Assembly: GCA_031081715.1 (NCBI GenBank)
Contig: JAVHMA010000013.1
Location: 1-64,000, forward strand
DNA: 64,000 nucleotides
Direction: 5' to 3'
From: Armatimonadota bacterium
GTDB taxonomy: Bacteria; Sysuimicrobiota; Sysuimicrobiia; Sysuimicrobiales; Humicultoraceae
Made by a program: the position numbers and the translations under genes. Shown in pieces: positions 1 to 64,000 of this stretch. Under the pieces are notes generated by a model. The model was not told where the DNA came from. It searched no databases and saw only the letters and a program-made list of their open reading frames with translations. How positions within the stretch are numbered: the first letter of the stretch is position 1; every line of letters begins with the position of its first letter.

Positions 1-1259
1 CCCGCGAGCGCGCTCGTAGCCGCAGCCCACCCCGCCAGCCGCCGGGCGTACAGCCCCAGGAACGTGGGGGTCGCCGCGGCCACGCACACCAGGTCCGCCA
101 CCAGAAACAGGTACAGCACGCTGTACCCGCGGGCGGCGAGCGCGATCGCGGCCAGCGCCAGGGCCACCGTCATCAGGCGGGACCAGCCCAGCAGCCGGGA
201 GGGCCCCGCGGCCGGCCGCAACCGCGAGAGGTCGGCGGTGAAGACCGCGGCCAGGCCGTTGAGCAGGGTGTCGATGCTGCTCATCGCCAGCGCCACGGCG
301 AGGACCAGGACGCCGATGATGACCCATGCCGGCGCGACCGCCAGCAACAGGCTGAAAAAGGCCACGGACGGCGTCTGCGCCCGCCCGGTCGCCGCGGCGA
401 CCACGCCCAGCAGGCCGGGCAGGATCACGATGGGCACCACCAGCGCGGCCGACACCCACATCGCGCGGCGGAGCACGCCGAGGTCGCGGGCCAGGTAGAC
501 GCGCTGCCAGTATCCCTGGTGGAACAGGTTCGCGCCCAGGATCGCGATGACCAGCGTGACCGCGCCCTCGACCCCGGGCCGGTACCCGGGCGCGAGCAGC
601 GCGGGCGCGCCCTGCCGCACCGCAGCCATCACGGCGATCGGGCCGCCCAGGGCACCGACCACCCCCGCGAAGGCCGCCACGAGCAGCGGGACGATGATCG
701 CCGCCTGGAGCCGGTCGGTGAACACCGTGGTCGGCAGTCCACCGTAGGCGGTGTAAGCCAGCGTGGCCAGGCCCACGAGGGCCGCGGTCAGCGCCAGCGG
801 CTGCCCGCTCACCAGGTTGACCGCGAGCGCGATGCCGGTGATCTCCGCGGTCAGGAAGACGAACATGTAGAAGACCATCACGGCCAGCGCGAGCGCGTAC
901 ATGCCGCGGCCGTAGCGCGCCCAGACGAACTCGGTGAGCGAGTGACCGTGGGGCACGAGCGTCCGCATGCGCCGGCCGAGCGGGATCAGCGCGAGCATCG
1001 GTGCCGCGCTGCCCAGCCCGTAACCGAGCAGCGCGGGCAGGCCGCCCCAGGTGCCGGCCTCGGCCGGACTATAGAGAATCCAGGCGCCCATGGCCGAGGC
1101 GACGATCGTCGCGACCGCGGTCTGCGTCCCGGCGGAGTCGCGGGCGCTGATGTAGGCCTCCACCGACAGCCGGCGGCGGCGAGCGTCCAGCAGGCCGACT
1201 GCGGCGAAGGCCGCAGCGGCGGCCACCACCGCTGCGACGCTGAGCAGGGGAGACGGCAC
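1..1259 (-). CDS. Sodium:solute symporter (SSS/SSF) family permease, C-terminus cut by window edge
   Basis: I translated this reading frame by hand from the reverse strand. It begins at a GTG (1257-1259) preceded by GAGGAGGGA at good spacing and stays open to the window edge, about 419 residues. It is strongly hydrophobic with many predicted membrane helices and carries SSS-family features: an early A-[MG]-x-W segment, an aromatic GYWQR motif after a central helix, and MSSIDTLLNG in a late helix. Family members import solutes with Na+. The substrate is not readable from the protein, but a TPP riboswitch lies in its 5' leader, so a thiamine-related compound (thiamine, HMP or another precursor) is the best inference. 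An SSS protein called ThiV has been predicted as a thiamine-precursor transporter on the same kind of evidence. The C-terminus is not visible. Confidence 0.85.
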   Translation of the reverse strand, partial: MPSPLLSVAAVVAAAAAFAAVGLLDARRRRLSVEAYISARDSAGTQTAVATIVASAMGAWILYSPAEAGTWGGLPALLGYGLGSAAPMLALIPLGRRMRTLVPHGHSLTEFVWARYGRGMYALALAVMVFYMFVFLTAEITGIALAVNLVSGQPLALTAALVGLATLAYTAYGGLPTTVFTDRLQAAIIVPLLVAAFAGVVGALGGPIAVMAAVRQGAPALLAPGYRPGVEGAVTLVIAILGANLFHQGYWQRVYLARDLGVLRRAMWVSAALVVPIVILPGLLGVVAAATGRAQTPSVAFFSLLLAVAPAWVIIGVLVLAVALAMSSIDTLLNGLAAVFTADLSRLRPAAGPSRLLGWSRLMTVALALAAIALAARGYSVLYLFLVADLVCVAAATPTFLGLYARRLAGWAAATSALA

Positions 1260-1358
1260 GGACCGGTCCCTCCTCGTGCCGGCGCGGGACACGGTGCCGT
1301 CGGCCGGGAAATGCGCGAGGCCGCAGCCCGGGGGCGCAGCCTCGTCCGACTCACGCGG

Positions 1359-1454
1359 CCTGGTCCCTTCGCTGGCATTACCCAGATCAGGTTCCGGGGG
1401 TCAGCGGCATCATGGGGCCGCTTTCTCAGCCGGGCTCACCCGGCTCCCCCCAGG
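1359..1454 (-). ncRNA. TPP (thiamine pyrophosphate) riboswitch, THI element
   Basis: On the minus strand this segment holds the two conserved TPP-aptamer blocks in order. GGCTGAGA is the pyrimidine-binding side. After a variable stem comes GACCCCCGGAACCTGATC, then TGGGTAATGCCAGCG and AAGGGA. The outer P1 helix can form between CCTGG (near 1454-1450) and CCAGG (near 1363-1359). It sits between a promoter (1511-1483) and the GTG start of the symporter at 1259, about 100 nt upstream. No clear U-run terminator follows, so control could be at translation or Rho-dependent. Confidence 0.93.
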
Positions 1455-1482
1455 CTCCGTATGCAGTTGGGCTCCGGGGCCT

Positions 1483-1511
1483 ACTATACTCCCGCCCGGG
1501 ACTGCGCGCAA
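1483..1511 (-). promoter_or_regulatory. Sigma70-type promoter for the riboswitch-symporter transcript
   Basis: Reading the minus strand, TTGCGC (1511-1506) and TATAGT (1488-1483) are separated by exactly 17 bp. Transcription would start about 25 nt upstream of the riboswitch P1 stem. The same TTGCGC -35 recurs at other promoters in this window (rplY, rpmE). Confidence 0.65.
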
Positions 1512-1595
1512 CCGCAGCCCGCGCGGTCGTGGCTCGCCAAGCGTGGCGGCCGTCGACGCGCACGAACCGCGCCCGGTCGCGTGGGGTGACGCCCC

Positions 1596-2345
1596 CTACG
1601 TCGCCGACGCCCCGCCGTCCACCGGCAGCGCTACCCCCGTGATCCACGCGGCGGCGTCGGAGGCCAGGAACACCACGGCGCGCGCCACGTCGTCGGCCGT
1701 CCCCAGGCGCCGCAGCGGCAGCCGCGCCTGTGCGGCGCGGCGCTGCTCGTCGGTCCAGGCCGTCCAGACGTCACGATTGAGGTCGGTGCACACGAACCCC
1801 GGGCAGACCGCGTTCGCGCGCAAGCCGTCCGGGCCGTAGCGGACGGCAAGCGCGCGCGTGAGCGCGAGCAGCCCGGCTTTGCTGGCGTCGTAGGCCGGCG
1901 TCATGCCCGTCTGCGTCTGCAGGGCCAGCACCGAGGACACGTTGACAACGTTTCCCCGCGCGGCGATCAGGTGGGGGAGCGCGTATCGGCTGCAGAGGAA
2001 CGCGCCGCGCAGGTTGGCCGCCAGGATCTCGTCCCAGCCCGCCGCGTCCTCGTCGCCGACCGGCCGCCGCCGGATGATGCCAGCGTTGTTCACCAGGACA
2101 TCCAGACCGCCGAACCGCTCGACCGTGGCCCCGATCAGCCGGCGGGCATCAGCCTCGTCGGCGACGTCCGCGCGCACGAAGGCGCAGGCTGCGCCGACCG
2201 CCTCCGCCGCGGCCCGGCCGCGGTCCTCGCGGCGGCCCGCGATGACCACGCGGGCGCCCACCGAGGCGGCCAGTCGCGCGGTGGCAAGCCCGAATCCCGC
2301 GGTCCCGCCGGTAACGAGTACCACCTTGCCATCCAGATGCACCAT
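1596..2345 (-). CDS. SDR-family NAD(P)-dependent oxidoreductase
   Basis: A 249-residue classical short-chain dehydrogenase. The cofactor-binding TGGTAGFG lies near residue 12, followed by NNAG near residue 85 and the catalytic Ser / YDASK pair near residues 140-160. The C-terminus ITGVALPVDGG is typical of FabG-like enzymes. I chose the ATG at 2345 because GGGAGGGG precedes it and the protein then begins just before the first beta strand; longer readings have a nonsense Arg/Pro-rich N-terminus. The substrate cannot be inferred. It is divergent from dinB, with about 70 bp between them. Confidence 0.9.
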   Translation of the reverse strand: MVHLDGKVVLVTGGTAGFGLATARLAASVGARVVIAGRREDRGRAAAEAVGAACAFVRADVADEADARRLIGATVERFGGLDVLVNNAGIIRRRPVGDEDAAGWDEILAANLRGAFLCSRYALPHLIAARGNVVNVSSVLALQTQTGMTPAYDASKAGLLALTRALAVRYGPDGLRANAVCPGFVCTDLNRDVWTAWTDEQRRAAQARLPLRRLGTADDVARAVVFLASDAAAWITGVALPVDGGASAT

Positions 2346-2415
2346 GGCCCCTCCCGCCCTCACGCCGGTAGGATGCGGCGCCCGAACACCGCGAACCCCG
2401 ATGGAGGGATTGCCC

Positions 2416-3516
2416 GTGGGCGGCCGCACGATCCTGCACGTGGACATGGACGCCTTCTTCGCGGCGGTGGAGCAACTCCGCCGCCCGGAGCTGCGCGGGC
2501 GGCCCGTGGTCGTCGGCGGTGACGGCGACCCGCGCAAGCGCGGCGTGGTCTCCACCGCGTCCTACGAGGCACGCGCCTTCGGGGTCCACTCCGCGATGCC
2601 GCTGCGCGTCGCCTACCGGCGTTGCCCGCACGCGGTCTTTCTGCCCGTGGACTTCGCGGCGTACCGCGCGGCCTCGGAGCGGATGCACGCCATCCTGCGG
2701 GAGACCGGTGCTCGGGTGGAGTCGCTGGGCCTGGACGAGGCGTTCCTGGACTGCACCGGCCTGCCCGACGACGGCGAGACCATCGCGCGGGCCATCAAGG
2801 CGCGCATCGCCGACGAGCTCCACCTCACGGCATCGGTCGGCGTCGGCCCGAACAAGCTGGTCGCGAAGATCGCGTCGGGGCTGGTGAAGCCCGACGGGCT
2901 TACGGTAATCCGCGAGGACGAAGTCGCCGCGCGCCTGGCGCCGCTGCCGGTCACGGTCCTGTGGGGTGTGGGACCGAAGACCGCCGCCCGCCTGCGCGAG
3001 GTGCTCGGCGTGCGCACCGTGGGCGACCTGGCGGCCATGCCGGAAGCACGACTGCGAGCGCTGTTCGGCCCGCGCCACGGCGCGCATCTCCACGAGACCG
3101 CGCTGGGGCGCGACGAGAGCCCGGTGGAGACCGACTGGGCGCCGAAGTCGATCAGCCGCGAGCGGACCTTCCAGGTGGACCTGCGCCGGCCGCAGGAGAT
3201 TCGGGAGACGGTCGGCCGCTTGGCGCGCGAGGTCGCCGGCGACCTGCGCGAGCAGGGCTACCGGACGGCGAACGTCACGCTGAAGGTCCGGCTCGTGCCC
3301 TTCCGCACGCTGACCCGATCGCGCACCCTGACGGTGCCGACCGACGACCCGGCCGAGATCGCCCTTGCGGCCGCCCGTCTCCTCGATCGGGTGCCGCTGG
3401 ACCGGCCCGTCCGGCTGCTCGGGGTGCGCGTCGCGAAGCTCAGCCCGGCCTCCGACGCCGCGCCGACACCCTGCGCCGGCGCGGGGCCGGAGCCCGACCC
3501 CGCGCCGCCCGCCTAG
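2416..3516 (+). CDS. dinB: DNA polymerase IV (Y-family translesion polymerase)
   Basis: A 366-residue Y-family polymerase with HVDMDAFFAAVE at the N-terminus (first catalytic Asp), LDEAFLD near residue 105 (catalytic Asp-Glu pair), a helix-hairpin-helix thumb around residues 170-210 and a little-finger domain to about 350. I place the start at GTG 2416 because GGAGGG (2403-2408) sits seven bases upstream. An ATG at 2401 in the same frame would add five residues but includes that site. The enzyme bypasses DNA lesions with low fidelity. Its stop codon overlaps the stop of the convergent peroxiredoxin gene. Confidence 0.95.
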   Translation: MGGRTILHVDMDAFFAAVEQLRRPELRGRPVVVGGDGDPRKRGVVSTASYEARAFGVHSAMPLRVAYRRCPHAVFLPVDFAAYRAASERMHAILRETGARVESLGLDEAFLDCTGLPDDGETIARAIKARIADELHLTASVGVGPNKLVAKIASGLVKPDGLTVIREDEVAARLAPLPVTVLWGVGPKTAARLREVLGVRTVGDLAAMPEARLRALFGPRHGAHLHETALGRDESPVETDWAPKSISRERTFQVDLRRPQEIRETVGRLAREVAGDLREQGYRTANVTLKVRLVPFRTLTRSRTLTVPTDDPAEIALAAARLLDRVPLDRPVRLLGVRVAKLSPASDAAPTPCAGAGPEPDPAPPA

Positions 3517-3986
3517 GTGGCCGCGCGCACCGCGGCCTCGAGCGCGGCGTAGTCCGGCTCCGTCGCCTGCGTGGGCGCCACCCACTTGTACCGGACGACG
3601 CCCGTCGCGTCGAGCACGAAGACCGAGCGCATCGCCACGCCCGGCAGCGTGCCGCCGGCGAAGTTTGGGTCCTGGACGTCGAACGCGCGCACCGCCTCGC
3701 GGTTGTAGTCGGACAGCAGCGTGAAGTTGAGCCCGTTGGCGTCGGCGAACCCCTTCTGGGCGAACGGCGAGTCTACGCTGATGCCGATGATCTGCGCGTC
3801 CAGCGCGTTGAAGGCCGCCATCCCGTCGCGCAGCGCGCACATCTCTCGGGTGCACACGCCCGTGAAGGCGCCCGGGAAGAACGCCAGCACCGTGGGTTTG
3901 CCGAAGAAGTCCGCGAGCCCGACCGGCTTGCGATCCGCGTTGATGAGCCTCACGTTCGGTGCCCGATCCCCTACCTCGACCGCCAC
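3513..3986 (-). CDS. Peroxiredoxin (AhpC/TSA, Prx5/AhpE-like)
   Basis: A 157-residue thioredoxin-fold peroxidase. The segment FFPGAFTGVCTREMC contains the peroxidatic Cys within the P-x3-T-x2-C pattern and a second Cys five residues later. A conserved Arg lies in the C-terminal third (VAMRSVFVLD). It should reduce hydrogen peroxide or organic hydroperoxides in the cytosol. GTG start with GGGGAGGGTGAGG upstream. The 3' end overlaps the dinB stop by four bases, tail to tail. The subfamily assignment is approximate. Confidence 0.9.
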   Translation of the reverse strand: MAVEVGDRAPNVRLINADRKPVGLADFFGKPTVLAFFPGAFTGVCTREMCALRDGMAAFNALDAQIIGISVDSPFAQKGFADANGLNFTLLSDYNREAVRAFDVQDPNFAGGTLPGVAMRSVFVLDATGVVRYKWVAPTQATEPDYAALEAAVRAAT

Positions 3987-4013
3987 GTCCTCACCCTCCC
4001 CGTCGGTCCGTGA

Positions 4014-4244
4014 TCATCCGGCGTCGTGAAGGCCGGCGGCGCACAGCGCGACCGGCTCGCCCTCGCGGTGCACGCCGGCGTCCATGACCTCTCCCGCAAC
4101 GATCAGCGACTCGCCGGAATCCACCGCCGCCACGACCCTGCGCTCGACGTACGCCAGGGCGTCGACGAAGATCGGCGCGCCGGTGCTCGACGCATAGAGT
4201 TCATGGTCGCCCAGGCGGTTCCCTTCGTGCGGCCCGCGCCTGTG
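4014..4244 (-). pseudogene. Decayed C-terminal remnant of a flavin reductase-like protein (DIM6/NTAB family)
   Basis: A stretch of about 76 codons on the minus strand, bounded upstream by an in-frame TGA (4245-4247), reads like the last third of a flavin reductase-domain protein: RLGDHELYASSTGAP, then FVDALAYVERRVVAAVDSGE and IVAGEVMDAGVHREGEPV. In intact family members this region forms the final beta strands of the FMN-binding split barrel. The roughly 90 N-terminal residues are absent and no good start codon or ribosome-binding site is present. It ends 27 bp before the peroxiredoxin start. The rest of the 411-bp gap (3987-4397) holds no other recognisable gene. Confidence 0.6.
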
Positions 4245-4397
4245 TCATCGCCGCCGCGCGCCAACCCCCCGGACCGGTCGCGGCGTCTGCAGGTACAGAC
4301 CGGCGTGGGGGTGAGTCTCCTCTCACAGGAGGGCCGCCGGATCTCCGGCGAAGGTAGATCGTGGCAGGCCGCCCCACGCGCCCCCCGAGGTGAAACC

Positions 4398-5558
4398 ATG
4401 AGCCGCGAGCTGATCGTCACACGCCAGGAGCTGGTGGACCTGCACCGCCGCGCGCCGAGGAATGCGGTCCTCAGCGTCTACCTCGACCAGGCGGAGCCCG
4501 GGAAGGCGGCGCTGCGTCGCGGGCAGAGCGCGCTGAACGCCGGCCTGCGCGAGCTCGAGCGCGCGCACCCTGACGACCGCGCGCTGGCGGCTGCCGCGGA
4601 GGGCGCCCGGCGGATCTACCGCAAGCTCCCGCCGGAGGACCGGCGGCGCCACCTGGTCCTGTTCCTCTCGCTCGAGTCCGACTGGCTGTGGTGGCGCAGC
4701 CTCCAGCTGCCGCCGGGCGATCGGATGGTGTGGATGGACCGACCCTACCTCAGGCCGCTCGTGGCGCTGCTGGACAGCGCGCCACCGGTGGGCGTCGTGG
4801 TGGTCGCTAGCGGCATCGTGCGGCTGCTGACGTGGTCGCAGGGTGTGGTGGACGAGGCGACGCCGCGGAAGTTCGTGCTCGCCGACGAGGACTGGCGCCG
4901 GTACGCCGGGCCGGCCCCGGCGCACCCCGGCATGGCACAGCAGACCTCCACCAATGTCGAGAAGTACGAAGACCGGGTCGAGGTCCACCTCCGGCGCTTT
5001 CTGGCTGAGGTGGGCGGCGAGGTCGCGGAGGCGGGCGAACGCGAGCGGTGGCGACGGGTCGTCCTCCTCGGCGCCCCGGCGCTCACCGAGGCGCTGGCCG
5101 CCTCGCTTCCCGATCCCTGGCGGTCCCGCGTCCTCCCCGGACCGGCGCTCAACCTGGCCAGGGCACCAGCTGGCGCGGTCGCCGGCGCGGTGACCGGCGT
5201 GGTCGCCGGCTGGGTCCGGGCGCGCGATCGGGAGGCGGTGCGCGAGCTCCTGGATACCGTGGCCGTGGGCGGGACCGCGGCGACCGGCGCCCAGGCCTGC
5301 CTGGACCTTCTACGAGAGAACCGAGTGAGCCACCTCTACCTGGACGACCAGCTCCGGCTCTCCGGCTACCGGCGGCCGGACGGGGCGCTGATCATCGCGG
5401 ACGGTCCGGTGCCGCCAGGGGCGGCTGTGGAGCGTCACCTGGTCGAGCGCATGATCGAGATGGCCCTCGACCAGGGCGCGGCCGTCACGCTCGTCGGCGG
5501 CGAGGCGGCCGAGCGCCTCCGCGCGGCCGGCGGGGTCGGAGCGCGTCTTCGCTACTGA
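4398..5558 (+). CDS. BaeRF/VLRF1-type protein (bacterial archaeo-eukaryotic release factor 1-like)
   Basis: A 386-residue protein starting at ATG 4398 behind GAGGTGA. The N-terminal part (YLD near residue 35, then a helix-rich region) and a C-terminal alpha/beta domain (about residues 260-386, with NRVSHLYLDDQ and TLVGGEAAERLRAAGGVGA) resemble the last two domains of archaeal/eukaryotic RF1-Pelota proteins as found in bacterial BaeRF families. The GGQ loop of true release factors is not seen. Such proteins are proposed to act in ribosome rescue or quality control, but function here is inferred from family only. Four bases separate it from the downstream SLC13 gene, so the two are probably co-transcribed. 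Confidence 0.6.
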   Translation: MSRELIVTRQELVDLHRRAPRNAVLSVYLDQAEPGKAALRRGQSALNAGLRELERAHPDDRALAAAAEGARRIYRKLPPEDRRRHLVLFLSLESDWLWWRSLQLPPGDRMVWMDRPYLRPLVALLDSAPPVGVVVVASGIVRLLTWSQGVVDEATPRKFVLADEDWRRYAGPAPAHPGMAQQTSTNVEKYEDRVEVHLRRFLAEVGGEVAEAGERERWRRVVLLGAPALTEALAASLPDPWRSRVLPGPALNLARAPAGAVAGAVTGVVAGWVRARDREAVRELLDTVAVGGTAATGAQACLDLLRENRVSHLYLDDQLRLSGYRRPDGALIIADGPVPPGAAVERHLVERMIEMALDQGAAVTLVGGEAAERLRAAGGVGARLRY

Positions 5559-5562
5559 GACG

Positions 5563-7353
5563 GTGACCCCGCAGGCCGCGCAGTGGATCGTGTTCGGCAC
5601 GCTGGCCGCCGCCCTGGTGCTGTTCGCGAGCGGCCGGTGGCGCTACGACGTCGTGGCTCTGCTCGCGCTCATGGTGGTGGCGCTGGCGGGTATCGTCCCC
5701 TCCGGCGAGGTGTTCTCCGGCTTCGGCCATCCCGCGGTCGTGACCGTCGCCGCGGTCCTGGTGGTCAGCCGCGGGCTCCAGAACTCCGGCGTCGTGGACG
5801 TGATCGCCGCCAGGCTCGGCCGTCTCGGCAACCGCCCCGTCGGGCAGGTCCTGGCGCTCGTGGCGACGGTCACCGTGGCCTCGGCCTTCATGAACAACGT
5901 CGGCGCCCTGGCCCTGCTGCTCCCGGTCGCGATCAGGATGGCCCGCAAGAGCGGCACGCCGGCGTCCGTGCTCCTGATGCCGCTCGCCTTCGGATCGCTA
6001 CTGGGCGGGCTGACGACGCTCATCGGCACGCCGCCCAACATCATCATCGCGACGTTCCGGGCGCAGAACGGTGCCGGGCCGTTTGGCATGTTCGACTTCA
6101 CGCCGGTCGGTGGGGCGGTGGCCCTCGTCGGGGTGTTGTTCGTCAGCCTGGTCGGCTGGCGCCTGATCCCACAGCGCAAGGGCCAGGCCTCCCGCGAGGA
6201 CCTCTTCGACATCGAGGGCTACATGAGCGAGCTGCGCGTCCGCGACGACGCGAAGGTGGCCGGCCAGACGGTCCGCGAGGTGGAGACCTCCACCGAGGGC
6301 GACGTGGTCATCGTCGGCTTGATCCGGGGCGAGCGACGGCTGCCGGCGCCGTCGGGCTTCGAGGTGCTGCGCGCGGGCGACGTCCTGGTGGTGAAGGCGG
6401 ACCCCGAAGCGCTGAAGACCCTGGTCGAAGCCTGCGGGCTCGAGCTCGTGGGCAGCAAGGGACTGGACGCGGACAGCCTCGGGTCCGACGAGGTGAGCGT
6501 CGTCGAGGCGGTCGTCGCGCAAAACGCCGCGATCGACGGGAAGACCCCACGCGGCCTCAACCTGCGGTGGCGGTACGGGCTCAACCTGCTCGGCCTCTCG
6601 CGCCAGGGCGAGGGGAACCAGCAACGCCTGAAGAGCATCCGCATCCAGGCCGGCGACATCCTGCTCCTGCAGGGGCGGACCGACGCGATCCCCGACGCCC
6701 TCACGGCGCTCGGCCTGCTGCCGCTCGCCGAGCGCGGCCTGCGGCTCGGGCCCCCGCGGCGGATCCTCCACGGCGTCGGCCTCTTCGGGGCCGCGCTCGC
6801 GGCCGCGGCCAGCGGACTTCTCCCGGTCCAGATCGCGTTCGTCGCCGCCGCGCTGCTCATGGTCCTCACCGGCCTGCTGTCGCTGCGCGAGGTCTACGAG
6901 AGCATCGACGGCCCCATCATCATCCTGCTGGGCGCCATGATCCCCATCGGCCGCGCCCTCGAGGCGACCGGCGGGGCGCGGACGATCGCCTCGGGCCTGC
7001 TCGCGCTGGGGACCTCGCTGCCGCCCGTCGCGACGCTCGCGCTCGTGCTCATCGGCACGATGTTCCTCTCCGACGTCATCAACAACGCGGCCGCCGCGGT
7101 CCTCATGGCGCCGATCGCGGTGAACGTGGCCGCCGGGCTGGGCGCCTCGGCCGACCCGTTCCTGATGGCGGTCGCCATTGGCGCCTCGTGCGCGTTCCTG
7201 ACGCCGATCGGCCACCAGTCGAACACGCTGGTAATGGGCCCGGGCGGCTACCGCTTCGGCGACTACTGGCGGATGGGTCTCCCGCTCGAGGCGCTGATCG
7301 TCGCGGTGGCCCTCCCGCTGCTGCTGTGGGTCTGGCCGCTCGCGGCGCGCTAG
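5563..7353 (+). CDS. SLC13-family (DASS-type) anion permease with two TrkA-C (RCK_C) domains
   Basis: A 596-residue membrane protein. An N-terminal half (about residues 1-205) and a C-terminal half (about 400-596) each contain four to six helices and the DASS signature NNxxxxxLLP (SAFMNNVGALALLLPVAIR) with a matching NNAAAAVLMAPIA in the second half. Between them lie two TrkA-C domains (about 215-295 and 310-385), as in the YfbS/SLC13-RCK group. Members move sulfate or dicarboxylates with Na+. The substrate is unknown here. The GTG start follows the previous stop by four bases. Confidence 0.9.
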   Translation: MTPQAAQWIVFGTLAAALVLFASGRWRYDVVALLALMVVALAGIVPSGEVFSGFGHPAVVTVAAVLVVSRGLQNSGVVDVIAARLGRLGNRPVGQVLALVATVTVASAFMNNVGALALLLPVAIRMARKSGTPASVLLMPLAFGSLLGGLTTLIGTPPNIIIATFRAQNGAGPFGMFDFTPVGGAVALVGVLFVSLVGWRLIPQRKGQASREDLFDIEGYMSELRVRDDAKVAGQTVREVETSTEGDVVIVGLIRGERRLPAPSGFEVLRAGDVLVVKADPEALKTLVEACGLELVGSKGLDADSLGSDEVSVVEAVVAQNAAIDGKTPRGLNLRWRYGLNLLGLSRQGEGNQQRLKSIRIQAGDILLLQGRTDAIPDALTALGLLPLAERGLRLGPPRRILHGVGLFGAALAAAASGLLPVQIAFVAAALLMVLTGLLSLREVYESIDGPIIILLGAMIPIGRALEATGGARTIASGLLALGTSLPPVATLALVLIGTMFLSDVINNAAAAVLMAPIAVNVAAGLGASADPFLMAVAIGASCAFLTPIGHQSNTLVMGPGGYRFGDYWRMGLPLEALIVAVALPLLLWVWPLAAR

Positions 7354-7391
7354 GGACAGGAACGCCCGCACCGCAGCCGAAGCATCCTCCG

Positions 7392-8369
7392 ATGTCCGCC
7401 CGATCCGGCATGCGCGTGCTCGTGCTCCGCGACGCCGAGGTCGTCGCCGACCCGCCCGAGCCGCTGGCGGCCCTGGCGCGGCGCGACGGCCAGGTGCTGT
7501 GGATCGACCTGACGCCCCCCAGCACCGACGCGTTGGGGCCCGTCGCGGAAGCCTTCGGCCTCCACCCGCTCGCGGTCGAGGACGCGCTCAAGCGGCAGCA
7601 GCGCCCCAAGGCCGAGGACTACGAGGGGTTCCTGTTCATCACGGTCCACGCCGCGCGGCAGCGCGGCTCCCACGAGGTGGCCCTCGACGAGATCGACCTC
7701 TTCTACGGTCGCGACTACCTCGTCACGGTGCACAGCGGCGCGGCCGCGGCGGTGGAGGAGGCCCGGCGGCGGGTGGTGCAGGCACCACCGGAGTTGCGGT
7801 CCGCGCGCGGCTACCTGCTCTACGCGCTCCTCGACGCGGTGGTGGACACCTACTTCCCCGTCCTGGACGCGATGGACGCGTACATCGAGCGGCTCGAGGA
7901 CACGCTCTTCAAGCGACCGCACCCCCGGACGCTGGACCGACTCTTCGCCGCCAAGCGTTCCCTGCTCGCGCTGCGCCGGGTGGCCGGCCCGCAGCGCGAC
8001 ATGATGAACCTGCTGCTCCGTCACGAGAGCGCGCTGGTGGACGAGCGGCTGCGCGCCTACTTCCGCGACATCTACGACCACCTGCTACGGATCACCGACG
8101 GCATCGACACGCACCGCGACCTGCTCGCCGGCGCGGTGGAGATCTACCTGAGCCTGACCAGCAACCGCCTCAACGAGGTCGTCAAAGTTCTCACGATCAT
8201 CACCGCGGTCTTCGCGTCGCTCGCGGTGATCACCGGCGTCTACGGCATGAACTTCGAGCGGGCGTACCCGCCCTTCGACTGGCGCTATGGCTTCCCCGCC
8301 GCGCTGGGCCTCATGGCCGCCAGCGTGGCCGTCATGCTCGCGATCTTCCGCCGCCTGGGTTGGCTATGA
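7392..8369 (+). CDS. corA: CorA-family Mg2+/Co2+ transporter
   Basis: A 325-residue protein with a soluble N-terminal alpha/beta domain, a long helix and two C-terminal membrane helices. The signature YGMNFE ends the first helix (near residue 288) and forms the selectivity loop of the pentameric channel. CorA mediates Mg2+ uptake, sometimes Co2+ or Ni2+. ATG at 7392 is 38 bp after the permease gene. The TGA stop overlaps the start of the next gene (ATGA), so the two are translationally coupled. Confidence 0.95.
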   Translation: MSARSGMRVLVLRDAEVVADPPEPLAALARRDGQVLWIDLTPPSTDALGPVAEAFGLHPLAVEDALKRQQRPKAEDYEGFLFITVHAARQRGSHEVALDEIDLFYGRDYLVTVHSGAAAAVEEARRRVVQAPPELRSARGYLLYALLDAVVDTYFPVLDAMDAYIERLEDTLFKRPHPRTLDRLFAAKRSLLALRRVAGPQRDMMNLLLRHESALVDERLRAYFRDIYDHLLRITDGIDTHRDLLAGAVEIYLSLTSNRLNEVVKVLTIITAVFASLAVITGVYGMNFERAYPPFDWRYGFPAALGLMAASVAVMLAIFRRLGWL

Positions 8370-9736
8370 CCGGGGCACGGCCCGGGGGGTTCGGGTACGT
8401 CACGCCCGAGAATCTGGCGCTGCTCGTCGACCTCTACGAGCTGGCGATGGCCGACAGCTACCTGCGGGGCGGCATGAATGACCGCGCGACCTTCGCGCTG
8501 TTCGTGCGCTCGCTGCCGCCCAACCGGGCGTTCCTGGTGAGCGCGGGCCTGGAGACCGCGCTGGCCGGGCTCGAGGACCTCCGCTTCACCGACGCGACCA
8601 TCGCCTACCTGGCGGGGCTGGGGCTGTTCAGCGACGCGTTCCTGGCGTACCTGCGGGCGTTCCGGTTCACCGGTGACGTGCGCGCGATTCCCGAGGGCGA
8701 GGTGTTCTTCCCGCCCGAGCCGCTGCTCGAGGTCAGCGGCCCGCGGATCGAGGCGCAGATCGTCGAGACGTTCCTGCTCAACACGCTGAACTACCAGGTC
8801 ATGGTGGCGAGCAAGGCCGCGCGCGCCGTGCTGGCGGCGCGCGGCCGCGGGGTGGTGGACTTCTCGCCGCGCCGCGACCACGGCGCGGACGCGGCGCTCA
8901 AGGCGGCGCGGGCCGCCTACCTCGCCGGGTGCACCGGCACCTCGAACGTGCTCGCGGGCCTGCACTACGGCATCCCGGTCGTCGGCACGATGGCGCACTC
9001 CTACGTCATGTCGTTCTCCGACGAGCTCGAGGCGTTCCGGGCGTTCGCGCGCGACTTCCCCACCAACGCGGTGCTGCTCATCGACACCTACGACACCCTC
9101 CAGGGCGCGCGGCACGCGGCGACGGTGGGCCGCGAGATGGCGGCGCGCGGTGCCCGGCTGCGCGGTGTGCGGATTGACAGCGGCGACCTGGCCGCGCACA
9201 GCCGCGCGGTCCGCGCCATCCTGGACGAGGCGGGGTTGCGCGACGCCCGTATCGTCCTCAGCGGCGACCTGAACGAGCACCGCATCGCGGCGCTGCTGGC
9301 GCAGGGCGCCGCCGTCGACGCGTTCGGGGTCGGGACTGAGCTCGGGACCTCGGCGGATGCGCCGAGCATCGGCGGTGTCTACAAACTCGTCGAGGACGAA
9401 AAGGGCTACCGGGTCAAGCTCAGCACCGGGAAGGCCACGCTCCCCGGGCGCAAGCAGGTATGGCGGCAACTGGACGCCGAGGGGCAGCCGGTCGGCGACC
9501 TGCTGGCACTGGCCGACGAGCCCGGGCCGCCGGAGGCGGCGCCGCTGCTGGTCGAGGTGATGCGGCATGGTCGCCGCACCTGGGCGGAGCCGCTGGAGGA
9601 GAGCCGCCGGCGCTGCACCGAGCGGCTGGCGAACCTGCCGGAGGAGCTGCGCCAGCTGGACGACGGCATGGCGTATCACGTGGCGCTCAGCCCGGCACTG
9701 CAGGCGCTGCGCGCGCGCATGACGGACGACGGCTAG
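8366..9736 (+). CDS. pncB: Nicotinate phosphoribosyltransferase
   Basis: A 456-residue type II PRTase-fold enzyme. Landmarks are the N-terminal LALLVDLYELAMADSYL, the active-site region DFSPRRDHGADAA (the histidine here is the usual autophosphorylated residue) and the GVRIDSGDL and GVGTELGTSADAP phosphate-binding loops. It makes nicotinate mononucleotide from nicotinate, PRPP and ATP, the salvage entry to NAD. The start overlaps the corA stop by four bases. It is the last gene of the plus-strand run from 4398. Confidence 0.95.
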   Translation: MTGARPGGFGYVTPENLALLVDLYELAMADSYLRGGMNDRATFALFVRSLPPNRAFLVSAGLETALAGLEDLRFTDATIAYLAGLGLFSDAFLAYLRAFRFTGDVRAIPEGEVFFPPEPLLEVSGPRIEAQIVETFLLNTLNYQVMVASKAARAVLAARGRGVVDFSPRRDHGADAALKAARAAYLAGCTGTSNVLAGLHYGIPVVGTMAHSYVMSFSDELEAFRAFARDFPTNAVLLIDTYDTLQGARHAATVGREMAARGARLRGVRIDSGDLAAHSRAVRAILDEAGLRDARIVLSGDLNEHRIAALLAQGAAVDAFGVGTELGTSADAPSIGGVYKLVEDEKGYRVKLSTGKATLPGRKQVWRQLDAEGQPVGDLLALADEPGPPEAAPLLVEVMRHGRRTWAEPLEESRRRCTERLANLPEELRQLDDGMAYHVALSPALQALRARMTDDG

Positions 9737-9745
9737 CCGCCGCGC

Positions 9746-11098
9746 TCAGGCAACTTCAGCGAACCGCTCGATCAGCCGCGCCATCAGCCCGACCGTCTCC
9801 TCGAAGTCGGCGAGCCGGATGTTCTCGTCGGGCGCGTGCGCGCGGGCGCCCCAGTACGACGTGCCGATGCTGGCGATCGGCGCGCCGATGGCCGCCGCCA
9901 GGTCGTGCATCGGCCCGGTCCCCGCCGACGTCGGCAGCACGACGACCTCGCGGCCGGTCGCCTCGGCCGCCACCCCGCTCACCAACGCGACGAACGGGTC
10001 GTCGAGATCCGTGCGGTGCGCGCGCTCACCGCCCAGCAGCGTCACCGAGACGTCGAGCCCAAAGCGCGCGAAGTGCCGACGCACGAGCTGCGCGATCTCC
10101 TCCGGGTCCTGGTCCGGCACGAGCCGGAAGTCCACCTTCGCCCGCGCCCGACGCGGCAGCACGGTCTTCGAGCCAGGCCCGGTGTACCCGCTCTCGATGC
10201 CGCAGACGGTGCAGGTCGGCGCGTAGAGGAGCTGGCGGTGGGCGTCGAACCCGGTGAGTCCCCCGATGAACCGGTCCACGCCAAGCTGGCGCTTGAGTTC
10301 TTCCTCGTCGAAGGGGAGCCGCCGCGTGGCCTCCAGCTCGCGGGGGCCGGGCTCGCGCACGCGGTCGTAGAATCCGTCCACCAGCACGCGCCCGGTGGTC
10401 GGGTCTTTCAGCGACGCGAGCGCCCATGCCATGCGCGTGCCGGCGCCGTCCACGATGGCGCCCAGCGAGGAGTGCAGATCGCGGCTCGTGGCGTGCACCT
10501 CCAGGTCGAGGTAGCAGATGCCCTTGACCCCGAGCGTGACTTGGAGGCGCTCCCTGACGTCGCGCTGGCCGAACTCCCAGATGCAGCCCTCGGCGCGCAG
10601 CGCCGCGGCGTGCCGCCGGACGTAGGCGCCGAAGTGCACCGATCCGATCTCCTCCTCGCCCTCCACCAGGAACACGACGCGGCACGGCAGCCGGCCCCGG
10701 GCGGCCTGCACCGCGCGCACCGCGGCGAGCCGCGAGACCAGGTCGCCCTTGTTGTCGCCGACCCCGCGGCCGAACAGCCGGCCGTCGCGTACCGTCGGCT
10801 CGAACGGCGGCGACGTCCACTCGTGGAGCGGATCGGGTGGCTGGACGTCGTAGTGGTCGTAGAAGAGCAGCGTGCGCCCGCTCTCGCCCGCGAACTCCGC
10901 GATCACGAGCGGCGCGGCACCGGGCAGCGTGTGCACGGCCACGCGGGCGCCGGCCTCCTCGAAGAGACGCCCCACGAGCGCCGCGCACTCCCCGATCCCC
11001 TCCCCGGTCGCCGCGACGCTCGGCTGGCGCGCGAGCCGGCGCAACGTCTCCAGCGCGGGCGCGGTCTGTGCTCGGGCGTGGTCGGCGAGCGTGGCCAT
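9746..11098 (-). CDS. M20 family metallopeptidase / N-acyl-amino-acid hydrolase (copy 1)
   Basis: A 450-residue M20 dizinc hydrolase. The first metal-binding motif is FYDHYDVQPPDP; the second is GRGVGDNKGD with the bridging Asp; the catalytic acid pair is EGEEEIGS. A lid domain spans about residues 200-325 and a late His lies in the final segment. M20 enzymes cleave dipeptides or N-acyl/N-succinyl amino acids. It is a tandem paralogue of the adjacent upstream gene (shared GRGV-x-DNKGDLVSRLAA, same length), 28 bp apart, and both face the GNAT-racemase pair. A role in removing the acyl group from N-acyl-L-amino acids is an inference from that context. Confidence 0.9.
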   Translation of the reverse strand: MATLADHARAQTAPALETLRRLARQPSVAATGEGIGECAALVGRLFEEAGARVAVHTLPGAAPLVIAEFAGESGRTLLFYDHYDVQPPDPLHEWTSPPFEPTVRDGRLFGRGVGDNKGDLVSRLAAVRAVQAARGRLPCRVVFLVEGEEEIGSVHFGAYVRRHAAALRAEGCIWEFGQRDVRERLQVTLGVKGICYLDLEVHATSRDLHSSLGAIVDGAGTRMAWALASLKDPTTGRVLVDGFYDRVREPGPRELEATRRLPFDEEELKRQLGVDRFIGGLTGFDAHRQLLYAPTCTVCGIESGYTGPGSKTVLPRRARAKVDFRLVPDQDPEEIAQLVRRHFARFGLDVSVTLLGGERAHRTDLDDPFVALVSGVAAEATGREVVVLPTSAGTGPMHDLAAAIGAPIASIGTSYWGARAHAPDENIRLADFEETVGLMARLIERFAEVA

Positions 11099-11126
11099 CG
11101 ATCTCCCGGCGGTGTGGCTCGAACCG

Positions 11127-12476
11127 CTAGCGGGCGAACCGGTCCAGCAGGTGCGCCAGCATGACGACGGTCTCCTGGAAGTCCGCCAGCCGGATGTGCT
11201 CGTCGGGCGCGTGCGCGTTGCATCCCCAGTACCCGGCGCCCAGGCTGAGGATGGGCAGGCCGAGCGGTCCCCCGAGGTCGTGCATCGGCCCGGTCCCCGG
11301 CGAGGTAGGCATGAGCACCAGCTCGCGGCCGGTGGCCTCGCGCACCGCGTCCATCACCAGGCGCACGAACGGGTCGCGCAGGTCGGTCTGGAACGCGCGC
11401 TCACCGCCGAAGAGCCGCAGCGTGTAGCCGCGCAGCCCTGTGCGGTCGAGGTGCGCGCGCAGCCGCCCGACGATCTCCTCCGGATCCTGGTCGGGCACCA
11501 ACCGGAAGTCGATCTTGGCACGGGCCCGCCGCGGCAGGACGGTCTTCATGCCCGCGCCGGTGTAGCCCGCGTCGATGCCGCAGATCGTGCAGGTCGGCTC
11601 GAAGAGATAGGCACGGACCGCGGCGCGACCGCTCCGCCCCTCGATGAGGCGGTCGGTACCCGCCTGCAGCCGGAGCTGCGCGTCGTCGAGCGGCGCCCGG
11701 TCGGCGGCTTCGAGCGCCTCGGGCCGCGGGGGCCGCACCGCGTCGTAGAAGCCGGGGATCAGGATGCGGCCGTCGGCGCCGCGCAGACCGGCCAGCGCCC
11801 AGATGAGCCGCGTCGCCGCGCCGTCCACCAGCGCGCCCCACATCGAGTGGAGGTCCCGCGCGGTCGCCTCCACCTCGAGCTCCACGTAGCAGATGCCCTT
11901 CACCCCGGCGATCACGTGCAGGCGCTCGTGCGGGTCGCGCTCGCCGTACTCCCAGACGCAGCCGCCCGCGCGCAGCCGGTCGGTCGCCGCGCGCACGTAG
12001 CCGCCAAAGTGGACGGAGCCCACCTCCTCCTCGCCCTCGACGAGGAAGAGCGCGCGGCACGGCAGGCCGCCGGCGGTCTCGCGCAGCGCCCGCAGGGCCG
12101 CGAGCCGGCTCACCAGGTCGCCCTTGTTGTCGGCGACCCCGCGGCCGTAGAGGCGGCCGTCGCGCGCGGTCAGCTCGAACGGCGGGACGGTCCACTCCCA
12201 CAGCGGCTCCGGGGGCTGGACGTCGTAGTGGTTGTAGAACAGCAGCGTCCGGTCGCTGCGGCCGGGGAACTCCGCGAGCAGCGCGGGCGGCGCGCCGTCC
12301 AGGCGCAGCCGCTCGACGCGCGCGGCCCCCGCCTGGCGGAACTGCGTCTCGACCTCGGAGGCGGTCTCCTCGAGGCCGCGGCCCTGCGCGGCGACGCTCG
12401 GGTGCCGGACCAGCCGGTCGAGGAGCGCCAGGTGCTCGGCGAGGTGGGCGGCGACGTGCGCCCGAATGGACTCCAT
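11127..12476 (-). CDS. M20 family metallopeptidase / N-acyl-amino-acid hydrolase (copy 2)
   Basis: A 449-residue paralogue of the gene that follows it on the minus strand. It shares FYNHYDVQPPEP, GRGVADNKGDLVSRLAA, EGEEEVGSVHFGGY and the C-terminal DLGGPLGLP...HAPDEHIRL block. I chose ATG 12476 because the protein then matches the paralogue end to end; upstream extension reads as low-complexity shadow sequence. It is divergent from the GNAT gene across 67 bp. The tandem pair looks like a recent-to-moderate duplication that may have split substrate specificity. Confidence 0.9.
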   Translation of the reverse strand: MESIRAHVAAHLAEHLALLDRLVRHPSVAAQGRGLEETASEVETQFRQAGAARVERLRLDGAPPALLAEFPGRSDRTLLFYNHYDVQPPEPLWEWTVPPFELTARDGRLYGRGVADNKGDLVSRLAALRALRETAGGLPCRALFLVEGEEEVGSVHFGGYVRAATDRLRAGGCVWEYGERDPHERLHVIAGVKGICYVELEVEATARDLHSMWGALVDGAATRLIWALAGLRGADGRILIPGFYDAVRPPRPEALEAADRAPLDDAQLRLQAGTDRLIEGRSGRAAVRAYLFEPTCTICGIDAGYTGAGMKTVLPRRARAKIDFRLVPDQDPEEIVGRLRAHLDRTGLRGYTLRLFGGERAFQTDLRDPFVRLVMDAVREATGRELVLMPTSPGTGPMHDLGGPLGLPILSLGAGYWGCNAHAPDEHIRLADFQETVVMLAHLLDRFAR

Positions 12477-12543
12477 GAGGAACGACCAAGAGTTCTCCCT
12501 CGCCGCGTCGAACCCTCCCCCAGTCCAGGGTGGAGACTTGAGT

Positions 12544-13377
12544 GTGCCAGAGGTCGAAATCCGCACGGTCACCGACATCGAGACCCTGCGGCGCGTCGAG
12601 GTGCTCCAGATGGAGATCTGGGGCATGCCGCCGCGCGAGGTCGTGCCCGCGCACCAGCTCAAGGCGGCCACCGGCGCTGGCGGCGCGGTCATCGTGGCCG
12701 TGGACGCAGCCGGCGATCTCGTCGGGTTCTGCTACGGCTTCGCGGGCTGGCGCCAGCGCCGGCCGCTGTTCTATTCGCACATGGCCGGGGTGCGCGGCGG
12801 CCGGCAGCTCCAGGACATCGGGTTCGCGCTCAAGCGGGCGCAACGGGAGGCCGCGCTCGCGATGGGCTACGACCACGCGGTCTGGACCTACGACCCGCTC
12901 CAGAGCGTGAACGCGCGCTTCAACCTGCACAAGCTCGGCGCCACCGCCCGGCGCTACTACCGCAACTACTACGGCGAGATGCCCGACGAGCTGAACCAGG
13001 GCACGGACAGCGACCGGATCGAGGTGGACTGGGCGCTTCGCTCGCGCCGGGTGGAGGCGGCCGTCGGCGGCCGGCCGGCGGAGCGCGACTGGCAGGAGGC
13101 GCCGCGCGTGCTCGAGGCCCTGCCGTGGACCGAGGGCCCGGCGCCGAGCGACCCGGTCCTCCATGCCGGTGCGCCCACGGTCCGCATCGAGATCCCCACC
13201 GACTTCCCGCAGATCCGGCAGCGCGATCGCGGCCTGGCCCGCGCCTGGCGCGTCGCCACGCGGGAGGCGTTTCAGACCTACTTCGGCCGCGGGTACACCG
13301 CGGTGGACTTCGCGCTGACCCGCGGCGAGCGGCTGCGCGGCGACTACGTGCTGAGCAGGGAGCCCCATGAGGATTGA
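12544..13377 (+). CDS. GNAT-superfamily acyltransferase (COG3375-like), candidate N-acyl/N-succinyltransferase
   Basis: A 277-residue protein whose first 160 residues form a GNAT fold (VEVLQMEIWG near residue 20; SHMAGVRGGRQLQDIGFALK, containing a degenerate acyl-CoA loop, near 80-100; then VWTYDPLQSVNARFNLHKLG). The C-terminal extension of about 100 residues ends GRGYTAVDF. Starts at GTG 12544 behind GGTGGAG. The racemase gene begins 11 bp before its stop, so the two are coupled. In known N-succinylamino-acid racemase operons the GNAT partner succinylates D-amino acids; that role is inferred here. Confidence 0.8.
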   Translation: MPEVEIRTVTDIETLRRVEVLQMEIWGMPPREVVPAHQLKAATGAGGAVIVAVDAAGDLVGFCYGFAGWRQRRPLFYSHMAGVRGGRQLQDIGFALKRAQREAALAMGYDHAVWTYDPLQSVNARFNLHKLGATARRYYRNYYGEMPDELNQGTDSDRIEVDWALRSRRVEAAVGGRPAERDWQEAPRVLEALPWTEGPAPSDPVLHAGAPTVRIEIPTDFPQIRQRDRGLARAWRVATREAFQTYFGRGYTAVDFALTRGERLRGDYVLSREPHED

Positions 13378-14476
13378 CGCCGTCGAGCTGCGCGAGGTCC
13401 AACTCCCCTACCGCGCGCCCTTCGAGACCTCGTTCGGACGCGAGGACACCAAGGCGTGCCTGCTCGTCCGGGTGCAGGCAGACGGGGTGGAGGGCTGGGG
13501 CGAGGTCCCCGCGGGCCGCGCCCCGCTCTACAACGAGGAGACCGACGACACCGCGTGGCTCGTGCTGGAGCAGTTCCTGATCCCGCCGCTGCTGGGCAAG
13601 CCGGCGCCGCGGCCGGAAGAGTTCGCGCGGCGGGTAGCGCACATCCGCCGGCACCACATGGCGAAAGCCGGCCTGGAAGCGGCGCTGTGGGACCTCCACG
13701 CCCGGCGCGAAGGACGGTCGCTGGCGCAGGCCCTGGGCGGGGAACGTCCGGTGGTCCCTGTCGGCGTCAGCCAGGGAATCGAGGCGACGATCGAGGAGCT
13801 GCTGGAGCGCATCGGCGGCTACCTGGCCCAGGGCTACCGGCGCATCAAGATCAAGATCAAGCCCGGCTGGGACATCGAGCCGGTCCAGCGCATCCGCGAG
13901 CGGTTCGGCGACATCCTGCTCCAGGTGGACGCCAACTCCGCCTACGATCTCGACGCGGCCGGGGTGTTCCGCGCGCTCGACGGCTACGGCCTGCTGCTGA
14001 TCGAGCAGCCTCTGGCCGAGGACGACCTGGTGGACCACGCGGCGCTGCAGGCGCAGCTCCGCACACCGATCTGCCTGGACGAGTCGATCGTGCACGCGCG
14101 CGCCGCTCGGGCTGCGCTGCGCCTGGGCGCCTGCCGCATCGTGAACATCAAGCAAGCGCGCGTGGGTGGGCTGAGCGAGGCGGTGGCCCTCCACGACCTG
14201 TGCCGCGCGCAGGGGGTGCCGGTCTGGTGCGGCGGCATGCTCGAGACCGGTATCGGCCGTGCGGCGAACCTGGCGCTGGCCTCGCTACCCAACTTCACGC
14301 TGCCGCACGACCTGTCGGCGAGCGACCGCTACTTCCGGGAGGATCTGATCGACCCACCAGTCGTCCTGAACCCCGACGGCACGATCAGCGTCCCCAAAGA
14401 GCCCGGGCTGGGCGTGCGCATCGTGATGGAGCGGGTCGAGCGCGCCACGGTCCGCCACGCCCGGTTCCCCGCGTAG
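13367..14476 (+). CDS. N-acylamino-acid racemase / o-succinylbenzoate synthase family (enolase superfamily, MenC-like)
   Basis: A 369-residue MLE-subgroup enolase. An N-terminal capping domain is followed by the barrel with RIKIKIKPG (KxK catalytic lysines), metal ligands in QVDANSAY, LIEQPL and CLDESI, the opposing lysine in VNIKQARVGG, and GGMLETGIGR near the end. This is the OSBS/NSAR family. No other menaquinone gene is visible in the window and the direct partners are a GNAT and M20 hydrolases, so racemisation of N-acyl (N-succinyl) amino acids is more likely than menaquinone synthesis. Overlaps the GNAT gene by 11 bp. Confidence 0.88.
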   Translation: MRIDAVELREVQLPYRAPFETSFGREDTKACLLVRVQADGVEGWGEVPAGRAPLYNEETDDTAWLVLEQFLIPPLLGKPAPRPEEFARRVAHIRRHHMAKAGLEAALWDLHARREGRSLAQALGGERPVVPVGVSQGIEATIEELLERIGGYLAQGYRRIKIKIKPGWDIEPVQRIRERFGDILLQVDANSAYDLDAAGVFRALDGYGLLLIEQPLAEDDLVDHAALQAQLRTPICLDESIVHARAARAALRLGACRIVNIKQARVGGLSEAVALHDLCRAQGVPVWCGGMLETGIGRAANLALASLPNFTLPHDLSASDRYFREDLIDPPVVLNPDGTISVPKEPGLGVRIVMERVERATVRHARFPA

Positions 14477-14535
14477 CCCGGTTCACGCCCTCCCCGGGTC
14501 GCGCCCCGCGGTGTCAGAGGGCGGGCGGCGGTACC

Positions 14536-15087
14536 TCAGTCGCCGAGCGCGGGCGGAGGAGCAGGGGGCACGACGGGCGGTGGGACACCGGGGCGGCGGC
14601 GGAGACCGGGGTCGCTACTCCCCCTGAAGATGGCGATGGCCTGGATGAGCGATCCGGTCGGGGCGTAGACGACGCGAAAACCGATTCCCTCGCCACGGTA
14701 GACGAACCAATCGGCGCGCGTGCCCGGGAGGTTGCTCGGCACCACCAGCTCGGGTTCACCGTGGACCCACCAGATGCGCGACCCGTCCAGACCGACCGTG
14801 AGGCCCTCGGCGGTCTGGTAGGCGACACCGCAGTTGGTCTCCAGGCGCGCCGCCCGGTCCTCGGCGAAGGCGACCGCGATCTCGCAGGGCAGCCGGCCCG
14901 AGGCACCGCGCACCTCGGCCGCTGACATGCCGAGGCGCAACGGACCGATCGCCTCACCTGGCACGATGAGCGCCACGCCCGCGGGCTGCGCGCGCAGCGC
15001 GCCTGCGGCGGCCAGCCCCACCGCGAGCGAGAGCAGCCAGACGGCGCGCCGGCCGGCATGATCGCCGGCGCGTGGTGTCGCGCGCAT
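14536..15087 (-). CDS. Secreted hypothetical protein
   Basis: A 183-residue protein with a positively charged N-terminus, a hydrophobic stretch VWLLSLAVGLAAAGALRA and a likely signal-peptidase site near residue 32. The mature part contains the phrase GPLRLGMSAAEVRGA, common in small exported proteins with an SmpA/BamE-like or DUF-type turn, two cysteines that could form a disulfide, and a Pro-rich tail. Starts at ATG 15087 behind GTGGAGGGG. It lies 71 bp downstream of the UPF0182 gene on the same strand. Function unknown. Confidence 0.7.
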   Translation of the reverse strand: MRATPRAGDHAGRRAVWLLSLAVGLAAAGALRAQPAGVALIVPGEAIGPLRLGMSAAEVRGASGRLPCEIAVAFAEDRAARLETNCGVAYQTAEGLTVGLDGSRIWWVHGEPELVVPSNLPGTRADWFVYRGEGIGFRVVYAPTGSLIQAIAIFRGSSDPGLRRRPGVPPPVVPPAPPPALGD

Positions 15088-15158
15088 CGTCCCCTCCACG
15101 TGGGACCCTGCCCGCGGATTGGCCACGGGCCACCCGTTTCCTGCCGGGGGCGACTGTT

Positions 15159-17840
15159 CTAGCGCGGTCGGGTGAGCGCGTCGAGCCGCTCCAGCACTGG
15201 CCCCAACCGCGCCATCTCCTGGCTGTAGCCGGCCAGGTCCCCGGCGCGCAGCCGCTCCTGCGCGGCGCGGTAGATCGCCAGGGCCTGCGCGGTGAGCGCG
15301 CGCAGGTCGCCCTCGGGCGGCGCGGCCGGGGGAGCGGGCCCGGGCGGCCGCGGGCCGCCGAGTAGCCCGGCCAGCGCCGCCTCGAGCGTGGGCGCCATGA
15401 CCACCGCGGCACCGTCCGCGACGATCACGCGCTTGAGCTCCGGAAGCTGGCTGCGCTCGGCCTGCAGGAACAGCGGTTCCACGTAGAGCAGCCCGTCCTC
15501 GATGGGGATGACCAGCAGGTTGCCCCGGATCACCTGCGAGCCCTGCTGGTTCCACAGCGTGAGCTGCTGCGAGATGAGGGGATCTTGGTTGATGCGGGCC
15601 TCGATCTGCATCGGCCCGAAGACGATGCGCGCCTTGGGGAACCGGTAGGCGATCAGCTCGCCGTAGTGCGGCGGGTCGTTGCGCGCGGCCATCCAGGCGA
15701 TCATGTTGTCGCGGCCGGCCGGCGAAAACGGCAGGATGAGCACGAACTCGGGCGCCGACCCCTCGGCGAGCGCCATGGTCACGTAGTAGGGCTCCACACG
15801 CACGGTCTCGTTCCCGAACACCTCGCTGGGGATTTGCCAGGCGTCCTCCCGGTTGTAGAAGACCTGCGGGTCGCGCATGTGGAACGTGGCGTAGACCTGC
15901 GCCTGCAGCTCGAAGAGGTCCACGGGGTAGCGCAGGTGCGCGGCGACCGCCGCGGGCATCTCGGCGACGGGTCGGAACAGGGTCGGGAAGACACGCGCGA
16001 AGGTGCGGGCGATCGGATCCTCGGGCACCATCAGGTAGAACGTCAGCCGTCCCTCGTAGGCGTCGATGACGACCTTCACGCTGTTGCGGATGTAGTTCAC
16101 GTCGCCATAGCGCGTCGCATACGGGTAGCGGTCGGTCGTGGTGTAGGCGTCGAGAATCCAGACCAGCCGGCCGTCGGCCAGCACCAGGTAGGGGTCGCGG
16201 TCGTAGCGGAGGAACGGGGCGATCTGCCGGGCGCGGGCGACGATCTGCCGGCGGAAGAGCAGTCGGCTCTGCGGCCCGATGTCGCGGGAGAGCGCCAGCC
16301 GCACGTCGCCGAACCGGTAGGCCATCGCCAGGCGCGCCAGGGCGCTCATGCGGATCCCGCCGCGCCCCCGGTAGTGCGCGTAGACGTTGTCGTCGCCCCG
16401 CGGGTAGTCGAGCTCGGGCACGGCGGTGTTGACAACCACGTAGTTCGTGGTCAGCTCGCCGAAGTAGATCTCCGGCCGGTCCAGGCGCAGCGGCACCGAC
16501 GCCGCGGGCGGGATGTCCTTGATGAAGAACTCCGGCATGCCTTCCGCGGTGAGGCGGTTCACCGGCATCATGACCAGGCCGTAGCCGTGGGTGTAGACCA
16601 GGTGCTCGTTCACCCAGGTACGGGCCGCCGCCGGCAGCCGGGCCACCGAGAGCTCGCGCGCGGCGAGCATGACCTGTCGCTGCCGGCCGGCGATCGTGTA
16701 GCGGTCCACGTCCACGTCGGCGAAGGTGTAGTAGGGCCGTAGGGTCTGAATCTGGCCGAGCGTGCGCAGCATCGGCCGGTAGTCCCACAGCCGCACGTTG
16801 TCGATCGTGGCCTGCTGCCGAACGACCGCGCGGGGATCGAGCGCGGTCGCCGGGAACTCGCGCTCGCGCACGCGGTCGACCCCGAAGCCGGCGCGCGTCG
16901 CGGCGATCGCCCGCGCGATGTACGGCGTCTCCGCGGTGAGCTCGTTGGGCCGTACACGGAGCGCCTGGATGGCGGCCGGATAGGCCACCAGGCCCGCGGC
17001 CCAGGCCGCGGCCGCCAGGGCCAGCGTGGCGATCGCAGGCCGGACGGTCCGGAGCCGGACGTTGGCGATCAGCAGCAGCCCGCACGCGGCGAACAGCCCG
17101 GTCAGCAGCCGCAGCGCGGGCAGCACCGCGTGGACGTCCGTAAACGAGGCACCGAAGACCGGGCCGCGCGTCGAGTAGACCAGCTCGAAGCCGTCGAGCC
17201 AGAACCCGGCCGCCCGCGCGAGCACCGCGGCGCCCGCGAGCAGCGAGAGGTGCGCGCGCGCGCGCCCGAACCCGCCGCCCCAGCCCGCAAGCGCCCCCCG
17301 GCCGTAGGCCAGGGTGTACCCGACGGCGACGGCGAGCGCGATCGCGACAAGCCAGCCGAACAGTGCGTCGGCCAGGTACCGGTAGACCGGCAGCCGGAAC
17401 ACGTAGAACCCGGCGTCGCGGCCGAAGAGCGGGTCGGCCTGGCCGAACGGCGTCGCATGCACGAACTGCTGGAGCATCACCCAGTGCCGGGAGGCGGCCG
17501 CCCCGCCGAGCAGCGCCGGGACCGCGGCCGCCGCGGCGAGCCAGCGGGCGGGCGGACCGCCGCGCGGCGCCAGCCGGTAGACCCCGCGCCGGCGGGTCAT
17601 GTCGAGCACTCGCGCCGGGACCGCGGTCGCGGGCAGCCTCAGGTTGAGATAGAGCAGCAGCCACAGGACCGTGGCCGCGACCGCGCCGATCGCCAGCCGC
17701 GACAGCAACGGCACCCAGAACACCCGCGTGTAGCCGACCTCGAGGAACCAGAGCCACTCGGTGTACCAGGTGGACGCCACAGGCGCGGCCACGAGGAGCA
17801 GGCCGAGGATGATCCACAGGAACAGCCGGCGTCGGTGCAT
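15159..17840 (-). CDS. UPF0182 family membrane protein
   Basis: An 893-residue protein with about seven hydrophobic helices in the first 330 residues and a large soluble region after them. It carries UPF0182 (COG1615) hallmarks: WYTEWLWFLEVGYTRVFW near the N-terminus, a long extracytoplasmic domain with TYVNEHL-type and YGDVNYIRNSVKVVIDAYEG segments, and PFSPAGRDNMIAWMAARND. The C-terminal 60 residues are Pro/Ala-rich. The function of the family is not established. I chose ATG 17840 because upstream sequence would run into the divergent MIP18-type gene. Confidence 0.9.
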   Translation of the reverse strand: MHRRRLFLWIILGLLLVAAPVASTWYTEWLWFLEVGYTRVFWVPLLSRLAIGAVAATVLWLLLYLNLRLPATAVPARVLDMTRRRGVYRLAPRGGPPARWLAAAAAVPALLGGAAASRHWVMLQQFVHATPFGQADPLFGRDAGFYVFRLPVYRYLADALFGWLVAIALAVAVGYTLAYGRGALAGWGGGFGRARAHLSLLAGAAVLARAAGFWLDGFELVYSTRGPVFGASFTDVHAVLPALRLLTGLFAACGLLLIANVRLRTVRPAIATLALAAAAWAAGLVAYPAAIQALRVRPNELTAETPYIARAIAATRAGFGVDRVREREFPATALDPRAVVRQQATIDNVRLWDYRPMLRTLGQIQTLRPYYTFADVDVDRYTIAGRQRQVMLAARELSVARLPAAARTWVNEHLVYTHGYGLVMMPVNRLTAEGMPEFFIKDIPPAASVPLRLDRPEIYFGELTTNYVVVNTAVPELDYPRGDDNVYAHYRGRGGIRMSALARLAMAYRFGDVRLALSRDIGPQSRLLFRRQIVARARQIAPFLRYDRDPYLVLADGRLVWILDAYTTTDRYPYATRYGDVNYIRNSVKVVIDAYEGRLTFYLMVPEDPIARTFARVFPTLFRPVAEMPAAVAAHLRYPVDLFELQAQVYATFHMRDPQVFYNREDAWQIPSEVFGNETVRVEPYYVTMALAEGSAPEFVLILPFSPAGRDNMIAWMAARNDPPHYGELIAYRFPKARIVFGPMQIEARINQDPLISQQLTLWNQQGSQVIRGNLLVIPIEDGLLYVEPLFLQAERSQLPELKRVIVADGAAVVMAPTLEAALAGLLGGPRPPGPAPPAAPPEGDLRALTAQALAIYRAAQERLRAGDLAGYSQEMARLGPVLERLDALTRPR

Positions 17841-17851
17841 CGTCGGTGTGT

Positions 17852-17881
17852 TTGACGGGCCCGCGGGCCCGAGGATAGAAT
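17852..17881 (+). promoter_or_regulatory. Promoter with a perfect 14-bp palindrome in the spacer
   Basis: TTGACG (17852-17857) and TAGAAT (17876-17881) are 18 bp apart and point to the operon starting at 17931. The spacer is almost filled by GGGCCCGCGGGCCC (17857-17870), a perfect inverted repeat that could be an operator for a dimeric regulator. It lies between the divergent UPF0182 gene and this operon, so either direction could be affected. Confidence 0.55.
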
Positions 17882-17930
17882 AGTCGAGCCGTAGGCGTCC
17901 GGTCACTAGCGCGGAGGCGGGGGCGCTCAG

Positions 17931-18248
17931 ATGGCAGACACGATCACGCGCGACGAAGCGATCGACGCGCTCAAGACCGTTTTCGATCCGGAGATCCCGG
18001 TGAACGTGTGGGACCTGGGCCTGGTCTACGATCTCCAGCTGCACGACGGCGAGGTCGCGATCCAGATGACCCTGACCGCCCCGGGCTGCCCGGTCGGCCC
18101 GCAGATCGCCGCGGAGATCGAGGAGAAGCTGCGGGCGCTCGGCGCGTCGGCGGTCTCGGTCGCGTTCGTGTGGTCGCCGCCGTGGACGACCGAGCGGGTG
18201 ACGCCCGATGGCAAGCTGCAGCTGCAGATGATGGGCATCCCGGTGTGA
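17931..18248 (+). CDS. MIP18/DUF59 (PaaD/SufT-like) iron-sulfur assembly protein
   Basis: A 105-residue single-domain protein. FDPEIPVNVWDLGLVYDL near the N-terminus and the conserved TAPGCPVG turn (Cys at about residue 48) define the DUF59/MIP18 family, which helps assemble or insert Fe-S clusters; SufT and PaaD are characterised examples. First gene of a four-gene operon in which each start overlaps the preceding stop. Its own stop overlaps the next GTG start. Confidence 0.9.
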   Translation: MADTITRDEAIDALKTVFDPEIPVNVWDLGLVYDLQLHDGEVAIQMTLTAPGCPVGPQIAAEIEEKLRALGASAVSVAFVWSPPWTTERVTPDGKLQLQMMGIPV

Positions 18249-18637
18249 CCGTGCGCGTCCTCATCGTGGACGACAACCTGCTGTCGTGCACGCGCCTGTT
18301 GAACCAGGCGCAGGCCGCAGGCTGGCAGGCGCGGGCGGTCGGCCCCGGCGCCGAGGCGCTCGCGCATGCCAGGCAGCACCGCCCTGACGCGATCGTCGTG
18401 AATCTGGCCGCGGCCTCCACCGATCCCGTGCTGTTCCTGCGGGCCCTGCGGGCCGAACCCGACCTGGCGCCGGTACCGGTGCTGGGCTTCTGCGGGCACC
18501 GCGAGACGCGCCGGCGCGAGGGCGCGGTGGCCGCCGGGTGCAACCGGGTCGTGGCGAACTCCGCCGTGGCCTCGGACCTGCGCGCGCAGGTGGAGCGCCT
18601 ACTCGCCGGCGTCTTTCCGGTCGGGCATGGCGTCTAG
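18245..18637 (+). CDS. Degenerate response-regulator receiver domain protein
   Basis: A 130-residue stand-alone receiver-like domain. It keeps the acidic pair at the end of beta-1 (RVLIVDDNLLS) and the alternating alpha/beta pattern, but the position of the phosphoacceptor Asp at the end of beta-3 reads DAIVVNLAA, that is Asn, and the usual beta-5 Lys is replaced (VVANSAV). Phosphorylation is therefore unlikely; it would act as a pseudo-receiver by protein contact. GTG start overlapping the previous stop (GTGA); a second GTG at 18251 is also possible. Confidence 0.75.
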   Translation: MTVRVLIVDDNLLSCTRLLNQAQAAGWQARAVGPGAEALAHARQHRPDAIVVNLAAASTDPVLFLRALRAEPDLAPVPVLGFCGHRETRRREGAVAAGCNRVVANSAVASDLRAQVERLLAGVFPVGHGV

Positions 18638-19151
18638 GCCCCGCCGGCAGGAGCGCCGGGCGCGCACGCGCCAGGCCCCGCGCTCCTCCACCGGCCTGGT
18701 GGCGCTGTTGGTCGCCGGCGCCGCGATCCTCCTCGTCGGCGGGTTGCTCTACCGCGCGGTCGTGGGCACGACCGGCGCGTCGGCCGGCCCGCGCATCGGC
18801 GACCACTGGCACGCGCCCTTCCGCATCATGGTGTGCGGCGAGCGCGTGCCGCCGTTGCCCGCGACCCCCGGCGACATCCACTCGCACGGCGACGACGTCA
18901 TCCACATCCACCCGTCCACGAGCGCGACGACGGGCCGCAACGCCACGCTGGCCGCGTTTCTGGCCACCACGACCATGCGCGTCACGCCCACCGAGTTGAG
19001 CGTGGGCGGCCGGACGTACCGCACCGGCGACGCCTGCCCCGACGGCCGGCCCGGCCGCGTAAGCGTGCTGGTGAACGGTCGCGCGCTGGAGAACTTCCTC
19101 GAGTACGTGCCACGCGACGGAGACCGCGTCGAGTTTGTCTTCGGGCCGTGA
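18627..19151 (+). CDS. Membrane-anchored His-rich protein of unknown function
   Basis: A 174-residue protein with a basic cytoplasmic N-terminus (RPRRQERRARTR), one membrane helix (about residues 23-45) and an extracytoplasmic domain of about 125 residues. That domain starts with DHWHAPF and contains HSHGDDVIHIHP, a cluster of five histidines and two acidic residues that looks like a metal site, plus two cysteines. I do not recognise a named family, though the N-terminal His-Trp-His pattern recurs in proteins of unknown function. The start overlaps the previous gene by 11 bp and the stop overlaps the next start (GTGA). Confidence 0.75.
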   Translation: MASRPRRQERRARTRQAPRSSTGLVALLVAGAAILLVGGLLYRAVVGTTGASAGPRIGDHWHAPFRIMVCGERVPPLPATPGDIHSHGDDVIHIHPSTSATTGRNATLAAFLATTTMRVTPTELSVGGRTYRTGDACPDGRPGRVSVLVNGRALENFLEYVPRDGDRVEFVFGP

Positions 19152-19537
19152 CGCGCGCCTGGGTCGTGGCCCTGGCGCTCGCCGTCGTCGCGTGCAGCCG
19201 GCCGGCCGCGCTCGGGGTGGTCCCCTACTTCCCCGGCGCCGCCCGCGTGGGCACCACGAGCTTCATCGGCGAGGCCCACGGCTTTCCGGCCGCGCGCTGG
19301 GAGCAGGTGGAACTCCGCACGCAGGCGCCCTACCCGCAGGTGCGCGAGTTCTATCAGCGGGTGCGCGTGAGCGGCTGGACCTCCACCTTCGAGAGCGAGG
19401 TGCCCAAGAGCACGGGCCGCGTGTTCTCGCGCTACCTGGCCGACGGCCGCCGGCGCACGTTCTACGTCATCACCGTGGAGGAGCGAGCGCGCTCCCGGGA
19501 CGTCCTCATCTTGCTGCGGCGCGGGATTGCCAGGTAA
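19148..19537 (+). CDS. Small lipoprotein, unknown function
   Basis: A 129-residue protein starting at GTG 19148 with a lipoprotein signal ending LALAVVACSRP, the Cys at about residue 16 being the lipidation site. The mature part has an FYQRVRVSGW segment and a beta-rich C-terminus. Last gene of the MIP18 operon, coupled to the preceding gene by a GTGA overlap. The arrangement suggests that the anchored His-rich protein and this lipoprotein act together at the cell surface; no function is known. Confidence 0.7.
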   Translation: MTRAWVVALALAVVACSRPAALGVVPYFPGAARVGTTSFIGEAHGFPAARWEQVELRTQAPYPQVREFYQRVRVSGWTSTFESEVPKSTGRVFSRYLADGRRRTFYVITVEERARSRDVLILLRRGIAR

Positions 19538-19555
19538 CGGGTGGGATGCTATGCT
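19527..19555 (+). promoter_or_regulatory. Promoter for a small transcript
   Basis: TTGCCA (19527-19532) and TATGCT (19550-19555) are spaced by 17 bp. The promoter overlaps the end of the lipoprotein gene and drives a unit with a small hairpin (CCACCT/AGGTGG, 19567-19583), a perfect Shine-Dalgarno site and a 14-codon ORF. Confidence 0.5.
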
Positions 19556-19610
19556 CCTGCCATCGACCACCTGTGCAAGGTGGCTACGGAGAAAGGAGGT
19601 GAGGCCGACG

Positions 19611-19655
19611 ATGAGTCGAGAGACCCCGGCCCACCAGTGGAGGATGGCTTCGTAG
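19611..19655 (+). CDS. Putative 14-residue small ORF / leader-like peptide
   Basis: An ATG at 19611 lies eight bases after AAAGGAGGTGA (19592-19602), the strongest ribosome-binding site in the region. It encodes MSRETPAHQWRMAS, then TAG. No protein-coding gene follows on this strand before 27996, so it is not an obvious leader of a downstream gene. Bases 19624-19633 (CCCCGGCCCA) inside the ORF are exactly complementary to TGGGCCGGGG (19691-19700) in the terminator, so ribosome passage could influence termination or RNA folding. Function unknown; a dual-function small RNA is one option. Confidence 0.4.
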   Translation: MSRETPAHQWRMAS

Positions 19656-19668
19656 GTCGCGCCTCATC

Positions 19669-19712
19669 GCGCGGCCGGCGTCCTGGCTCGTGGGCCGGGG
19701 CGCTTTTCTTTT
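19669..19712 (+). terminator. Rho-independent terminator of the small transcript
   Basis: A GC-rich 3' arm (GGGCCGGGGCGC) is followed at once by TTTTCTTTT. The 5' arm can be the local GCGCGGCC (19669-19676, bulged) or the distal CCCCGGCCCA inside the small ORF. The terminator ends about 10 bp before the stop of the convergent sialidase-like gene. Confidence 0.6.
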
Positions 19713-19721
19713 CCGGTTGCC

Positions 19722-20693
19722 TTACGGATCGAGGATGACGTGCGCGATGGCCGTGCGGCGGTGCGTGTAGGCGACGTGCACCCGGCCCGCCCCATCGACC
19801 ACGATCGCCGGATAGGAGAACTCGCCAGGGCCCTCCTCGAGCGTGAGCACGTGGCGCCACGTCTCACCGCCGTCGGCGCTCTCGGCCAGGCAGAGCGGGT
19901 ACCGCAGGTCCCACTCCATCGGATCGCGGCCGCGGTCGGTGGCATTGTAGGCCAGCCACAGCCGGCCGTCGGGAAGGCACGCCATGTCGATGCCGGCGTT
20001 AGGGTTCGGTAGCGGGGTGGCCCGCACCCCCCCCCAGGTGCGCCCCCCGTCGGCGCTCTCCGCTCGCCAGATCCGGCCGACCTTGGTGCGCATCAGCATC
20101 AGCAGCCGGCCGGGCCCGGCCTCGGCGAGGGTGCCCTGGATCATCGGGACGCCGCTGGCGGCACCGATGGTCAGGTCGTCGAAGACCCACCGGTCGGCGT
20201 GCCGAGCGACCCCCAGACGGGCGATCCCGACCCGCCACGCGACCTCGTCGTAGACCGGAAGCAGTAGCTCAGCGTCCAGGCGCCACGGTTTGTTCTTGGT
20301 GAGCACGCCGGGCCGGTCGAGCAGCACCGTCTCCGGCCCCCACGTGCGCCCTCCGTCGAGGGAGAGACGCGCGCACGGTCTTCCACCGGTGCACCACGCC
20401 CCCCAGACCCGGAAGTAGGCGAGCCAGATGACGCCGGGCGCGCCCAGGAACAACACCGGGTTGCCGCAGGGGTGTCCGCCGTGGGGCACCGCCTCGGCCG
20501 GGGGGTCCCACGCGTCCGCGCCCGCGCGCAGCCGGGCGACGTAGATGGCGGAGTCGGGCTCGCCCTCCGCGGTGCCGCCGAACCACGCCCCCAGCAGATC
20601 GCCCGTGGGCAGGGGCAGGAGCGTGGCGCCGTGACAGAACGCCGTGGGCAGCGGGTTCGTGGCGACGAGCCGGGCGGCCGGGCGCGCGCGCAC
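19722..20693 (-). CDS. Sialidase-family (Asp-box / BNR repeat) beta-propeller protein
   Basis: A 323-residue protein with three clear Asp-boxes of the form S-x-DGG-x-TW (LSLDGGRTWG, ESADGGRTWG, ESADGGETWR), spaced as in a six-bladed propeller, and an early GAWFGGTAEG segment. There is no signal peptide, so it would be cytoplasmic. GTG start at 20693, two bases after the stop of the upstream permease, so it is the last gene of the sugar operon. Members hydrolyse glycosides or bind sugars. Sialidase specificity is not proven; a role in processing the imported sugar is inferred. Confidence 0.75.
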   Translation of the reverse strand: MRARPAARLVATNPLPTAFCHGATLLPLPTGDLLGAWFGGTAEGEPDSAIYVARLRAGADAWDPPAEAVPHGGHPCGNPVLFLGAPGVIWLAYFRVWGAWCTGGRPCARLSLDGGRTWGPETVLLDRPGVLTKNKPWRLDAELLLPVYDEVAWRVGIARLGVARHADRWVFDDLTIGAASGVPMIQGTLAEAGPGRLLMLMRTKVGRIWRAESADGGRTWGGVRATPLPNPNAGIDMACLPDGRLWLAYNATDRGRDPMEWDLRYPLCLAESADGGETWRHVLTLEEGPGEFSYPAIVVDGAGRVHVAYTHRRTAIAHVILDP

Positions 20694-20695
20694 GG

Positions 20696-21517
20696 CTACT
20701 TGTGCGCGGTCATCGTGATGCCGCGGATGATGGACTGCTGCAGGAAGAGGAACAGGACGAGCGCCGGCAGCGCGGCCAGCGACGCGCCGGCCATGAGGAT
20801 CCCGTAGTCGATGTCGTAGGCGCCCTGCAGCGCCCGCAGCCCGATCGGCAGCGTGAACATCCGGGGCGACGACAGCGCGATCATCGACCAGAAGAACTCG
20901 TTCCAGGCGAAGGTGAACATGTAGATGACCAGGGCCGCGAGCGCCGGCCGCGACAGCGGCAGGATCACGTGCCACAGGATGCGCAGATTGCCGCACCCGT
21001 CCACCCGAGCGGCGTCGTCGAGCTCGGCGGGGATGTTCACGAAGAACTGCCGCAGCAGGAAGATGCCGATCGGCATGCCGATCATCGGCAGGAAGACCGC
21101 CGGATACGTGTTGAGGAGGTGCAGGCGGTTCATCAGGAAGTACAGCGGGATGACGTTCACCTCCAACGGGATGAGCATCGACGACAGGAAGACCAGGAAC
21201 AGGGCGTCGCGCCCCCACCAGCGCAGCCGCGTGAACACGTAGGCCGCCGGGATCGACACGATGACCGACAGCGCCGTGGTGGCCGTGGCGACAATTACGC
21301 TGTTGAGCAGCCACCGAGCGAACGGCCAGCGGGTCAGCACGACGTGGACGTGGTCCCCCGTCGGCATCCCGGGGAGCAGCCGCGGCGGGGTAGCGAAGAT
21401 CTCCGGCGTGGGCTTCACCCCGGTCGCAAACATCCAGAACAGGGGTGCCACCCACAGGAGCGCCAGGACGGTCATGGCGGCCAGCAGAACGCGCGGCCAG
21501 GGCGACCGTCCGCTCAT
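20696..21517 (-). CDS. Carbohydrate ABC transporter permease (CUT1, MalG-like)
   Basis: A 273-residue membrane protein with six helices. The cytoplasmic EAA loop reads DDAARVDGCGNLRILWHVIL, the docking site for an ABC ATPase. The N-terminus (WVAPLFWMFATGVKPTPEIF) and the C-terminus ending QQSIIRGITMTAHK are typical of MalG/UgpE-type subunits. It overlaps the preceding permease by four bases. The operon carries no ATPase gene. Confidence 0.93.
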   Translation of the reverse strand: MSGRSPWPRVLLAAMTVLALLWVAPLFWMFATGVKPTPEIFATPPRLLPGMPTGDHVHVVLTRWPFARWLLNSVIVATATTALSVIVSIPAAYVFTRLRWWGRDALFLVFLSSMLIPLEVNVIPLYFLMNRLHLLNTYPAVFLPMIGMPIGIFLLRQFFVNIPAELDDAARVDGCGNLRILWHVILPLSRPALAALVIYMFTFAWNEFFWSMIALSSPRMFTLPIGLRALQGAYDIDYGILMAGASLAALPALVLFLFLQQSIIRGITMTAHK

Positions 21518-22398
21518 AGGTGCGACTCGTACCCCAGCCAGCGGAACGACAGCAACGTCAGGCCCAGGATGATGACGAACAACACCACGCCGACGGCCGC
21601 CGCCTGCCCCATCTGCAGGAACTCGAACCCGTACCGGTAGAGGTAGAGCGCGAGCACCTCGGAGGCCCGGCCGGGGCCGCCGGCGGTCATGATGAGCACC
21701 TGCCCGAAGACGATGAACCCCGAGATGGTGGTCAGCACCAGGGCGAACAGCACGGCGGGCCGCAGCAGCGGCAGGACGATCGAGAGGAAGATCCGCGCGC
21801 CGGACGCGCCGTCGAGCCGCGCTGCCTCGTACAGCTCGTCAGGAATGTCCTCCAGCGCCGCGCGGAACAGCACCATGCGGTAGCCGGCCAGCCACCAGGC
21901 CGTCGTAAGCGCCAGCGCCGGGATCACCCAGCGTGGCTCGTTGAGGAAGGGCGGCGCGCCGAGGCCGAGGGAGCGGAGCACGATCAACAGCACGCCGAAG
22001 TCGGGGTCCATCATCCACCGCCAGATCAGGCCCACCACCGAGACGGTCAGCAAGTAGGGGAAGAAGAAGCCGGCCTCCAGCCAGCGCCCGGCGCGGCTGT
22101 GGCGGACGCCGAAGACGAACAACGCCAGCAGCAGGCCGATGCCCACGATGAGCGGAATGGCCAGCGCGGCGAAGCCGAGGGTGTTGCGCAACGCGTTCCA
22201 GAAGCGCGGGTCGCGCGCCAGTGTGGCGTAGTTCCCGAGGCCGATGAAGGTCACCTCGCCCAGCAGGTCCCATCGGAACAGGCTGATGTAGAACCCGTAG
22301 AGGACCGGGCCGAGTCGGAAGAGGATCCAGAACGCCGCGAACGGCAGCAGGAACAGCGCGATCTCGGCGGTGGAGACGAGACGCGGGTGGCGGAGCAT
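21514..22398 (-). CDS. Carbohydrate ABC transporter permease (CUT1, MalF-like)
   Basis: A 294-residue protein with six helices and the EAA loop YEAARLDGASGARIFLSIVL. The N-terminal FLLPFAAFWILFRLGPVLYG is typical of MalF/UgpA-type subunits. It pairs with the downstream permease (four-base overlap). A strong hairpin in the 66 bp before it may set its level relative to the binding protein. Confidence 0.93.
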   Translation of the reverse strand: MLRHPRLVSTAEIALFLLPFAAFWILFRLGPVLYGFYISLFRWDLLGEVTFIGLGNYATLARDPRFWNALRNTLGFAALAIPLIVGIGLLLALFVFGVRHSRAGRWLEAGFFFPYLLTVSVVGLIWRWMMDPDFGVLLIVLRSLGLGAPPFLNEPRWVIPALALTTAWWLAGYRMVLFRAALEDIPDELYEAARLDGASGARIFLSIVLPLLRPAVLFALVLTTISGFIVFGQVLIMTAGGPGRASEVLALYLYRYGFEFLQMGQAAAVGVVLFVIILGLTLLSFRWLGYESHL

Positions 22399-22424
22399 CG
22401 GCAGGACGGCTCCCGGGCGGACCG

Positions 22425-22460
22425 CCGGGGGAGGGCGCCCACACGGGCACCCTCCCCCGG
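22425..22460 (-). promoter_or_regulatory. Intercistronic hairpin between binding-protein and permease genes
   Basis: The 16-base arms CCGGGGGAGGGTGCCC and GGGCGCCCTCCCCCGG with a four-base loop form an almost perfect stem. The single irregular pair is G-U only if the minus strand is transcribed, which supports it acting in the operon mRNA. Such hairpins often protect the binding-protein mRNA and lower permease expression. No U-run follows, so it is not a strong intrinsic terminator. Confidence 0.65.
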
Positions 22461-22464
22461 AGCC

Positions 22465-23787
22465 CTAGCTCGAGAGCACGCGGTTGACCTCGGCTTCGGC
22501 CCGGGCCAGCGCGTCCCGGGGCGCGAGACGGCCGTTGTACGCCTCCTGAACGTACGGCTCGATCGCCGAGTGCACCTGAGGCGCCCTCTCGTGGATCAGC
22601 GGGTAGTGGACGTAGCCCCGATTGGCCATGTCGGTGAACTTGCTCAGGGCGAGCTTCCACGAGTCCGACTCGAGCAGGTCCTTCGCCCGCTGGGCAGGCA
22701 CGAACGCCGGAATGTGGCCGCCGTAGACCCCCCAGATGTCCGAATGCTCGTTGATCCACTTGATGGCCCGGATCGCGGCGACCAGCATCTCGTTGCTCGT
22801 CCGCTCGGGCCGCTGGCGCGGGATCACCAGATTGTGGCTGTCGCCCCAGGTGGTCGGGCGGTCGAAGAACCGCGGGACGTAGTGGAACCCGAAGTTCACG
22901 TTGCTGTCCTTGGCCGTCGGCAGGTACCAGTTGCCCGCCAGCAGCATCCCGAGCTGGCCGGCGGCAAACTGCTTGAAGCCGTCGGTCCCGGGTTGGTTCC
23001 AGCCGCGCCGGATCATGCCCGCCAGGTAGTCCAGCGCGCGCAGCCCACGCTCCTCGTTGAACGCCGCGCGCCGGCCGTCGGGCGTGAGCAACGAGCCACC
23101 CTGGCCCCAGAACAGGATTTCCCAGGCGCGGCGGATCTTGCGCGGCAGCGCGTCCTCCGCCGGGTGGAACGCCAGGGTGTTCGCGCGGGTGCGAATGGCC
23201 TCGCAGGCGCGCTCGAACTCCTCGCGCGTCTCCGGGGGCCGGTCGGGGTCGAGCCCCGCGCGGCGGAAGATGTCCTTGTTGTACCACAGGCCCCACATGT
23301 GGGAGTCCAGCGGCACCAGGTAGCGCCGGCCCTGGTGGACGCCGGCATCCCAGACCGTTTTCGTGTAGTCACGCCCGCGGATGCCGGCGGCGTCGAGCAG
23401 GTTGCCCGCGCGCGACTCGTCGAGCGGGGTGAGCGCCCGCCATACGTCGAGGATGCGACTCGTGTGGCAGATGCCGATGTGCGGCGCGTTGCCGGCGCCG
23501 ACCGCGGCGAAGAGCTGCGCGTAGTACTCCGCCCACTGCCCTTGCAGCAAGTTGAGCCGCACCGTCTGGTGGGCCGCGTTGAACGCGCGGACGATCCGCT
23601 CCATCGCCGCGGCGTCGCCGCTGTGGAACAGCGTGTAGTAGTCCAGCGTCATCACCCGCGGCTGCGCCAGCGCCGGCGGGAGCCGGACCGAACCGACCGC
23701 GGCGGCCGCGGTAAGGGCAGCCGCTCCGTGGAGGAAGGCGCGCCGGGTCATCGTGGCGCCCTGCTCACCATCTCCTGTCCACCCCAT
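22465..23787 (-). CDS. Sugar ABC transporter substrate-binding protein, Tat-type signal
   Basis: A 440-residue extracellular solute-binding protein (family 1). I use the ATG at 23787, seven bases after GGAGGTGATG. The N-terminus has a twin-arginine signal (TRRAFLHGAAALTAAAAVGS) with likely cleavage near PALAQP. The body has the periplasmic-binding-protein pattern, with YYTLFHSGDAAAMERIVRAF at the start and GNWYLPTAKDS around the middle. It delivers a sugar to the two CUT1 permeases; the ligand is unknown. Confidence 0.92.
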   Translation of the reverse strand: MGWTGDGEQGATMTRRAFLHGAAALTAAAAVGSVRLPPALAQPRVMTLDYYTLFHSGDAAAMERIVRAFNAAHQTVRLNLLQGQWAEYYAQLFAAVGAGNAPHIGICHTSRILDVWRALTPLDESRAGNLLDAAGIRGRDYTKTVWDAGVHQGRRYLVPLDSHMWGLWYNKDIFRRAGLDPDRPPETREEFERACEAIRTRANTLAFHPAEDALPRKIRRAWEILFWGQGGSLLTPDGRRAAFNEERGLRALDYLAGMIRRGWNQPGTDGFKQFAAGQLGMLLAGNWYLPTAKDSNVNFGFHYVPRFFDRPTTWGDSHNLVIPRQRPERTSNEMLVAAIRAIKWINEHSDIWGVYGGHIPAFVPAQRAKDLLESDSWKLALSKFTDMANRGYVHYPLIHERAPQVHSAIEPYVQEAYNGRLAPRDALARAEAEVNRVLSS

Positions 23788-23832
23788 GGTCATCACCTCC
23801 ATCATCAACCACCAGGCCAGCCAGCGTGAACC

Positions 23833-24762
23833 TCAGCGCTCACTCTCACCTCCCATCGACAGACGCCCGAGCGCGGCCAGGGCGGCCCGGAGCCGCTCGA
23901 CCTCCCCCGCCTCGGGCGGCAGCAACGGGGGGCGCGGCGGGCCGACCTCAAGACCGGTGGCAAGGCGGATCGCCTCGCGGACGAGCGGGACCGGATTGGC
24001 CCGGCCCGGCGGGACCAGCGCCCGGTACAGCGGGAACAGCCGTTGATGGAGCGCGGTCGCATCGCGGACCGCGCCGGCCTTGAACCGCTGGATCATCTCC
24101 CGGATCAGGTCGCCGCACACGTGCGCGGCTCCGCTCACCACACCCGACCCGCCCTGGCTCAGGACCGGCAGGGTCATGGGGTCATCGCCGCTGTAGACGC
24201 GCAGCCGCGGGGCGGCCCGCAAGTAGTCCGAGACCTGGAGCGGGTTGGCGGTCGCCTGGTCCTTCACGGCGACCACATTGGGCAGTTCGGCGAGCCGGGC
24301 CACCACCTCGGGCGTCAGGTTCACGCCGGTAAAGAGCGGGATGTTGTAGAGCACCACCGGCAGCCGCGTGGCCGCCGCCGCCGCCGCGACGTGCGCGTAC
24401 AGCTCGTCCTGTCCCGGCCGGCTGAAGTAGGGAGCGATGACCGCGACGGCATCGTAGCCCAGACGCTCGGCAGCCTCGGTGAGCGCCACCGTCTCCCGCG
24501 TGGTGGCCGCGCCGGTGCCGGCGACGAGCGGGAGCCGCCCGCCGGAGGCAGCCTTCGCGTCCGCGAACAGCCGCAGCCGCTCGTCGAACGTCAGCGCGTA
24601 GAACTCGCCCGTGGTCCCGGCCACGAACAGGCTGTCCGCGAGGCGGCCGGCCACGACGTGCTCCACCAACCGGCGCAGCGCGCCGGCGTCCACCTCGCCG
24701 CGCGCGTCGAAGGGCGTGACCAGCGGCAGCACGAGCTCGCCGAGCAGGCGCTCGCCCCCCAT
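23833..24762 (-). CDS. DHDPS/NAL-family lyase or aldolase (DapA-like)
   Basis: A 309-residue TIM-barrel class I aldolase. Motifs are LVTPFDARGEVD, the GTTGEFYAL substrate-carboxylate loop near residue 48, the catalytic Tyr in VVLYNIP near 135 and the Schiff-base Lys in VVAVKDQ near 165. The family includes dihydrodipicolinate synthase, N-acetylneuraminate lyase and 2-keto-3-deoxy-sugar acid aldolases. The operon context (sugar ABC system, sialidase-like protein, sugar kinase) points to sugar catabolism rather than lysine synthesis. The exact substrate is open. Confidence 0.9.
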   Translation of the reverse strand: MGGERLLGELVLPLVTPFDARGEVDAGALRRLVEHVVAGRLADSLFVAGTTGEFYALTFDERLRLFADAKAASGGRLPLVAGTGAATTRETVALTEAAERLGYDAVAVIAPYFSRPGQDELYAHVAAAAAATRLPVVLYNIPLFTGVNLTPEVVARLAELPNVVAVKDQATANPLQVSDYLRAAPRLRVYSGDDPMTLPVLSQGGSGVVSGAAHVCGDLIREMIQRFKAGAVRDATALHQRLFPLYRALVPPGRANPVPLVREAIRLATGLEVGPPRPPLLPPEAGEVERLRAALAALGRLSMGGESER

Positions 24763-24766
24763 CGGC

Positions 24767-26407
24767 CTATCCCGCGGCGGCGCGCAGGCGCCGTAGCCGC
24801 GCCATCACGTCGCTGCCACCCTCGCCGAAGTAGCGCGAGAGTGCCAGGTAGTCGCCGTACAGTGAGTCGTAGGTGCGCACGGCCTCTGGCCGGGGACGGT
24901 AGCGCGTGCGCTCGTGGCCTCCCATGCGCTGCACGGCCTCGATCATGCTGGCGTAGCCTCCCCGTGCGGGTCCCGCCGCCGCGGCCGCGTAGATCGCGGC
25001 ACCGACGGCCGACGCGTGAGGTAGGGCCGCGACCGCCACCTCGCGGTCGAGGACGTCGGCCGCAAGCTGAAGCAGGAGCGGGTTGCGCTCGGCCAGCCCG
25101 CCACAGGCGTGCACCTCGCGGACCGGCACACCCCCGGCCTCGAACGTCTCGATCACCCGCCGGGTGCCGTACGCCGCGGCCTCGAGGAGCGCCCGGTAGA
25201 TCTCGTGGGGTTCGGTGGTCACCGTCAACCCCACGATCAGGCCGGAGAGGTCCGCGTCGACCAGCGGGGTGCGGCAGCCGTTCCACCAGTCGAGCGCGAG
25301 CAGGCCGGCCTCGCCAGGCCCCAGGCGGGCGGCCTCGGCCTCCAGCGCCCGGTAGATCGCGGCCTCACCGCCCGCCCCGTCGGCGTAGCGGGCGGGCACC
25401 GCGGCGCGGACGAACCACTGGAAGATGTCGCCGACCGAGGCCTGGCCGGCCTCGTATCCGCACAGGCCGGGCAGGATACCGTCCTCCACGACGCCCGAGA
25501 TGCCGCGCACCGCCCGCCGCGTGGGATCCACCAGCAGGTGGCAGGCGGAGGTCCCCATGATCACCACCAGGCGGCCCGGGTCGGCGATCCCCAGGGCCGG
25601 CACAGCCGCATGCGCGTCGATGACGGCGACGGCCACCGGCGTCCCCGGCCGCAACCCGGTACGCTGCGCCCATGTCGGGGTCAGCCCGCCCGCGGGCGCC
25701 GCGACCGGCTGCGGTGGGGGCCCGAGCTTGTCCAGGAACGCCGGCAGGAGCGGGTGCAGCGATGCCCAGAACGACGCGGGCGGATACCCCGTGTCCTTTT
25801 GCCAGTGCGCCTTGTATCCGGCCTGGCAGGCGCTGCGCGCCTCGACACCGCAGAGCTGCCAGACCACCCAGTCGCCCGCCTCGATCCACCGCGCCGCGGC
25901 GCGGGCCACCTCCGGCGCCTCCTCCGCGACCTGCCAGGCCTTCGCCCAGGACCACTCTGAGGAGGTCAGCCCGCCGTAGAACCGCAGAAAGTCGCCGCCC
26001 GCCGCGTTGATCAGGTCGGCATAAGGCTGCGCGGCGTGGTGCTTCCACAGCTTCGGCCAGGCGTGCGGCTCGGCGGCGAACTCCGGGATCAGACACAGCG
26101 GTGTGCCGTCAGCGGCCGCCGGCAGCACGGTGCACGAGGTAAAGTCCACGCCGACCGCGATGATCTCGTCGCCAGCGGCGGCGGCCATGGTCCGGAGCAG
26201 CGTCGCCAGGCCCTCCAGCCAGTCACCCGGGTGCTGGAGCGCCCAGTCCGGCGGGAGCCGCTGCCCGGTGCCAGGCAGCACCCGGTCGATCACCCCGTGC
26301 GGGTAGGGGTACGTGGACGTCGCCGCGACCCCGCCGTCGGCGACCCGCACCAGGACCGCCCGCGCCGACTCGGTGCCGAAGTCCAGCCCGATGGCCAGGC
26401 GGGACAC
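24767..26407 (-). CDS. FGGY-family carbohydrate kinase, ribulokinase-like
   Basis: A 546-residue sugar kinase. The N-terminal phosphate loop is IGLDFGTESARAVL. VGVDFTSCTVLP and HAWPKLWKHHAAQPYADLIN (near residue 135) match AraB-type ribulokinases, and VIDAHAAVPALG holds the catalytic Asp. The C-terminal ATPase region contains HACGGLAERNPLLLQLAADV. It probably phosphorylates a ketopentose or ketohexose made by the adjacent isomerase. The next gene starts 4 bp downstream. No AraD-type epimerase is seen. Confidence 0.9.
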   Translation of the reverse strand: MSRLAIGLDFGTESARAVLVRVADGGVAATSTYPYPHGVIDRVLPGTGQRLPPDWALQHPGDWLEGLATLLRTMAAAAGDEIIAVGVDFTSCTVLPAAADGTPLCLIPEFAAEPHAWPKLWKHHAAQPYADLINAAGGDFLRFYGGLTSSEWSWAKAWQVAEEAPEVARAAARWIEAGDWVVWQLCGVEARSACQAGYKAHWQKDTGYPPASFWASLHPLLPAFLDKLGPPPQPVAAPAGGLTPTWAQRTGLRPGTPVAVAVIDAHAAVPALGIADPGRLVVIMGTSACHLLVDPTRRAVRGISGVVEDGILPGLCGYEAGQASVGDIFQWFVRAAVPARYADGAGGEAAIYRALEAEAARLGPGEAGLLALDWWNGCRTPLVDADLSGLIVGLTVTTEPHEIYRALLEAAAYGTRRVIETFEAGGVPVREVHACGGLAERNPLLLQLAADVLDREVAVAALPHASAVGAAIYAAAAAGPARGGYASMIEAVQRMGGHERTRYRPRPEAVRTYDSLYGDYLALSRYFGEGGSDVMARLRRLRAAAG

Positions 26408-26416
26408 GCTCGGCCC

Positions 26417-27832
26417 TCAGCGAAACACGCGCGGTTCGATGCCGGTCATCCGGCAGAACCACACCAGATCGTCCACATAGTCGCCGTAGACACCGTGGAT
26501 GTGGTTGGAGTCGTACTCCCCGAGGAACTCCTCCGCCGGAACCCGGAACCGCGCGAACGCATGCGGCCACTCGGGGGTCGTCGCCCGCGCTTTCTGGGCC
26601 GCGACCTCGGGCGGGAACTCCAAAAACTCGCCGGGGACGATGGCCATCCAGTACCGACCGTTGCGCCGAGCCAGCCGTGCCAGCGTGACCTCGCCCGGCG
26701 CGGCGATGTGCATCACCGAGGCGCCGCCGGCCGGGAAGTAGAGGATCGCCGGATAGAGGTGCACGTGCCGGAGATTGACGGCCGGGTCGAACGACCGGCC
26801 GGCGAAGTAGGTCGCGTGCTCGCCCGAGTTGACGAGGTCCCAGGTGTCCGCACCGGCATCGTAGTGCCGGACGTCCGCGAACAGCACCGGTGTGCGCGCG
26901 ATGTGCTTGAAGATCTCCATCGTGAGCGCGCCGTCGCTGTCGGCCTCGGTGGCGCAGACGATCGGATCGTGCGGGCCTTCCCAATCGTAGGGGTCGTTGA
27001 GGAACGCCTCGGCGACGTCCATGGTCGCGAAGTGGTCGGTCATCTCGGGCTGGCCCTTGATGCCGCAGAAGTCCAGCCGCCACTCGTCGATGATCTCGCG
27101 CATGGCATGGTAGGCCTTGAGCTGGCGCCGCAACAGGAGCGGCGTGAGCTTCTTCCCGTCGTAGTGGATGGTCGCGCCGTGCGCTTGCAACCAGGCGATG
27201 CCGGCGTCCGCGCGGGCGTCGGGGATGGCCTCCGCGCGCCGCACGATCTCGAACTGGTCGATGTGTTCGATGTCGATGCCGAAGTCGCGCCGCCACTGGT
27301 CGAGCGAGGGCACCGCGGTGTACATGCCCATAGACCGCCCGCCGATGACGCCATAGACCTCGCCGCGCAGGCGATTACGGGCCGCCGCCGGGCGCAGGAA
27401 CCGCAGCAGGCGGTCGAGGACCGCGGGGTCGTCGATGTCGCCCGAGGCACGGCCATGGAACGCCCCAATCTGGTCCAGGCTCCCGGCCGCCGCGAGCATG
27501 GCGACGAGCCCGGGATACTGTGGGTTGATGTTGCTGAACAGCAGGATCGGCCCTGGGACGAACTGCGCCGCGATCGCCGAGTAGTGTGGCCAGGCCCAGA
27601 TGGCGTAGTTGAAGATCGTGGCCTCGACCCCCTGGGCGGCCAGGTAGCGCCCCTCGCTGGCGGCCAGATCGGTCGTCCACACGATCTCGCGGCCGGTTGT
27701 CACCTCCCAGCCCCGGCCGCGCAGCCGCGCGGCCAGCCGGTCCTGGAACTGCCGAGTGAGGGGCAGCAGCTCCTCGTGCACGTGCCGCCGCCCGTCGGAG
27801 AACGTCAGGATGCCCACCCTGGGGGCGCGCAT
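26417..27832 (-). CDS. L-fucose/L-arabinose isomerase-family protein
   Basis: A 471-residue protein of the FucI/AraA structural superfamily, starting at ATG 27832 behind GGGGAGGCC. Visible blocks are RVGILTFSDGRRHVHEEL at the N-terminus, GGRSMGMYTAVPSLDQW in the middle and FCGIKGQPEM. The metal-binding acidic residues are probably in the last of these and in the CATEADSDGALTMEIF region. The family interconverts aldoses and ketoses. It is the first gene of the operon, and an operator-like 13-mer lies about 27 bp upstream. Substrate not determined. Confidence 0.85.
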   Translation of the reverse strand: MRAPRVGILTFSDGRRHVHEELLPLTRQFQDRLAARLRGRGWEVTTGREIVWTTDLAASEGRYLAAQGVEATIFNYAIWAWPHYSAIAAQFVPGPILLFSNINPQYPGLVAMLAAAGSLDQIGAFHGRASGDIDDPAVLDRLLRFLRPAAARNRLRGEVYGVIGGRSMGMYTAVPSLDQWRRDFGIDIEHIDQFEIVRRAEAIPDARADAGIAWLQAHGATIHYDGKKLTPLLLRRQLKAYHAMREIIDEWRLDFCGIKGQPEMTDHFATMDVAEAFLNDPYDWEGPHDPIVCATEADSDGALTMEIFKHIARTPVLFADVRHYDAGADTWDLVNSGEHATYFAGRSFDPAVNLRHVHLYPAILYFPAGGASVMHIAAPGEVTLARLARRNGRYWMAIVPGEFLEFPPEVAAQKARATTPEWPHAFARFRVPAEEFLGEYDSNHIHGVYGDYVDDLVWFCRMTGIEPRVFR

Positions 27833-27858
27833 GGAGGCCTCCCCGGTCACGCCGTTAG

Positions 27859-27871
27859 GAGAACGTTATCA
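27859..27871. promoter_or_regulatory. LacI-type operator candidate O1
   Basis: GAGAACGTTATCA, a near-palindrome around the central AACGTT that LacI/GalR-family proteins often recognise. It lies about 27 bp upstream of the isomerase start. An identical 13-mer lies at 27982-27994, 123 bp away centre to centre. Confidence 0.7.
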
Positions 27872-27981
27872 CATTCCCCGTGGGTATATTCGCGGCGCGT
27901 CCGGGCCCTCCTGCTCCACAGCCACCGTATGGCCCGCGACCCAGCCCACGGAGGAGCCCGACGGGGCCGGGGGGAAATGGA

Positions 27982-27994
27982 GAGAACGTTATCA
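27982..27994. promoter_or_regulatory. LacI-type operator candidate O2
   Basis: The second exact copy of GAGAACGTTATCA. It ends one base before the ATG of the lacI-type gene and overlaps its ribosome-binding region. Binding would repress the regulator's own expression and could form a loop with O1. Confidence 0.7.
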
Positions 27995-27995
27995 G

Positions 27996-29048
27996 ATGAC
28001 GACGATCCGTGACGTGGCCCGCCGGGCCGGGGTCTCGGTCGCGACCGCGGCGCGCGCCCTCGGCGACTACGGCTACACGAGCCCGCGGACGCGCCAGCGG
28101 GTGCTCCGCGCGGCCCGCGCCCTGGACTACCACCCCAACGCGATCGCCCGCAGCATGATCAAAGGGCGGACACAGACCCTGGCGGTCGTCGTCTCGGACA
28201 ATGCCAATCCGTTCTTCGCGTCGGTGGTCCGGGGCATCGAGGACGCGGTCTTGGGCCAGGGCTATGCGATCATCCTCTGTAACGCCGACGAGGACCCCGC
28301 CAAGGAGGCCCTCTACCTGCGCGCGATTCGACAGAAGCGGGTCGACGGCCTGGTGATCTCGCCGTCCGGGGGGCCGGGCGGGCTCCTCCGCGGCCTGATG
28401 GCCAGCGGCATCCCGATCGTCCAGGTCGACCGCCGGCTGGCCAGGCTTCCCGCGGATGCCGTCGTCGTCGACAACCGGGCCGGCGTGCGCGCCGCCATCG
28501 AGCACCTCGTCCGCCTCGGTCACCGCCGCATCGGCCTGCTCGGCGGTCCGCGCCGCCTCTACACCGGTCGCGAGCGGCTCCAGGCGTACCTGGCCGCCAT
28601 GCGCGAAGCCCGCCTGCCGGTCGCCGACGGGTGGGTCCTCGAGGGCACCTTCAAGGAGGCGAGCGGTCACGCGCTGGTTGGCCGGTTCCTGCGCCTGCGT
28701 CGCCGGCCCACGGCGATCGTGGTCGCCAACAACCTGATGACCATCGGGGCCCTGCTGGCGCTCAAGGAGGCCGGAGTCCGCATTCCCGAGGAGATGGCCG
28801 TGGTCGGGTTCGACGACATGGACTGGGCCCCGATCCTGACGCCGCCTCTCACCGCGATCGCGCAGCCGGCGCGCGACCTCGGCGCCGCCGCCGGGGTCCT
28901 CCTACTCGAACGGGTCACGGGGGCCTTTGCGGGCAGGCCGCGCACCGTGGTTCTGCAGCCGAGGCTGGTCGTCCGCGAATCCTGCGGGACGCGGGCGGCG
29001 CCCTCCTGGGCATACACTGAGCAGGAGTCTCGGGGGCCAACCGCGTAA
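27996..29048 (+). CDS. LacI/GalR-family transcriptional regulator
   Basis: A 350-residue regulator with an N-terminal helix-turn-helix (TTIRDVARRAGVSVATAARAL, residues 2-22), the hinge RSMIKGRTQTLAVVV and a periplasmic-binding-protein-like sensor domain (SDNANPFFASVVRGIED through VVGFDDMDWAPILTPPLT). It is divergent from the sugar operon and flanked by the paired operators, so it most likely represses the operon and itself, with a pathway sugar as inducer. Confidence 0.93.
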   Translation: MTTIRDVARRAGVSVATAARALGDYGYTSPRTRQRVLRAARALDYHPNAIARSMIKGRTQTLAVVVSDNANPFFASVVRGIEDAVLGQGYAIILCNADEDPAKEALYLRAIRQKRVDGLVISPSGGPGGLLRGLMASGIPIVQVDRRLARLPADAVVVDNRAGVRAAIEHLVRLGHRRIGLLGGPRRLYTGRERLQAYLAAMREARLPVADGWVLEGTFKEASGHALVGRFLRLRRRPTAIVVANNLMTIGALLALKEAGVRIPEEMAVVGFDDMDWAPILTPPLTAIAQPARDLGAAAGVLLLERVTGAFAGRPRTVVLQPRLVVRESCGTRAAPSWAYTEQESRGPTA

Positions 29049-29102
29049 CCCTCCGGCCAAGCGGTTCGCCGTCGAACCCACGTCGGTGAGGCCGGAGACC
29101 CG

Positions 29103-30512
29103 ATGCGTCGCACCCCGCGAACCCGCCCGCTGGTCCTCGTCCCCTTGATCGTCGTGCTGTGCCTGCCCGCGCTGTCCGGCGCCGCGCGTGCCACCGAGCC
29201 GCGCGCCGGCCTCCTCGATTTACAGTGGCGCCAGGACCGCGGCGCCACCTTCCTCAGCGCGAAGGTCTCGGCGCCGGTCCGCTACCGCACCGCGGTCTCG
29301 CACGGGACGATCACCATCGACCTCTGGACCGTGGTGGGCGACGTGGACCGCAGCCTCGCGATCCCGCAAGGGGTGGTCGCGCAGGTCGTGGTCCGGCGCA
29401 TGACGCCGGAGGTCATCCGGCTCGACATCGCGTTGCGCAGGGCGTCGCGCTTCAAGGTGTACCAGGGCGACGGGGTGCTGACCGTCAGCGTGTTCCCCGA
29501 GCACCTGAGCACGGTCCCGCTTCCTCAGAGCGTGGCCTACCAGACGCTCCAGGCGCCGACCGGGCGAGGCCGCGCGCGTGTTCACGTCGTGACCATCGAC
29601 CCGCAGGGGCAGGCCCTGACCGTGCGCCCCGCGCTGGGCGGCGCGGTCGTGGCGGCCACCGAGACCACCAGCGCCGCGGCCACGCGCCTGGAGGCGCTGG
29701 CCGCGATCAACGGCAACTTCTACACCTCGGCCGGGCTGCCGATCGGGCTGATCGTCATCGACGGCCGCGTGCTGTCCACCCCCTTCCCGCGCCGCGCCGT
29801 GTTCTCGGTAGACCCGCTGGGCCGGCCGCGCATCGGCCCGGTGGAGTTCGCGGGGAGGATCGTCACCGACACGGGCGCGGTCATCCCCGTCTCTGCGGTC
29901 AACCGCCCGCCACGCGCCGGCGGCGTGGCCGTCTACACGCCCGAGTTCGGACCGCTCACCCGGCCACAGGCGTTGGTCGCCACGATCCGGAACGACCGCG
30001 TGGAGGCTTTCGGCAGCGGCCGCCCGGTCATCCCGCACAACGGCTACGCCTTGGCCGCGGCCGCCTCCGAGCAGCACCTGCTGTCCGGGCTCGTCCGCGG
30101 GCAGGGCGTGCAGTTCCACGCCACGCTGGCGCCCTCCGACGTCTACCACGCGGTGCAGGGCGGCCCGCAGCTCGTGCGCGAGGGCCGGGTCTTCGTCCCC
30201 TACGTCTGGGAAGGGTTCAGCGCGTCGTTCGTCCGGCTGCGCACCGCGCGGTCGGCCATCGGCATTACACGCGCGGGCAAGGTGCTCTTCGTCGCGGTGG
30301 ACGGCCACAGCCGCCATAGCGGCATGACGCTCGACGAGCTCGCGGCGTTGATGCACACCCTCGGCGCGGTGGACGCGATGAACCTGGACGGCGGCGGGTC
30401 CTCCACCCTGGTCGTCGGCGGCCGCGTCGTGACCGCGCTCCCGCGCGGCGGGGAGCGGACCGTCTCGTCCATGCTCGTGGCGCTCCGCCGCACAGCCCAG
30501 AGCACGCCGTAG
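29103..30512 (+). CDS. Secreted AMIN-like + phosphodiester glycosidase (NAGPA) domain protein
   Basis: A 469-residue exported protein. A signal peptide (LVLVPLIVVLCLPALSGAARA) precedes an N-terminal AMIN-like beta domain (about residues 35-135) and a C-terminal NAGPA domain (about 190-465) with AAINGNFYT, HAVQGGPQLV and DAMNLDGGGSSTLVV. NAGPA-type proteins cleave phosphodiester-linked sugars or act on cell-wall glycopolymers. AMIN domains place proteins at the envelope. GTGAGGCCGGAG precedes the ATG. It lies 54 bp after the LacI gene and may share its transcript, but the functional link is uncertain. Confidence 0.88.
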   Translation: MRRTPRTRPLVLVPLIVVLCLPALSGAARATEPRAGLLDLQWRQDRGATFLSAKVSAPVRYRTAVSHGTITIDLWTVVGDVDRSLAIPQGVVAQVVVRRMTPEVIRLDIALRRASRFKVYQGDGVLTVSVFPEHLSTVPLPQSVAYQTLQAPTGRGRARVHVVTIDPQGQALTVRPALGGAVVAATETTSAAATRLEALAAINGNFYTSAGLPIGLIVIDGRVLSTPFPRRAVFSVDPLGRPRIGPVEFAGRIVTDTGAVIPVSAVNRPPRAGGVAVYTPEFGPLTRPQALVATIRNDRVEAFGSGRPVIPHNGYALAAAASEQHLLSGLVRGQGVQFHATLAPSDVYHAVQGGPQLVREGRVFVPYVWEGFSASFVRLRTARSAIGITRAGKVLFVAVDGHSRHSGMTLDELAALMHTLGAVDAMNLDGGGSSTLVVGGRVVTALPRGGERTVSSMLVALRRTAQSTP

Positions 30513-30572
30513 CCGTCAACCCGCCGTTACACTTCGCCGCCAGACTCGTAGGCGAGCCCGCCGGAGGGATGT

Positions 30573-31292
30573 GTGCGGCACCCACCCAAGAGTCAGGCGC
30601 CTGAGTTCCTCGACATGCGGGGCCTGGAGCCCCGCGAGTTCGCCGGCCTGCTCGCGGCTGTCAGACGCACGAACCGGTGGTACGGCGGCCGCACGCTGGT
30701 CCTGCGGCACCTGGAGCGCTTCGCCGCGGTGATCCCCGGGCGACCGCTCGTCATCGTGGACGTGGCGACCGCCTCGGCCGACATCCCGGCAGCGATCGTG
30801 CGGTGGGCCCGCACGCGTGGCCTGGCGGTGCGCGTCGTCGCCCTCGACCTCCATCCCGACATCCTGCGCGTCGCGCGCCGCCTGACTGCCGGGCTCCCCG
30901 AGGTCCTGCTGGTCCGCGCCGACGCCTTCGCCCTGCCGTTGGCCGACCGCAGCGCCGACGTCGTGCTCAACGCGCTGGCCCTGCACCACTTCTCCTTCGA
31001 CGAGGCGGTGCGCGTGCTGCGCGAGATCGCGCGTGTGGCACGCGGGGGGTTCGTGGTCAACGACGTGCTCCGGTCCTGGCCCGCCTACCTGGGCGCCCTG
31101 GCCGACACCTGGCTGCTCGGCCGCAACCGGCTGGCGCGCCACGACGGCCCGCTCTCGGTCCGGCGCTCGTTCACCTGGGAGGAGTTCGGAGCGCTCGCCC
31201 GCGCCGCCGACCTCGACGGGGTCGAGATCCGACGCCACCGGTTGCAGCGTGCGGTCCTCGTGCGGTGGCCGGACGGACGCGATGGACGCTGA
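30573..31292 (+). CDS. Class I SAM-dependent methyltransferase
   Basis: A 239-residue Rossmann-fold methyltransferase. Motif I region is IVDVATASADIPAAIV (a variant lacking the usual GxGxG), motif II acid is VALDLHPDIL, and VLNALALHHFSFDEAVRVLR is the typical post-motif helix. GTG start behind CGGAGGGA. The next gene starts 11 bp before its stop. Together with the following FAD reductase it resembles the methyltransferase/oxidoreductase pairs found beside polyketide synthases, which suggests O- or C-methylation of a lipid or polyketide. Confidence 0.88.
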   Translation: MRHPPKSQAPEFLDMRGLEPREFAGLLAAVRRTNRWYGGRTLVLRHLERFAAVIPGRPLVIVDVATASADIPAAIVRWARTRGLAVRVVALDLHPDILRVARRLTAGLPEVLLVRADAFALPLADRSADVVLNALALHHFSFDEAVRVLREIARVARGGFVVNDVLRSWPAYLGALADTWLLGRNRLARHDGPLSVRRSFTWEEFGALARAADLDGVEIRRHRLQRAVLVRWPDGRDGR

Positions 31293-32469
31293 CGTGCTGG
31301 TCGTCGGCGGCGGCCCGGCCGGGGCCGCGACCGCGCTGCTGCTCGCGCGACGGGGCCACCGCGTGGCGCTGGTGGACCGCGCACGGTTCCCCAGGCCGAA
31401 GCCATGCGGCGAGTATCTCAACCCCTCGGCGGTCGCGGTGCTGGAGCGACTCGGGCTCGCGGGCGAGGCGGCCGCCTCGGGCGTGCGTCTGTCCGGCATG
31501 TTCGTCGCCGGTCCGGACGGGACGTCCATCTGGGCGCCGTTCGCCTCGGGGCACGGGATGCTCGTTCCGCGCGAGCGCCTGGACCTCGTGCTCCTCCGCG
31601 CGGCGGCCGCGGCCGGGGCCGACGTGCGCGAGGAGGTGCGGGTAGATGCACTGCGGCCGGCCGACCGTGGCCGCCCGCCTCTCGTCGAGGCACGGACCCG
31701 ACGTGGCCCGGTGCGTCTGTGGGCGCGGCTGGTCGTCGGCGCCGACGGGCTGCGGTCGGTGGTCGCGCGCGCCCGCGGCCCGCTCGCGCCGGTGCGGGGC
31801 GGCCGCTACACCCTGGGCGCGCGCTTCGAGGGCATCGAGGCGTCCGCACCGCGTGGCGACCTGCACCTGGGCCGCGGCTGGTACGCTGGCGCGGCGCTCT
31901 ACGGTGGCGGAGCAGGCAACGTGGTGATCGCGGTGGAGCGGGCGATGCTGCGCCGCGGGAGCGGCGCTCTGGACAGGTTCTTCATGGACGCGTGCCGGCG
32001 CCTGCCGTTGCTCGCCGCGATGACGGCGCGCGCGCGCCGCACGACCCCGTTTGCCAGCGTCGGGCCGCTGGGGTTTGCGCGCCGACCCGTGGCCGCGTCG
32101 GGCGTGCTCCTGGTCGGCGACGCCGCGGGCACGATCGACCCGATGACCGGCGAGGGCCTGGCGCTCGCGCTGCGCAGCGCCGAGCTCGCGGCCGGGGCCG
32201 CGGCGGCGTGCCTCGCCGGCGCGCCCTGGCGGCAGACGCTGCGCGGCTACGAGCGGGCCCTGGCGCGGGCGTCCGAAGACACCTGGCGCCTGGGCCGCCT
32301 GCTCCAGTGGATCGTGCGGCACCCGGCGCTGGCCGGCTGGCTGTTCCGGCGGCTGGCAGACGACCCCGCCGGTGCGGCCGCGCTGCTGGCCGCGGTCAGC
32401 GGCCTGCGGCCCGCCCGCGACGTCCTGTCGGCGGGCTTCGCGGCGCGCCTGGCGATGGGCGTGCGATAG
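31282..32469 (+). CDS. FAD-dependent oxidoreductase, geranylgeranyl-reductase-like family
   Basis: A 395-residue flavoprotein. It has the dinucleotide-binding GGGPAGAATALLLARRGHRV, the second FAD motif RFPRPKPCGEYLNP, GADGLRSVVARA, and the C-terminal GDAAGTIDPMTGEGLALALR. This set is shared by geranylgeranyl reductases and PKS-associated tailoring oxidoreductases. Likely a reductase or hydroxylase on an isoprenoid or polyketide. It overlaps the methyltransferase gene by 11 bp. Confidence 0.9.
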   Translation: MDADVLVVGGGPAGAATALLLARRGHRVALVDRARFPRPKPCGEYLNPSAVAVLERLGLAGEAAASGVRLSGMFVAGPDGTSIWAPFASGHGMLVPRERLDLVLLRAAAAAGADVREEVRVDALRPADRGRPPLVEARTRRGPVRLWARLVVGADGLRSVVARARGPLAPVRGGRYTLGARFEGIEASAPRGDLHLGRGWYAGAALYGGGAGNVVIAVERAMLRRGSGALDRFFMDACRRLPLLAAMTARARRTTPFASVGPLGFARRPVAASGVLLVGDAAGTIDPMTGEGLALALRSAELAAGAAAACLAGAPWRQTLRGYERALARASEDTWRLGRLLQWIVRHPALAGWLFRRLADDPAGAAALLAAVSGLRPARDVLSAGFAARLAMGVR

Positions 32470-32520
32470 CCAGGACGCGACGGCCGGGCCAGGCGATCGA
32501 ATCGAGGCCGCGGGAGCGAC

Positions 32521-32985
32521 GTGATCGTGCATACCATCCACCGCGCCCGCATCGCCGCGCCGCTGGAGCGGGTCTTCGCCCTGGCGCAGGACGTCGAGCG
32601 CTGGCCGCAGCTCCTGCCCGCGTACCGCTGGTGCCGGGTGCTCGAGCGGGCGCCGAATCGGCTGGTCTTCTCCATGGGCGGGTGGGTGCGCGGTTGGCCC
32701 GCGCGGTGGACCGCGGTGCAGGAGGCCGCACCGCGCGAGCGCCGCCTGCGGTTCCGCCACACCGGCGGTATCACCACCGGCATGGACGTGGAATGGCGCT
32801 TCGCGCCCGACGGCGGTTACACCGACGTCGAGATCGAGCACCGCCTGGTGATGCGCTGGCCGCTGGTGGGCCGGGTGGTGAGCGACTTGATCGTCGGCCC
32901 GGTGTTCATCGACCACATCGCCCGACGCACGCTGGAGGCCGTGAAGGCCGCGGCTCAGCGCCCGGCCGGAAGGGAGACGCGATGA
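32521..32985 (+). CDS. SRPBCC (START/polyketide cyclase-like) protein
   Basis: A 154-residue helix-grip protein. Its pattern of an N-terminal strand, VFALAQDVERWPQLLPAYR and a long C-terminal helix (VFIDHIARRTLEAVKAAA) is that of the polyketide cyclase/dehydrase group. These proteins hold hydrophobic intermediates and can catalyse ring closure. GTG start at 32521. The next gene starts four bases before its stop (ATGA), coupling it to a ketosynthase, a typical type II PKS or lipid-pathway pairing. Confidence 0.88.
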   Translation: MIVHTIHRARIAAPLERVFALAQDVERWPQLLPAYRWCRVLERAPNRLVFSMGGWVRGWPARWTAVQEAAPRERRLRFRHTGGITTGMDVEWRFAPDGGYTDVEIEHRLVMRWPLVGRVVSDLIVGPVFIDHIARRTLEAVKAAAQRPAGRETR

Positions 32986-34235
32986 CGCAGCGCGTCGTCG
33001 TCACAGGGCTCGGCGCGGTCACGCCCATCGGGCACGGCGCCGAGGGCCTGCTGGAAGGCATCCGCCTGGGCCGGCCCGGCGTGAAGCACATCGAGCGGTT
33101 CGACGCCACGCCGTTCGGCTGTCGAGTGGCGGCCGAGGTGACCGACTTCGACCCGGCTCAGCACCTCGACGCGAAGCAGGTCCGCCGGCTCGACCGGTTC
33201 GCGCAGTTCGCGGTGGTTGCCGGCCGGCAGGCGGTCGCCGACGCCGCGCTCGACCTGTCCCGCGTGGACCGCGAGCGTGCCGGGGTCTTCATCGGTACCG
33301 CGCTCGGCGGCGCCGCCTTCGCCGAGGAGCAGCACCACGTCTACCTGGCCGAGGGCATCCGACGGGTGAAGCCCACGCTCGCGCTGGCGGTCTTCGGCGG
33401 CTCGGCCTCGTGCAACATCGCCATCGACCTGGGGGTGTGCGGCCCCACCAGCGCAAACTCCGACTCGTGCGCCTCGGGCGCCATCGCGATCGGCGAGGCC
33501 GCGCGCCTGGTCCGCCACGGCGAGGCCGACGTGATGCTCGCTGGTGGCGTCGAGGTGCCGCTCTCGCCCATGATCTTCGGCGCTTTTGACCTCATCCGCG
33601 CCATGTCCACCCGCAACGGGGCGCCCGCGGCGGCCTGCCGGCCGTTCGACCGCGGCCGCGACGGGTTCGTGATGGGCGAGGCCGCGGCCGTGCTGGTGCT
33701 CGAGGGCCTCGACCACGCCCGCGCGCGCGGCGCCGCCATCTACGGCGAGGTGCTCGGCTACGCCAGCACCAACGACGCCTACCACATGACCGCGCCCCTG
33801 CCCTCGGGCGCGCAGGCCGCGCGCTGCATGCGCCTGGCCCTGGCCGACGCCGGGCTGGCGCCCGAGGTTATCGACGCCATCAACGCCCACGGGTCGTCTA
33901 CCCCGCTCAACGACTCCACCGAGACCCGCGCCATCAAGGCCGTCTTCGGCGAGCACGCCGCGCGCATCCCGGTCAGCGCGACGAAGTCTATGCATGGCCA
34001 CGCGCTCGGCGCGACCGGCGCCGTGGAGGCCGCGATCTGCATGCTCACGCTACGCTGCGACTACCTGCCGCCGACGATCAACCTGGAGGAACCGGACCCG
34101 GAGTGCGACCTGGACTACGTGGCGGGTGTGGGGCGAGCGCAGCGGGTGCAGTACATCCTGAGCAACTCGTTCGGGTTCGGGGGGATCAACGCGGCGCTCG
34201 TGTTCGGGCGGGTGGACGGGCACACGACTCGGTAG
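32982..34235 (+). CDS. Beta-ketoacyl-ACP synthase II (KAS II/FabF-like)
   Basis: A 417-residue thiolase-fold condensing enzyme. The active-site Cys lies in SANSDSCASGAIAIG near residue 163, the two catalytic histidines in NAHGSSTPLND and SMHGHALGATG, and the C-terminus has the NSFGFGGINAALVF loop. FabF enzymes elongate acyl-ACP. No other fatty-acid synthesis gene (fabD, fabG, acpP) is adjacent; the neighbours are tailoring-type enzymes, so a dedicated pathway is possible. It is the last gene of the 30.6-34.2 kb cluster. Confidence 0.92.
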   Translation: MTQRVVVTGLGAVTPIGHGAEGLLEGIRLGRPGVKHIERFDATPFGCRVAAEVTDFDPAQHLDAKQVRRLDRFAQFAVVAGRQAVADAALDLSRVDRERAGVFIGTALGGAAFAEEQHHVYLAEGIRRVKPTLALAVFGGSASCNIAIDLGVCGPTSANSDSCASGAIAIGEAARLVRHGEADVMLAGGVEVPLSPMIFGAFDLIRAMSTRNGAPAAACRPFDRGRDGFVMGEAAAVLVLEGLDHARARGAAIYGEVLGYASTNDAYHMTAPLPSGAQAARCMRLALADAGLAPEVIDAINAHGSSTPLNDSTETRAIKAVFGEHAARIPVSATKSMHGHALGATGAVEAAICMLTLRCDYLPPTINLEEPDPECDLDYVAGVGRAQRVQYILSNSFGFGGINAALVFGRVDGHTTR

Positions 34236-34264
34236 CGCACTCGCCTCAGCGCCCGACAGGCGCG

Positions 34265-34690
34265 CTACCGTTCCGGCAAGCCCCTGAGGTACCGCAGGAC
34301 CTCCTGCGTGAACGTCCCGAAATCGGCCGGTCCGCTCTGGAGGATTGCGAACACCTTCTGATCGTCCACGCGCGTGTACTCGTGCACGAGGATGTTCCGG
34401 AATCCCTTCATCCGGCGCAGTCTTGCGGTCAGTCCTTCCGACAGCACACCGGCCGCCCGGAGCCTCTCGAACAGGTCGTCCTCCTCGCCCGGCACGCCCA
34501 GTCGGAGACCCGCCACCAGCATGGCGCAGACGTCGATCATAGCCTCGACCGTGATCTGGAGCAAGCGCTCGCAGGCGCGCCGGGTCGCGACACGTTGGTA
34601 CTGATCGAAGCTCTGCGGTGTGACCTCCCCAAGCTCACGGAGGTAGCGATCGATGTCGTCGAGGCGGCCCAGGATGCGCTCACGATCCAT
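34265..34690 (-). CDS. hepT: HepT-like HEPN toxin (DUF86)
   Basis: A 141-residue all-helical HEPN protein with the catalytic RNILVHEY motif (R-x4-H-x-Y) near residue 107. HepT proteins are RNases; the Tyr is AMPylated by the partner MntA to silence them. The start overlaps the mntA gene by 11 bp, as usual for this pair, although antitoxin-first order means HepT is translated second. Confidence 0.9.
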   Translation of the reverse strand: MDRERILGRLDDIDRYLRELGEVTPQSFDQYQRVATRRACERLLQITVEAMIDVCAMLVAGLRLGVPGEEDDLFERLRAAGVLSEGLTARLRRMKGFRNILVHEYTRVDDQKVFAILQSGPADFGTFTQEVLRYLRGLPER

Positions 34691-35060
34691 CGCGCAGCAC
34701 CGCGTCGAGGTACATCCGGTGGATGTGCTTGAAGTCCTCGTAGGCCTTGATGGTCCGGAAGGCGATCTCGTAGAGGGCGTCCTCGTCCCGGACGAACAGC
34801 ACGCGGCCTTCCTTGAGGACGCGCGACCGGACCGGCAGCGGCAGCGCCTGGAATACCTGGAGATCGAGGTCGTGCCGCCCCAGGTACCGGAGGCGATGCT
34901 CGAGCGGGTCGGTGACGGTCGGGGCCAGGACCAGGCAGACGTCGAGGTCTGACGCGGCGGTCGCCTCGCCCCGCGCCGCGCTGCCAAAGAGCATCACGGC
35001 GAGCACGGCCGGATCCGCCCGCGCGTCCTCCACCACCCTGTCCACGGCCCGACGGCGCAT
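34680..35060 (-). CDS. mntA: MntA-like minimal nucleotidyltransferase antitoxin
   Basis: A 126-residue MNT-fold protein with the signature FGSAARGEATAASDLDV near residues 24-40 (GS-x10-D-x-D) and a third Asp in LDLQVF. In characterised HepT/MntA modules this enzyme transfers AMP groups to the HepT tyrosine. I use ATG 35060; a TTG at 35075 in frame would add five residues. Upstream gene of the two-gene operon. Confidence 0.88.
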   Translation of the reverse strand: MRRRAVDRVVEDARADPAVLAVMLFGSAARGEATAASDLDVCLVLAPTVTDPLEHRLRYLGRHDLDLQVFQALPLPVRSRVLKEGRVLFVRDEDALYEIAFRTIKAYEDFKHIHRMYLDAVLRDGS

Positions 35061-35087
35061 GATTGCCCCCACCAAGGATACACCATG

Positions 35088-36353
35088 CTACAGCTTGCCT
35101 ACCCCCGGCGCCCGCCAGATCAGCAACCCCACCAGCGCCACCGCCACCGCCCCGCCGATGGCCAGTGCCGGGCCGATGCCCACCGCCCCGCCCAGCGCAC
35201 CGGTCGGTAGCGTGCCCAGCGCGAACATCCCGAAGACGGTCATGCTGTAGATCCCCATCATCCGGCCGCGCTGGTGGGGCTGCACGGTCGTCTGCAACAG
35301 GGTGTTGGCCGCGGCCTGGGCGATCGAGTGGCACAGGCCCGTCAGCACCAGCAGCGCGAACGAGGCCCAGAACCAGCGCGAGAGCCCGAAGAGCACCACG
35401 AGCGCGCCCGTCGCCAGGGCGGCACCCTGCATCAGGCGCCCCTTGGGGACCACGTCGGCCAGCGCGCCCACGACGAACACCGCCAGCACCGTGCCCACCG
35501 ACGGTGCTGCCTGGAGGGCGCCGAGCCCGGTCGGCCCCGCGTCGAGGACCTCCCGCGCGTAGGCCGGCATCATGCGGACATACGGCCGGGCGAAGAAGCT
35601 GAGGATCGCCACCGTCGCCAGGACGGTGAGCAGCGCGCGGTGCCGCAGCAGCACCTCGACGCCCTCGCGCATATCGTCGGCGATCGAGCTCTCCTGGCCC
35701 GAGGTCGTGTCGGTGAACTCCATGAGAAACAGCGCCAGGAACACGGCGACGAACGACAGCGCGTTGATGAAGAAGCAGCCCTTCACGCCGACCGCAGCGA
35801 TGATCACCCCGCCCAGCGACGGCCCGAAGATGCCCGCGCCGTTGAACGCCACCGAGGTTACGCTGACCGCCTGCATGAGTTCGCGCTCGGGCACGAGCGA
35901 GGGGATGAGCGACTGCCGCGCGGGCGCGTCGAACGACTGCGTGAGTGAGTTGAACGCGCCGATGACCAGAATGTGCCAGACGGCGATCCGCTCGGTGTAC
36001 GCGAGCAGCCACAACAGGATCGCCGAGCCCATCATGATCGCATTGGTGACGATGAGCACGCGCCGGCGGTCGAGACGGTCGGCGGCCACCCCGCCGACGA
36101 GCGCGAAGAGCAGCCGCGGGATCGCCTGGCTCACCCCGAGGAGGCCGAGGTAGATGGGTGCCTGGGTGAGCTGGTCGATCAGGTAGCCGAGCGCGATGAA
36201 CTGCATCCAGTTGCCGGTCTGCGAGACGACCAGGCCCGACCAGAGCAGGCGGAAGTTGCGGTTGCGCAGCGGGCTGAAGGCGCGGCCGCGCGCGAGCATC
36301 CCGGGATATGGCGGCGGCCCGGCCGCGGCGGGGGTCGTGCCGTCGTCAGGCAA
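35088..36353 (-). CDS. MFS transporter (MFS_3/EntS-like exporter)
   Basis: A 421-residue protein with about 12 membrane helices. FSPLRNRNFRLLWSGLVVSQ near residue 27 and the loop GGVAADRLDRRRVLI are typical of the MFS_3 group that includes EntS-type and multidrug exporters. Probably an exporter of small molecules; the substrate is unknown. It ends 28 bp before the mntA start on the same strand and begins 12 bp after the molybdopterin protein stop, so it may be co-transcribed with that gene. Confidence 0.9.
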   Translation of the reverse strand: MPDDGTTPAAAGPPPYPGMLARGRAFSPLRNRNFRLLWSGLVVSQTGNWMQFIALGYLIDQLTQAPIYLGLLGVSQAIPRLLFALVGGVAADRLDRRRVLIVTNAIMMGSAILLWLLAYTERIAVWHILVIGAFNSLTQSFDAPARQSLIPSLVPERELMQAVSVTSVAFNGAGIFGPSLGGVIIAAVGVKGCFFINALSFVAVFLALFLMEFTDTTSGQESSIADDMREGVEVLLRHRALLTVLATVAILSFFARPYVRMMPAYAREVLDAGPTGLGALQAAPSVGTVLAVFVVGALADVVPKGRLMQGAALATGALVVLFGLSRWFWASFALLVLTGLCHSIAQAAANTLLQTTVQPHQRGRMMGIYSMTVFGMFALGTLPTGALGGAVGIGPALAIGGAVAVALVGLLIWRAPGVGKL

Positions 36354-36365
36354 CGCGGGCGGGCG

Positions 36366-36944
36366 TCACCACGGCGAAGAGTAGCGTTCCTCCTTCCAGG
36401 GGTCGCCGTGCATGTGGTAACCGTTGCGCTCCCAAAACCCGGGACGGTCCTTCGCCAGCAGCTCGAAGCCCCGCACCCACTTCGCGCTCTTCCAGAAGTA
36501 CAGCCGGGGCACGACGAGCCGCAGCGGCCAGCCGTGGTCGGGGGTGAGGTCCTGGCCGTCGGCGCGCCAGGCGAGCAATGCGTCGTCGGCCTGAAGATAC
36601 GAAAGCGGCAGGTTGGTCTGGTAGCCCTGGTCGGCGTGCACCATGACGAACTGCGCCTCGGGCCGCACCTTCGCGCGCTCGAGCACCGTCCGGACCGGCA
36701 CGCCCTCGAAGGTCATGCCCAATCGGCTCCACGCGGTCACGCAATGGACGTCGCAGGTGATGGTGACCTCGGGCAGCGCGCGCAGCTCGTCGTAGGTCAG
36801 CCGCAGCGGCTCTACCACGAGCCCGAAGACGCGGAAGTCCCACGTCGTCGGGTCGAACCGCGGGATACCGCCATAGTGCAGCACCGGCCACTTCTCGGTT
36901 GCGTACTGCCCCGGCGGAACACGGGCAGCGATGTCGCGCGCCAT
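36366..36944 (-). CDS. Molybdopterin-dependent sulfite-oxidase-like oxidoreductase
   Basis: A 192-residue SUOX-fold protein. The Mo-ligating Cys is in CDVHCVTAWSRLGM near residue 70 (the CVT cysteine). Other family blocks are FEGVPVRTVLE, DQGYQTNLPL, HGWPLRLVVPRLYFWKSAKW and the C-terminal GFWERNGYHMHGDPW. There is no signal peptide or Tat motif, so it is cytoplasmic, unlike MsrP/YedY. ATG 36944 is six bases after GGAGG. A TATAAT at 36973-36968 lies just upstream. Confidence 0.9.
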   Translation of the reverse strand: MARDIAARVPPGQYATEKWPVLHYGGIPRFDPTTWDFRVFGLVVEPLRLTYDELRALPEVTITCDVHCVTAWSRLGMTFEGVPVRTVLERAKVRPEAQFVMVHADQGYQTNLPLSYLQADDALLAWRADGQDLTPDHGWPLRLVVPRLYFWKSAKWVRGFELLAKDRPGFWERNGYHMHGDPWKEERYSSPW

Positions 36945-36967
36945 CGTCATCCTCCGCTGACAGCGTC

Positions 36968-36973
36968 ATTATA
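36968..36973 (-). promoter_or_regulatory. -10 element for the molybdopterin oxidoreductase gene, overlapping the pth stop
   Basis: A perfect TATAAT on the minus strand whose TAA is the pth stop codon. It lies about 24 bp upstream of the ATG at 36944. No clear -35 is present. Confidence 0.4.
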
Positions 36974-37586
36974 CCGCCGGCCGCGCGGGTGTGCCGTCCG
37001 GGCGGTGCGGGCCATCCGAGGCTCGCGGCCCGTTGCAGTAGCGCATCGCGGCCTGAATGCCATCTGCGATCCAGCGTTCGACGCCCTCGGCGGCCTCGGT
37101 CACGGCCTCGTCGAGCACCCGGCGCTCGTCCGCGGGGGGCCGCTCAAGCACGTAGTCCGCGGGGTCCACCCCCGCTGGCGGTCGGCCGATGCCGATACGC
37201 AGCCGCGGGAACGCGCTCGTGCCCAGCTCCTCGATGATGGACCGCAGGCCGTTGTGGCCGCCGTGGCTGCCCTTCTCGCGCAGCCGCAGCGCGCCGACGG
37301 GCAGGTCGAGGTCGTCGAGGATGACGAGCAGGTGCTCGGGCGGCACGCGGTGGCGGCGCCGCAGGTCGGCGACCGCGGCACCGCTCGCGTTCATATAGGT
37401 CTCGGGCCGTGCGAGCAGCACCCGCTGCCCGCGGATCGTGCCGCGGCCGGTCTGCGCCCACCCCTCGTCGGTGGTCACCGCGATGCGGTGGAGCGCAGCC
37501 AGGCGGTCCACCACCTCCCACCCGATGTTGTGCCGGGTGTGGCGGTAGCGGCGCCCTGGATTCCCCAACCCGACGACGAGTCGCAT
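36969..37586 (-). CDS. pth: Peptidyl-tRNA hydrolase
   Basis: A 205-residue Pth. It has GLGNPGRRYRHTRHNIGW with the catalytic His, RPETYMNASG, DDLDLPVGALRLREKGSHGGHNGLRSI and a typical length. It recycles peptidyl-tRNA that drops off ribosomes. The gene follows rplY on the same strand with 68 bp between, an order common in many bacteria. Confidence 0.96.
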   Translation of the reverse strand: MRLVVGLGNPGRRYRHTRHNIGWEVVDRLAALHRIAVTTDEGWAQTGRGTIRGQRVLLARPETYMNASGAAVADLRRRHRVPPEHLLVILDDLDLPVGALRLREKGSHGGHNGLRSIIEELGTSAFPRLRIGIGRPPAGVDPADYVLERPPADERRVLDEAVTEAAEGVERWIADGIQAAMRYCNGPRASDGPHRPDGTPARPAV

Positions 37587-37654
37587 GAGGGCCCCGGCGG
37601 GAGGCGCGGGTGCGGACGGTGCGCGGCGGGCGCCCCAGCGCGCCTGCCGCCGTC

Positions 37655-38350
37655 TCAGGCCTTCTCGGCCTCGGCCTTCGTGGGCTTGCCGGTAGCGGTC
37701 GCAGGCGCCGCGGCCTCCGGCGCGGCGGGCGCGGCCTCGCCCGGCGCGGCCTCCGCGGCGGCAGCCGCCGGCGCCGCCTCCTCGTGCACCCGCGGTGCGA
37801 CCACGGTGACGACGACGTCGTCGGGGCTCGTGAGGAGCTTCACGCCCTCGGGCATCGCAAGCTCGGCGGCGTGCACCGAGCGGCCCACGCCCAGCGGCGT
37901 GATGTCCACCGCAATCTGGTCGGGAATCTGCGTGGGCAGACACTCGACCAGCACCTCGCGGAGCACGTGCTCGACAACCCCGCCGTCGGCGACGCCCTTC
38001 GCGGTGCCGACGAGCACGACCGGCACGTGCATCTCGATGCTGTCGGTCAGCGAGATGGCATGAAAGTCCACATGCACCAGATGGTGCCGGAAGATGTCGC
38101 GCTGGGTGTCCTTCACGACGACCGTGGTGATCTCGCCCCTCCCGTCGCCGACCTCGAGGTCAATCAGCACGTTCATGCCGGCGTGTGTGTGCAGCGTGGC
38201 GTCGAGCGCCCGCGCGTCCACGGCCACGGCCTGGGGCGCCCGCCCTCGGCCGTAGACGACCGCGGGCACCAGCCCGCGGCGCCGCAGCGCCCGCGCCTGC
38301 CCCTTGCCGGTACCCTCGCGCGGCTGAACCTTCAGCGCGACCCGCTCCAT
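37655..38350 (-). CDS. rplY: 50S ribosomal protein L25/general stress protein Ctc
   Basis: A 231-residue long-form L25. The N-terminal 5S-rRNA-binding domain (about residues 1-95, with GKGQARALRRRGLVPAVVYGR) is followed by the TL5-type C-terminal beta domain (about 100-185) and an Ala/Pro-rich acidic tail. GGAGGG precedes the ATG. It has a strong promoter and a hairpin in its leader. Confidence 0.95.
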   Translation of the reverse strand: MERVALKVQPREGTGKGQARALRRRGLVPAVVYGRGRAPQAVAVDARALDATLHTHAGMNVLIDLEVGDGRGEITTVVVKDTQRDIFRHHLVHVDFHAISLTDSIEMHVPVVLVGTAKGVADGGVVEHVLREVLVECLPTQIPDQIAVDITPLGVGRSVHAAELAMPEGVKLLTSPDDVVVTVVAPRVHEEAAPAAAAAEAAPGEAAPAAPEAAAPATATGKPTKAEAEKA

Positions 38351-38372
38351 GTCTCAGCCCTCCGACATGCGA

Positions 38373-38393
38373 CAGGCCCCGATCCGGGGCCTG
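38373..38393 (-). promoter_or_regulatory. Leader hairpin upstream of rplY
   Basis: CAGGCCCCG and CGGGGCCTG form a nine-bp perfect stem with a three-base loop, within the 5' leader about 10 nt after the -10 box. It may stabilise the mRNA or mediate control; no U-run follows. Confidence 0.55.
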
Positions 38394-38403
38394 GACGCCT
38401 TGC

Positions 38404-38431
38404 ATTATAGCACGGGGCGAGGCCGGCGCAA
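38404..38431 (-). promoter_or_regulatory. rplY-pth promoter
   Basis: TTGCGC (38431-38426) and a perfect TATAAT (38409-38404) with 16-bp spacing. The rest of the gap between the divergent rplY and MBL genes (38432-38629) shows no recognisable gene. Confidence 0.75.
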
Positions 38432-38629
38432 CCCAGCCTCTCAGTTGGAAACCTGCTCGGGCCCTTTGTTCCAGGAGGCATTGATGACGCAGTGCCGTCT
38501 TCTTCGCCCGGTCGCCTGACTCATCGTCTACCACCTTGGCGCGGTCGAGATCGTCTTCACCGCGGAGGCACCGCCTCGTGCGGGCGACCGCCGCGCCGGG
38601 GCGTCGCGGTGTGGTATCGTGTGGTCGCG

Positions 38630-39544
38630 ATGGCACACGTCCAGCGGCTCGCCGACGACCTGTTCCTGATCGACACGCGCTACAACGAGACGCCCCAGGC
38701 GATCGGGGTGTTCCTGCTGACCGGCGCCCGGCCGGCCCTGATCGAGACCGGGCCCGGGGCCCGGGTTCACACGGTGCTGGAAGGCATCCGCCGGGCCGGG
38801 CTGGACCCCGCGGCGCTCCAGGCGGTCGCGGTCACGCACATCCACCTGGACCACGCGGCGGCGACCGGCGAACTCCTGCGGCGCTTCCCGCACCTGGAGG
38901 TCTACGTCCACCCGGTCGGCGCGCCGCACCTGGCCGATCCTGATCGGCTGCTCGCGAGCGCCCGCCGGCTCTACGGGGACGCGCTCGAGCGGCTCTTCGG
39001 CCAGGTCATCCCGGTACCCGCCGACCGCCTGCGGACGCTCGCCGACGGCGCGCGCGTGCGCCTGGGCGATCGCACACTGACCGCGCTCGACACACCGGGT
39101 CACGCGCGACATCACCTGGTCTACCACGACGAGGCCTCCGGCGACATGTTCACGGGCGACGCGGCGGGCGTCGCGCTGCCGGGCGCGCGCTACGTCCGGC
39201 CGCCCACGCCCCCCCCGGAGATCGACCTCCCGGCGTGGGACGCCACGATCGCGCGGCTCCGGGCGCTGCGGCCGCGGCGGCTGCTGCTCACACACTTCGG
39301 CCCGCACGAGTGGGCCGACGACCTCCTCGTCCAGCTTCGCGACCGCCTGCACGCCCTGGCCGGCGTGGTCGAGCGCGCGCTCGCCGAGGGGCTCGACGAG
39401 GACGCGGTGGTCGCGCGCGTGCAGGGCTGGCTGCTCGACGACATCCGGGCGCACCACGGTGCCGAGGCCGCGGGCCGGTTCGAGGTGATCATGTCCACGC
39501 GCCTCAGCGTGCTGGGGCTGATCCGGTACGTACGGAGGGGCTGA
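38630..39544 (+). CDS. MBL-fold metallohydrolase
   Basis: A 304-residue metallo-beta-lactamase-fold enzyme. It has the dinuclear site motif THIHLDHAAATGELL near residue 80, DTPGHARHHLVYHDE, FTGDAAG and a later HFGPHEW. The C-terminal helical part (about 215-304) resembles that of lactonase/thioesterase-type members. Substrate unknown. It lies two bases before the copper ATPase gene, so the two are co-transcribed. Confidence 0.9.
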   Translation: MAHVQRLADDLFLIDTRYNETPQAIGVFLLTGARPALIETGPGARVHTVLEGIRRAGLDPAALQAVAVTHIHLDHAAATGELLRRFPHLEVYVHPVGAPHLADPDRLLASARRLYGDALERLFGQVIPVPADRLRTLADGARVRLGDRTLTALDTPGHARHHLVYHDEASGDMFTGDAAGVALPGARYVRPPTPPPEIDLPAWDATIARLRALRPRRLLLTHFGPHEWADDLLVQLRDRLHALAGVVERALAEGLDEDAVVARVQGWLLDDIRAHHGAEAAGRFEVIMSTRLSVLGLIRYVRRG

Positions 39545-39545
39545 G

Positions 39546-41636
39546 GTGGCGCACCACGGGCAGCACCGCCACGGGGGTCGTCACGACACGCACGCCCACG
39601 CGCCGCGCGGCGCACACGCCGCAGGCAGCCAGGCCTCCGGCGCCGAGCATGCCCCGCACGACCAGCACGCCGGCCACTCCCCGGCGATGTTCCGCGACCG
39701 GTTCTGGGTGAGCCTGGCGCTGACGGTGCCCATCCTCTATCTGGACATGCACGTCCAGGAGTGGTTCGGCTACCGCGCCGCGACGTTTCCGGGCGTCGAG
39801 TGGGTGGCGCCCGCGCTGAGCGTCGTGCTCTATCTCTACGGCGGCGGGGTCTTCGTGACAGGCGCCGCGCGCGAGCTGCGGGCGCGCCAGCCCGGCATGA
39901 TGACGCTGGTCGGGCTGGCGATCACGGTGGCGTTCGCCTACAGCCTGGCTACCACGCTCGGGTTGGTCAGCGGCGCGCCGCTGTACTGGGAGCTCGCCAC
40001 CCTCATCGTCATCATGCTGCTCGGACACTGGATCGAGATGGCCTCGGTGCAGGGCGCCAGCCGCGCGCTGGAGGACCTGGCCGCGCTGCTCCCGGCGCTG
40101 GCGCACCGGATGCGCAACGGCGACGTCGAGGACGTGCCGGTCGAAGCGCTGCGGGCCGGCGACCGGATCCTGGTCCGGCCGGGCGAGCAGGTGCCCGCCG
40201 ATGGCGTGGTCGCCGAGGGCGCCTCCAGCGTCAACGAGGCGTTCCTGACCGGCGAGTCGCGGCCCGTGCCCAAGGCACCCGGCGCCGAGGCAATCGCCGG
40301 CGCCGTGAACGGCGAGGGCGCGCTGGTCGTGGAGGTGCGCCGCACCGGGGAGGCCACCACGCTGAGCCAGATCCGCCGGCTGGTCGAGGAGGCGCAGGCC
40401 TCCCGCAGCCGGTTTCAGGCGCTGGCCGACCGGGCGGCGTCGTGGCTCACGCTGATCGCGCTGGCCGGCGGCGCGCTCACGCTCGTCGCCTGGCTGGCGC
40501 TCGGCGCTGCGGCGGACTTCGCGCTCACCCGCACCGTGGCGGTCATGGTGATCGCCTGCCCGCACGCGCTCGGGCTGGCCATCCCGCTCGTCATCGTCAA
40601 CGCGACGGCGCTGGCGGCGCGCGCCGGCATCCTGGTGCGCAACCGCGAGGCGTTCGAGCGCGCGCGCGACACGCGGATCGTCGCGTTCGACAAGACGGGT
40701 ACGCTCACCGAGGGCCGATTCGCGGTACGCGCGATGGCCGCCGACGGGATCGCCGAGGCCGAGGCGCTGCGGGTCGCCGCGGCGCTCGAGGTGCGCTCCG
40801 AGCACCCGCTCGCCGAGGCGATCGTGCACTACGCCCGCGCGCGGGGCGTGCCCGAGGCTGGCGTGGACGGCTTCGCCGCGGTGCCCGGCAAGGGTGTCGA
40901 GGGCCGCGTGGACGCCGCGGTCTACCGCGTGGGCCGGCCCGAGTGGGCCGAGGAGCTGGGCGTGGCGTTCGCCCCGGCGCTACGCGCGGCGCTCGACGAG
41001 GGCAACTCGCGCGGCGACAGCGTGGTCGCGCTGATGGACGGCTCGCGGGTGCTGGCGCTCTTCGTGCTGGCCGACCAGGTACGGCCCGGCGCGGGGGAGG
41101 CGGTCCGCGCGCTCGCCGCACTCGGGATCGAGCCCGTGATGATCACGGGCGACGCGGAGGCGGTGGCGCGCACCGTCGCGGCGGCGGTCGGCATCGAGAC
41201 TTATTGCGCGCGCGTGCTACCCCAGGACAAGTCGCGCATCGTGCGCGCGCTGCGGGCGCGGGGGCAGACCGCGTTCGTCGGCGACGGCATCAACGACGCG
41301 CCGGCACTGCGCGAGGCCGACCTGGGCGTGGCCATCGGCGCGGGCACGAACGTCGCGATCGAGTCCGCGGACCTGGTACTGGTGGAGAGCGACCCGCTGG
41401 ACGTGGTACGGGCGCTGCGGCTGGCACGGGCGACCTACCGCAAGATGGTGGCGAACCTACTGTGGGCCACGGGCTACAACGCGGTCGCCCTGCCGCTGGC
41501 CGCGGGGGTGGGCTCGGCCTGGGGCCTCCTGCTCTCGCCCGCCGCCGGCGCGGTGCTGATGAGCGCATCCACCGTCGTGGTCGCGGTCAACGCCACGCTG
41601 CTGCGCCGCCTGCGGCTCGTCAGCGCCGGCGCCTGA
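39546..41636 (+). CDS. copB: Heavy-metal P1B-type ATPase, CPH subgroup (CopB-like copper ATPase)
   Basis: A 696-residue P-type ATPase. The N-terminus is His-rich (about 12 His in the first 45 residues) instead of having a CxxC domain. The transport-site motif is IACPHALGLAIPL (Cys338), the phosphorylated Asp382 is in DKTGTLTEG, and VNEAFLTGESRPVPK, HPLAEAIV and GDGINDAPALREAD are present. CPH plus a His-rich N-terminus is the P1B-3 type, usually a copper exporter. GTG start at 39546. A cupredoxin lipoprotein gene is convergent just downstream. Confidence 0.93.
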   Translation: MAHHGQHRHGGRHDTHAHAPRGAHAAGSQASGAEHAPHDQHAGHSPAMFRDRFWVSLALTVPILYLDMHVQEWFGYRAATFPGVEWVAPALSVVLYLYGGGVFVTGAARELRARQPGMMTLVGLAITVAFAYSLATTLGLVSGAPLYWELATLIVIMLLGHWIEMASVQGASRALEDLAALLPALAHRMRNGDVEDVPVEALRAGDRILVRPGEQVPADGVVAEGASSVNEAFLTGESRPVPKAPGAEAIAGAVNGEGALVVEVRRTGEATTLSQIRRLVEEAQASRSRFQALADRAASWLTLIALAGGALTLVAWLALGAAADFALTRTVAVMVIACPHALGLAIPLVIVNATALAARAGILVRNREAFERARDTRIVAFDKTGTLTEGRFAVRAMAADGIAEAEALRVAAALEVRSEHPLAEAIVHYARARGVPEAGVDGFAAVPGKGVEGRVDAAVYRVGRPEWAEELGVAFAPALRAALDEGNSRGDSVVALMDGSRVLALFVLADQVRPGAGEAVRALAALGIEPVMITGDAEAVARTVAAAVGIETYCARVLPQDKSRIVRALRARGQTAFVGDGINDAPALREADLGVAIGAGTNVAIESADLVLVESDPLDVVRALRLARATYRKMVANLLWATGYNAVALPLAAGVGSAWGLLLSPAAGAVLMSASTVVVAVNATLLRRLRLVSAGA

Positions 41637-41667
41637 CGCATCGCCGTCGCGGGCGGGCCGGCCCTGG

Positions 41668-42072
41668 CTACGACCCGGCGTCAAGCGTGGCGACCATGCC
41701 CGCCTCTCGGTGGCCGGGGATCGTGCAGACCACCTCGTAGGTCCCGGGCCGCACGGTGTAGGCGAACGTCCGGCGCTCGCCCGGCCGCAGGAGCCGCTGC
41801 GCGTGCGCGTGAGGGCCCTCGAGCACCGGAATGTGAAAGTCGTGCTCGATGACGCCCCGGTTGACAACCTCGAACCGCACGCGACCCGCCGGCGCGACGA
41901 TGATCTTCGGGGTGATCGCGAAGTCCGTCAACGCGACCTCGATCACCGTCCGGCCGGGGGCGGCGTCGTCCGGCGAGGACACCGGCGGGGGCGGGACCGC
42001 GGAGGGCGACGCGCAGCCGGCGGCGATCGCCGCGGCCGCGAGGATGGCGAGTGTCGCGATGCGCAGGCCCAT
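41668..42072 (-). CDS. Cupredoxin-domain lipoprotein
   Basis: A 134-residue lipoprotein starting at ATG 42072 behind GGAGG. The lipobox is AAIAAGCAS with the Cys near residue 20. The rest is a plastocyanin-like domain with type 1 copper ligands: His in IEHDFHIP and the Cys-His-Met set in VVCTIPGHREAGMV. It probably binds copper at the cell surface. Convergent with the CPH ATPase gene, 31 bp apart. Confidence 0.88.
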   Translation of the reverse strand: MGLRIATLAILAAAAIAAGCASPSAVPPPPVSSPDDAAPGRTVIEVALTDFAITPKIIVAPAGRVRFEVVNRGVIEHDFHIPVLEGPHAHAQRLLRPGERRTFAYTVRPGTYEVVCTIPGHREAGMVATLDAGS

Positions 42073-42179
42073 GCGAACCTCCTGACGGGTCCGCCCCATG
42101 GTACCACAGGGCAGGATGGGCGCGAGAGGAACGCGGCGCGCCCGTGGCGTAGCAGACGGCGGCCGAAAGGGAGGCGCCC

Positions 42180-42617
42180 ATGACTCCTGCCGAGGTCAAG
42201 GCCTTATGGTACCGTCACGCCGTCGCCGAGAACGCGCGGCTGCTGGAGGACCTGGTGGCGACGCTGACCGAGGACTGCGTCTACGAGGTGGTGCCGTGGG
42301 GTCTCGCCTATCGCGGTAAGGACGAAGCCCGGCGCTTCTACCGCGAGCTGTGGACCGCTCTGCCCGACGTGCGGCTCACGCTGCACCGCCACGTCGTGGA
42401 CGAGCACTGCCTGGTGGAGGAGTCGGTCGTCTTCGGCACGCACCAGGGCGCCTGGCACGGCCTGGCGCCGACCGGCCGACGGATCGAGTTTCCGCTGGTG
42501 ATCTTTTTCCCGGTGCGGGACGGCCTGTTCTCCGGCGAGCGGCTCTACTTCGACGGCGCGGACCTGCTGCGGCAGCTCGGCGCGCCGACCGACCTCGTCC
42601 TGCGCGGCCGACCCTAG
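42180..42617 (+). CDS. NTF2-like / SnoaL-family protein
   Basis: A 145-residue cone-fold protein. The helix LLEDLVATLTEDCVYEVVP, YRGKDEARRFYRELW and a curved beta sheet (WHGLAPTGRRIEFPLVIFF) match SnoaL-like polyketide cyclase/ester-cyclase relatives. AAAGGGAGG precedes the ATG. It stands alone and overlaps the end of the convergent pyrophosphatase gene by four bases. Function not determined. Confidence 0.85.
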   Translation: MTPAEVKALWYRHAVAENARLLEDLVATLTEDCVYEVVPWGLAYRGKDEARRFYRELWTALPDVRLTLHRHVVDEHCLVEESVVFGTHQGAWHGLAPTGRRIEFPLVIFFPVRDGLFSGERLYFDGADLLRQLGAPTDLVLRGRP

Positions 42618-43114
42618 CCGGACCGCCGCGCGTAGGCCTGCTGCGCCTCGCCCACCAGGCGCCACGCGTCCGCGGCACCGGCCCACCCGAAGATCTCGAC
42701 GGGCTTCCGCTCCAGGGTCTTGTAGGTCGTGAAGAAGTGCTCCACCTCTTTGAGGAAGTGCGGCGGCACGTCGTCGAGGTCATGGACGCCCTCGAACCGC
42801 GGGTCCCCCACGGGCACCGCCAGGATTTTCTGGTCGTGGCCCTTCTCGTCGCGCATGTCCAGCACACCGATCGGCCGGACGTCCACCAGGCAGCCCGGGA
42901 ACGTCGGCTCGTAGACGAAGATGAGCACGTCCAGGTGATCGCCGTCCTCGGCCAGGGTATCGGTGAGAAACCCGTAGTCCGCCGGGTAGTGGAGCGGCGA
43001 GTAAAGGACGCGGTTGAGCCTGATGGCGCCCCGGGCCTCGTCGATCTCGTACTTGTTGCGGCTGCCGCGCGCGATCTCCACGCAGGCCAGCACGGTCCTC
43101 CCCTGATCGGTCAC
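42614..43114 (-). CDS. ppa: Inorganic pyrophosphatase (family I)
   Basis: A 166-residue soluble pyrophosphatase. It has EIARGSRNKYEID, LYSPLHYPADYGFL, the metal-binding EDGDHLDVLI and DMRDEKGHDQKI. It hydrolyses PPi and needs Mg2+. GTG start preceded by CAGGAGGAATCCC, 13 bp downstream of the short P-loop remnant. It belongs to the phosphate-related group on this strand. Confidence 0.95.
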   Translation of the reverse strand: MTDQGRTVLACVEIARGSRNKYEIDEARGAIRLNRVLYSPLHYPADYGFLTDTLAEDGDHLDVLIFVYEPTFPGCLVDVRPIGVLDMRDEKGHDQKILAVPVGDPRFEGVHDLDDVPPHFLKEVEHFFTTYKTLERKPVEIFGWAGAADAWRLVGEAQQAYARRSG

Positions 43115-43127
43115 GGGATTCCTCCTG

Positions 43128-43193
43128 TCAGCGCGGCGACGAGCGGGCGGTGTTCGCGTGCCAGACGAAGAGAACGCGCCGCGTTGCCGTCAT
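43128..43193 (-). pseudogene. 21-codon N-terminal remnant of a low-molecular-weight phosphatase/arsenate-reductase-like gene
   Basis: The reading frame MTATRRVLFVWHANTARSSPR ends in TGA. It aligns with the first strand and P-loop of LMW protein tyrosine phosphatases/ArsC (RVLFVC-x5-RS), but the catalytic Cys is Trp and the protein stops right after the loop. The start is coupled to the phoU stop by an ATGA overlap, as a functional operon gene would be. The rest of the gene appears deleted up to ppa. It is too short to encode an active phosphatase. Confidence 0.5.
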
Positions 43194-43846
43194 ACGTTCA
43201 GCTCCTTGAGCTCGCCGGTCATCATGTAGATGACACGCTCGCCGACATTGGTGATGTGGTCCGCCGCCCGCTCCAAGTTCTGCGTGACAAGGAGCATCTC
43301 TAACGCCTGAGGCGTCTCGTGGGCGTCCCGGAGCATCGTCGTCAGCAGCGTGCGAAATGCCTGGCTGCGCAGCCGGTCCACCCGGTCGTCCTTGTGCGCC
43401 ATCGCTTCGGCGAGCGCCACGTCGCCCCGCAGAAAGGCGTTGATCGCATCGGCGATCATCTCGTCGACCGCCGCCGCCATCACAGGCACCTCGCTCAGTA
43501 GCGGCACCCTCGGCATCTCGGCGAGTCGCGCGACCGACTTGGCGATTCCCTCCGCGTGGTCGGCCAGACGCTCCAGATCGATGGTGATGGCGAACACCGC
43601 AGCGATGGTGCGGAGGTCCGAAGCCATTGGCTGCTGGAGGGCGAGCAGGTGCGTGCATCGGTGCTCAAGCTCCAGGTGCATCGCGTCAACGCGGTTGTCG
43701 TCGGCGACCACGCGCGCGGCGCGTGCGACGTCGAGCGTGCGCAGCGCCTCCACCGCCTCGCGGATCGCCTCGCGCGCCGCCTCGGCCATGCGGACCACGT
43801 CGGCCCGAAGCCCGTCCATCTCCCGAGCGAACGCCTCGCGCGTCAC
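43190..43846 (-). CDS. phoU: Phosphate transport regulator PhoU
   Basis: A 218-residue protein made of two three-helix bundles. Each contains a metal-binding E/D-x3-D-type motif (DAMHLELEHRC and DRVDRLRSQAF) and LERLADHAEGIAKSV and LERAADHITNVGERVIYM, the paired PhoU signatures. PhoU relays phosphate status to the PhoR/PhoB system and restrains Pst transport. It starts 4 bp after the stop of the DUF47-wHTH fusion gene. No pst or phoR gene is in the window. Confidence 0.95.
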   Translation of the reverse strand: MTREAFAREMDGLRADVVRMAEAAREAIREAVEALRTLDVARAARVVADDNRVDAMHLELEHRCTHLLALQQPMASDLRTIAAVFAITIDLERLADHAEGIAKSVARLAEMPRVPLLSEVPVMAAAVDEMIADAINAFLRGDVALAEAMAHKDDRVDRLRSQAFRTLLTTMLRDAHETPQALEMLLVTQNLERAADHITNVGERVIYMMTGELKELNV

Positions 43847-43850
43847 GGCC

Positions 43851-44819
43851 CTAGCCGACGAGGTCGAGTCGGTAGCCGATGCCGCGCACGGCCAGGATGC
43901 GCACGCCCGCGCGGGCCTCGACCTTCCTGCGCAGCCAGCCCACGTGGGTGTCCAGCGTGCGCGAGTCGCCGAAGTAGTCCTCGCCCCACACCTCGTGAAG
44001 CAGGCGCTCGCGGCGCACCACCTTGCCCTGGTGGCGCAGCAGCAGCTGCAGCAGGCTGAACTCCTTGGCGGTAAGCGCGACCGGCTCGCCCCCGACCGTG
44101 ACCTCGTGGCGGTCGGGGTCGAGCGCCAGGCTGCCCGCAGTGAGCGTGCTCGTTCCCCCGGCCTGGACCACGTAGGTCTCCAGCACGTTGGCGATGTCCT
44201 CGCACCGGTCGGTGCCGGCCTCGAGCATCTCGCAGATGTCCTTCCACTTGATGATCTCCCGGACGCCCCGGCGGCCGGTGAACAGCGCCTCGAGCGCTTC
44301 GCGGAGCACCTCGTCGCCCCGGTTCTCGAGCCGGTGTAGCGACCGGGTGTGGGCGAAGACCTCGCGACGGTAGCGCGCGTGCGCGATCGCCTGCCCGAGC
44401 TCGCGCGCGCACTCCACCAGGATGCGGCCCATCTCTCGGGCCTGGGCGATCGGGCGGCGGATGCGGTGGATCGCCAGGCGGGCGGCCGCGGCCTCGATAG
44501 CGTCGAGAACGTCGTCCAGGTAGCCGGTCAGCGCGCGCAGCGCCTCGCGGTCGGCGACCGGGCCCGGCGACGGCAGCAACGCGTCGAACAGGTCGCGCGC
44601 GATGGCATCGGCCTTGTGCTCGAGGTCGCGGATCTCCCCCCAGGCGTCGTCGAAGGGTCGCTCGCCCTCCAGGGCGGCGGCGAGCGCGGTGGCGGCGTCG
44701 AGGACCGCGCGGGCCATCTCCTGGAGGAGCTCGAACTCGCGGTCATGACCGGGCACGCCCGCCGGCTGTGCCGGCAGGACCCGGTCGGGGGATTGCTCGA
44801 CCATGGTCTCCATGAGCAT
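43851..44819 (-). CDS. DUF47 (PhoU-like Pit accessory) domain fused to an OmpR/PhoB-type winged-helix DNA-binding domain
   Basis: A 322-residue two-domain protein. Residues about 25-225 are a DUF47 helical bundle (WGEIRDLEHKADAIARDLFD, then YLDDVLDAIEAAAARLAI and the terminal KWKDICEMLEAGTDRCEDIA). Residues about 228-320 are a complete Trans_reg_C domain (LTAKEFSLLQLLLRHQGKVV, RTLDTHVGWLRRKVE, VRGIGYRL). No receiver domain is present. The junction is continuous, in frame, with no sign of a frameshift. It lies directly upstream of phoU. The start is uncertain: ATGs at 44819, 44813 and 44804 are possible. I infer a one-component phosphate-linked regulator. Confidence 0.85.
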   Translation of the reverse strand: MLMETMVEQSPDRVLPAQPAGVPGHDREFELLQEMARAVLDAATALAAALEGERPFDDAWGEIRDLEHKADAIARDLFDALLPSPGPVADREALRALTGYLDDVLDAIEAAAARLAIHRIRRPIAQAREMGRILVECARELGQAIAHARYRREVFAHTRSLHRLENRGDEVLREALEALFTGRRGVREIIKWKDICEMLEAGTDRCEDIANVLETYVVQAGGTSTLTAGSLALDPDRHEVTVGGEPVALTAKEFSLLQLLLRHQGKVVRRERLLHEVWGEDYFGDSRTLDTHVGWLRRKVEARAGVRILAVRGIGYRLDLVG

Positions 44820-44838
44820 AGCACGCCGAAAGACGCGC

Positions 44839-44870
44839 GGGGGCCCGGCGCGCTCACGCGCCGGGCCCCC
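44839..44870 (-). terminator. Hairpin after the DEAD-box helicase gene
   Basis: GGGGGCCCGGCGCG and its exact complement form a 14-bp stem with a four-base loop, 16 bp after the helicase stop. No U-run follows (GCGCGTCTTTC), so it is terminator-like or an RNA 3'-end stabiliser. Confidence 0.6.
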
Positions 44871-44886
44871 GACGGAATCGCGCCGC

Positions 44887-46020
<1,134 letters not shown>

Positions 46021-46131
46021 GGAGTTTCGCCTCCTGCGAGGCCCGGGGGACCCGGGCCGGGAATGTCGCCGGCATCCTGCGCGTGCCCGCCGGTTCACCC
46101 AGCCCAGATGAGGAACGCTCGGACACATGAG

Positions 46132-46161
46132 GCGGGCGGCGTCGCTGTTGACGCCGCCCGC
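46132..46161 (-). terminator. Hairpin between dCMP deaminase and helicase genes
   Basis: GCGGGCGGCGTC and its exact complement form a 12-bp stem with a six-base loop. It lies 39 bp after the dCMP deaminase stop and in what would be the helicase leader. No U-run, so it may be a terminator, a leader structure or both. Confidence 0.5.
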
Positions 46162-46199
46162 TCGGAAGACGCAACTATGTCGACTCGCCACGCAGCATA

Positions 46200-46643
46200 T
46201 CACGCCACGCGGACGAGCGCAACCCCCCCGTCTTCGAGCACGCGCCGCGCGAGCGGGTCGGGATAGTCGCCGGCGAAGACCACGCGGACCAGGCCGGCGT
46301 TCAGGATCATCTTGGCGCAGGTCAGACACGGCTGGTGCGTGACGTAGATCGTCGCACCGGCGACACTGACGCCGTGGTAGGCGGCCTGGAGCAAGCTGTT
46401 CTGCTCGGCGTGCAGGCACAGGCAGGTGTCGTGGCCGGTGCCGGAGGGGACCTGGCTCGCGCACCGCTCGCACCCGCCATCGCCGCAGTTGGGCAGACCC
46501 CGCGGCGTGTCGTTGTAGCCGGTGGACAGCACCATGCGGTCCTTGACGATCACCGCGCCCACGTGCCGGCGCAGGCACGTGGAGCGCGTGGCGGCCAGGT
46601 GCGCCATGTTCATGAAGTAGACATCCCAGGAGGGCCGGCTCAC
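46200..46643 (-). CDS. dCMP/deoxycytidylate deaminase family protein
   Basis: A 147-residue zinc deaminase. CLHAEQNSLLQAA (zinc His and catalytic Glu) and THQPCLTCAKMI (two zinc Cys) are present, with the extra metal-binding cysteines between (NCGDGGCERC) seen in dCMP deaminases/ComEB. It makes dUMP from dCMP for thymidylate synthesis. GTG start overlapping the preceding aminotransferase stop by four bases. Confidence 0.92.
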   Translation of the reverse strand: MSRPSWDVYFMNMAHLAATRSTCLRRHVGAVIVKDRMVLSTGYNDTPRGLPNCGDGGCERCASQVPSGTGHDTCLCLHAEQNSLLQAAYHGVSVAGATIYVTHQPCLTCAKMILNAGLVRVVFAGDYPDPLARRVLEDGGVALVRVA

Positions 46644-48088
46644 AGGGCCGGGCCCGGGCGGCCGGCCACCGCGTCCGGCGCCGGCACGTAGACCGCCGGA
46701 TCGAAGACGTCGCGCACGCGATCCGGCGCGCCGGCGGGCGCGACCTCGCCGGTCAGCGGGTCCTCCTCGTAGCGGCCCGCGACCTCGCCGCGCGCAATCG
46801 CCGCAAGTCCGCGCACCAGCGCGTCCACGTCGTCAGGCGTGTTGTAGATGCCCAGGCTCGCGCGCACCGCCCCGGGGACGCCGGCGTGCCGGTTCGCCCG
46901 CATCTGCGCGCGGAACCTCTCGACCTGATCGGCCGTGAGCCGGAGCAGTCGGAACAGGAGCGGGTGAGCGCAGAAGCAGCCGTTGCGCACGCCGATGCCG
47001 TGCTCGTAGGCCAAAATCGCGGCCACGCGGCCGTGCGGGATGCCGCCGAGGTTGAAGGTGAACACGCCGAGCCGGTCGGTCCGCGCCGGGTCGGCCGGGC
47101 CGTAGAGGGCGAGGCCCGGCACCCCGGTCAGGCGCGCCAGGGCATAGCGCACCATCGCCGCTTCGTGCGCCTCGATCGCGTCCCACCCAAGCGCCGCCAG
47201 CGCGCGCAGTGCCGCGGCGAGCGCCACGGCACCGACCACGTTCGGCGAGCCGGCCTCGTCGCTCTCCGGCGCGTCCGCCCAGTCGGCCTCCTCGAGGGTC
47301 ACGCTGCGCACCATCCCCCCACCCACGAGCAGGGGCTCCCCGCCCTCGAAGAGCCGGCGGTCGGCGACGACCGCGCCGCATCCGTAAGGCGCGTAGAGCT
47401 TGTGGCCGGAGAAGACGAGCGCGTCCAGCCGGCCAGGGTCGGCGGCGGCACCCATCGCCACCCGCCGGTGCGGCACGAGCTGTGCGCCATCGACGAAGCA
47501 CCGGGCACCGTGGGCGTGGGCGACCTCTGCGAGCCGGTGCACCGGCGGGACCACACCGGTGACGTTCGACGCGCCGGAGATCGAGACCGCGCGCACATGC
47601 CCCCCCGCGGCGCGGAGCTGCGCGTCCAGCGCCTCGGGCGCGATCGACCCTTCGTCGTCGAGCTCCAGGTGCAGTACGCGGCCCGCACGCCGCCAGGGTA
47701 GCATGTTCGAGTGGTGTTCGAGCACCGAGACCAGGATGAGGCCGTCCCCGGCTGCCAGCAGCCGGTGGGCGAGCAGGTTCATCCCCTCGGTGGTGTTGCG
47801 CACGAAGACGACGACGTGGCGGTCGGGGTCGCCGCCGGTGGCCTCGAGCACGGCCCGGCGCGCATCCTCGTACCAGTGGGTCGCGAGCCGCGACTTGAAG
47901 CCGACCCCGCGGTGCACGCTGCTGTACCACTCCAGGAACCCGTCCACCGTGTCGCGCACGCTCGCCAGGGCTGGGGTGGTCGCGGCGTTGTCCAGGTTCA
48001 CGTACCTCGCCAGCCGCCCGTCCAGCAACGGCACGAACGTCTCCAGGCCCACGATCTCGCGTCGCACGCGCTCGAGCCAGCGATCCAT
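46640..48088 (-). CDS. Class V aminotransferase (cysteine desulfurase-like)
   Basis: A 482-residue PLP enzyme. YVNLDNAATTPALASV opens the fold, LEHHSNMLPWR carries an active-site His, DGAQLVPHR the Asp, and FSGHKLYAPYGCG the PLP lysine. NGCFCAHPLL in the C-terminal part includes Cys residues in the region of the catalytic Cys of desulfurases. The C-terminal extension (about 60 residues) is unusual. I chose ATG 48088; GTG 48097 is possible. Sulfur transfer or a related beta-elimination is likely. Regulatory link to the adjacent GntR gene is plausible. Confidence 0.85.
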   Translation of the reverse strand: MDRWLERVRREIVGLETFVPLLDGRLARYVNLDNAATTPALASVRDTVDGFLEWYSSVHRGVGFKSRLATHWYEDARRAVLEATGGDPDRHVVVFVRNTTEGMNLLAHRLLAAGDGLILVSVLEHHSNMLPWRRAGRVLHLELDDEGSIAPEALDAQLRAAGGHVRAVSISGASNVTGVVPPVHRLAEVAHAHGARCFVDGAQLVPHRRVAMGAAADPGRLDALVFSGHKLYAPYGCGAVVADRRLFEGGEPLLVGGGMVRSVTLEEADWADAPESDEAGSPNVVGAVALAAALRALAALGWDAIEAHEAAMVRYALARLTGVPGLALYGPADPARTDRLGVFTFNLGGIPHGRVAAILAYEHGIGVRNGCFCAHPLLFRLLRLTADQVERFRAQMRANRHAGVPGAVRASLGIYNTPDDVDALVRGLAAIARGEVAGRYEEDPLTGEVAPAGAPDRVRDVFDPAVYVPAPDAVAGRPGPAL

Positions 48089-48101
48089 CCCCGCCACCGC
48101 C

Positions 48102-48791
48102 TCAACCGACCTGCACCGAGAGCGCGCCCTCGAGGATGCCTTCGAGCACCATCTGACGCGCGTTGCCGATCTGGGCTTCCACCACCCGCGCCGCGCGGTC
48201 CGGGTCGCGCGCGGTCACGGCGTCCACCAGCTCCACGTGCTCCGCCACCAGCGCCTGCGCCCGGTCGCGGACGTCGAGGCCCAGGTGGAAGAGCCGCTCC
48301 AGGTCGTCCAAGAGTCGGTCCAGTAGGGTCACCAGCCGTTGGTTGCCGGCCAGCCGCGCGACCGCCAGGTGGAAGGCCTTGTTCTGCGCGAGGAACCGGG
48401 CCTGGCTGTCCACGTCGCCGACCACGTACGGATCCCCCACCAGCCGTCGGAGCTCGGCGACCTGCTCGGGCCCCGCGGAGCGCGCGGCCCGGTGGGCGGT
48501 CTCGCGCTCGAGGATCAGGCGCAGGTCGAACAGGTCCTGCACCTGCTTGACGGTGATCGGGGTCACGAGGTACCCGCGCCGCGGAATCGCCTCCACCAGC
48601 CCCTCGTGCTGGAGCGTCTTGAGAGCCTCGCGCAACGGCGACTTACTCACGCCGTAGGCGCGGGCGAGCTCGCCTTCGACCAGGCGATCGCCGGGCCGAA
48701 GGCGTCCGGTGAGGATCTGCCGCCGCAGCGCCTCGTGGATCGGGCGGCCGAGCCCCACATGTCTGGGTAGTCGCTTCCCGGGACGCCGCAC
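48102..48791 (-). CDS. GntR-family transcriptional regulator (FadR/FCD type)
   Basis: A 229-residue regulator. The N-terminal winged helix spans about residues 15-80 (RLVEGELARAYGVSKSPLREALKTL) and the all-helical FCD domain about 88-220, with metal/ligand residues in FHLAVARLAGN and AEHVELVDAV. It lies directly upstream of the aminotransferase gene on the same strand, which it may control. GTG start at 48791; a second GTG further in is possible. An inverted repeat lies 11 bp upstream. Confidence 0.9.
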   Translation of the reverse strand: MRRPGKRLPRHVGLGRPIHEALRRQILTGRLRPGDRLVEGELARAYGVSKSPLREALKTLQHEGLVEAIPRRGYLVTPITVKQVQDLFDLRLILERETAHRAARSAGPEQVAELRRLVGDPYVVGDVDSQARFLAQNKAFHLAVARLAGNQRLVTLLDRLLDDLERLFHLGLDVRDRAQALVAEHVELVDAVTARDPDRAARVVEAQIGNARQMVLEGILEGALSVQVG

Positions 48792-48801
48792 TGGGATCCC
48801 C

Positions 48802-48813
48802 GTAGAATACTAC
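48802..48813. promoter_or_regulatory. Inverted repeat upstream of the gntR-type gene
   Basis: GTAGAATACTAC, an imperfect palindrome, overlaps a possible -10 in both directions (TAGAAT on plus, TATTCT on minus). FadR-type regulators bind short TxGTxxxACxA-like repeats, so an autoregulatory operator is possible. The remaining gap to 48949 shows no gene. Confidence 0.35.
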
Positions 48814-48949
48814 TGATGTTCCAAGACGGACTCTTCGCCAGCCCCGGGTCCCTTCCTGCCCCTCCGCCTGCCCCGCATCGCCCGAATCGGTCCAGCCCTG
48901 AGGGCGACGGCGCGGGAATGCGCCGCGCGTGTGACGAAGGGACGCCACG

Positions 48950-50008
48950 ATGGCCGCCCGGACAAGCCAAAGAGGCGACTACATCACCCTGGCGCTTGTG
49001 GCCTGGACCCTGGCGGGTGCCCTGTCGGACATCTGGGCGCACGGGCAGGGCCTGCCCGAGACGTTCTTCAATCCCTACCACGCGGTCTTCTACTCGGGCT
49101 ACCTGGTGACCGCGGCGTGGTTGCTGTGGCCAGCGCTGGCGACCGGACGGGGCGGCCGGGATCCGCTCGGGACCGGGCGGCCTGGCTATGGGCCCGCGCA
49201 GGTTGGAGTCGGGATCTTCGCCGTCGGCGGGCTCGGCGACGCGATCTGGCATTCCGCCTTCGGCATCGAGCGCGGCATCGACATCTTCACCAGCCCACCG
49301 CACATCCTGCTCTTCGCGGGCCTGGCGCTCATGGCCTCGGGCCCGCTGTACGCGGCGTGGATCGCGCCGGGGCCCCAGCGGCCGGCCCTGCGCGCCCTGC
49401 TCCCGGCCCTGCTGTCGGCCGCGATGGTCCTGCTGGTGGTGCACCTGGCGACGCTCCACATGTGGGGGCCGACCAGCTCCCGGTTCATGAGCGCGCTGGC
49501 CATCGAGCGGATCACACGCGAGTTCGTGGCGACCGAGCGCGCCGCGGTCCTGGTGCGTGAGATCGCCACGCAACGGGCGGTCGCCAACCTGCTCCTGACC
49601 ACGCTCACGCTGCTGGCGCCGACGCTCCTGCTGATCCACCGCTGGCGCCTGCCGGCCGGCAGTCTCACGGTGGTGGTCGGCCTCGTGACCTGGCTCATGG
49701 ACGGCGTCACCGGCATGTTCTTCCCGTGGATCGCGCTTGCCGGGCTGCTCGGCGCGGCGGCGGGCGATGGGTTGGTCCGAGCGCTCGCGCCGGCCCCCAC
49801 CCGACCGAAGGCGTTCCGAACCTTCGCGGTGGTGTTCCCCATGACGTACTGGGGCCTCTACCTCCTCGCGGTGCACCTGCACTGGGGCGTCGCGTGGACG
49901 CCCGCGCTGTGGGCCGGCGTCGTCCTGTGGACGGGTGCCGTCGGGTTCGGGGCCAGCCTCCTGGTGTTGCCGCCGACCGGCGCAGCGCTCGTGGAGCCTG
50001 CGCGCTAG
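48950..50008 (+). CDS. Polytopic membrane protein, unknown function
   Basis: A 352-residue protein with about nine predicted membrane helices. Conserved-looking polar features inside the membrane region are LSDIWAHGQGLPETFFNPYHAVFYSG near the start, GDAIWHSAFGIERGIDIFTSPPHIL and WLMDGVTGMFFPW. The repeated His in helices (SDIWAH, YHAVFYSG, AIWHS, PHILL) may bind a metal or haem. I do not recognise a named family. ATG at 48950 follows GACGCCACG without a strong ribosome-binding site. It stands alone, convergent with the PlsY fusion gene. Confidence 0.75.
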   Translation: MAARTSQRGDYITLALVAWTLAGALSDIWAHGQGLPETFFNPYHAVFYSGYLVTAAWLLWPALATGRGGRDPLGTGRPGYGPAQVGVGIFAVGGLGDAIWHSAFGIERGIDIFTSPPHILLFAGLALMASGPLYAAWIAPGPQRPALRALLPALLSAAMVLLVVHLATLHMWGPTSSRFMSALAIERITREFVATERAAVLVREIATQRAVANLLLTTLTLLAPTLLLIHRWRLPAGSLTVVVGLVTWLMDGVTGMFFPWIALAGLLGAAAGDGLVRALAPAPTRPKAFRTFAVVFPMTYWGLYLLAVHLHWGVAWTPALWAGVVLWTGAVGFGASLLVLPPTGAALVEPAR

Positions 50009-50028
50009 TACCTCGCGCCTGCGCGCCG

Positions 50029-51771
50029 TCAGGAGCCCCTGCCGGCGAGTACCGTCTCGGCGGCGCGGGCGCCGGTGGCGACCTCGAACCCGAGCGCCTC
50101 GGCCCGCTCCACAAAGTAGTCCACGTGCTCCGACCGCGTCCGGTCGCCCAGGCTCACCCGGTCGTAGGCACCATCCAGCGCGATGATCACGGTCTCGGCC
50201 AGGCAGGCCGGCACGAGCCCCGGGCCGTACCGACTGTAGTCGAAGTAGACCGGCACCTCGGGCCGACCCGGCAGCCGCACCACGCCGCCTGGTGTGACCT
50301 CGACCCCAGGCACCGCCGCGACCGACGGGTCGACGTCGGGCGGCCGGCCGAGATCGAAGACCAGCGCGCCCGGCCGGACGTGCTGCGGGAACACGACCGG
50401 TCGCGGATGCGAGGTGGCGGTGAAGATGACGTCGGCCTCGCGCAGCAGATCGTAGGCGGTCGTCGCCTCGACGACCGCGCCGGGCGCGCGCCGGACCAGC
50501 AGCTCGCGCGAGCGGTCCAGCCGGCCCTGGTCGGTGCCCACCATGATGAGCCGGCCCACGTGGCCCAGCAACGCGCGGCAGATGCCGAAGCCGACCACAC
50601 CGTTCGCGCCCACGACCGCGGCCGTGGCCCGGGCCGGGTCGCCGCCGCGGGCGCGCAGCCGCTCCAGAATGAACGGCACCGCGCGCTTCACGGTACCGGC
50701 GGTATACGCGCCGCCGTTGGTAATCGCGATCGGCGACTGCGCCTGGACGTCGATCCCCTTGTTGCCGACCACCGACCAGTACGCGCCCAGACCCAACACC
50801 GTCGCGCCCAGGCTCGCGGCCAGGTGCGCGGCCTCGACCGCGCGGCGTACCGCGAGCGCCGGGTGCGACCGGATCTGATCGGGCAGCATGGCGACCCCGA
50901 TCAGGTATACGCGCGCGGCACGGCCGTCGGCCGTGGTGGTGCGCAGCTCGTCCACCTTCATCGGCCGCAGGAAGGGCGCCAGCCACCGCACCAGCCCGTC
51001 GGGCAGCAGGCCCAGGCGCCGCAGGGCCGCGAGGCCGGCGAACCGGTCCACTAGCCAGATGTAGTCCACGGTCATCGGGTGGATCAGGAACGCGCAGGCT
51101 GCCTCGCGGTCGCCGAGCGACGGGAGCGGGAGCCCGTCCCCCAGCCGCGGCTCCACGCCGTCGGCGATGCGCAGCAGGTGCTCCTTGTGGTTCCAGATCG
51201 TGATCAGGGCGTAGGCGACGGACAGCCACATCACCGCCGGCCTCGTGCCGGTGACGGCCAGGGTGAGCGGCAGCGCGACCGCGCCGCCCACGGCGCCGAG
51301 CGACAGGTAGCCCCAGCGGCCGGTGATCAGGCGCGGGCCGGCGAGCAGGACGCCGCCGACCGCGACCGGCACGATCGTCGCGTACCACGCCGCGACATCG
51401 AGCGCCGCCAGGGCGATCAGCGCGCCGACCCCCACGATCACGCCCTTCATCCGCGTGTACGCGCGCGCCACCAGGAGCCAGTACGGCGAGTACACGTGGC
51501 CGAGGACCACGCCCGCGGCGGACGCGGCGACGGCCCAGTCACCCGGGGCGATGCGCGCCGCGAGCAGCACCCCGAGCGCGCCCTTCGCCAGGTCGGCGGC
51601 GGTGACCACCACCAGCGTGGGGACGCCCGCTGCGCGCGCGACGGTCAGCAGCCCGAGGTTATGGGGCGAGAGCCGGTGGATGTCGACCCCGCGCAGGCGC
51701 CGCGCGGCCAGGTAGCCGGTGGGGAGGCTGCCAACGAGGAGCGCGACGAGGACCGCCAGGGGAGCCGCCAT
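50029..51771 (-). CDS. Fusion: PlsY-like glycerol-3-phosphate acyltransferase + acyl-ACP reductase-like (AAR/COG5322) domain
   Basis: A 580-residue protein in one uninterrupted frame. Residues 1-210 form a PlsY-like membrane domain (GSLPTGYLAARRLRGVDIHR, DLAKGALGVLLAARI, NHKEHLLRIADGVEPRLGDG), but the usual GSGN and KGGKG loops are altered (SPHN, RMKGV). Residues about 225-575 resemble cyanobacterial-type long-chain acyl-ACP reductases: LGLGAYWSVVGNKG, TNGGAYTAGTVK, a Rossmann loop VVGANGVVGFGICR at 386-399, and PACLAETVIIALDG. The region where those enzymes have the catalytic Cys reads VYFDYSRYG, so reductase activity is doubtful. It probably acts in membrane-lipid synthesis. Confidence 0.75.
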   Translation of the reverse strand: MAAPLAVLVALLVGSLPTGYLAARRLRGVDIHRLSPHNLGLLTVARAAGVPTLVVVTAADLAKGALGVLLAARIAPGDWAVAASAAGVVLGHVYSPYWLLVARAYTRMKGVIVGVGALIALAALDVAAWYATIVPVAVGGVLLAGPRLITGRWGYLSLGAVGGAVALPLTLAVTGTRPAVMWLSVAYALITIWNHKEHLLRIADGVEPRLGDGLPLPSLGDREAACAFLIHPMTVDYIWLVDRFAGLAALRRLGLLPDGLVRWLAPFLRPMKVDELRTTTADGRAARVYLIGVAMLPDQIRSHPALAVRRAVEAAHLAASLGATVLGLGAYWSVVGNKGIDVQAQSPIAITNGGAYTAGTVKRAVPFILERLRARGGDPARATAAVVGANGVVGFGICRALLGHVGRLIMVGTDQGRLDRSRELLVRRAPGAVVEATTAYDLLREADVIFTATSHPRPVVFPQHVRPGALVFDLGRPPDVDPSVAAVPGVEVTPGGVVRLPGRPEVPVYFDYSRYGPGLVPACLAETVIIALDGAYDRVSLGDRTRSEHVDYFVERAEALGFEVATGARAAETVLAGRGS

Positions 51772-51844
51772 CCCCCTAAAGATACACCACCGGGGCCGCG
51801 CCTCAAGGGACTGGCCCGCGGCCCACGGGGCCGGTCGCCCCAGG

Positions 51845-52474
51845 CTACTTGGTGCCGAAGAGCCGGTCGCCCGCGTCGCCCAACCCGGGCACGATGTAGC
51901 CGTGCGGCGTCAGGTGGCTGTCCACCGCGGCGGTGTAGATGTCCACGTCGGGATGCGCGCCGTGCACGCGGGCGACCCCCTCCGGCGCCGAGATGATGGC
52001 CATGACCCGGATCGTACGGCAGCCGGCGCGTTTGAGGATGTCGATCGCCGCCACCGTTGAGCCGCCGGTCGCCAGCATCGGATCGAGGATCATCGCCTCG
52101 CGCTCGGCGACATCGGGGGGGAGCTTTGTGAAGTAGCTCACCGGTTCGAGCGTGTCGTGGTCGCGATAGATGCCGATGTGACCCACGCGGGCCGTGGGGA
52201 TCAGGCGCGTGATGCCCGACTCCATGGCCAGGCCCGCGCGCAGGATCGGGATGACCGCGATCTCCTGGCCCGCGATGGTCCAGCCCGTCGTGGCGGCCAG
52301 CGGCGTCTCCACCGAGATCTCCCGCACCGGGTGCGCGCGGGTCGCCTCGAACGCCATCAGCATGGCGAGCTCCTCGGTGAGCTCGCGGAACTCCTTGTGG
52401 CCGGTGCGTTTGTCGCGCAGGATCGTGAGCTTGTGGCGAATGAGGGGATGGTCGAAGACGTGCACGGTGGGCAT
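51845..52474 (-). CDS. upp: Uracil phosphoribosyltransferase
   Basis: A 209-residue PRTase. [19 protein letters not shown] at the N-terminus, [12 protein letters not shown], the PRPP loop [11 protein letters not shown] and the C-terminal [18 protein letters not shown] are the Upp signatures. It makes UMP from uracil and PRPP. I chose ATG 52474 behind AGGAGG. Divergent from glyA; the 181-bp gap between (52475-52655) has no recognisable gene or known riboswitch motif. Confidence 0.96.
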
Positions 52475-52655
52475 GCGCGGCGCCTCCTGTGGGGGGATCG
52501 CGGGGCCGTTCGCTACCGGCGAAGGGCATCCCTCCCCAACGGACCTGCGGGGGCAGGCCGCCGGTCCATCGATCGCCTCGCGGGACCCGGAAGGCACGGG
52601 CCAGGCGCGTACCGAAGCACCCGACAGTCCCTGCGCACTCACGGAGGTCCGCGTC

Positions 52656-53984
<1,329 letters not shown>

Positions 53985-54090
53985 CGCGCCTGTGCCCACG
54001 CGCCGCCCCAGGGCGAGCCCCGAGATCTGACGGCGTGAGACGCTGGCTGGCCGCACCACCCGGCCGCGGGACGGGTCGGCTGGGCGTCGC

Positions 54091-54540
54091 CTACTTCCTC
54101 TGCTCGCGCTCGTACCGGGCGATCTTCTCGATGCGCGGGATGTGCCGGCCGCCCTCGAACGGCGTCGTCAGGAAGGTGCGCACGATCTCCTTCGCCACCT
54201 CCGACCCGACGATCCGCGCGCCCAGCGCGATCATGTTCGCGTCGTTGTGGAAGCGCGCGAGCCTCGCGGTGGTGACGTCGTGCACCACGGCGCACCGGAT
54301 CCCGAGCACCTTGTTCGCCGCCATCGCCTCGCCGTTGCCGGTGCCGCCGAAGATGATGCCGCGGTCGGCCTCGCCGCGCGAGACGACCTCGGCCGCCGGG
54401 ATGCAATAGTCGGGGTAGTCCACCGGCTCGGGCGAGGTGGTCCCGACGTCGCGGACCTCGTGACCGAGCTCGAGCAACAGCCGCGCGATCTCGGCTTTCA
54501 GCAGCACGCCCGCGTGGTCGCCGCCGATCACGACGCGCAC
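54091..54540 (-). CDS. rpiB: Ribose-5-phosphate isomerase B
   Basis: A 149-residue RpiB/LacAB-family enzyme. GGDHAG at the N-terminus, YPDYCIPAAEVV (active-site Cys region) and IFGGTGNGEAMAANKVLGIR are typical. It interconverts ribose-5-P and ribulose-5-P. Ends the minus-strand rho-to-rpiB run, four bases after the YrdC-like gene. Confidence 0.95.
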   Translation of the reverse strand: MRVVIGGDHAGVLLKAEIARLLLELGHEVRDVGTTSPEPVDYPDYCIPAAEVVSRGEADRGIIFGGTGNGEAMAANKVLGIRCAVVHDVTTARLARFHNDANMIALGARIVGSEVAKEIVRTFLTTPFEGGRHIPRIEKIARYEREQRK

Positions 54541-54544
54541 GGCG

Positions 54545-55024
54545 TCACCTCGAGGCGGCCAGGTCCCGAGCGATGGGGCCGGCGTCGAGCACTAGATCGA
54601 CGGCGTCACCCACGACGAAGACCACGTGCTGCGCGGACGGTGCCGGGCGGCCCCCCGCCCGCGCCGGCGCCGCGGCCAGCGGCACGCCGGCGGCCTCCAT
54701 GAGCGCCAGCGCCACGGGATGGTGCAGGGGCTGGGGGGCGACCGCGAGCTGCGCCGCCTGCTCCGGGGTGGCCGCGAACCACAGGAGGGCGTCGTAGGCC
54801 ACGCCGGTGAGCGCGCGCAGCCGGGCCACCGCCGGCGCGTGCAGCGCGTTGCAGGCGACCACGTACCCGCGGTCGGTGGGCAGCACGACGAGCCCGCCGC
54901 CGCGCAGCACCTCCACCGCCCGCCGCGGCGCCGTGCCGTTGGTCGGGTCCACGCGGTACATCGTGACCGGCCGCGGCTCGCGGTCCACCGCGGTCTGGAA
55001 GGTGAGCCCGTAGTAGCCGCTCAC
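54545..55024 (-). CDS. Shortened YrdC/Sua5-like protein (degenerate TsaC homologue)
   Basis: A 159-residue protein in the position where tsaC/ywlC normally lies (prmC - ywlC - rpiB). The beginning is recognisable (VEVLRGGGLVVLPTDRGYVVACN) and a late HPVALALMEAAGVPLAA fits GLRVPxHPxAxALL. However, the KxR nucleotide-binding signature after the first strand-helix is missing (TGVAYDALLW), the middle strand with PGPLT is absent, and the protein is 40-50 residues short. GTG start overlaps the prmC stop (GTGA). It is probably not active in t6A synthesis unless another copy supplies that function. Confidence 0.7.
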   Translation of the reverse strand: MSGYYGLTFQTAVDREPRPVTMYRVDPTNGTAPRRAVEVLRGGGLVVLPTDRGYVVACNALHAPAVARLRALTGVAYDALLWFAATPEQAAQLAVAPQPLHHPVALALMEAAGVPLAAAPARAGGRPAPSAQHVVFVVGDAVDLVLDAGPIARDLAASR

Positions 55025-55952
55025 TCGCGCCTCCGTCCTGGGGCCGTAGGGACCCGGGCCGCGACGACCCGGTCCCAACCGAGCCCGTCGCGCCGCACCA
55101 GGGGAGCGTCGAACGCCCCCGAGCGATGAAAGAGTTCGATGACGCGCGGCCCCTGGCCTGCCGCGGCCTCCATCACGAGCCAGCCGCCAGGCGGCAGCAC
55201 CGCGGGCGCGCCCGCGATGAGTCGCGCGTGCACGCTCTCGCCGAACCCGGGCGCGACGACCGCGATCCGCGGCTCGAAGTCGCGGATCTCCCTCGGGAGG
55301 CCCGCGGCGTCCTCGGGCGCGACGTAGGGCGGATTGCAGGCGATCAGGTCCGGCCGCGCGCCGGCGGCGACCAGCGGCTCGAGCAGGTCGCCCTCCAGGA
55401 AGCGCACGCGCTCGGCGACCCCGTGCCGGGCGGCGTTCGCGCGGGCCACCTCCAGCGCCTCGGGCGCCAGGTCGGTGGCCAGGACCCGGGCGTCGGGCCG
55501 AGCGACCGCCACGCTGATCGCGATCGCGCCGCTGCCAGTGCCGACGTCCGCGACGAGCGGCCCGGGGGTGTCGCGGAGCGCCTCGAGCACGGTCTCCACC
55601 AGGATCTCGGTTTCCGGCCGGGGGATGAGCACGCGCTCGTCCACCAGGAACCCCAGGCCCATGAACTCCCGCCGGCCCACGATGTAGGCGAGCGGCCGGC
55701 CGGTCGCGCGCTCGTCGAGCAGTGCCTCGTAGCGCGCCCAGGCGTCGGGCCCGACCGATCGGCCCCACGCGACGTAGAGCTGGGTGCGCGTCAGGTTCAG
55801 GGCGTGGCGCAGCAGCACCTCGGCGGTGATAGCCGCCTCGGGCACGCCGAGGGCCTCCAGGTGCTCGCGGCCCGCGATCCAGGCCTCGCCGATCGTCGCC
55901 GGCGGGGCCGGCGAGGCGCGCCCGCCGCGGCGCCGGCCGTGGGTCGGCGGGC

Positions 55953-55956
<4 letters not shown>
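55021..55956 (-). CDS. prmC: Peptide chain release factor N5-glutamine methyltransferase
   Basis: A 311-residue class I methyltransferase. The N-terminal helical domain ([21 protein letters not shown]) binds the release factor, [16 protein letters not shown] is motif I, and [12 protein letters not shown] carries the NPPY catalytic motif. It methylates the GGQ glutamine of RF1/RF2. Overlaps prfA by four bases, the usual pairing. Confidence 0.95.
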
Positions 55957-57020
<1,064 letters not shown>

Positions 57021-57048
57021 CGTGGTCTCCATCGTGCTCACCGGACCG

Positions 57049-57054
57049 ATTATA
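57049..57054 (-). promoter_or_regulatory. -10 element for prfA embedded in the tdk stop
   Basis: A perfect TATAAT (57054-57049) containing the tdk stop codon TAA. No good -35. It would allow prfA-prmC to be transcribed apart from rpmE-tdk. Confidence 0.4.
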
Positions 57055-57640
57055 GCACCGCGCCTCCGCCGGGCCGGCCGGGCACGTCGTGACAGCGACG
57101 GCAGCGCGCCTCGTAGGCCTCCTGCGCGCCGACCAGGATGACCGGGTCGGTGTAGCGCGCGGGTCGGCCGTCCACCAGCCGCTGCGTGCGGGTCGCGGGC
57201 GCGCCGCAGACGACGCAAATCGCCGCGAGTTTGGTGACGTGCTCCGCGACGGCGAGCAACTCCGGCATGGGGCCGAACGGCTCGCCGCGGAAGTCGGTGT
57301 CCAGGCCAGCGAGGATCACGCGCACCCCGCGGCGGGCTAGGGCCGCCGCTACCGCGGCGATGCCCGCGTCGAGGAACTGCGCCTCGTCAACGGCCACGAC
57401 CTCGGTGGCGGGGTCGACCAGTCGGGCGATCTCGTGGCTGGCGGCCACGGCTACGGCCTCGACGCGCGCGCCGTCGTGCGACGTCACCGACTCCACCGCG
57501 TACCGGTCGTCAAGCGCATGCTTGAAGACCTGCACACGCTGGCGCGCGATCTGGGCGCGTCGGATGCGGCGGATCAGCTCCTCGGTCTTGCCGCTGAACA
57601 TGCTGCCGCAGATGACCTCGATGCCGCCGCCATGGTCCAT
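57050..57640 (-). CDS. tdk: Thymidine kinase (type II)
   Basis: A 196-residue enzyme. P-loop [12 protein letters not shown] near residue 13, DEAQFLD as the catalytic Glu region, and a zinc ribbon (CVVCG and CRRC). It phosphorylates thymidine in salvage. ATG 57640 behind GGGGGAGG. Located between rpmE and prfA, a conserved order. Confidence 0.96.
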
Positions 57641-57683
57641 CACGAACCTCCCCCGCGAGCGGGCCGCCGGGCCCGCAACGACC

Positions 57684-57714
57684 GCGGCCCCCGCCGCGGT
57701 GAGACGGGGGCCGC
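57684..57714 (-). promoter_or_regulatory. Hairpin in the rpmE-tdk gap
   Basis: GCGGCCCCCG and its exact complement with an 11-base loop, between the rpmE stop and the tdk start. No U-run; it probably attenuates or stabilises the mRNA between the highly expressed ribosomal gene and tdk. Confidence 0.5.
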
Positions 57715-57747
57715 GAGACGCCTGGCGCCCGGAAGAGATGCGCCGGG

Positions 57748-57954
57748 TTACGAGACCTTCAGGCCGTACTTCCTGGCGAACTTCTGGACGCGGCCCTCGG
57801 CGTCGACGAACTTGCGCTGGCCGGTGTAGAACGGGTGGCACTTCGAGCAGATCTCCACCCGAATCGCCTTCTTCGTCGACCCGGTCACGAACGTCTCGCC
57901 GCAGGCGCAGGTCACCCGCGCCTCATGGTAGTCGGGGTGAATCCCGGGCTTCAT
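57748..57954 (-). CDS. rpmE: 50S ribosomal protein L31, zinc-binding type
   Basis: A 68-residue L31 with both zinc pairs, VTCACGETF and [16 protein letters not shown]. The C+ form is normally replaced by a C- paralogue under zinc limitation. AGAGGAGC precedes the ATG, and a consensus promoter lies upstream. Confidence 0.97.
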
Positions 57955-57997
57955 CGGATGCTCCTCTGCACTGGACGCGATCTACGGAACAGGCGCC

Positions 57998-58026
57998 ATT
58001 ATCGCAGAGTGCGCGCGGCGGCGCAA
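57998..58026 (-). promoter_or_regulatory. rpmE promoter
   Basis: TTGCGC (58026-58021) and GATAAT (58003-57998) are separated by 17 bp, about 45 bp upstream of the rpmE ATG. It lies just after the M23 peptidase stop. Confidence 0.65.
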
Positions 58027-58029
58027 CCC

Positions 58030-59091
58030 CTAGCGCAGGTATCCCAGCGGGTTCACCGCGCGGCCAGCCACCCGCACCTCGAAGTGCAGGTGCGAGCCCG
58101 TGCAGACCCCGGTGCAGCCGACCCGAGCGATGAGCTGGCCCTTCTTCACCTGCTCCCCGGCGCGCACCAGCAGCTCGGAGGCGTGCCCGTAGACCGTGAC
58201 GATGCCGGCGCCGTGGTCGAGGTAGACCACGCGGCCGTAGCCGCCGCGCCACCCGGCAAACTCGACGACGCCGTCGCGCGCCGCGTAGATCGGCGTGCCG
58301 CGGGGCGCGGCGATGTCGATACCGTTGTGGTGCCGGCGGTAGCGCCAGCCGAAACGCGAGGTGATGACCCCACGCGCGGGCCACACGAAGCCCCCGCTCG
58401 CGTGCAGCGCCCGCATGTCGGCCGCGGACGGGGTGGTGCTGCGGGTCTGGCCGGCGACCTGCCGGTGGCGCGGCACGGCCGGGCCGACGATGCGGATGCG
58501 CTGGCCCGGCCTGATCCAGCCGTCGTCGCCGAGATCGTTGTCCGCCATGAGCTCCTCGAGGCGCACGCCATACCGCTGCGAGATCGCCCACAGCGACTCG
58601 CCCGAGCGGACCACGTGCACCACGGTCTCGGCCGGGCGGATCCGGCGGACCGAAGCCGGCGGCCGCGCGGCCGCGGGCCCGGGCACGCCCGCGCTGGGGA
58701 TCTCGATTGTGCGGCCGGGCTGGAGGATGCCACCGGGGTCCAGGTCGTTGGCTGCGGCCAGGGCCTCCACGGTCGTGCCGTGCGCGCTCGCGATGGACCA
58801 GAGGTTGTCGCCGGATCGGACGGTATACGGACGCGTCGCGGTCGCCGGGGGCACGCCCGCGGGTACGCGCGGCACCGGCCGGACCTGCGCGGAGGTCGCC
58901 GCGGCCGCGTGACGGTCGCGGACCGCCGCGGGGTGCGAGCGCGAGACGTCGTCCAGCGTACGCAACCCCTCGGCAGAGAGGGCCGGGGGGGGAGGACTCG
59001 AAGGCGACGATGAGGCCCCCGGCGGGGCGAACGCCGGGGCGGTGAGTGCAACGGCCGCGATGCACGTGCCGATAACCGCCGTCCTGCGCAA
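58030..59091 (-). CDS. LysM-domain M23 family metallopeptidase (LytM-like)
   Basis: A 353-residue exported protein: signal peptide, a Pro/Ala-rich linker, two LysM domains (about residues 88-132 and 158-202), then an M23 domain. The M23 zinc residues are in HHNGIDIA and SHLHFE, with GHASEL between. It should cleave or remodel peptidoglycan. TTG start at 59091 is supported by GGAGGGAGCCC. The 207-bp leader (59092-59298) up to rho shows no gene. Confidence 0.92.
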   Translation of the reverse strand: MRRTAVIGTCIAAVALTAPAFAPPGASSSPSSPPPPALSAEGLRTLDDVSRSHPAAVRDRHAAAATSAQVRPVPRVPAGVPPATATRPYTVRSGDNLWSIASAHGTTVEALAAANDLDPGGILQPGRTIEIPSAGVPGPAAARPPASVRRIRPAETVVHVVRSGESLWAISQRYGVRLEELMADNDLGDDGWIRPGQRIRIVGPAVPRHRQVAGQTRSTTPSAADMRALHASGGFVWPARGVITSRFGWRYRRHHNGIDIAAPRGTPIYAARDGVVEFAGWRGGYGRVVYLDHGAGIVTVYGHASELLVRAGEQVKKGQLIARVGCTGVCTGSHLHFEVRVAGRAVNPLGYLR

Positions 59092-59298
59092 GGGCTCCCT
59101 CCTGCGTAGTCCGAGCCGGCAGCACGCATCCGGCTCGTGGCTGCACGTCGGTCGTCCTGCGTATGCGCGCGCTGGCAGGGCGCGCGGTGTCGGGCGCGGG
59201 AAGCGCCGCGGACGTGCTCGGGACGTACTGTGGAGTCGTGCGGTGTGTTCGCCGCGGCCGGTCGGGTTCCTGCTTGCCGCGGCGAGCCGTGTGGCCTC

Positions 59299-60561
59299 CT
59301 AGGCGCCGTTGTCCTCGGAGCTCTTGACGATCGACCGCAGGAACGCCGCGTTGTTGGGCGTCTTGCGGAGCCGGTCCAGGATGAGCTCCGTCATCGCCAC
59401 GGTGTCCAGCTGCTCGAGACTCTTGCGCAGCACCCAGACCTTCCGCTGCTCCTCTTCGGTGAGCAAGAGTTCCTCCCGCCGCGTGCCCGACATCTTGATG
59501 TCGATCGCCGGGAAGGTGCGGCGCTCCTGGAGCTTGCGGTTGAGGTGCAGCTCCATGTTGCCCGTGCCCTTGAACTCCTCGTAGATCGCGTCGTCCATGC
59601 GGCTGGCGGTGTCGATCAGCGCGGTGGCGATGATCGTCAGGCTGCCGCCCTCTTCGATTTTCCGCGCCGCGCCGAAGAACCGCTTCGGCCGCTGCAGCGC
59701 CGCGGGGTCCAGGCCGCCGGAGAGCGTGCGGCCCGAGGGCGGAATGACGATGTTGTTGGCGCGCGAGAACCGCGTCAGGCTGTCGAGCAGCACGACGACG
59801 TCGCGGCCGCCCTCGACCAGCCGCTTGGCGCGCTCGAGCACCAGGTCGGCCACCTGGATGTGCTCCTCGGGCGGCCGGTCGAACGTGCTGGCCACGACCT
59901 CGGCCTCCACCGAGCGGCGCATGTCCGTGACCTCTTCGGGCCGCTCGTCCAGCAGGAGCACCATCAGGTAGATCTCGCTGTGGTTCTGGACGATCGACGT
60001 GCCAATCTTCTTGAGCAGGGTGGTCTTGCCCGCCTTCGGAGGCGAGACGACCATGCCGCGCTGGCCCTTCCCGATCGGCGCGAACAGGTCGATGACCCGT
60101 ACGGTCAGGTCGGACTCCGGCAGCTCCAGTTTGATCCGCTCGTGCGGGAAGACCGGCGTGAGCTGCTCGAACCCGGGCCGCGTGCGCGCCTGCTCCGGGT
60201 CGAGGCCGTTGACCGCCTCCACACGCAGGAGCGCGAAGTACTTCTCGTTGTCCTTGGGCGGCCGGACCTGGCCCAGGACCTCGTCGCCGACCCGCAGCCC
60301 GAACCGCTTGATCTGCGAGGGGGAGACGTAGATGTCCTCGTTGCCGGGCAGGTAGCCGCTGGTGCGCAGGAAGCCGTAACCCTCGGGCATGATCTCCAGG
60401 ATGCCCGCGCGGATCAGGAGGCCGGCGTCCTCGGTTTGCTTCTGCAGCACGCGCATGATCAGCTCTTGCTTCCGGAAGCGCCGGTAGTTCGGGATGTTGA
60501 GCTCCTTGGCCATGTCCTGGAGCTCTGAGAGGGTCTTCGCTTCCAGCTCGGCTATGGGCAC
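59299..60561 (-). CDS. rho: Transcription termination factor Rho
   Basis: A 420-residue Rho. The Rho_N domain (LSELQDMAKELNIPNYRRFR), an RNA-binding cold-shock domain (GYGFLRTSGYLPGNEDIYVS), Walker A PPKAGKTTLL, Walker B VVVLLDSLTRFSRA and the Q/R-loop region are complete. GTG start behind GAGGTGAG. Its presence means that many terminators here need not have U-runs. Confidence 0.97.
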   Translation of the reverse strand: MPIAELEAKTLSELQDMAKELNIPNYRRFRKQELIMRVLQKQTEDAGLLIRAGILEIMPEGYGFLRTSGYLPGNEDIYVSPSQIKRFGLRVGDEVLGQVRPPKDNEKYFALLRVEAVNGLDPEQARTRPGFEQLTPVFPHERIKLELPESDLTVRVIDLFAPIGKGQRGMVVSPPKAGKTTLLKKIGTSIVQNHSEIYLMVLLLDERPEEVTDMRRSVEAEVVASTFDRPPEEHIQVADLVLERAKRLVEGGRDVVVLLDSLTRFSRANNIVIPPSGRTLSGGLDPAALQRPKRFFGAARKIEEGGSLTIIATALIDTASRMDDAIYEEFKGTGNMELHLNRKLQERRTFPAIDIKMSGTRREELLLTEEEQRKVWVLRKSLEQLDTVAMTELILDRLRKTPNNAAFLRSIVKSSEDNGA

Positions 60562-60600
60562 GACGTACTCACCTCTTGAATATTCCCAGGGCGCCGGGGG

Positions 60601-61272
60601 CTAGACGGGCGCGCGCCTGGTCTCGAGTGCGGCCTGCAGGGCCCGGGCGTCGGCCAGAAACTTCTCCAGGCCGATCGCGGTCAGCGGGTGGTTGAACAAC
60701 TGCTCCATCACCTTGAACGGCATCGTCGCCACGTGCGCGCCAGCCAGCGCCGCGTGGACTACGTGTACCGGGTGCCGTAGGCTGGCGGCGAGCACCCTGG
60801 TCTCGAACCCGTAGTGCCGGTAGGCGGCGCAGATGTCGCGGACGAGCTGGATGCCGTCGGCGCCGTTATCGTCGAGGCGCCCCACGAAGGGGCTGACGTA
60901 GGCGGCGCCGGCCTTTGCGGCGATGAGCGCCTGCGGCAACGAGAAGACCAGGGTGACGTTGCACCGGATGTCCTTCGCGCGCAGCGCCCGCAGCGCCCGG
61001 ATGCCCTCGGGCGTGACCGGCACCTTCACGACCACGTTGGGCGCCCAGGTCGCGAACGTCTCGCCCTCGCCGATCATGCCCTCGGCGTCGGCCACCGTGG
61101 TCTCCACGCTCACCGGCCCGGGGCAGATCGCGCAGATTTCCTGGATGAGCTCCTTGTGGTCGCGGCCTTCCCGGGCGACATGCGTGGGGTTCGTGGTCAC
61201 GCCGTCGAGAATGCCCCACGACTGCGCGGTCCGGATCTCCGTGATGCTGGCGGTGTCGACGAAGAACTCCAC
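60601..61272 (-). CDS. Transaldolase-like fructose-6-phosphate aldolase (TalC/MipB family)
   Basis: A 223-residue TIM barrel. FVDTASITEI at the N-terminus, GVTTNPTHVAREGRD, the Schiff-base Lys in VVVKVPVTPEG, FVGRLDDNGADG and a C-terminal QLFNHPLTAIGLEKFLAD. Small transaldolases of this kind move dihydroxyacetone units between sugar phosphates. Located between the SLH gene and rho; this position next to rho is common in Bacillota. Confidence 0.93.
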   Translation of the reverse strand: MEFFVDTASITEIRTAQSWGILDGVTTNPTHVAREGRDHKELIQEICAICPGPVSVETTVADAEGMIGEGETFATWAPNVVVKVPVTPEGIRALRALRAKDIRCNVTLVFSLPQALIAAKAGAAYVSPFVGRLDDNGADGIQLVRDICAAYRHYGFETRVLAASLRHPVHVVHAALAGAHVATMPFKVMEQLFNHPLTAIGLEKFLADARALQAALETRRAPV

Positions 61273-61276
61273 CGCC

Positions 61277-62770
61277 CTACCTCCCCTGAGCCTCGATGTA
61301 CATCACCAGGCCGGCGTCGGTGGGCTTGAGCATCTTCAGCTGGTCGCCGGGCCGGAGCTGGATCAGCACGACCGGCTGCCCTCCACGGTAGATGGCGCTC
61401 ACCGGCGCCACGCGGTGCGTCCGGAGCTGCTTGTCCTCGCCCTCCACCACGACCACGGGCGGCGGCCCACCGCGCACCTCCCGCAGCGTCCCGACCGTGT
61501 AGTCGTAGCGGCCGAGCGCTTCCATCATGGCGTTGAGCACGACGATGGCGTCGGCGCGCGTGGCGGTCTGGCCCGGGCGGAACGAGTTGTCCGGCAGCGC
61601 CGGGACGAACTTCCGCTCGATGGCCACCGCGACCGCGCCCCGCAGGTCGGCGGGGATGTCGCGCGCATCGGCGACCACCAGCGACCCGCCCGCGCGCGCC
61701 GCCTCGCCGTCGAGGCCCATCGCCCGCACGCCGAACGCCGCGAGCTCGGCGCGCGTCACGGGCTGCCGCGGCCGGAAGGTGTTATCAGGGAACGCGGTCA
61801 CCAGCCCCCGCTGGTAGGTCACGGAGACGGTCGTCGGGTCGTCCTTCGTCGTCTGCATCGCCACGATCTCGTAGCGACCCGGGCGCGCCGGCTGGTCGTT
61901 CTGGTCGAGCTGGCGCCACCGCGTCTGGAACTTCATCTCCTGGTTCGCCGCCAGCGGCACCGGCTGCTGAGCTGCCTGGAACGGGCGGTTCAGCGACCAG
62001 CGCGCCACCTCGTTGCCCTCACTGTCTCGCACGATGAAGTCGTGGAACTGCGTGGTGGCGTACTCGAACCAGACGTCCGGCAGGTAGAAGACCTTCAGGC
62101 CGGGCCGCATCTGGACGGTGCCCTCGGCGACGACGTCGAGCACGGACTCGGTCTGCCGCACGATCGCCACGCGCACGCGCGCCACGGTCTCGCGCCGCGT
62201 GCCCTGGGGGGTCCGGCTCTCCACGTAGAGGTCACCCTCGTAGCCGGGCTTGATGCCCTCGCGCTCGCCGAGCCGCATGCGCGGGCGACCGCGCTCGGGG
62301 CTGAGGAGCTCGGTCTCCCGGCCCGGACCGACGTTGGCGATCGTGAAGGTGAGCTGGATCTCCTCGCCAGGAGCGTACGCCTTCTTGTCGGTGGTCAGCG
62401 TGTAGAGGACCGGGCCCTTGCGCACCTCGGCGCGCGTGGCGGACACGGTGCCCATGACGCTGGCCGCTGCCACGGCCGCGCGGTCCTCGGGCGGGATTTG
62501 GTCGGTGTCGCGGAACTCGAGCGGGCGGAGCCCGCTCGACGGCACGCCGAGCGAGCGGCCGAGGAAGACCGCCAGGTCGAGCCGGCTCAACGGCTCGTTG
62601 GGCGCGAACCGGCCGTCGGGGAGCCGCGTCACGATGCCCTTGGCCGCGAGCCGCTCGGCCGCCTGTCGGGCCGGGTGGTTCGCCATGTCGGTGAAGATCT
62701 GCGCGGTCGCGGGCGCTGCGGCGAACGCCACCACGATCGCGACCGCGGCGGCACGCACGTGTCTAGACAT
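61277..62770 (-). CDS. S-layer homology (SLH) domain protein with a BsuPI-like central domain
   Basis: A 497-residue exported protein: signal peptide ending ATAQIF, an N-terminal SLH repeat (DMANHPARQAAERLAAKGIV), a central BsuPI/intracellular protease-inhibitor-like Ig domain (about residues 115-275; LTFTIANVG and YEIVAMQTT) and two SLH repeats (about 280-400; TRAELAAFGVRAMGL and TRADAIVVLNAMMEALG). SLH repeats bind secondary wall polymers, so this is a surface protein. Two bases from the transaldolase start. Starts at ATG 62770. Confidence 0.9.
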   Translation of the reverse strand: MSRHVRAAAVAIVVAFAAAPATAQIFTDMANHPARQAAERLAAKGIVTRLPDGRFAPNEPLSRLDLAVFLGRSLGVPSSGLRPLEFRDTDQIPPEDRAAVAAASVMGTVSATRAEVRKGPVLYTLTTDKKAYAPGEEIQLTFTIANVGPGRETELLSPERGRPRMRLGEREGIKPGYEGDLYVESRTPQGTRRETVARVRVAIVRQTESVLDVVAEGTVQMRPGLKVFYLPDVWFEYATTQFHDFIVRDSEGNEVARWSLNRPFQAAQQPVPLAANQEMKFQTRWRQLDQNDQPARPGRYEIVAMQTTKDDPTTVSVTYQRGLVTAFPDNTFRPRQPVTRAELAAFGVRAMGLDGEAARAGGSLVVADARDIPADLRGAVAVAIERKFVPALPDNSFRPGQTATRADAIVVLNAMMEALGRYDYTVGTLREVRGGPPPVVVVEGEDKQLRTHRVAPVSAIYRGGQPVVLIQLRPGDQLKMLKPTDAGLVMYIEAQGR

Positions 62771-63026
62771 CGTCGAGATACCCCCTCGGCGCGACCGGCG
62801 TGGCGCCCGGTCCGGACGCGATCTGCCCGCTATCGTACGCTGACGGTGTGTGTGACATGTAACGTCTGGGAGTCGACCCCGGGAGTTTCGCCTGGACGTG
62901 CCGGAGACTGACGGCGCCGGGGGAGGGTCACCCGCATCGCCGAGATCGTTCTATCCAATATACGTAGCACACCCCCCGGGGGTTCGCAAGCCTACTCGGG
63001 CGCGTGCGAGCCCCGGCGCCGGGCGT
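62771..63026 (-). other. Gene-free gap between argS and the SLH gene
   Basis: A 256-bp gap between genes on the same strand. It holds short GC hairpins after the argS stop (GCCCGGCGCCGGGGC-type, and CCCCCGGGGGG near 62980) and AT-richer stretches (TATATTGGATAG near 62955; TTACATGTCACAC near 62855) that could be promoters for the SLH gene. No ORF, RNA gene or riboswitch was recognised. Confidence 0.5.
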
Positions 63027-64000
63027 TCACATCCGTTCGGGAGCACAAACGCCCAGCAGCCCAAGCACCCGGCGGAGGACCGTGCGCGCCGCCTCGACCA
63101 CGGCCAGCCGGGCGGCCGTCAGGCCGGGGTCGTCGCCGAGCACGCGGCAGTGGGTGTAGAACAGGTGGAACGCCTCGGCGACCTCGCGCGCGTACGCGCA
63201 GAGCCGGTGCGGCTCGCGGCGCAGCCCGGCCGCCCGGATCACCTCGGGCAGCTCCGCCAGGGTGTGGAGCAGCGCCCACTCCCGCTCGTCCTCCAGGCGG
63301 TCCAGCGGCGGCGCCGACCCGGCGGCGGCGCCGGCGGCCGCGGCCTCGCGCAGGATGCCCGCGATGCGCGCATGCGCGTACTGCACGTAGTAGACGGGGT
63401 TGTCCTGGGAGTGGGCGCGCGCGAGCGCGACGTCGAAGTCCATGGGCGTGCCGGGGGCGACCATCGCGTAGAAGTACCGCCCGGCGTCCACGCCGACGGC
63501 GTCGATCAGCTCGCGCAGGGTGACGAACTCGCCGCGGCGCTTGCTCATGCGCAGCGCCTCGCCCTCGTTCTTCAGGCGGACGTGCTGGTAGATGAGGATC
63601 TCGAGGGCCTCGGGCGGCACGCCCAGGGCCTGGAGACCGCCCCGGACCCGCGCGACGTCGCCGATGTGGTCGATCGCCCACACGTCGATCATCAGGTCGA
63701 ACCCGCGCGCGCGCTTGTCGAGGTGGTAGGCGATGTCGCTCCCGAAGTAGGTCCACTCGCCGGTGGGCTTCACGATGACCCGGTCCTTGTCGTCGCCGAA
63801 CGCCGTGGAGCGGAACCAGGTCTTGCCGTCGGCCTCGTAGACGTAGTCGCGCGCGCGCAGGTCGGCGAGCGCGCGATCCACGGCGCCCGAGCGCACGAGC
63901 GAGCGCTCCGAGAACCAGACGTCGAAGACGACACGAAAGCGTGCCAGGTCCGCCCGGGCCTCCTCGATGACCGCGGCCACGCTCACCTCGCGGAAGTGGT
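63027..64000 (-). CDS. argS: Arginyl-tRNA synthetase, C-terminal part (N-terminus outside window)
   Basis: The frame is open to the window edge, with about 324 residues visible. ALRMSKRRGEFVTL carries the KMSKS-equivalent loop, preceded by YFGSDIAYHLDKRARGFD and WAIDHIGD. The C-terminal DALR-type helical anticodon-binding domain ends LRRVLGLLGVCAPERM. The HIGH motif and N-terminal domain lie beyond position 64000. Confidence 0.95.
   Translation of the reverse strand, partial: HFREVSVAAVIEEARADLARFRVVFDVWFSERSLVRSGAVDRALADLRARDYVYEADGKTWFRSTAFGDDKDRVIVKPTGEWTYFGSDIAYHLDKRARGFDLMIDVWAIDHIGDVARVRGGLQALGVPPEALEILIYQHVRLKNEGEALRMSKRRGEFVTLRELIDAVGVDAGRYFYAMVAPGTPMDFDVALARAHSQDNPVYYVQYAHARIAGILREAAAAGAAAGSAPPLDRLEDEREWALLHTLAELPEVIRAAGLRREPHRLCAYAREVAEAFHLFYTHCRVLGDDPGLTAARLAVVEAARTVLRRVLGLLGVCAPERM

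Follow-up and report, generated by a model that had tools for sequence, protein, structure and literature searches.

The window analysed here, a 64,000-nucleotide stretch of DNA from an Armatimonadota bacterium, carries a gene in which a PlsY-like membrane domain is joined to an acyl-thioester reductase domain of the acyl-ACP reductase (AAR) type (Table 1). Sequence comparisons suggest a once-bifunctional PlsY-AAR whose main activity here may be the reduction of fatty-acyl thioesters by a membrane-anchored protein, in place of the standalone AAR, a reading to which we give about an even chance. No route to phospholipids is more widespread among bacteria than PlsX/PlsY, and the physical attachment of PlsY to a reductase of the aldehyde-forming type points to a branch of lipid metabolism that has yet to be studied. 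In one group of genomes, the fusion contributes the only PlsY found. In the other, to which the window belongs, the PlsY site is degenerate, and plsX, plsY, and the standalone AAR have disappeared from five genomes. This pattern raises the question of how phospholipid synthesis starts in organisms that seem to lack PlsX and a working PlsY, and what role aldehydes play.

Table 1. Position and character of the fusion gene and its parts in the window.
Feature	Position	Strand	Basis or remark
Fusion gene, 580 aa, PlsY-like then AAR-like thioester reductase domain	50029..51771	-	single open reading frame
PlsY-like membrane domain, residues 1-210	51142..51771	-	PF02660, 72.7 bits; 5xj5 fold
PlsY motif 1, altered, SPHNLGLLTVAR for GSGNVGATNVTR	51634..51669	-	Ser35 to Pro36, Thr41 to Leu42, Arg45 kept as Arg46
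PlsY motif 2 (acyl-phosphate loop), 5-residue insertion	51436..51465	-	Gly102-Gly103 to Arg-Met, Lys104 kept as Lys109
PlsY motif 3	51157..51195	-	His177 kept as His195, Asn180 to His198
Linker and start of reductase N-terminal region, residues 211-265, invariant CAF..H	50977..51141	-	alignment
AAR/PigE-like acyl-thioester reductase domain, residues 266-565	50077..50976	-	NCBIfam, Foldseek
Dinucleotide-binding loop GANGVVG, residues 388-394, counterpart of AAR 162-GATGDIG-168	50590..50610	-	alignment; PMC7089970
Catalytic cysteine codon, Cys523 = AAR C294	50203..50205	-	alignment

The original prediction had placed one reading frame over this interval and described it as a fusion of PlsY and AAR. 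The frame is uninterrupted in the open reading frame check, begins with an ATG at 51771, and lies on the minus strand, a point to be added to that description. The fusion itself stands, with PF02660 on residues 10-202 (Pfam; curated cut-off 24.1 bits, E 4.9e-20) and AAR-type models over residues ~270-570. Both halves lie far under the cut-offs of the corresponding NCBIfam models, namely the PlsY equivalog TIGR00023 (59.2 bits, cut-off 137.2) and AcACP_reductase, TIGR04058 (46.8 bits, E 2.4e-12, cut-off 449.7). The best NCBIfam match of the reductase half is PigE (88.7 bits, E 3.1e-25). The best PDB sequence matches of the fusion are 4ppm, AAR 6jzq, and PlsY 5xj5; the first is titled Aminotransferase, and the part of it matched by the fusion is the N-terminal, PigE-type reductase. 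A Pfam search found no transaminase domain in the fusion reading frame. An AF2 model of the window fusion (mean pLDDT 82.4, pTM 0.76) has AAR 6jzu, the TAD domain of the carmabin pathway, and PlsY as its best PDB fold matches. With Foldseek, the reductase half matches 6jzu at E 3.2e-19 (TM 0.75 by target), and the PlsY half matches 5xj5 at TM 0.82 by target length.

A stop between the halves, which the original prediction had considered, does not occur. The same fusion is encoded uninterrupted in 16 genomes that fall into two groups: 10 of the 43 genomes of the window's phylum, the window's genome (G000) included, and a second group of six (G061, G065, G066, G067, G081, and G094) among the 121 genomes searched around G061. 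Because genomes of both groups encode it without an internal stop, an assembly join is ruled out. A scan of named genomes returned four fusion loci in MAGs labelled Candidatus Nitrosymbiomonas, bacterium, Armatimonadetes, and Actinomycetota. Judged by location and score, three of these repeat the fusions of G010, G009, and G003, in that order, and the Actinomycetota-labelled fourth is that of G061. The genes upp, glyA, rpiB, prmC, and prfA flank the fusion (window 50029-57218) in an order conserved in G002, G005, G008, and G010, which indicates a stable fusion site in the window's family. As the original prediction had supposed, the literature searched gave no description of a PlsY-AAR fusion. 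A 352-aa protein, which Pfam did not match even with E values as high as 1, adjoins the fusion on the opposite strand (window 48950-50008, +).

In the C-terminal half, Shikimate_DH (residues 380-492) is the sole Pfam match above cut-off, and the domain could accordingly be read as a shikimate- or quinate-dehydrogenase-like enzyme unrelated to acyl reduction. However, the best sequence and fold matches over the whole domain are AARs and thioester reductases, and the acyl-accepting cysteine is in place. Shikimate dehydrogenase alone is thus ruled out as the family, and we give such a function hardly any weight. The assignment to AAR by both sequence and fold agrees with the original prediction, which erred in reporting the catalytic cysteine as missing. 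Cys523, located within the CLAETVI segment highlighted in that prediction, aligns with C294 of S. elongatus AAR, on which the acyl-enzyme is formed (PMC7089970). In the phmmer alignment, PACLAETVI of the fusion falls on FACFAEAML of AAR, and the cysteine is numbered 294 by counting back from AAR residue 315. It is invariant in a 14-row alignment of eight window-lineage and six second-group fusions, so its loss can be dismissed; standalone relatives and PigE carry the equivalent cysteine.

The AAR counterpart from cyanobacteria (6JZQ) shares the fold, the dinucleotide loop, the cysteine, and Arg193 with the window fusion, whereas identity is ~23% in the fold alignment and no PlsY domain is attached. 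Of the NADPH 2'-phosphate pocket of AAR (R189, R193, and R314), only R193 is kept; the alignment places Thr at R189 and Asp at R314. The thioester reductase of PtTamH uses NADH (PMC9594044). Given the altered pocket and this precedent, NADH is probably the cofactor of the reductase half, a guess that appears reasonable by analogy. PigE and PtTamH likewise contain a reductase of this kind, with loop and cysteine present, inside a multidomain enzyme; their partner is a transaminase, whereas that of the fusion is a membrane acyltransferase fold. Closer relatives are the standalone AAR-like genes found beside coaX, c1, and greA in the same phylum, which share ~31-38% identity over the whole domain, the cysteine, and the loop. 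These differ in being unfused, in mostly keeping the first arginine of the NADPH pocket, and in standing a long branch apart.

The reductase half looks intact. In our preferred reading, the soluble domain would take an acyl group onto Cys523 from acyl-ACP, a product of the type II fatty acid synthesis pathway retained in the window's genome. Hydride from a nicotinamide cofactor, probably NADH, would then reduce the acyl-Cys523, so that a fatty aldehyde would form at the membrane. We infer this course from AAR and PtTamH, for which acyl transfer from ACP to cysteine, hydride transfer, and aldehyde release are the expected steps (PMC7089970, PMC9594044). The PlsY-derived domain, which retains its fold together with His92, Ser142, Lys104, and His177, would serve as the membrane anchor. 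This proposal draws on the conserved Cys523, GxxGxxG loop, and AAR fold, and on the stronger constraint acting on the AAR half. The fused AAR domains group together in a single clade (100/100), but a very long branch (2.23) separates them from the standalone AARs, and hence the reaction may have changed.

The PlsY half presents a different picture. In PlsY, Ser35, Arg45, Lys104, and Asn180 clamp the phosphate of glycerol-3-phosphate (G3P), Ser142 and His177 bind its 2-OH, and His92 and Thr41 bind the acyl-phosphate; alanine mutants of the clamp lose >92% of activity and N180H nearly all (PMC5700162). The alignment shows Pro36, Arg46, Lys109, and His198 at the clamp positions of the window fusion, two of the four being changed. 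At the acyl-phosphate site, His92 is kept, Thr41 is replaced by Leu, and the GG of the GGKGVA loop by RM; Ser142 and His177 are retained as Ser and His. The altered loops of the original prediction are thereby borne out, with GSGN turned into SPHN and the GGKG loop into RMKG with its insertion. Overall, the protein keeps the 7-helix fold of A. aeolicus PlsY (5XJ5), Lys104, and Arg45, but departs from it in the residues above, in loop insertions, and in the attached reductase. Given the loss or change of Ser35, Thr41, Asn180, and the two glycines that precede Lys104, the window PlsY half has probably ceased to make lysophosphatidic acid by the usual reaction of acyl-phosphate with G3P.

Similar changes recur across the window-lineage fusions, eight of which are included in the alignment. 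None of the eight has kept Ser35, which is replaced by Pro or Ala; six have His in place of Asn180, and Arg45 survives in G000 only. His92 and Ser142 are invariant and His177 is mostly kept. In the six second-group fusions, Ser35, Arg45, Lys104, Asn180, Ser142, His177, and His92 are all kept, and position 41 is Thr or Ser. The predicted structures agree, as supporting evidence only: the motif 1 and motif 2 loops reach pLDDT 56 and 52 in the window model (below 50 at residues 103-108 of the motif 2 loop) versus 77-80 and 72 in the model of G061, which has an intact PlsY site, each model being built from an input alignment of 14 rows.

A recurrent altered motif, S[PA][HY]N[LV]G, hints at a changed acceptor. 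On this basis, and given that an aldehyde-forming domain is physically linked to a membrane acyl-transfer fold, the PlsY-like half could join the aldehyde from the AAR half to glycerol-phosphate or another acceptor, yielding an ether, plasmalogen- or alcohol-type lipid, in line with the unusual lipid suggested in the original prediction. We know of no such chemistry for PlsY folds, however, and no neighbouring gene identified points to ether lipids; we regard this outcome as distinctly improbable.

Sequence divergence sets the two halves apart. Between G000 and G002, the AAR halves are 72% identical versus 52% for the PlsY halves, and between G000 and G005 the values are 73% and 48%. The mean ratio of PlsY to AAR distance is 2.08 (1.66-2.44) in the window lineage versus 1.34 (1.02-2.42) in the group with intact sites, with overlapping ranges. 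In the window lineage, PlsY, with its degenerate site, is therefore changing at roughly double the rate of the AAR half. Among G002, G008, and G010, dN/dS is 0.12-0.26 for the PlsY half versus 0.04-0.10 for the AAR half, indicating that the former is relaxed but no pseudogene. It remains under purifying selection in these three genomes and keeps invariant residues, an observation that speaks against our preferred, mainly reductive reading.

Gene content provides a second line of evidence. Five fusion-bearing genomes (G000, G003, G005, G014, and G015) show no PlsX match, no standalone AAR match, and no canonical PlsY; absences weigh less in G003 (78% complete) and G015 (72% complete), and G014 has a divergent PlsY. 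The original prediction had raised the matter of a separate canonical plsY in the window's genome, and none was found there. Losses can be located at conserved sites. plsX is gone from the yceD-fabH interval in G000, G005, and G014 and present in G002, G008, and G020 (yceD and FabH identified by Pfam), and plsY lies beside der in G002 and is gone there in G000 and G005. The c1-greA interval contains an AAR in G002, nothing in G000, G003, and G015, and an Era-like GTPase in G005, whereas a solute-binding protein follows c1 in G014; AAR is absent beside c1 in both of the latter genomes. This gene order supports real deletion, and incomplete assembly is ruled out as the only cause of the absences, since the conserved neighbours are found on a single contig from which the gene itself is missing. 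The standalone AAR is absent in 5 of 10 fusion-bearing members of the phylum versus 2 of the 33 others, counts that ignore shared ancestry. Its disappearance from a conserved site in five genomes suggests that the fusion may have taken over its role. Yet fusion does not force the loss, as G002, G008, G009, and G010 carry the degenerate fusion alongside PlsX, canonical PlsY, and AAR.

The marker c1 is a gene of ~300 aa (MKxVVSVSLGSS...; L030 8516-9427 in G002, G000:C35:21319-22215) without a match in Pfam, NCBIfam, or PDB. Its place, in other groups as well as in most of the phylum members examined, is directly before the standalone AAR. Of the 43 genomes of the phylum, 42 have c1, and it is retained where AAR is lost. 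Separately, G018 and G021 (L105) have no PlsX found, keep PlsY, and lack the fusion; the yceD-fabH site is empty in G018.

Searches of G000 and G005 gave no PF02660 protein besides the fusion and no PlsX. This also counts against our preferred reading, since a dead PlsY half would leave both genomes without a recognised maker of lysophosphatidic acid. No G3P acyltransferase was found in either genome other than possibly the fusion; both retain FabH and two PF01553 (PlsC-type) acyltransferases. Pattern searches for gpsA and other lipid genes gave nothing usable in 0.4 Mb of G005. G3P may be acylated in these genomes by a PlsC-type or unrecognised enzyme, or else, though we think it rather unlikely, by the fusion in a new way. 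The protein would then be a PlsX-independent G3P acyltransferase, in which the AAR-type cysteine hands its acyl group to the remodelled PlsY pocket without acyl-phosphate. The local loss of plsX and plsY, the retained FabH and PlsC-type genes, the conservation of His92, Ser142, and most His177, and the purifying selection on the PlsY half fit this proposal. Against it stand the loss of the phosphate clamp (Ser35, Asn180, and mostly Arg45), the four genomes that keep PlsX and canonical PlsY beside the same degenerate fusion, and the persistence of PlsX in five of the six genomes where the fused PlsY is intact. An unrecognised acyltransferase may also act elsewhere. We consider the proposal doubtful. 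A broader form, a one-protein entry into lipids that bypasses acyl-phosphate by passing the cysteine-loaded acyl group, as acyl or aldehyde, to an acceptor in the remodelled pocket, is likewise tentative and on the improbable side. If true, such a bypass would explain the joint loss of plsX, plsY, and standalone AAR in fusion-only genomes.

The second group shares the architecture, 43-49% identity, and the AAR clade with the window fusion and differs in its intact PlsY site. The fusion is the sole PF02660 match in each of the six genomes, the standalone AAR is absent in all six, and PlsX is matched in five, G066 having two partial pieces only. Of three second-group fusions tested against TIGR00023 (NCBIfam), two score above the cut-off and the third just below. 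Full bifunctionality, with ordinary PlsY activity and reduction competing for one acyl pool, thus fits this group: active-site residues are intact or conservatively changed, no other PF02660 protein is found, and scores lie above or near the cut-off. Extending it to the window lineage appears quite unlikely; Arg45 and Lys104 are retained in the window protein, but Ser35 has become Pro, Thr41 Leu, and Asn180 His, and no PlsX was found to supply acyl-phosphate. The channelling between ACP, phosphate, and G3P put forward in the original prediction is accordingly plausible for the second group, whose sole PlsY found is the fused one with its intact site. In the window lineage it is unlikely, given the damaged clamp and the failure to find PlsX in the window's genome. 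A mainly reductive role remains our preferred reading there.

Fused PlsYs and five unfused relatives are set apart from canonical PlsYs (100/99). Within this insertion-bearing set, the best tree does not unite the fused PlsYs in a single clade; fission, or else a second event, may have occurred. G001 sits on a very long branch of the PlsY tree, and its placement is unsure. L045 and L046 (G001 and G014) represent a third, divergent PlsY type on a long branch, with a motif like NGNIGGMNTMRN and no Ser35. The unfused PlsYs sharing the motif 2 insertion of the fusions are L168-L172 (G172, G071, G087, G146, and G173), and in G172 this unfused protein is the only PF02660 protein found.
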